Assembly: GCA_027604005.1 (NCBI GenBank)
Contig: JADGJT010000313.1
Span: 1-27,719, forward strand
Length of the DNA: 27,719 nt
DNA from: Dinochytrium kinnereticum
Taxonomy: Eukaryota > Chytridiomycota > Chytridiomycetes > Chytridiales > Chytridiaceae
Direction of reading: 5' to 3'
A model generated the notes under the pieces. The model saw only the letters and a list, made by a program, of their open reading frames with translations. It had not been told where the DNA came from and searched no databases. The translations under genes and the position numbers were made by a program. Positions 1 to 27,719 of the stretch are shown here, piece after piece; the stretch's first letter is position 1; each line of letters starts with the position of its first letter.

Positions 1-540
1 TTTTTTTTTTGTTTTTTTTTGCCTTGTTTTTTTATTTCTTAGTTTTTCATCGTTCGTCCATTTAACTTCAGATGGGCTTCCTTTTTTTTTCTTTCTTTCT
101 TTTATATATCTATTTTTGCATTTCCGGATGGATGTTAATTATTTCGCTTGTTTGGTGCATGTTGTTGTTTTTGTCCCTTTTTTGCCTTCAGTAAGCGGGG
201 CCTCACCCATTCAAAGTCCTTTTCTTGCTCTTGAAATATGCAGTCGTCCCCTCCATTCCGCCGGCATTATTATCATGCGTTTGCCTTCCCCAACAACAAA
301 GAGAATAGCAAGTTGTGGAATATCTGCGGCTGTATTTTGAAGATATTTCCAGAAATCTTTTACAACATGCACTTGTTGTCTCTGTGAATCTGTCCAGATA
401 TTCCAATGGTTGCACGCAAAGAACACACGAAAAAGCTGCAGCCTTTTTGCTGACGCTGCTACGCAGAATAAAAACAAATCTCAGACGCCATCCTTTTCGT
501 CCGCGACCGTTCCGTCCACAGAGACGTGCCGTAGTCGTCA
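1..540. other. Left-edge non-coding stretch, 5' flank of the first glycosyltransferase
   Basis: The window opens in poly-T and pyrimidine-rich DNA. No reading frame here has recognisable domain content; the short open frames overlap each other on both strands and none joins a downstream exon. The stretch is best taken as intergenic DNA plus the promoter and 5' untranslated region of the gene starting at 541. No clear TATA box could be chosen. Confidence 0.55.
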
Positions 541-2370
541 ATGCCTGCGTCGTCACCGTCGGGGAGGGAGGAAGGGGAGGCGGCGTTGCCACCGCGGGAG
601 GAGGAGGTGCTGGGCAGGGTCGGGAATCAAACTCCGACGGTTGTTGGAGGGGAGGAGGAGCATCAATCGGCTATCCGAACCCGCTCGGCTGGTGGTGGCG
701 GCTCCTTGAGTCGCATTGTCTCATCCATCGCCCTCTCGGCAAAGACCAAAGGATACTCGGCCGTCCCTTTGGAAAGTCTGAAAAGTCAACCCATCTCTCC
801 TATCCATAAACAGGAGTTCCTTCGGTCGTCGCTGAGTGGGTTAGGAAGATGGAGGGTCTTTCGATTGTTGGCCCTCGCGGCATTTTCACTTTTGATTCTT
901 GGACATCTGCTTCTGTTTGGGCAGCCCGCAAACTCCTTGTCGGCTGTGGTGGATGATGATGGAGCGGGGTTGCTGCCCGTGGCTCCTTTGGTAAAGGTTG
1001 GGGATGGTGAGAGTTTAGTGAAAGGTATGTCGTGTTTCTTCCTTTGATGATCCTTTGAGATGTTCAATACCGTCATGCTGGTTTGATATGTGCTTCTTCT
1101 TCTTTTTTTTTTTTTTTTGAGGAACTCCCTATTTTACTTTGCTCTCCAAATAAGAAACTAAACCTCGACCCCACTCTCTTTTCTTACAGAGCAGGAACGT
1201 TCTTCATCCAAACAGAATAATAGAAAGTCATGGCTCATGCGGTTTCTCTTTTCCCAAGAACCTCAGCAAGCTTTAATGCCCACAACGGGACAACCTTCTA
1301 CTCAACCCAAAGAAGACACAACCACCTCGAAGGAACGCCGCCGTCGGTTCTCACCCTTTGGTCCAGCCCCTACCGACTCCAACTCCGCCGTCATTACCCA
1401 CAACTCTTACATCCCTCGAACCGTTCATCTGACCGTCCCGAACAAAAAGTATGTGAGCGGGAGCGTCCAAAATAACATAGAAAGCTGGAGAGCGATGAAC
1501 CCAGACTTCGACGTCATCCTCCATGAAGATGTGGACATGCTTGCGATGGTCGCTGGGGAGGGCGAGAAGACGTTTCCTGGTGCGCTTGCAGTTTACAAGG
1601 GGTTTGCAAAGAACGTGGAGAGGGCCGATTTTTGGAGGTACCTTGTTATATACCTTCGTGGGGGGGTCTATGTTGACAGCGATGTCAATCCTTTAAGGCC
1701 CATTGAGGAGTGGGCGCAGTGGTTTGATGCTGATAAGGCGGAGAAGAGTGAATTTGCAGAGTATGTGGAGATTCACGAAGCTTCAATGGCGGCTCCTTCT
1801 GCAACTTCGTCCCGCAGAAAAGCAAAAACTGGGCGACACTCAAGCACAAACGAAACTTTTTCAGACGTTACATCGTTCTCCACCTCCTCCTTCGACCCCA
1901 ACGTCCTTCAAGGTTTCGTAGGAGCCGAAGCTAACCTCGCTTCAGAAGAAGACCGCATCACCCAAGCCTTTGCCTTCCGCACCCAATGGTGTCAATGGGC
2001 TTTCGCCTTTCGCCCTCATCATCCCTTCCTTCACCTGGTCATAACTTCCATCCTTCAACGTGTTCACGACGAAGCTTCAGGATATATCCACGTGACGGGT
2101 GACTGGAGTTATAATTTGTTGATGAGGACTGGCCCTGGTATTTACACCATGGCTGTCGAGAGGTGGTTGAGGGAGCAGACTATGGGGAGAAGAGATGCGG
2201 GGGTTCTGACGTCTGGGGAGGTTGTGGAGGGTTTTAATGTTGTTGGGAGCGTGGGGTTTATGCCGCCGTATGCTTTTGGACATAGGGCTTGGATGGATCC
2301 TGCGCCGCCTGACGAGAGGATGGTGCTTGTTCAGCATCAGTTTAGTGGATCTTGGAAGAATGGACGGTAG
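541..2370 (+). CDS. Type II membrane glycosyltransferase with DXD motif (OCH1-like, Gly_transf_sug), two exons
   Basis: Exons 541-1024 and 1190-2370 join in phase 1 across an intron with borders GTATGT and TTCTTACAG (1025-1189), giving 554 residues. Residues 1-106 are a low-complexity cytosolic tail, about 107-127 a single hydrophobic anchor, and the lumenal part holds the catalytic domain. YIPRTVHLTVPNK opens it, ERADFWRYLVIYLRGGVY follows, and the metal-binding DXD is D324-S-D326 in YVDSDV. This is the pattern of the OCH1/alpha-1,6-mannosyltransferase-like superfamily that transfers sugars from nucleotide donors in the Golgi; the acceptor cannot be read from sequence. A basic SKQNNRK stretch lies just after the splice. 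Paralogous to the gene at 20621-22841, with which it shares the catalytic core but not the intron position. The start at 541 is the first ATG in frame with the anchor. Family call is firm, exact specificity unknown. Confidence 0.87.
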
Positions 2371-3042
2371 AAAGGAACTTTATTCAGTTTGCTGGCACTT
2401 TCGCCCATTATTTGTTGGAATGGTTTCTTTTTTTGGTTCTCTCGGATGCTATGCGTCGCGCACGCAATGGCATTCAACCCACGCATTCTTCTTTCCCCCC
2501 CCCATCTGTTTTTGTATTATTATTACTTTTATTGTTATTATTGCTATACTTAATATTTGTTTTCTCTCAGCATTTTATTTACAACTTTAGCTAGATTCAT
2601 GTATTCTCGTTTTCTTATTATTATTGTATGCATTCATTCGTTAGCGATTTCCTTTTCCCCCCTTTTTGAAGGGACGTTATTCGTAGTTCATTTTGTTGGG
2701 TCATTACGTGTTTTTATTGGCATTAATATCATTAAATTGGTGTCTTATTTATAAGATTGCCCTATTCGTTTATTCTTGTCGTGAATCTCCTTGCGCTGAC
2801 TTTAGTGTTGGGAAGAAAACGTTGAAAGGGTAACGAGAGACACGATACTAACGGCACGCCTTGAGACCTTCAACCTGTTCTCTCACCTATTCCACATACT
2901 TTCGTCATTTCTTTACTAAAATTACATTGAAGGCGTTTGGTTTAAAGACATGTTTGTTTCACGCTCTGACTCAGAGAAGGAAGGCCAACGAGTCTTGCCT
3001 ACCTCCACAGTCTCTAACAAAGTCACCCAAAACCATGAGCCT
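2371..3042. other. Intergenic AT-rich region between convergent genes
   Basis: This lies between the stop of the first glycosyltransferase and the stop of the minus-strand DUF3605-like gene, so both 3' untranslated regions and polyadenylation signals should be here. It is T-rich with runs such as TTATTATTATT. The open frames are short, hydrophobic by composition bias and lack coding character. I see no gene. Confidence 0.6.
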
Positions 3043-3522
3043 TCACCTCCAAAACACCTGAACGTGCCAAATAGCCCCAACCGTCATCTTTGGATTCACA
3101 TACCAAACAAACTCTCTCCCTCCAAGCTTTCCAACAGCCTCTCCCAAAACCCTCCCAACAGCCTCCTCCCCAACCGCCCCCTCAGAAGGAAACCAAAGCA
3201 CGTAATGATTCGTCCCAGCCGGCACATTGTAAGGAAACTTGTTTGGCTCAAAATGATACTTTTTGCCCAATGTGCCAGAGAGGGCGTCTGACCATGACGC
3301 GTTGAAGAGACGGTGGCTCCATTCGTCGAGGTTGATTTGGTTGCCGCTCTGCGACATGATTTCGGATTTGAGGTGCAGGGTTTCGGGGGTTGGACGGATA
3401 TGGGGGGAGCCGGGGACCCAGGGGTGGAGGGCGTGGAGGGCATCCATGTCTTCAAGGGCGGAGGAGATGCGGCAGCGGAGCGGCGCGGTGGGTGAAGGGG
3501 ACGAGATGGTGTTGGTTTGCAT
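3043..3522 (-). CDS. Small DUF3605-like protein, single exon
   Basis: A 159-residue intronless frame. The C-terminal half carries the conserved-looking core: FNASWSD near residue 73, FEPNKFPYNVPAGTNHYVLWF at about 91-111, and a closing block FVWYVNPK...IWHVQVFWR. The NxFPY...G..H.VLW pattern followed by FVW.VNP and a final H.xVF is how I remember the DUF3605 family (PF12239), found in fungi, oomycetes and algae, function unknown. No signal peptide or membrane segment; probably soluble. It is shorter than many members, lacking a long N-terminal extension. It faces the first glycosyltransferase tail to tail and is followed upstream by YVH1 in the same direction. The start at 3522 is the first ATG of the frame. 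The family assignment is from motif memory and should be treated as provisional; the reading frame itself looks real. Confidence 0.6.
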   Translation of the reverse strand: MQTNTISSPSPTAPLRCRISSALEDMDALHALHPWVPGSPHIRPTPETLHLKSEIMSQSGNQINLDEWSHRLFNASWSDALSGTLGKKYHFEPNKFPYNVPAGTNHYVLWFPSEGAVGEEAVGRVLGEAVGKLGGREFVWYVNPKMTVGAIWHVQVFWR

Positions 3523-4098
3523 GGCTGTTGTGTTTTGTCACCCACCCAAAATCATATTTCGGTTGTGCCTTTGGCCACCCGAGTCCTTTGTCAGGACTCG
3601 TTGTCGGCATTCGACGCTGGCCATCCGATTCTTTCGCTTCGTTCATTTGAACGTCCTTTCATAGCCTACGAGGACAAGAGAACGAGGAATTTCTTATCAA
3701 CGACGAGCAATTCTTGCTTTCAGAATTGCGTTTTGCGCCATACGAACTGGCGTTGATGGCGCAAGCGATATCAGTGCATTGTGCTCATGCCATGAATGAA
3801 ACGTACGGAAATTGTACTTCCACCTTGTGAGGGTTTTTTTCGCTTAAGAACCTACAGGATGTTTGCCGGGATCGATGGACCTGAAAAAATAGACTCGATG
3901 GGATGATAAAGATTTTGAGGTTTTTGAGGTTAGCCAGAACAGACATAATCAGGTCGAGGAGAACGATAGGTTTTCTTCAACTTGGAATCAGCGTGGGGTA
4001 ACTACACCCATATATAAGGACTCTATATAGATTTGAAGCCATGAAGGAAGGGGCCTGGTGCAACAGCAAGATCCTTATCAATGGCCTCAAGCAATACT
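3523..4098. other. Intergenic region between YVH1 3' end and the DUF3605-like gene
   Basis: Holds the 3' untranslated region of YVH1 (stop at 4099-4101, minus strand) and the promoter of the DUF3605-like gene (start at 3522). No domain-bearing frame was found on either strand and no RNA gene was recognised. Confidence 0.55.
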
Positions 4099-5513
4099 TC
4101 ACTTGATCGGGTCAACCTTTGACCGATGTAAACCAAACGCTGGCGCGACCCAAGTACCGCAGGAGCAAGGGAACCCTGATTATGCACGCGATATGTGAGT
4201 AACCGTCCCGCATCGTTCTTTATGAAGCAAGCAGACAAGAGAATAGCTCAAGTGACAAAAATCGAAGAAAAGAACTCACCGGCCCAGTTAAACATCCCAA
4301 GCTTGCTCTCACAATTTGGGCAATCGATCCGTCCTTCATTTGACCCATCATATATTGCCGGCACCCAGTCCAGCGGTTCCGTGAAGAATGTGGTACAGGC
4401 GTGGCCTGCAACAAGGGGAATAGTCTCTCCTGCTGCTCCTGATATCGGTTTTGCTGTTGGTGCGGCTTGCGTGTAGCGGCGATAAGATTGGTGGGTTGTT
4501 GCGGCTGAAGCGGTTGGGGTGTGCGGAAGGAGGAGAGAGGAATCGACAAGGTTGTGTCTTTAAAAAAAAAAAGGCATTGCAAGAGTGTTTTTTAACAAAA
4601 TGAAACGGATGAACGAATGCCAGCTAATCTAAGGATGTATACCTGCACTTTTTGCATCGCAAACTTTGAATGGGCTTCGATACCTCATAATCTCTGCTTT
4701 CGTCCTTTACATCCGAGGCGCCAGGTGTGGGTTCTCCTAAACCTGCGTTTCAAAGTATTGGGATAAGCCCAGAAACCGCACAAAGAAAAAAACATATTTT
4801 AAATCTTCACCTTTAGATAAGTGCGCCTTCTCCAAAGCCATAACTTTTGCCTGGCACCTCGAATCCGCAGTATCAAAAGCACAGCCAAGGTCGCAAAAGA
4901 CCTGAAGTTGTCGAATAAAGTTGGAGTTGGGCCTTCAAACCATTTTTTTTTTGTTTCCAAGGTGGGCATCAGAAGGCTAGTTTGTTCAAAGTCTGCATGC
5001 GATGCAAGCTGCGCCGAAAGAGCAGGGCCAACAAAGATAACTCACATGGCGCCCAACCTAGCACTGCTGACAGTTTCCAACGCCTCAGCAATCCCACAAC
5101 CTCTAGCCTTAGCCACCCAGGCTACGCAGACCGCCGCACTCCGACTCACACCCGCAACGCAATGCACCAGCACCCTCCCACCTTTTCCCATCGCCTCCTC
5201 AATAAACGTCAATGCGTCCGGCAATGCCCTCAGCAGTGCTGTCGGATCAACCTCATCGTCATCAAGGGGTAGGGCATGAATGATCGTTCCAGGAAGATGC
5301 GTGTGATGCGGGTTTGGAGGGCTGACCTCAGCAAGGGAGAAACCAGCGCAGATGGTGTGCGTGATCTTGTGTCTCTGGAGAAGTGATGGGTTTATGCTTG
5401 TGGGAAGGCTGTTGGCGGGCCAAATCGTTAGGTTTCTGCGTACTTGTGCGCTGGAGATCGCTGCTGGCTGGTCCTTACTCTGAGATAAACAGGCTCTCGG
5501 TTACTTTGTCCAT
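4099..5513 (-). CDS. YVH1: Dual-specificity phosphatase Yvh1/DUSP12 with C-terminal zinc-binding domain, six exons
   Basis: Reconstructed exons (minus strand): 5513-5479, 5435-5046, 4932-4811, 4742-4643, 4557-4280, 4175-4099. Total 1002 bases, 333 residues, every junction in phase. It begins MDKVTESLFIS, the usual N-terminal strand of this family. The phosphatase signature HCVAGVSRSA gives nucleophile C104 and phosphate-binding R110, and D70-D72 is the expected general-acid loop. PNSNFIRQLQVF closes the catalytic domain. The zinc domain follows: CKKC (C212, C215), C270 in ACTTFFTEPLDWVP, CPNCESKLGMFNWAG (C295, C298) and PCSCGTWVAPAF (C312, C314), ending LHRSKVDPIK. In yeast Yvh1 acts in late 60S ribosome maturation (release of Mrt4), needing the zinc domain rather than catalysis; here both parts look intact. 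The first intron is only 43 bases, so its acceptor is the least certain junction. Confidence 0.93.
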
Positions 5514-6246
5514 CGCTAAAGGGTGCTGTTGACACCGTTCCAGAGAGAAAAAAAAGTTGGTTTGTCACTCACTCAACAGGTCTCAGTGGTGAGCTGTGCC
5601 CGCAGCACCAACACTTCCAGTAAGCCTTCATCAGAGGGCACGAAAGAGCTGATGGATGCGCTGTGGACGACGGCTAGTCCGGGATTTCGATGGGGTTGGG
5701 CAATACGCTGAGGGGTGTGCCTTTTGGGCCACTGAGTGAAAGTTCAGCATTTCACATACACACCATGCATGCCCTTGACGCAATTTTGGACCTGCAGTGC
5801 TGTCTTGAGAGAAAAACATCAAGTGTTCCATGTTCAAAACTGCTAATGAGACGGCAGGGAGTGAGTTCAATGATGAGACTTTCGAGCTTCCTGATCCCAC
5901 GGGAAACCTTCAGGTACCCAAGCCTGGACTTGCAATGGAACTCCTTTGTCACCACAGCTTTGACTGCTTCCCTTGCTAGGTATGACCTTTCAAACGATAA
6001 AGTAATCGCATGGACGAGCAGGGCGGGTGACTGCGACTAGATGCACCGTCAGGCTGATACATAGATCAAATGTCAATTAATGCCTTTTGTTGGAATGCCG
6101 ACAGCTTATGCAAGTTGTGGGCATTGGAACTGCTTTTACTCGAACGGTCCACTGCAAGACAAGAGACGAAACGGCATCCAATAACTGAGTTCATTGCTAT
6201 TTATGCCATCTGTTCAGGGAGATTATACACAAAAAAGAAATAATCA
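5514..6246. other. Intergenic region upstream of YVH1 and downstream of the GH32 gene
   Basis: Contains the promoter of YVH1 and the 3' region of GH32, both minus strand. Two open frames overlap it (5631-5900 minus, 5690-6040 plus) but neither shows a domain, and they cover each other on opposite strands. A minus-strand stretch around 5570-5680 reads as plausible protein without a convincing start or splice partner. I do not call a gene. Confidence 0.5.
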
Positions 6247-8685
6247 TCACAATGGGGTAAACTTGAGGTTTTGAGCAGCACCAGTACCGCTGAACACGTT
6301 CAATCCCAGCAACCCTTCATCGTAGAGCGTTTGGGTCACATTTATGATGGGAGCAGACGATTCGGAAGATCCAAAAAACACCTTGATGTTGGACCCAACG
6401 ACATGGACCTCCAAGTGATAGGTCTCCATGCTGTTGATAGCAGTCCTGAAAATGGCCAGGTTTTGAGTTCCGACAGGGGTAATGGAGAACAACTTGACGA
6501 AATCCCCTCCAGCGTCAATGTTTGCGACGTACCCTCGAGTCGCGTATTCATCTGCACGGAAGACAAGGGCGACGGCTGCATTATCTCCGATAGGAGTAAG
6601 ATCGCCCTCGTATTTAAAGTCACCAGCGGTTTGGCTCGACAGAATAAAGTTATCGCCCCATCCCCGGCCTTGCTTACCGAGAATTGTGTCGATCCAGTTT
6701 CCGTGAACAGGCTGCCATGGCCCGCGGAGGTTGGAAACGAATGGAGAGCACCCCCAGATCTTCGCGAGAGGATAATACTCCAACGACGTCAGTGTGACAT
6801 GTCCGTTAGGTATGTAAACCCCAAATCCAGTGTCCTTACGCTTTGGGAAGATCAAATCCGTTATGGTGGCAGCACCATCATTGCCAAAGACCTCAACATT
6901 GGAGCGATCAACAAACATGTGGAGGCGAACGGTACCGTCAGGACGAGGCGTCATCGGAGCATAGTGAATTGCGGGGAACCATTCCGGGCCTCCACTTGCA
7001 TCTCCAGACTCCCTGCGGTCAACAAACATCCTTTCGGAGCCAACGTCGTAGCCGATAGTAGTCCGACGGCTTCCTCCAACGCGCACATGGATGCCGAATC
7101 TCGAGGCCGTCGCGGAAGTGACGTTAAACTCGGCAATAAGTTCAAACGAATCAGATGACAGCGCGGCCAGAATGTTGGATCGGGGCGCCTTTACGATGAT
7201 ATTCTTCCACATCTGGCCGGGCTGTCGGATATTCTTCATCTCGGCCACGGGCTGTTGCATAACTTGGACCTTTCCGTTCACCGTCTTCAAGGTCAGAACT
7301 CGAGGGATGGTCATCGAACCTCTCCCAGGCCATCCGGTCCATGGAGGCCAGAGAGGGATCCAACTCAAAGCAATCCTGCGGCCGTCGGAAGCAGGAATGT
7401 TGCTCCAGGTCTGGGTTGCATAGAAATCTGTCCCATAGTCGAATGGGACGCGACCTCCATTCGGCTTGAAAACTGTTCCATTGAAGTCACCAATGACATA
7501 GTTCTTACCGCCATCGGTGGCGATGACCCATTTTTCGACGCCCGTCTCGTCAACGTTCAACTTGTAAAGATCCGGACACTCTCCTCCAAGAAGATTGCTC
7601 TTGAGCTTCCATTTCTTTAGATCCTTTGAATGGAAAATCCTTAAGGTGTCGGGACCAACCACCATGACCCAGGTTGAGAGAGGCTCGTGCCAAAAGACTT
7701 TGGGATCGCGGAAGTTGTCGCCATATTCGGTGTTCGGAATAACCGGATTGCCCTTGTACTTTGTCCAGGTGAGGCCTTCATCTGTGCTGTAAGCAAGGCA
7801 TTGCATCTGTGGCATCGCGCATGTGTAGAGGACAATCATGGCGTTGTGTCCAAAGCCGGCGGTGTTGTTGGTGTCAATGACGGCGCTGCCTGACCATATG
7901 TCACCGAGGGAGTCTGGGAAAAGCGCGATAGGGAGATGCTTCCAGTGAACCAGATCAGTGCTGACCGCATGGCCCCAGTGCATGCTGGCCCAGCTGTCTC
8001 CAAAGGGGTTGTATTGATAAAACATGTGGTACTTTCCCTTAAAGTACACAAGGCCGTTGGGGTCGTTCAACCAGCTGCTCTCGGAGGAGAATCCATGTTG
8101 TGGTCGGTAAGTCTCGTCATAGTATCCGTCATCTTTGTCACATGTGACAAGGGCGGGGTCAACCAGGGTATCGCAGGCGGCACCAAGGCAGCCGTTTGGA
8201 CTTGGTATGGGTGTGGATAGGGGAATCGCCACCGTGGCAGTTTCGGTGACAGTGATTGCAGAAAGCTGCTGCTTGCAAGTGACGCAGTCGCCTTCAGGTA
8301 TCATGGTGGGTGGCTCGACAGTCTTGCTCGACTGACCATCAATAGTGTTAACACAAGCTTCATGAACAGGCACGTACAAATACTCAAGAGAAGAAGGGGT
8401 GGACGGAAGGAGGACACCTGGGATGTCCAAGCAACGGGTGGATGGGGCGGCATACCCTACCTTCAGCACAAGGAAGTGAATAGCTGCAAAGGCGGTGGCG
8501 ATGACGGCCAGCAGCACCAATCTGTCGAGCACGGCCGTTCGCCAGAAGGGCCTCCTCGGCGACGCCTGATGAGGGGCTCGATCCTCCGTCGCTTCTCGGC
8601 CGAGCAGAGGCTCACGCTCCTTATCCATCGGGGTGTCAGATGATGGGATGGATGTATGAGATGTTTCAAAATCGCAGTGCAACAT
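6247..8685 (-). CDS. Membrane-anchored GH32 beta-fructosidase (invertase/exo-inulinase/levanase type) with CBM66-like domain
   Basis: One uninterrupted 812-residue frame. Residues 1-50 are a polar tail containing EREPLL, about 51-76 a hydrophobic anchor (type II topology), 80-185 a Ser/Thr/Pro- and Cys-bearing stalk. The GH32 five-bladed propeller begins near 190: WLNDPNG with nucleophile D208, RDP with transition-state stabiliser D327, and ECPD with acid/base E369. A beta-sandwich follows to about 640. Residues 643-812 form an extra domain (GPWQPVHGNW, GDNFILSS, GYVANIDAGGDFVKLF) like CBM66 of bacterial levanases such as SacC. The enzyme should release fructose from sucrose, inulin or levan at a membrane facing the outside or a vacuole lumen. 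Met20 (codon at 8628-8626) is an equally good start and directly precedes the EREPLL tail. It is intronless, unlike its long neighbours, which with the domain layout suggests bacterial origin. Substrate preference is not readable. Confidence 0.96.
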   Translation of the reverse strand: MLHCDFETSHTSIPSSDTPMDKEREPLLGREATEDRAPHQASPRRPFWRTAVLDRLVLLAVIATAFAAIHFLVLKVGYAAPSTRCLDIPGVLLPSTPSSLEYLYVPVHEACVNTIDGQSSKTVEPPTMIPEGDCVTCKQQLSAITVTETATVAIPLSTPIPSPNGCLGAACDTLVDPALVTCDKDDGYYDETYRPQHGFSSESSWLNDPNGLVYFKGKYHMFYQYNPFGDSWASMHWGHAVSTDLVHWKHLPIALFPDSLGDIWSGSAVIDTNNTAGFGHNAMIVLYTCAMPQMQCLAYSTDEGLTWTKYKGNPVIPNTEYGDNFRDPKVFWHEPLSTWVMVVGPDTLRIFHSKDLKKWKLKSNLLGGECPDLYKLNVDETGVEKWVIATDGGKNYVIGDFNGTVFKPNGGRVPFDYGTDFYATQTWSNIPASDGRRIALSWIPLWPPWTGWPGRGSMTIPRVLTLKTVNGKVQVMQQPVAEMKNIRQPGQMWKNIIVKAPRSNILAALSSDSFELIAEFNVTSATASRFGIHVRVGGSRRTTIGYDVGSERMFVDRRESGDASGGPEWFPAIHYAPMTPRPDGTVRLHMFVDRSNVEVFGNDGAATITDLIFPKRKDTGFGVYIPNGHVTLTSLEYYPLAKIWGCSPFVSNLRGPWQPVHGNWIDTILGKQGRGWGDNFILSSQTAGDFKYEGDLTPIGDNAAVALVFRADEYATRGYVANIDAGGDFVKLFSITPVGTQNLAIFRTAINSMETYHLEVHVVGSNIKVFFGSSESSAPIINVTQTLYDEGLLGLNVFSGTGAAQNLKFTPL

Positions 8686-10332
8686 TAAAACTCTGTCAAA
8701 AGTGTGTCAGCAGATTCAATCTCCGCCTTTGGACGCCGTCAAGCGGCACGGGGAGCGACGCCGTCGTCAAGGAAGGACGTCGTCGACGGATGCGGCAGGC
8801 GACCGTCATTCACCCCAACACCATCTGCAGCGGTAGATACGACACTGCAGAGATGCTAATCACTCTGCCCGCTTAATCTTCCACAATCACCCCTCCCTGC
8901 TGAGCTGGCTCCCTGAAGCTGTCATCATCATCGTCATAGCTGGATCATTCGAGAACGCACATAAATCCCTTTTCAAGTGAGTGCCCATCTATAAGCTTTG
9001 GTCATCGCGCGAGATACGGTCTCCATTCCACCTGATACAGAATTTATTATTTTGGCGAGAGTTTTGGTGATAGTCCAGATAACTCGTCTTCATTTGGGAT
9101 TTGAGTAGGGAATCCGCCTTTACCCCGAGTATGTGTTTTCTTTCGAGAGACTGAAAGCTGTGCAGGAGTTATGATTTTCCCGCAAATGAATGCTTATCAT
9201 CAATGTACTGCTGAGTGGCCTTACCACTACTGAAGTCCGGAAGTCGTAGAGGTGGCGTTAATCCTGTAGGCTGCTTTCAAGATTAGGGTGCATTCGAAAG
9301 ATACTTCCTCCGCGTCAATTTCCGTCAGGCGCTTCACTAACCACACACGTCAAAGGATCAAATCACTGGCTTGCATTTTTGTTATTGAGTTCCAGCTCGT
9401 TTTCATCTTCGACCTCTATGAGAATACAATCGATTGCTATATCTGTATGGTATTCTTTGAGACAACTTTGGCTTTTTGCCATAGGCTTTTATCAGAGGGG
9501 TTGAGAATTGCAACTTGACATCAAAACTCAAGTCTCTATACTCCAAAAGCCAATGTGGGTGTAATGCGGTCTAATAGTACTTGAAAAAAGCAGCATCGCA
9601 CAGAAATAATAAACTGGCTAGTGATGCATGTTCAACTCCTGCTGTCCTTGAACATTTACCATGAAGACAATTGAATCTTAAAAGCCTTAACGAATGGTTT
9701 AAAATAGATATTGAGGATTTCAAAGAGGCTGAAATACATTGGTAAAAACGTAAATGTAGAAAGGAAAATAACCAATCTTGAGAATTGCTTGGATTCCAGA
9801 AGAATGTGCTGCTCAGAGCAGTACATTGAAGGCGATTTGAATGTCTAAATCAGAGCGCAGCTGTATGAATAAAGCATTGGCCCAGTGCATCATAAGTATG
9901 GTCGTCTCGCTGCCTTGAATTAGCACGTGAGATTAGAATGGCTGTTTTAAAAATATGTTGATAAAACTATGTGCCTAGAAACATTATAGCGGGTAACTTG
10001 TACAAGATGCTCAAGGGAAAAGTGATATTTGGGAAGATTAAATGCAGGGCTAATAACTTACAAATTCAAAAGCCAGTAGAAAACGCAATAAGAATCGCGA
10101 TTCGTGACAGCTACTTGTAGCAGTAGGAGACACCAATAAAAACGGATACCTCCACTGTGTGCATCATGGGAGTAAGTCCTTTGTTTAATTAAAAAGTTCA
10201 GGAAAGGTAATAGGGGTCACCCCCACGATACGTCTGTTAATCTTCTATTTTTCAGTGCCAACGGGCATTTGAGAATGGGCAGTCGCTCTTTTCAAGAAGT
10301 CCGGTATGTACTATATATATATATATATTCCA
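8686..10332. other. Long intergenic region upstream of the GH32 gene
   Basis: About 1.65 kb containing the GH32 promoter and 5' leader at its left end and the 3' flank of a minus-strand membrane-protein gene at its right end. The first ~250 bases left of 8950 are GC-richer and may be transcribed leader; the rest is AT-rich with frequent stops in all frames. Splice-like signals on the plus strand near 10170-10304 are described among the findings. No tRNA, rRNA or transposase was seen. Confidence 0.5.
10312..10328. repeat. Short TA dinucleotide microsatellite
   Basis: Seventeen bases of strictly alternating T and A, just outside the 3' end of the minus-strand membrane-protein gene (stop at 10335-10333). 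Likely in its 3' untranslated region. Confidence 0.9.
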
Positions 10333-13069
10333 TCAGCCATAGCCAAAAACATTATTTTCTCCCAAGAAGATGATGATAAGAAGATGTACCACAAGGAGGC
10401 ATGCAGCTATCCCGTAGTTTGGCCTGAAGGAGGTTGCTCCGCCGAGAGGGACGCCTTTCCATAGGAATCAAATAATGAGATACATACATTAAGTTTCTGA
10501 ATGGTACTCCCTTTTTGAGGGTAGAAAAGATAACGTAGGATTTGAAAGCAGAGAGAGTAGGAGTAAAAGCCTTAAACCATCTATGAATAAATAAGGTTGA
10601 GCTCACCCTGCATCCATTCTACCGAAACGAATATTAACTCTATCCCAAACTCGACCGCTAAAAAAGATACCGCGAGAGTTCCAAGTCGTCCCGTCTCACC
10701 CATACCCAAAACTAAACTTCCTTTAAGCATAGAAACCGCTGAAGCGGCAGATAAAGTGGATAAATAATTTGAGAATGCGTAGTTATTCCTTTCCATAGAG
10801 TATATATCTAGTACTTGGTCCATGGTTTTTGACATCTTTTCAGAGACTGACGCTACGAACTTCGCATGCGATCTTGCCCGAGTGATATTTAATATCTGAG
10901 GTGTCATTACATCGGAGTTATTTCCATCTCGCGGACCAGCCGCTATAGTAGTTACAGAAAATGCGACCTCCTTGCTTAACTCCTTCGCTACCGGAATGGA
11001 CTCTTCGCTGATAAGCAGGGGCTTAGTCTGAGAATCGTCCTTTGAAATCACAGATCCACTTGATTCGGCAAGCAGATTTGCATCTAAGCTACTCTCAGGA
11101 ATTCTTAACGACTTATGCGTTTGCTCGTTCGAAACCTCATTATGACGCGGAAGAGTTTCCAGAAGGCCTTGTCTTAAGATATAGGGTGGATTAATCTTCA
11201 ATAGTTCTGAGATAGTTTCTTGGCTAGTAGTGTTGAGTTTCCTCAGAATTCCTTTAGGAACCGATTTCACGGCATCATCGTTGTCGTTCGTTATCGTAGA
11301 AACGAGCCCGTCAATATGGCATGCCTCCCTGGGCGAATTAGTATCTGAAAATCCTTTCTGCTCGTATTGCGAAAATGCTTCTTGATTTGGTACCGTTTCC
11401 AGTGTCTCCAGAGCTGAGGTGTGAGCTTCTTCACGCAGCATTCGTCCCTCCGATTTGAATGAATCATTTGGAATCGTTATCGTCGATATCGCCACGAGTG
11501 CATGCCTTCCTGATTTAATAGAACACACGTCCCTTTCATTTGACTGGTTTGAACATCGATCCGGAGACACCTTTGTTTCATTCCTCGACGAAAACTTCTT
11601 TCTCAGGTATTCGTAAATACTTCCGATTCTTGGGATGAGTCGTTCAACTATTATCTGAACACAGCAAAAAGATAGCAAAGGAACTTGAAAGAGACAGATT
11701 ATCAGATTGAGGGAAAAGCTTGATAGCATCCGTCACTTACCAGCATCAAGGGAATCTGCTCTCAGAAAAATAAGGGCCTACAGAGGGTAAATCTTGTCAA
11801 TGCTCGACGATATATATGATATAAGCGGGGGGTGTCAAAATAAGAAGGAAAGAACCCAGACCTTGGTAATCACCTGGCCAGTTAAAAGGACTGAAAGCCG
11901 TAAAAACTGTGAAAGCTCCTTTTGTTCTATGGACCGCTCCTACATGCCTTTTAGAAATATATACATAGACGAGCTAATTGAGGAAAAATTCAAAACGAGT
12001 GATCAGAAGCAAGGGGAGATAGAACAAAGAAAATGACTTGCATATTTTAGGAGATAATATTGAAGAATCAGAACTGCAATATTAAACACAATTTGGATGC
12101 GAATGTTGCCGCCGAGTTGGACTACAAGCTTTGAGGCGAAATTCGTAAGAGGAATCGTGGTTTGCTTTGCTGCCTAAAAAAGGATTTCAGAACAAGTATG
12201 ATATTAGTAAAGACACGGCTCTTGTTTTTTCGCTTCATATGTAGAAAAACAAACCGTTAGGAGCAGCTCTATAACTGTCATCTTTCTGGAATCTTCCAAA
12301 ATACGCATGCTCTCAGTAGAATCATCCGTCTTGTTCACCGCAGCAACAGGTGACTTCCAATCGCATATTATCATATTGTAGATAATGTTGGCTTGACACC
12401 ATGATCGCGATATTAAATTTCAATGCGATACGTTCAGAATATGAGAACTAGACTTACAGATCCAAAATCCCACAACGAAGGCCAGCAGCGTCGCGATTCG
12501 GGATATCTCTTTGAAGTAATATGAAGCTATCATCAGTACCGAAACTTCCACTGCCAACAGTGCTGGTGTTAATGTGAGGCAATGCAATACGATGCCCTTC
12601 CATCCTTTCTGGGAGTGCATTTAAAAAATTATGTTAGCATATCAGCCAAACAAGGGCCGCAAAGGCAATTTAAAACCAAAAAAAAAAGAGGACTTTTATA
12701 AATGGCGACAGGTTGAAGCTTCTAAATAGCAGAAAGCTGTATCTTACAACAATGTATGTATATATGATCATTCCAACCATATCATACAGAATAGACTCGA
12801 AGATAACTGAAAAGCTCGTTATTGTCAAGTTGCATTACTGAAGTCGACTAAAAATCCTCAACATAATTCCGACAAACTTAAAGAGCATCACCTCCCAATG
12901 CGGCTGGGTGAATTTCAATGCCGCCCACACCCCTCTTTGAAAAAAAAAAGATACCATCAACGATGAACCTTGCGAGAAGTGATGCAGGAAGAGCCAAGAT
13001 CACTGAAAGCAGTATCTGCCTAATGTGAAGGATGACAACATGATGCCATTTGTCTGCGTCGGCAGTCAT
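10333..13069 (-). CDS. Multi-pass membrane protein of unknown function, copy A of a divergent pair, nine exons with a possible frameshift
   Basis: Exons (minus): 13069-12892, 12806-12748, 12608-12458, 12391-12255, 12173-12042, 11973-11874, 11777-11741, 11683-10607, 10454-10333. They total 1993 bases, one more than a multiple of three; the surplus falls in exon 6, where the frame leaves in phase 1 but exon 7 must be entered in phase 0. Otherwise about 663 residues. Exons 1-7 encode several hydrophobic segments (for example IVFNIAVLILQYYLL). Exon 8 starts with a membrane segment and ERLIPRI, runs through a hydrophilic Ser/Thr-rich region of roughly 250 residues and ends with YSMERNNYAFSNYLSTL and more membrane segments; exon 9 ends NVFGYG. 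Exon structure and motifs match the gene at 15200-17464. The intron after exon 5 uses a GC donor (GCAAGT). No known family recognised; membrane location is inferred from hydrophobicity. Could be a functional gene with a splice I misjudged, or a young pseudogene. Confidence 0.74.
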
Positions 13070-15199
13070 TACCGCCCAGTGTACAGAGATAAGGCCCTTT
13101 CAGTCGCAAGTTTCTGGCCATATGCCAGGATGGAGTTTTGAGCGGCAATCTTCATTGTTTCGATTGTTTTTAGCCCTGATTTTTAGGGGGGTAGAAAATT
13201 GGTTCATTGCAATAAGCCACCACATCCGTCGGTACTCTGTCACGCGTGAAGTCTTGACCATAACGGCCTGCAGGTTCTGTATCCAAAGTTCTAGAAAAGA
13301 ATGAATAAATGGAGGCCGCCATCTGCCGCAGAACACACAGCGTGCCGCATTACTTGGGAAGAGCCCTCCGAGATACTCATACACCCTCCGCCCAGATCGT
13401 GCCGCCATCGACTTTAGAGTTCTATTGGTTTTGCCTTTGAGAGCCCGGCTCATTTAAAAGCAGTAGTTTGTGAATGCGAAGTGGGCTGACCCTGAATTAG
13501 GCCGCTTTACTTATTGCCTTCTTGCTTTCTGTGCGAATCTGCTCATCCCAGACAGCCCTTGTCTGCGCAGTCAATGGTATCTATACCAAGGTATGTGTTG
13601 GATGCAAGCCCACTTTTGGCCGTTTCTGTAGATGCTTTGTGAACGTGAAAGGGCAGTTGAGTTGCCATTCCCAGGAGGCCTTAAAGTTTTTTTTGTTCAC
13701 CTCAACTCGGCCGAGCTGCTTCCACAAAATATCGATGTGATGGTCCAGGATCATTCTTTTTTCCTCCATCAGCCATCTGAGACTAGGCCTTTGAAATGAA
13801 ATCTGGGAAATGGAGGACATTATCTACGAGCATCCGTGCTTTGACAAGACAGGTATGCCTAGTTCAGCAATTCCTAGTATGTCAAGAAAGATGGGATCGG
13901 CCATGGCTCTCTTGGACGCTGATAACCTTCAATCTTTCGTCATTCCCGTCAATCATCACTCTCGAGGACGTTAGTTATGGGATTTTATTACAAGAGTCTC
14001 GCAAGTGGATCTCTCCAAAATCGAACCTTGTCTTTAAACATTCGCCAAGAGCAAGAAGTAACCTTTGTTAAGAAGCATCTGTTCTCGCACACGGCATAAA
14101 TGAAAAAAAATCCTAATGGGGGACCCACGGCTGGATCTTTGAAGCTTATCGTAAAGAGGGTTCAATATTGCCAGTTTTCGGGTAAACGAGTTTTCAGAGC
14201 AAATGGAAGCGAATTGGTTGTCCTAGTTGAACGATATTCGCTGAAAACCGCTGAAAACCGCAAGAAGCGATTCATTTACTGCGCGGACTGCGGCTCTCGC
14301 AGCTGCTGGTGCATACGCGAAATTCAAAGGGTTGCGTCCCGTAATGAAGGACCTTCGTGTCGATCTGGCCCTGATAACTTTTACGCGGACACTTGGGAGA
14401 TAGGATGTAACGAAGGGTCGTGTGATAGGATAAGGCTGGTGAAGTGGCTGATGAAGGGCTAGTTTAGGAAGCGTTAATTGGGTGAACAGCGGCAAGATGC
14501 TGATTTTGGAGCGGAAGGGGGGGGATAGAGGCAAGTGTAAAAGAGAGAGAATTGTAGGTATGGGGACTCAAGCTGTTGAATTCCCATTGCCCCAACCCCC
14601 GTGCTTTTGGGACATGTTTTGTTAGATACAAGTTGCAATCATCAATGTCGACAAAGAATATATCATTCTAGATTATGAGTCGTTTTTCATGTTAGGCAGT
14701 AGAATACTTGAAGATATCTTTAGTTGTCTCCTCTTTGCATTATCGGCGCCATGGCTCTCTTCTTTTCGATGTTTGATGGAAAAACAGTTCAAAAACCACC
14801 TTTTATTTGAAAGTTGAGGTGTGTTTTTACGAAGCTTTTTACATTCCGTAGTTTAGAACTTTGCTCTAAGGTGATGAGCAACCCCAAGATTACAAGAAGT
14901 ATTTATTTCCCTTCCCAAATCAGAGACTGTGTGGTTGTTTTTTTTTAACATACTTTTACGAAAACGCATAATCCTACCATGTTAAACTAAAACTATATCA
15001 ATACGAAGTTTGTCTTTCTAATGTATACCCGTGGATTTGGTTGATGCTCATATTCACTTGCTTCGGATCTCCATCTCAATGGCGATCCAGGGATCTTCGC
15101 CCAATCATTTTCGCGTCATCCAATGCCAGGTACATTTGCAATGGCAGGGGGAAAGGATGGCCATACTTTCTGAACTTGCGATGTAAATGAGGGTCAATA
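13070..15199. other. Divergent intergenic region between the two membrane-protein paralogues
   Basis: About 2.1 kb between two start codons facing away from each other, so promoters for both copies should lie here. Several short frames occur, notably 13810-13974 (+, 54 residues beginning MEDIIYEHPCFDK) and 14100-14462 (+, 120 residues with a cysteine cluster YCADCGSRSCWC). Neither matches a family I know and neither has clear splice partners. An 11-base direct duplication CGCTGAAAACC occurs near 14238-14260. AT-rich runs around 14940 may be promoter DNA. Confidence 0.45.
14100..14462 (+). CDS. Possible small cysteine-containing protein, doubtful
   Basis: An open frame of 120 residues in the divergent intergenic region. 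It begins MKKNPNGGPTAG, is fairly basic in the middle (AENRKKRF), and carries six cysteines between about residues 60 and 107, including CADCGSRSCWC, which could bind zinc. There is no signal peptide or membrane segment. I recognise no family. The frame could equally be chance open sequence or a decayed remnant: no splice signals link it to neighbours and a minus-strand frame overlaps it. Kept because its composition differs from the surrounding AT-rich DNA. Confidence 0.2.
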   Translation: MKKNPNGGPTAGSLKLIVKRVQYCQFSGKRVFRANGSELVVLVERYSLKTAENRKKRFIYCADCGSRSCWCIREIQRVASRNEGPSCRSGPDNFYADTWEIGCNEGSCDRIRLVKWLMKG

Positions 15200-17464
15200 A
15201 TGACGAAACGTCCTACACGAAGGTGCAGGGTGATATCCGAGATTATAGTCGCTCAGATTCGCTTGCTGGCGATAGCTGTCGTGTTTGTTCTTCCTGCATG
15301 GTTTGCTTCTTGGGCGGCGTTACTTGCATTGGATGCCGTTTCCTTGATGGAGATTTTGGGAGTTGGGAGAATACGTCCTGCGACGCTGGCGGGTGAGATT
15401 TCTCTATGGTCGAATTAAGTTGCTGATCCATCTCATTCTAGTCTTGGGTCATAACATCCCGTTGATGATGATTAAAATGATCGGATATGAATATAGGCTT
15501 GTGAGCCATTTGCTTCAGTTTCTTGGGACGCTCAATGGCGTCAGGCTTGTTTTCTGATGATTAATTCAAGCTGTAGCAAGGTCCATTGGGTGTTTTCTTG
15601 CAATTAGGGAGCACCACCTTGGTGCTGATGGTGATTCAGCTGGCCACTGTTGTTTTAGTATCTACAATGCACATAGAATGGGTGCGTGTAGCCTCAATAA
15701 TAGGTCACTTTTGGGGTAATTACCTAGGTATTAGCTTTTACCAAAGATCTTAAAACTAATCTGAATATACGTACGCCGATAAAGGTGCATTGACTTCGTT
15801 GTTCTGGTTCTTCCTCTTTGGAGATAAAGAGCCTTTGTCGATTGCTTCATTTGGGAACAAAAAGGAGCAAAATGCCTCAATAAAAGGAGATAAGTATACA
15901 TTGATCAGTTTCTTGTCGAGTTATTGTTTCGTGGTAAGCTGCAAAGATATATACACATCTTCTGAACTGAAACACAGGCGACTTCCGCGACATTATCAGT
16001 ATGCATGCTCTATCTCCTGCCAACTGCAGCTATTCAAGTCTCGCTTTCTTCGTTTGTGGCTTTCGTAGCTATCAACCTTTTTCTCCCAATATGTCAGATG
16101 TTTCTTCATTTAGCGGTAGATAAAATGATTGTTCTTTTTTGTTAGTTTTTTTTTTTTTGGTTCAGGCTGAATATTTGCTCTCTTCACGTTTTTTTCAGTT
16201 CCAAAAATTAATATCGCGGGATTTCCACCTGAATACCTATAATAGATGAAGCCCATCACGACGACGGCAAACCAGTGGGTTGTAAAAATGTTTATATTTT
16301 CAGCTGTGCAGTTTCCTACAAAGGTAAGCATGTTGTTGTGGTTTATTTTTCTCTTAAACTGGGTGCAAGTTTTTAAGGTTTTCTCGGCCAATCGACATGA
16401 CAAAAGGTTAGAATTCCAACTATTTATTTTGGTGATTCATCAGAGATTTTTTTTATAGCACCCTTCTGGCTAGGAATTATCAGTCAAGTGATAGGAGATC
16501 GACTTGTTCCAAGAATTGTGAGATACAGCTCAAATGCCAACTGCTATTCTTTCTCCCTGTCTAGAAAGGTTGCCCCAGTGGAAAATGAAAAAACGATCAA
16601 CCGCACGACGCTTCACAAGGCACCTTCTTTAGTTCGACTTGAAGACGGTGGCTCTCCTGTCGACTTTAACCCTACAGGTACGCTGTCAGATGGCGAAACA
16701 GAGAAATTACCTTCCTATCCGGATCATGAACGACTTTCAGACGAAGAAAAGTACGCGGAGGCTGAGACTTATATTACAAGCATCCTCCCTCTGGTGGATG
16801 AGGAGGAAGAAGGAAAAGAATCAAATTTAGAACGAGCTATACCGCCTCCAGTAGGGGTTGATTGCGTAAATGAAGACACATGTCGAGACGAGGTCAGTGA
16901 CCCAGTTCTCACAAAATCCCCACCAACACTTCGCACTCCCAACCGGAGGCAAACCACGATTCGTTCGATACCTCAACTGAAAAGATTCACAACTCGAGCC
17001 ATCACGGTGATATCAAAAGCGGTTGATACGGTTTCTCTAGCGTATTCGATGGGAAGAAACGATTTGAGTCTGTCGAATTATATGTCAACGCTTTTTGGTT
17101 TCACTTGCACGCTTTTACCTAATGCTTATGGAGGATCGTTTAATGATAATCGTTATGGGGGAGAGGGAAGGCATGGCGGCTCGAGGTGGAAAGAACCGCT
17201 TTGGTTGTATGCTGCCATGCTGAGTATGGACTTCTTCATTGAAGCGGTGTTTGTGTATATTGAGAGTTGTTTTGGTAAGAACTGAAGAGATAACTAATAT
17301 TATGCTATTCTTTCGCCTCTAACAACGATTTGTTTTTTGTAGATACTCCAGTTGGAGGTCTTCGAACGTTTCACTGGACAGACTTTCACATCTTACCCTG
17401 GGGAATGGTGATGAATTTTCTTTGTGCGTATGCGGCTGCTCATACACTTTTTGGGTTTGGGTAA
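15200..17464 (+). CDS. Multi-pass membrane protein of unknown function, copy B of a divergent pair, nine exons
   Basis: Exons: 15200-15392, 15442-15500, 15577-15715, 15785-15933, 15978-16115, 16246-16323, 16370-16406, 16459-17274, 17343-17464. They total 1731 bases, 576 residues, open throughout with consistent phases. Starts MTKRPTRRC, with a first membrane segment LLAIAVVFVLPAWFASWAAL, then further hydrophobic segments in exons 2-7. Exon 8 opens APFWLGIISQVIGDRLVPRI, followed by an acidic hydrophilic loop (about residues 285-450, with DEEEEGKE), then YSMGRNDLSLSNYMSTL and two membrane segments; exon 9 (TDFHILPWGMVMNFLCAYAA) ends in GFG. Membrane segments flanking one large, fast-evolving hydrophilic loop suggest a channel, transporter or receptor-like protein, but no signature of a known class is visible. 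The 44-base intron 5 is very short. Exon 6's acceptor (AATAG at 16241-16245) is the weakest junction. Divergent partner is the gene at 10333-13069. Confidence 0.8.
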
Positions 17465-17848
17465 ACGAATGGAGTATCTCATCACCACCGCTTTGCTTCA
17501 TGGGTTGTGGAGAGCGTGTGGTACATGCACGGTACGGTGCATGGCAGATGACGGCCCAGACGCGTGCCTTTGTTCAATGCAGCCGCGACCAAGACGCCTG
17601 AGAGCGAGTCGCGGATGATGAGCGGGAATCCTTGCACCCCAATTGAATAAATAACTGTTATCATTATTCTTATCACAGACTTTTCTTATTATTCGCAGTT
17701 TTTTTTTTCTCCTTCTTTTCCTCCGATGGCCCCATATAAAACCTGACAACTCGTTTTTTTTCTTGCTTTTTTTTTTCTTCTTTCTCCAGTGAACACCACC
17801 AGCGTCCTCCCCTCTCCCACATCGCATCAATCCCCCTCAACCGCCGCC
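17465..17848. promoter_or_regulatory. Intergenic and 5' leader of the SDR gene with TATA-like and pyrimidine-rich DNA
   Basis: No gene here. ATATAAAA near 17734-17741 sits about 110 bases before the SDR start codon. It is followed by a long pyrimidine run ending TTCTTTCTCCAG at about 17789, which looks like a splice acceptor; a short intron in the 5' untranslated region is possible. The start at 17849 is preceded by CCGCCGCC, a favourable context. Confidence 0.4.
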
Positions 17849-20446
17849 ATGAGCGCAGACGAGACCGTCGGCGATGCCATGGCCGTGGATACGTCCCCTT
17901 CACCCATCTACGCCGCCCACTACTCCACCAAAGACCTCGACACAGCCATCCGCGTCCTCTCCGTCTATGTTGACGATCCCGACCTCAAATCCCACGCTGC
18001 CAATGACCCCCAGGTCCGCCAGCTCTTCAGCCTCTCTCGCCTTCTCCTCGACATGTCGCCCGAGGAGCTGAAAGGGCGTCGCAAGAAAAGAGCAAAGGAG
18101 AAGCTTGTTCAGGATCATCAGACTCTTCAGGCGACAGGCATTCGAGAGCTTCGGAAGGTTCGCATGGTTGGCATGGCGGGGGGGTCTGTGGGGCTTCCTT
18201 TGCCACCTCTTGTGGGGTCTTTGGATGCCAATGAGTCTTTCATGATTGAGGATGACAAGAGGGCTGCTGAGAACGTTCCGACCGCTCCGACGGGTCTTGC
18301 GATCGAGGCACCGCCGAATACCACCAGCACTACGACCACCACCACCACCACCAGCCAGCAGCAAGATCAGCAGCAAGACCAACAGCCATCATCGTCCATA
18401 CCATCTCAAGATACCAAGCAAGAGTCTGAAGAGACCCCCAAGCCCCGTGTTCTAAACTACAAGCGCTCATGTCATATCTGCACCACGGCGTATGACACGC
18501 TCCATTCCTTTTACGATCAGCTTTGTCCAAAGTGCGCAGAGTATAACTATGCCATGCGGTTTTCTGCTGCGAACATGGATAGGCGTGTGTGCATTGTTAC
18601 GGGTGCGAGGGTAAAGGTGAATATCCTTTTTTTTCTGTGGGGGGTGTTTTTCATTCGCTTTTTCCTTTGTCCACTGTGCTATGACGGTGTCGATTTTATG
18701 GCATTCGTGCATGCATTTTCGGAGATTCTGTTGTTCTTCTTTTCCCTCAGACACATGCACAGAGTCGCAATTTTCTAGTAGCTTGTCTACATTGAGGTTA
18801 TTGCGCTAGTGTTATGTAATATCGATATCTTCTTGAGCCGCCGAGTGTTTCACGCTCTGTGTTGCTAGAGTATTGGGCGCGCCTCACTGCAGACATTTCC
18901 TTTCCTTACATTCTGTGCTTCTTTCTCCTCCCTTTCATGCCTTTTTTTGATTTAATGCTGACTTTCGTTTTTGGTTTTTGAATCGAAAAGATTGGATACG
19001 CGATTGCTCTCAAGCTTCTCAAGATGGGTGCCACTGTGATCGTCACCACGCGTTTCCCTCATGACGCTGCACGTCGTTACGCCGAGGAACCTGACGCTCA
19101 CATCTACGCTGGTCGCCTCCACGTCTACGGCCTTGACTTTAGGGACATGCAGATGCTCCATCATTTCACGGCACATGTTCGACTGACGTTTGGGAGACTT
19201 GACGTTCTCATTAATAATGCCGCTCAGACTGTCCGGAAGCCACCTGCGTTTTATGAGCATCTTATTGCACATGAGACGGGCCCTCTCCCGGAGGCCGTGG
19301 CTGCCATCGCCACTGTTGTAGATGTTTATAGGGCCAGTGGAGGCAGGTATGTATTTGGGAAGAGCCAGAAGGGAGGCGTGGCTGCTGGTGCCATTGAGGG
19401 GGCGGATGCCAATCCTGATCAGCTGCATGTGGTTGAGGAGATTCACCCTCACGGTGCCTCTGGGGAGGAAATTGTCCTTTCAACCATTGGTGCCCAAGCG
19501 TTTTCTGGAGGTACCATGGTCTCCTCCTCTGCCACCACTGCCCTCCTTGGTGAAAAGACGTCCACGTTCCTTCCCTCTGTTGCCGCCAATGTCTCTGCGA
19601 GCATGTCCCAGCTTCCCATCATTGAGACGGACCATATGGAAGGGTCAGAGGCAAAGGCTTTGTTTCCTCCTGGTCTGTATGATCGAGATGATCAGCAGGT
19701 TGATCTGAGGACGACCAATTCTTGGAAACTTGAGTTGGGCCAGATCTCGACCCTGGAGATGGTGGAGTGTCATGTCATCAACAGCTTTGCGCCCTGGATT
19801 TTGGTGTCGGAGCTGAAAGGGCTTATGGCTGAGACTGGGGAGCCTGGGAAGAAGGATGGCGACGTGAAGGATTGGGATAAGGTGAGAATTCCTCTGCCGT
19901 CCTTCTCTTTGGATTCCTGTTGCTTGTTGACAACTTTCTTCCCCCTCATGCTCATGCGTGTTTTTGCGTTTCTTATCTGGCCCATTGCTCTTCTCGGTGC
20001 ATTAGTACATTGTCAATGTCTCTGCAATGGAAGGGCAATTCTACCGCAACAAGACCATCTTCCACCCTCACACCAACATGGCGAAAGGTGCGTTCAGTTC
20101 AGCCAGCAGAGTCTTACTCCACCAAGTGGTCCGCGTCAATGCTCACCGTTTCTTCCTTCTTTTCTCTCTTCTTTTTCCTCTTGCTTGGACAGCCTCCCTC
20201 AACATGATGACGCGAACGGCCGCTGCTGGCTTTGCGGCCACGTCCATCTTCATGACGGCGGTTGACACGGGATGGATCACGGACGAGAACCCTGTGCACC
20301 TCTGGGACAAGAGGGCCAACCAGCCGCCGCCGCTGGACGAGTGGGATGCGGCGATGAGGGTGTTGGACCCTGTGCTGAGGGGGGTGCGCGGAGAGGAGAG
20401 GCTGTGGGGGGTGTTCCTGAAGAACTACCGGCCGACGAGGTGGTGA
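17849..20446 (+). CDS. Zinc-knuckle/short-chain dehydrogenase (SDR) fusion protein, four exons
   Basis: Exons 17849-18616, 18991-19881, 20006-20087, 20193-20446 give 1995 bases, 664 residues, all junctions in phase. Residues 1-200 are mostly polar, with a Thr run at 160-168 and Gln/Asp-rich repeats. A CxxC...CxxC pair follows (C208/C211 and C226/C229), then immediately the Rossmann fold: TGARVKIG at 251-258 for NAD(P) binding and LINNAAQ near 329-335. NVSAMEG (S559) occupies the catalytic-serine strand and HPHTNMAKASLNMMTRTAA the helix that normally carries YxxxK. K580 is present but the tyrosine position is T576; Y566 in FYRNK may substitute. The CPxCAExNYAxRF...TGARVKIG and HPHTNMAKA blocks belong, as I recall, to a conserved group of SDR-like proteins in bacteria, plants and fungi with no established substrate. 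Likely soluble. An oxidoreductase role is inferred, not shown. Confidence 0.92.
18335..18352 (+). repeat. ACC trinucleotide microsatellite coding a threonine run
   Basis: Six perfect ACC units within exon 1 of the SDR gene, extending to nine successive threonine codons with neighbouring ACT/ACG codons. Followed by CAG/CAA-rich glutamine codons. Probably length-variable between strains. Confidence 0.9.
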
Positions 20447-20620
20447 TTCTTGAAGCGGTACCATCTCCTGTCCATCAGGTACTGGTGTGTGTACCACTGG
20501 GACGGCTGTGCGTTGGTTGCGGAGCATTGATTGGCTGATTATTTATTTAAATACTATTTATTTGGGGGCGATTTGAAATTATCTGATTGGCCACGCTGTT
20601 TGACAATTCCGCTGCTGCCG

Positions 20621-22841
20621 ATGACGGACGAGGCAACTCCGCCGAGTCGTCCACACAGCGACGACGCCCCACGCCCCCTGCCGCCGTCCTCTCCGCCGTC
20701 GCCCCTTCCTCCCTGCATCCGCGAGAGGACAGAGCAGCACCATCCGCCGCCCACAGGAACCGCACCCACCGCCGCGTCAACACCAGCACCACCACGCTGT
20801 CCCCGTCAAACACTCCTCCTCACCCCCTTCACAATCCACGCCAAGTCCCAGACAGCGATCCACCCCCGCTCGCCCTCCTTCCGGAAGAAGCTCGCTCAGA
20901 CGGTCCAGCAGCGACGCGGCGGTTCCACTGGGTGGGCCTCTGACGGCGGGTTTTGGGGGAGACGCGGGTTGACGTTTGCTTCCAAGGGCATGACGGGGAG
21001 AAAGAGGGGTCGTGTGGTGCTTTTTGGGTGTGGGGTTGGAGTGCTGATCGTGCTGCTGTTTGGCCATTTATGGCTTATGGGGGTTGGGAGGTTTGTGGGT
21101 GTGGGGGGGGTCAGGGGGTTTGGGGAGTTTGCGGGGAAGGGCGTTCAGGGTGTGGTTGTTGAGAGGGTTGATCAGAGTGGGGTTGGGGATCGTGAGGTTT
21201 CTATGGAGGAGGTGTTGAAGTGGAGTCAAAGGATTCGGGTTCCAAACTTTCCTTTTGCTTCTTCTTCCTCTTCGCAGACGCGAGAGGGTGATGAGAAGGT
21301 TGAAGTGGATGAAGGTGGTGGGAAGGCAGAAGAGGTGAGAATTAAGGATGAGATGGGGATTGTGAAGGAGGAGGACATTTCACCACCTTTTTCTATTGAT
21401 TCTGATGAGATTGTGAAGGGGGATGGGGGGAATGTGAAGCTTGATCCGAGATTGAACCCTTTTGCGCCAGAGAAAAGAAAAGACTCTCATGCGGGGTCGT
21501 TGAGGGGGCGTTTGGATGTGGACGATCTCAAGCATCGGTACTTTATTCCAAGGACCATTCATATCACGGTTCCTAACAAGGTTTGGCCTTTTGCTCTACT
21601 GACGTTATGAATGAACCCCCCGTTTATGATCCAACGGATTTCCTTAATCACTCCTCCATTCTCTTGTTTAGTTCCTTCTTGATATGACGACAACCAACAT
21701 TGTAGAGAAATGGAAGTCGCTCAACCCGGGCTTCACTATCCACCTCTACGACGACGACGACATGCGTGACCTAGTAAAACAGGTCTCAACCCCCTCAAAC
21801 GCATCTTCAGCACCTGCAGAATTTCCGACCGCTCTCGAAGTCTACGACTCTTTCGAACGATCCGTCGAAAAAGCCGACTTTTGGCGGTACCTCATCATCT
21901 ACCTCAAAGGTGGGGTCTATATCGACAGCGACGTGGCCCCACTTCAGCCAATCGACACTTGGTCCGACGCTTTTGACCCATATGTTGTTCGACGAGCCGT
22001 GAAAGAAGGGTACGGCGGTCCACATCAATTCCGTGACAACGGCCCGCCTGCGAATGCGCCACTGCTACAGGGATTCGTTGGGATGGAAGGGTACGTGAAG
22101 AGTGATTATGAGAGAATGAGAAGGGGGTTCACGTCAAAGATTCAATTCTGTCAATGGGCGTTTGCGTTTCGAAAAGGACACCCTTTCCTCTCAAGTGTCA
22201 TACTGAGGATCTTGGATGAAGTTGGTGCTGAGAGGAGACATTGGAGAGCCTCTCCTGAGGCGCTTGAGGGATGGCGGATGGGGGTTTTGCAGAGGACTGG
22301 ACCGGGGGTTTGGTCGAGAGCTGTTGAGGCTTGGATGAAAGAGTATGGGTGGGTGAAAGGACGGACACCTTTGGGATGGGTTTCGTGGTTGTTTCATCGG
22401 TATCCTCGTGGCTCACGCAGTCGCGTCACATCAGGCGACATCATCCAGCAGTATGAGATTGTGAACACTGTTGGGTTGATGCCGGTTCATGCGTTTGCCC
22501 ATGGTGATGAACCACAAGGGCCTAGGTCCATTTCTGAAGAGCATGTGTTGATTCGACACCTTTTTAGAGGATCTTGGAAGGAGGATGATGGGTTGGATGG
22601 GTGGATTCGGACGGATAAGGAGATTGCTGAAGGGGGTAGGGAGGGACTTCGAAATGCCTTTGGGGTGACGGTTTCTGAAGATGCTTTGAAGGGGGTTATG
22701 GGAGGGGTGTGGCCGCCGCCGAAGATTGAGGCGGGGTCCGTCGTTGGGCTGATGAGGGGTGGAGCCATGAATGATAGAGGTGAGGAGGGGGAAGGGTATG
22801 GGGACACAAAGAATGAAGGGCTGTCTCGGAAGGGTGTTTAG
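20621..22841 (+). CDS. Type II membrane glycosyltransferase with DXD motif, second paralogue, two exons
   Basis: Exons 20621-21580 and 21672-22841 join in phase 0 across a 91-base intron (GTTTGG to TTGTTTAG) that splits VPNK from FLLDMTTTN; 709 residues. A Pro/Ser/Thr-rich tail (1-125) precedes one hydrophobic anchor at about 131-153 and an acidic stem (160-300). The catalytic domain starts YFIPRTIHITVPNK and has KADFWRYLIIYLKGGVYIDSDV with D405-S-D407 as the metal-binding DXD. FCQWAFAFRKGHPFL and the late NTVGLMPVHAFAHG and LIRHLFRGSWK also occur in the gene at 541-2370. Golgi sugar transfer is the expected role; acceptor unknown. The frame is open back to an ATG at 20531, but that would place 30 residues in AT-rich DNA only 84 bases after the SDR stop, so 20621 is preferred. 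The C-terminal ~90 residues extend past the paralogue's end and are unassigned. Confidence 0.87.
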
Positions 22842-23393
22842 CCAGCGACAATAAAAAAGAAAGCTTGAAGTCTGGTGAGGAACGTGTGCCGAAGCAAGTC
22901 TTTGTTGTGGGGCATCCTTGACGGTTGACAGCACAGCACAGCACAGCATCCACCACACCATCCCCCCCCCCAGAGGCCCGGCGCAAGCACTGCAGCGCAG
23001 CTGGACGCGTCCAGGAGGTTCCAGAATAAAGGGAGGACGTGAAGAGTCGCAAGATGTGTTGGGCTTTTGTCGCGAAAGTGCAGAGGTTGGCCAGCAGTTG
23101 AGATTTTCTCTCCTTCGTGTCTGCCCCTTCCAACAAATTCATTCAAATCTCAACCAGCCATCCATCCAGCCCCACCGCCCTCCTCGAATCCATCCACCGC
23201 TTCACCCGCGCGACGGCCCATTCGAACCGAGGAGAGACGGCCATCCATCTGGTCGACACCACCCGCTTCTCTGCCTGAACCACCACCATCCATCCATCCA
23301 CCAGCGCCTTGGGGCCCTCCCCGCCTTTAGTGCTTTATCGCGCAGCCCAGCAACATTCATCCCTTCCGCTCGCTATCCGTACCATTCACAGCC
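22842..23393. other. Intergenic region before the LRR gene
   Basis: AATAAA at 22850-22855, nine bases after the glycosyltransferase stop, is a candidate polyadenylation signal. CACAG units repeat near 22930-22947, and CATC-rich DNA (CCATCCATCCA) around 23155-23300 is probably the 5' leader of the LRR gene. Open frames here are Pro/Ser-biased, overlap on both strands, and are not convincing. An in-frame stop at 23328-23330 limits upstream extension of the next gene unless a 5' intron exists. Confidence 0.5.
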
Positions 23394-26317
23394 ATGACTC
23401 CAAAGCCTCAACAAGACGCTGACGACGTGATGACATCCCTTCTCCCTCCCACCGTCTCAACATCGGTCGCGCCGGAACCCCCAGTCGTCACGACAACCGA
23501 AGCTCAGGTCCGTCCGTCTGTCACGGCTTCAACGGCTGACCCTCGACCGCCTGTGGTGAACCCAACGGTGCCGCCTGTTGTGAACCCGACGGTGCCGCCT
23601 GCTCCGTCACCGTCTCCGTCGACCACGGTCGTGCCGCCACCGCCGTCTCCCTCGCCGCCTCCCGTGGTTGTTTCGACCACGGCGCCGGTTGTCCCGACAG
23701 TGGTTTCTTCGATGGAGGATTGGTAAGGACTTGTGTGCTTTTTGTGTCCTGCAGCAAGGCTCAAGCTTCATGTCTGCTTCATTCATTCATTGACATGATG
23801 TTTTACGGCTTGTTTTTTTCCTTTGTGGTTCTCTAGCACGGCGTTGAGGGATTCTTTCCCCATTCTTGTCCCAAATGTCAACAGCTGCTGTGGAACTGAG
23901 AGAGTTGTTTGTAATGAGGTTGGAAGGATTACTCAGATGTAAGTGCCATCTTTTGTCAGTCCCAACAAGGACGAAACGATACCATGAACCAACATCCCTA
24001 ACCCTTTCTCTGCCGTTTCTTCAAAACACACAGCAAAGCAACCAACATGAACCTTTCGGGGCCCATTCCCCCAACTCTCGCCCGTCTGACCTTCCTCGAG
24101 CTTCTCTGGCTTTCCAACAACAGTCTGGGAGGTGCAATCCCACCAGACCTCGGGTCACTATCAAACCTACGCGATCTGTCGTTGCAGTCTAATCAACTTT
24201 CGGGGAAGATTCCGTCCACCCTTGGTTCGCTGAGTCGATTGCTGGTGTTGAATTTGGGGAGGAATCAGTTGGGAGGTACCATACCCGAGAGTTTGGCGAA
24301 TCTGGAGGCGTTGAATACATTGAGACTTGACGGGAACTTTTTGGTGGGGGGGCTGCCCAGGGGATTGAACGTGCCGAATTTGTGGGTTTGATTCCTTGTT
24401 CGCCCTCCCTAGTTTCTCTTTCTCCCTTCATCATTTTTGATTTCAAGCTTTCTTAACTTTTGAGTTTGACCGCATCTTGCTCATCTCTCCTTTGCTTTTC
24501 TCAGGAGCTACGAAGGAAACTGCCTTACAGGCGTCCCGGCCGCCTCCTCCCAGAAAACTGGTTGTGAGTTCGCCGCAACCACCTCCACTGCTCCCCCCGT
24601 TGCGACTGCGACCTCTCCAAACATCATTGACACAGCCGGAGGCGGCGCACCCAACAGCGGGGGAATGTCTCTAGCCGTCATTGGCATCATCATCGCCATT
24701 CCAGTCGCTGCAGTTTTCTTCATCGGAATCGTGTTGGCTTGTTTCTGGAGACGAAACCTCGATAAGGCTAAGAAGGCTTCTGGAAATCGCATGTCGGGTG
24801 CTGGGTTGACGACTGCTTCGGTTGCGGGGAGTTCTGTTGCTGATGAGGACGAAGAGGAGGAGTACGGGTCAACAGTTGCGGCTAACAAGAGGTTTTCGGG
24901 GGCCGGATTCGCGCCGAGGGGTGAGACGCCTTCGATGGTGGGTGTGGAGCAGAAGAGGATGAGTTACAATCGGGAGAGTATGATTGGGTCAGGGTATCCC
25001 CAGGTTCCACCTCCTGGGTCCGCAATAGGGGCGTCAATGAACCCATCAGGGGGGATGTATCATTCCCTTCCGACAGTTCAAACCTCGTCGTCCTTACCAC
25101 CGCAGCCTGTAGGATACTCGAGCGACCCTTCCCCTGGCTCCCTTTCGGCGCGTGACTCGTACATGAACCCCCAGACTTTGCAGCAGGGCAATTACTTTTC
25201 TGCACCGCGAGGATCTTACGCCCCACCTCCATCGACCTTCTTTGGTCCTGGCTCGACATTAGGCCGTCCCGTAAATCCCTCCGCTCTCCCCCCGAGATCC
25301 ACAACCCCAACAACTCAACGTACCCTCTCCATCGCCTCCTCATCCGCCTCCTCCGTACCCATGCAAGGTAACTCCAACAACCCTGCCGCGTTGGCGTCGA
25401 GAAGTGCTTTAGCGGGGGCTGCGGCTGTTCACCGCGCCGCTGCTGTGTCGGGCATGGCGGCGTTTGGCGCAGGGGATGAACCGCCACCGGCTTTTGAGGA
25501 GGACGTCTTTCAGGAGGAGATCATCGTGCCACCCCCAAGATCGGGGTCTTCGTTGAGTACGGCCTCGACGGGGGTGGACGTTAGGGGATCTGTCATCTCC
25601 TCTATCGATGTTTCGAGCCTTGGCGGCCAGCGTGACGTTAAGAAGGGGTTGCATGAATCTTCCAACGCCGTGACTTTCTCTGTTGTGGGTGGATCGTCGT
25701 CTGGATCGTCGTCGACGACGGCTGGGGTGTTCCCTGAGGAGACTGCTGCTATGAGAGATAGGAGGGAGGCTTTGAGGGCTTCTGGGGCTGTTGTGGCTTC
25801 GTTTGATCTTTCGGGAGGTGGAAGACCGGAGAAGGATCCTGGGGATGTGAGGATGTTCCCTCCTTCCACTGGGGGTGGTGGGTCTGGAAGGGTGGAGAAT
25901 TGGGGTCTTGCGAGGGTCTCGGATTGGTTGATTGAGATTGGGGTTCCCAGAAGTGTTTGCGGTACTTTTGAGGGTGAGTCTTCATTTTTCTTTCACGTCA
26001 ACGGAAACATTTCTAACCTTTTTTTCTTTTCCTTTCTTCTTTCTTCCTTTGGTTTCTTTCAACGTTTGAAACCTCTCTTCATTTTCACATCTTTCTTTTT
26101 TCCTTCCTCTGCTCCAGACCATAAGATTGATGGACGAAAGCTGCTTGCCCTTACGGATGATCAGCTTCGCGGTCAGCTGTCTATTTCTTCTGATCAGGTC
26201 AGAGCAACCATTTTGGCCGCTGTGCAGAGGCTTCGTGGTGCTGCGGGGAACGTCAGCCCTGGTGGACCTGGCGGTGAGGATGGGTTGCCGGCCTACAGAA
26301 CGATAGCTCATCGGTAA
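23394..26317 (+). CDS. LRR - transmembrane - SAM receptor-like protein, five exons
   Basis: Exons 23394-23722, 23837-23938, 24034-24381, 24505-25973, 26118-26317; 2448 bases, 815 residues, phases consistent. Residues 1-107 are Pro/Thr/Val-rich (mucin-like). DWCTALRDSFPIL...NSCCGTERVVCNEVGRITQI (about 108-144) resembles the cysteine-paired cap of plant-type LRR proteins. Four to five LRRs (about 145-262) fit LxxLxLxxNxLxGxIPxxL. Then SYEGNCLTGVP and a Ser/Thr stalk, a single membrane segment at about 316-341 (VIGIIIAIPVAAVFFIGIVL) with RR after it, a long Ser/Gly/Pro-rich cytosolic tail, and a SAM domain at about 723-790 (VENWGLARVSDWLIEIG ... DGRKLLALTDDQLRGQL). No kinase domain; signalling would be by SAM-mediated assembly, an inference. 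No signal peptide is visible at the chosen start, so a 5' exon may be missing. The exon 3 donor (GTGGGT at 24382) is the weakest junction. Confidence 0.86.
23547..23600 (+). repeat. Tandem 24-base coding repeat in the LRR gene
   Basis: Two copies of a 24-base unit (23547-23570 and 23571-23594, two mismatches) plus six bases of a third. It encodes PPVVNPTV twice within the proline-rich ectodomain stalk. Confidence 0.92.
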
Positions 26318-27123
26318 CATCAGTGATGGTGGGGTGTTAAGGGAAGGGCAGTGTGTTGTTTGTATTGCCTTTTTTCTTTCTTTCTTCGTTTTTTTGGTGT
26401 TGGGGGCTCTTCGTGAGTGGGTTGGCTCTCCTTTCTTAATATTATATTTTGAAAACTTTGTTTATTTTATTTTATAAAGGCATTATTATTAGTTTCTTGT
26501 TCCTGTGATGCTCTCTCTCCCTTTCTCTCTTTGTTTTTTCTCTTTTTCTTTCGTGTTTTGTTGTTGTTGTTGAGTTTTGCCTTTTCCATCTGTCTTTTCT
26601 CAACAACCTCCACTTGACCATGGAATGTCGAGACCTTGGTCTGTTTTGCTTTCCGTTGTATGTACAGTTGCTTATTTTTTTTTCTTTTATGGTGTCACCC
26701 GTTCCATTACTTTAAAATAGTTCCATTAAGTCATTATTGTTTGAGTTTCGATTTTGACAAAAATAAGCGTTTTCGTATTTTACGAAAGAGCAAACAAACA
26801 TGATCCTCTCGCCCGTTTTTTTTTTTTTTTTTTTTGTTGGTTAGGGTATTTATTTCTTCATTACATTCTCATCACTCCGTTCATTCTCCAACCGGACAGG
26901 TAAGGCATGATGGATGATAATTTCCTTTCCTGCCTAAAGTTGTGACATCCTCAAGGTCTTGTCATTTCACAGTCAACCATCATACGATGCCTTCGATTTC
27001 AAACCCCGAGGCGCGGACCAATGACAGCAAGGTAAGGCCATGCATCTGCCTCCCACACCTCACCCCAAGCAGTGCAACAATCATCCAAAGACAAAATTCC
27101 AATCCACCACCCACCCACCCTCC
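26318..27123. other. Intergenic region between the convergent LRR and SNF4 genes
   Basis: Both flanking genes end here, so it should hold two 3' untranslated regions. It is very T-rich, including an uninterrupted T run of about 20 bases near 26817-26835. A 61-codon frame at 26942-27127 shows no domain. No RNA gene or mobile element seen. Confidence 0.6.
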
Positions 27124-27637
27124 TTAAGCATTACTATACTTGTTCGCCAACAATCTCAAAATATCCGATAAGGAGATAACCCCCTGCATCCTTCTCTCCC
27201 CATCAATGACAATAAACCTATGCACCGTCATGTGCTTGATGGCTTCCAGGAGATCTCCAAGGGTGTCGGCAAAGGTGCAGGTGTGAATCCCTTCAAAGTC
27301 CTGGTCGAGTGTTAAGTTATGGGGCTGGGAGGGATGGGGGGACGCACCTGGGATCGTTTGGAGAGGGCTTCGCTGACGGGGATGCGGATGTCACAGAAAC
27401 CGCCGTCTTTTGCAAGGGCCTTTGTGGAGGGGAAGGGGGGTTTGCGGGGGTTGGGAGAATGGGTTAGATGGGATGCTGGGGGGATTCAGGGGGTATGGTT
27501 TGTAACATGAAAGTAAAGGAATTGCTGTTGTTGCTTTGGTTTTGGTTTTGGTTTTTGTTGTGAAAAGGGGGAGGTGGAAAAGTAGAATGAACCACGTACC
27601 AAAACGTCATACCGCTCATAAACATCCAGCAACACTC
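27124..27637 (-). CDS. SNF4: AMPK gamma subunit (Snf4), C-terminal CBS domains, partial at the right edge
   Basis: Three exons are visible on the minus strand: 27637-27600, 27419-27348 and 27300-27124; the 5' part lies beyond the window. They join as GVLLDVYERYDVL, then ALAKDGGFCDIRIPVSEALSKRSQ, then DFEGIHTCTFADTLGDLLEAIKHMTVHRF and VIDGERRMQGVISLSDIL, ending KYSNA. This is the end of CBS3 and the whole of CBS4 of the gamma subunit, including the HR pair and the SLSDIL strand that line the AMP/ATP-binding pocket. The protein is the nucleotide-sensing subunit of the SNF1/AMPK complex, which turns on alternative-carbon use when glucose is scarce. Introns (27599-27420, 27347-27301) have GTACGT and GTGCGT donors; the second is only 47 bases. 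Identity is firm; the number of missing exons is unknown. Confidence 0.94.
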
Positions 27638-27719
27638 CTGCTCGACACAAAACCAAAAAAAAAAACAAAAAAATTAAATTCAATCATCCAACTCAATGAA
27701 CACCAAAAACCAAAAAAAA

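Follow-up and report, generated by a model that had tools for sequence, protein, structure and literature searches.

The data support that the two head-to-head genes described here, from the chytrid Dinochytrium kinnereticum, belong to a single old multigene family whose products are polytopic membrane proteins. They likewise support that this family expanded through both dispersed and local duplication, has lost one copy or more and retains most of its introns. The best reading is an old birth-and-death family, which has so far been seen only in the D. kinnereticum genome. The window, i.e. the whole stretch of DNA that was analysed, comprises 27,719 nucleotides (contig JADGJT010000313.1), and the two genes are laid out in it as follows.

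15200..17464, + strand: plus gene (GenBank HDU67_005793, P0001), 580 aa; hand model identical to the GenBank protein
15200-15392, 15442-15500, 15577-15727, 15785-15933, 15978-16115, + strand: plus exons 1-5
16246-16323, 16370-16406, 16459-17274, 17343-17464, + strand: plus exons 6-9
16459..17274, + strand: plus exon 8, with DRLVPRI, then a hydrophilic loop, then the YSMGRNDLSLSNYMS signature
10333..13069, - strand: minus gene, 652 aa; hand model, partly recovered by alignment
13069-12892, 12806-12748, 12608-12458, 12391-12255, 12173-12042, - strand: minus exons 1-5
11939-11874, 11777-11741, 11683-10607, 10454-10333, - strand: minus exons 6-9
10607..11683, - strand: minus exon 8, with ERLIPRI, then a longer hydrophilic loop, then the YSMERNNYAFSNYLS signature

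Gene models and homology of the two genes

The nine-exon models of both genes hold and we regard them as confirmed at the level of predicted splicing. From exon 1 to exon 9 the lengths are 193, 59, 151, 149, 138, 78, 37, 816 and 122 bases in the plus gene and 178, 59, 151, 137, 132, 66, 37, 1077 and 122 bases in the minus gene, and the hand models have the intron phases 1,0,1,0,0,0,1,1 in common. The first-pass annotation had already described nine exons per gene with matching phases, ERLIPRI/DRLVPRI motifs and an exon 8 loop of differing length (exon 8: 1077 bases in minus vs 816 in plus), and all of this was reproduced, with the phase it had left as 'x' being 0. The three identical exon lengths that it had listed (59, 37 and 122) stand as well. 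The GenBank plus protein needs exon 3 to reach 15727, so that exon 3 measures 151 bases in both genes and four lengths are equal. The plus hand model agrees letter for letter with HDU67_005793, a protein labelled hypothetical in GenBank, with no family or function in its name. Minus intron 5, after the exon 12173-12042, has a GC donor (gcaagt).

That the two genes encode paralogous polytopic membrane proteins, as had been proposed, is borne out by blastp, phmmer, spliced alignment and the exon plan. Comparison of the plus with the minus protein in a one-sequence database, with a plus model whose exon 3 ended at 15685, gave E 1e-10 and 2e-9 by blastp (21% and 29% identity) and E 1.5e-14 by phmmer. 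Spliced alignment of the plus protein on the minus DNA scored 191, while shuffled proteins (n=20) reached at most 62 and the reversed protein 62. Unguided, this alignment recovered minus exons 2, 7 and 9, set exons 3-6 wrongly at one or both ends and split exon 8 by a false intron. The minus protein on the plus DNA recovered exons 2 and 4, the exon 1 end and the exon 3 start, and missed exons 5, 7 and 9. Because automatic recovery is partial, the nine-exon claim rests on the hand models together with GenBank.

One may suspect a gene-model artefact in which open frames were joined into look-alike shapes. The paralog models come from an aligner that is guided by homology and prefers exons of equal length; it requires GT/GC-AG and penalises gaps, so that the site consensus and the equal lengths of the paralog models are not wholly independent. 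Several plus and minus borders were indeed misplaced when the aligner was given only the other gene, and some models of C139 and C17 shifted from round to round (the last versions of C139, C17a and C17b were kept for the counts). We nevertheless find such an artefact hardly credible, because the GenBank model equals the plus model and the shuffled and reversed controls score far below the real proteins (in four loci, 158-347 for real proteins and at most 70 for shuffled ones). Both the shuffle controls and the GenBank plus model are independent of the biases of the aligner. Internal stops were present in none of the eight models, which is weak evidence alone, since the aligner cannot place stops.

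A dispersed family with a conserved gene plan

Besides the plus and minus genes, tblastn of the D. kinnereticum genome located family members at C85, C17 (two), C139, C83, C39, C31 and C219. The family therefore has at least ten mostly dispersed genes: plus, minus, six further close members and two distant ones (C31 and C219). Five of the six further close members are apparently complete; C17a was found without exons 1-2, which could not be located within 1454 bases upstream, so that this copy may be truncated. The best between-locus E values are weak for C39 (8e-5, to C17), C31 (4e-4) and C219 (2e-4). In a one-profile search, a C31/C219 profile matched the eight close members with an hhalign probability of 97% (E 5e-11, 244 columns), to be read with the caveat that the C31 and C219 models are rough and partly taken from family alignments.

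The eight close members belong to the nine-exon family by their introns, signature and last exon, with two intron losses in C139 and the 5' gap in C17a. In the spliced models 60 introns fall at eight common alignment positions; three cases deviate, by no more than 3 columns. The core regions share only 15-52% identity, yet the intron positions are kept and the proteins look conserved. Introns 2 and 5 are absent from C139, which has a 210-base exon equal to 59+151; 132+78 is also 210. The last exon has 122 bases in all eight, and all eight carry the signature Y-x3-RN-[DN], a pattern drawn from those same proteins that did not occur in any of 16000 shuffles. Codon-position identity peaked at position 2 and was lowest at position 3 in 6 of 6 pairs examined, as under purifying selection, an order that protein-based alignment also favours.

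Judged from its translated sequence, the remains of a ninth close family copy lie directly 3' of the minus gene and head-to-tail with it.

10051..10176, - strand: exon-3-like stretch of the relic, interrupted in frame by one TAG and one TGA; donor-like site GTAAGT (tblastn)
9822..9926, - strand: exon-5-like stretch of the relic, in the correct order after the exon-3-like stretch (tblastn)

The exon-3-like stretch matched the minus protein with E 7e-7 against 1633 bases (21/42 identical; genome-wide E 6e-4) and the exon-5-like stretch with E 3e-4 (13/35 identical). When seven members were tried on the relic at E 1, the minus protein was the sole match. At the DNA level the comparison with the minus gene was not significant (blastn best E 0.17, 49/73 bases), and hence the case for the relic stands on the protein-level matches.

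Origin of the head-to-head pair

The first-pass annotation had explained the two genes as an old inverted duplication that was kept as a divergent pair, possibly co-regulated from about 2.1 kb of shared intergenic DNA. The arrangement itself was found as described, and the intergenic DNA measures 2130 bases.

13070..15199, no strand: intergenic DNA separating the two start codons, 2130 bases (hand models)
14100-14462, + strand: 120-aa open frame in the intergenic DNA

In the tree, however, plus pairs with C85 (100/99) and minus with C139 (100/99), and plus and minus as sisters are rejected (p-AU 4e-5). With sisterhood rejected and closer paralogs on other contigs, the pair is not a simple inverted duplication. 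A group of plus, minus, C85 and C139 is not rejected (p-AU 0.26), which leaves room for an old pair with later dispersed copies. Further head-to-head pairs were not seen: at four loci (L016-L019) the opposite strand scored no better than noise, and C17 is the only other family contig for which the genome searches listed a second copy, its two copies lying head-to-tail. Co-regulation also found no support. Among 400 bases upstream of each of 7 genes, no shared 8- or 9-mer rose above shuffles, and the top 7-mer, ATCCAAT, occurred in 5 of the 7 stretches, a count of at least 5 that 12 of 60 shuffled sets reached as well. We thus consider a retained, co-regulated inverted duplication quite improbable; the best explanation is that the head-to-head placement is incidental or the remnant of an old cluster.

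A further family copy was not seen in the intergenic DNA, where four members tried on both strands scored 33.5-49.5 compared with 34-44 for four controls (shuffled proteins reach 70 elsewhere). For the 120-aa open frame we found no Pfam match and no second genome copy. Shared neighbours were not found either: of 41 open frames taken from the window beyond the family region, none matched at seven family loci at E 1e-4.

Relatives, topology and possible function

The claim that the proteins have no recognised family was upheld by Pfam (no match over cut-off in 10 members scanned; weak hits only, best E 0.09) and NCBIfam (none over cut-off in 7 members; best E 0.037, in one member). In a protein database the plus protein itself was the sole return from the 7995 and 7994 candidates with most shared words that were scored, and a hybrid query returned nothing among 1142 candidates. 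Yet the consensus stretch of that query finds the plus protein with E 1e-17 by phmmer at that database size; since the hybrid query missed the plus protein and the genome's own paralogs were not returned, absence from the protein database is weak evidence. Prokaryote and viral contigs gave no relative of the plus protein with six short peptide patterns each, which detect close relatives only. A published description of the family was not among the literature matches listed (titles and abstract starts, few subscription journals).

AlphaFold models of the plus protein, alone and with three minus-gene stretches, had mean pLDDT of 41.9 and 49.1 and pTM of 0.27-0.28, values too low to fix the helix count or the fold. 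Hydropathy and these low-confidence models (pLDDT 42-49) point to about 9-11 helices, with weak hydropathy for helices 7-9. The Foldseek search that had been suggested was run against PDB and did not name a fold: the 14 chains among the matches listed, bitter taste receptor chains included, all had E of at least 2.5 (best 2.5) and provide no evidence. From the helices in both AlphaFold models, the loop lengths and the charges, we infer that about eight helices form a bundle with the N-terminus inside. Behind it would come a loop in the cytosol that varies greatly in length and is probably disordered, then an amphipathic helix that would carry Y-x3-RN-[DN], and then a last set of three helices in which two glutamates are invariant. 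The charge counts suit an inner N-terminus, except for a basic TM3-TM4 loop that breaks the positive-inside rule.

For the function we favour sensor or channel proteins, as a possibility only. Each copy would be a surface or endomembrane sensor or channel whose helix bundle would bind or conduct a small ligand or ion; through the signature helix the bundle would be coupled to the fast-evolving loop as the regulatory or signalling part. A transporter or permease family, in which the bundle would carry a solute with the loop in a regulatory role and duplication would widen the range of substrates, is a possible but doubtful alternative that shares the same family facts. About 11 predicted helices speak for it, and the polar residues that are strongly conserved in such helices (Q204, Q224, Q252, E530, E537) suit a transporter no less than a channel. 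Against it, no internal repeat was found among TM1-4, TM5-8 and the C-terminal part (hhalign probability 0.1-0.6%) and none of 10 members scanned had a Pfam match over cut-off.

Insect Or/Gr genes form birth-and-death families with deep divergence, tandem and dispersed copies, relics and kept introns. The Dinochytrium family resembles them in all these points, a likeness of gene-family pattern, but has only about ten genes. That its proteins belong to the seven-transmembrane ion channel superfamily (insect Or/Gr, GRL, DUF3537, PHTF) and have diverged very far within it seems very unlikely to us. If the predicted topology is right, the probable cytosolic N-terminus, the inner loops longer than the outer ones and the long variable loop would fit, and there is a chytrid precedent: PMC7746228 reports one candidate GRL each in two Spizellomyces chytrids (SpunGRL1 and SpalGRL1), chytrid polytopic proteins that, as predicted here, are probably N-inside with long inner loops. 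The same paper gives the TM7 motif (T/S)Yhhhhh(Q/K/E)(F/L/M) as diagnostic, though not definitive, of the superfamily. This motif is in none of our 8 proteins with strict or loose h, and none of 10 members matches Pfam 7tm_7 or DUF3537. In comparison with the GRLs as given there, the Dinochytrium family has at least ten genes instead of one candidate per species, and more helices (about 11 predicted vs seven, a count from unreliable models); no sequence link was found. A genome search with 7tm_7 gave one sub-threshold match (C452, on another contig, E 0.09) and DUF3537 gave none; neither profile gave a match in any control genome, so that both results show little. No Orco-like chain was among the 14 PDB chains listed for the models of pLDDT 42-49.

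In summary, we offer the sensor or channel mechanism, together with the old birth-and-death family and the proposed topology, as a tentative whole that we rate somewhat below even likelihood. That the proteins are chytrid-specific environmental receptors or ligand-gated channels of an undescribed fold, independent of GPCRs and insect-type receptors and with copies differing by zoospore or thallus stage, would be an unlikely, more daring version. The exon plan and the signature offer a simple route to family members elsewhere among the chytrids, even at about 20% identity, a level at which ordinary sequence searches become weak. To our knowledge, environment sensing by chytrid zoospores is poorly understood, and this unnamed, expanded membrane protein family, with its sharp signature and its conserved exon plan, is a concrete candidate set for it.

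Results and Discussion

Rebuilding both genes of the head-to-head pair by hand gave nine exons each, encoding 580 aa in the plus gene (HDU67_005793, whose product is identical to GenBank protein P0001 of Dinochytrium kinnereticum, Chytridiales) and 652 aa in the minus gene. The paired nine-exon paralogs seen in the first-pass annotation are thus real: the intron phases claimed to match agree at all eight introns (1,0,1,0,0,0,1,1), and the three equal exon lengths stand, although the full count is four, exon 3 measuring 151 bases in both genes according to the GenBank protein. In a two-sequence blastp, the two proteins matched at E 1e-10 and 2e-9 (plus model with a shorter exon 3).

The two genes belong to a family rather than forming a mere pair. 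We searched the assembly (22.4 Mb, 558 contigs, the window being contig C313) exon by exon with single members as queries and found loci on C85, C17 (two copies), C139, C83, C39, C31 and C219, with weak single links for C39 (8e-5 to C17), C31 (4e-4) and C219 (2e-4); because the search scores best candidates only, the family count is a lower bound. The six close paralogs were modelled with a purpose-written spliced aligner.

Exon lengths (bases) of the final models
C85: 172, 59, 151, 137, 138, 78, 37, 474, 122
C83: 166, 59, 151, 143, 138, 81, 37, 645, 122
C39: 166, 59, 151, 143, 144, 75, 37, 774, 122
C17b: 250, 59, 151, 119, 138, 81, 34, 606, 122
C139: 205, 210, 134, 210, 37, 918, 122
C17a (exons 1-2 absent from the model): 148, 164, 138, 78, 34, 561, 122

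All 60 introns of the eight models map to eight positions in the alignment, shifted by one column for intron 4 of the minus gene and C139 and by three for intron 5 of C39; introns 2 and 5 are missing from C139. The two C17 copies lie head-to-tail, the upstream one lacking recognisable exons 1-2. On C31, a distant member like C219, exons 6 and 7 are apparently fused (115 = 78+37).

Since the aligner accepts only GT or GC donors with AG acceptors and makes gaps costly, part of this intron regularity is built in; the independent GenBank model of the plus gene and shuffled and reversed controls weigh against this concern. In four loci the real plus protein scored 158-347, its shuffled versions (20 per locus) at most 70 and the reversed protein at most 62. 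Less favourably, the plus protein aligned to the minus DNA recovered exons 2, 7 and 9 unaided, but with wrong borders in exons 3-6 and a split exon 8; the minus protein missed plus exons 5, 7 and 9.

The window holds further features, listed here.

Further features of the window
1162-2370, +: open frame with a DXD sugar-binding glycosyltransferase domain (Pfam Gly_transf_sug, E 2e-13)
6247-8706, -: glycosyl hydrolase family 32 (E 1e-76), similar to invertase, in one long open frame
9926-9822, -: exon-5-like stretch of a relic (tblastn E 3e-4)
10176-10051, -: exon-3-like stretch of the relic, 50% identical across 42 aa (tblastn against 1633 bases, E 7e-7)
14100-14462, +: open frame of 120 aa between the two genes, containing paired cysteines (YCADCGSRSCWC)
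21672-22841, +: open frame with a DXD sugar-binding glycosyltransferase domain (Pfam Gly_transf_sug, E 4e-14)

The relic follows the minus gene immediately on its 3' side and in the same orientation, carries an in-frame TAG and TGA in its exon-3-like stretch, and is matched by the minus protein only among seven members tried; at the DNA level its similarity to the minus gene is not significant (blastn E 0.17). We read it as a putative decayed tandem copy, the third of the family here, so that the window would hold a three-copy cluster. The two Gly_transf_sug frames, about 19 kb apart on either side of the gene-pair region, are possibly duplicates of one another. A hydrophobic stretch near the N-terminus of the family 32 frame looks like a membrane anchor. 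The 120-aa frame has no Pfam match and no second copy in a genome search.

The proposed origin of the pair by inverted duplication is not supported by the maximum-likelihood tree (ten members, 598/833 columns). There, plus groups with C85, minus with C139 and C17a with C17b, all three at 100/99, while C31 and C219 group at 100/100; as end branches are long (median 1.16), the deeper order is left loose. Making plus and minus sisters costs 48.9 log units and is rejected (p-AU 4e-5), as is grouping plus, minus and C139 (p 0.005); the grouping that also includes C85 is not rejected (p 0.26). Under this model, therefore, plus and minus are not the two products of a duplication that came after the subfamilies had split. 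Both count among the more distant of the close members. Possibly the pair is older and its copies were later relocated. No further head-to-head pair was seen: the opposite strands of four paralog loci (L016-L019) score at noise, and C17 is the only other contig for which the genome searches list a second copy. No neighbour is common to the window and seven other loci. Nor does the suggested co-regulation from the intergenic DNA find support, no upstream word exceeding shuffled sequence. The head-to-head placement is probably incidental.

In 6/6 pairs examined, codon position 2 has the highest identity and position 3 the lowest (plus versus C85: 0.44, 0.56, 0.36), an order that would fit purifying selection and that protein-guided alignment itself favours. 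Mean identity over 28 pairs is 22% (15-46%) in the N-terminal core, 19% (10-31%) in the loop and 27% (18-52%) at the C-terminus. Invariant across seven aligned members are Q204, Q224, Q252, R283, P286, R287, P308, Y464, R468, N469, S478, E530, E537, P543 and G545 (plus numbering); adding C39 lowers Q224, R283 and P286 to 7/8. The signature Y-x3-RN-[DN]-x3-[SA]-x2-[LMV]-S occurs in 8/8 proteins, from which it was itself derived, and in 0/16000 shuffles. From hydropathy and two weak AlphaFold models, the predicted order is eight helices, a loop, an amphipathic helix running into the signature, and three helices. The loop between the PR motif (DRLVPRI in plus, ERLIPRI in minus) and the signature spans 79-281 residues. 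Charge counts agree with an N-terminus on the inner side, the basic TM3-TM4 loop being the exception, and a search for an internal repeat found none.

That the pair belongs to no recognised family was borne out, with weak matches only. At E 10 neither window protein hit a Pfam family; seven members gave four weak Pfam matches (best E 0.09) and three others a single one (E 8); NCBIfam reached E 0.037 in one member, and the family profile found four weak matches among PDB sequences (best E 0.38), all at profile positions 302-418. Published chytrid GRLs (PMC7746228) led us to consider the insect-type receptor channels; their TM7 motif is absent from 8/8 members, and none of the scanned members matched Pfam 7tm_7 or DUF3537. 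Genome searches with these two profiles matched in no control genome and so add little. Searches too weak to claim absence found no homologs outside the D. kinnereticum genome.

Conclusion

The pair belongs to a multigene family of membrane proteins that is old, has kept its gene plan strikingly stable and, as far as searches show, is without a name. As to its function, we lean towards a sensor or channel rather than a transporter.
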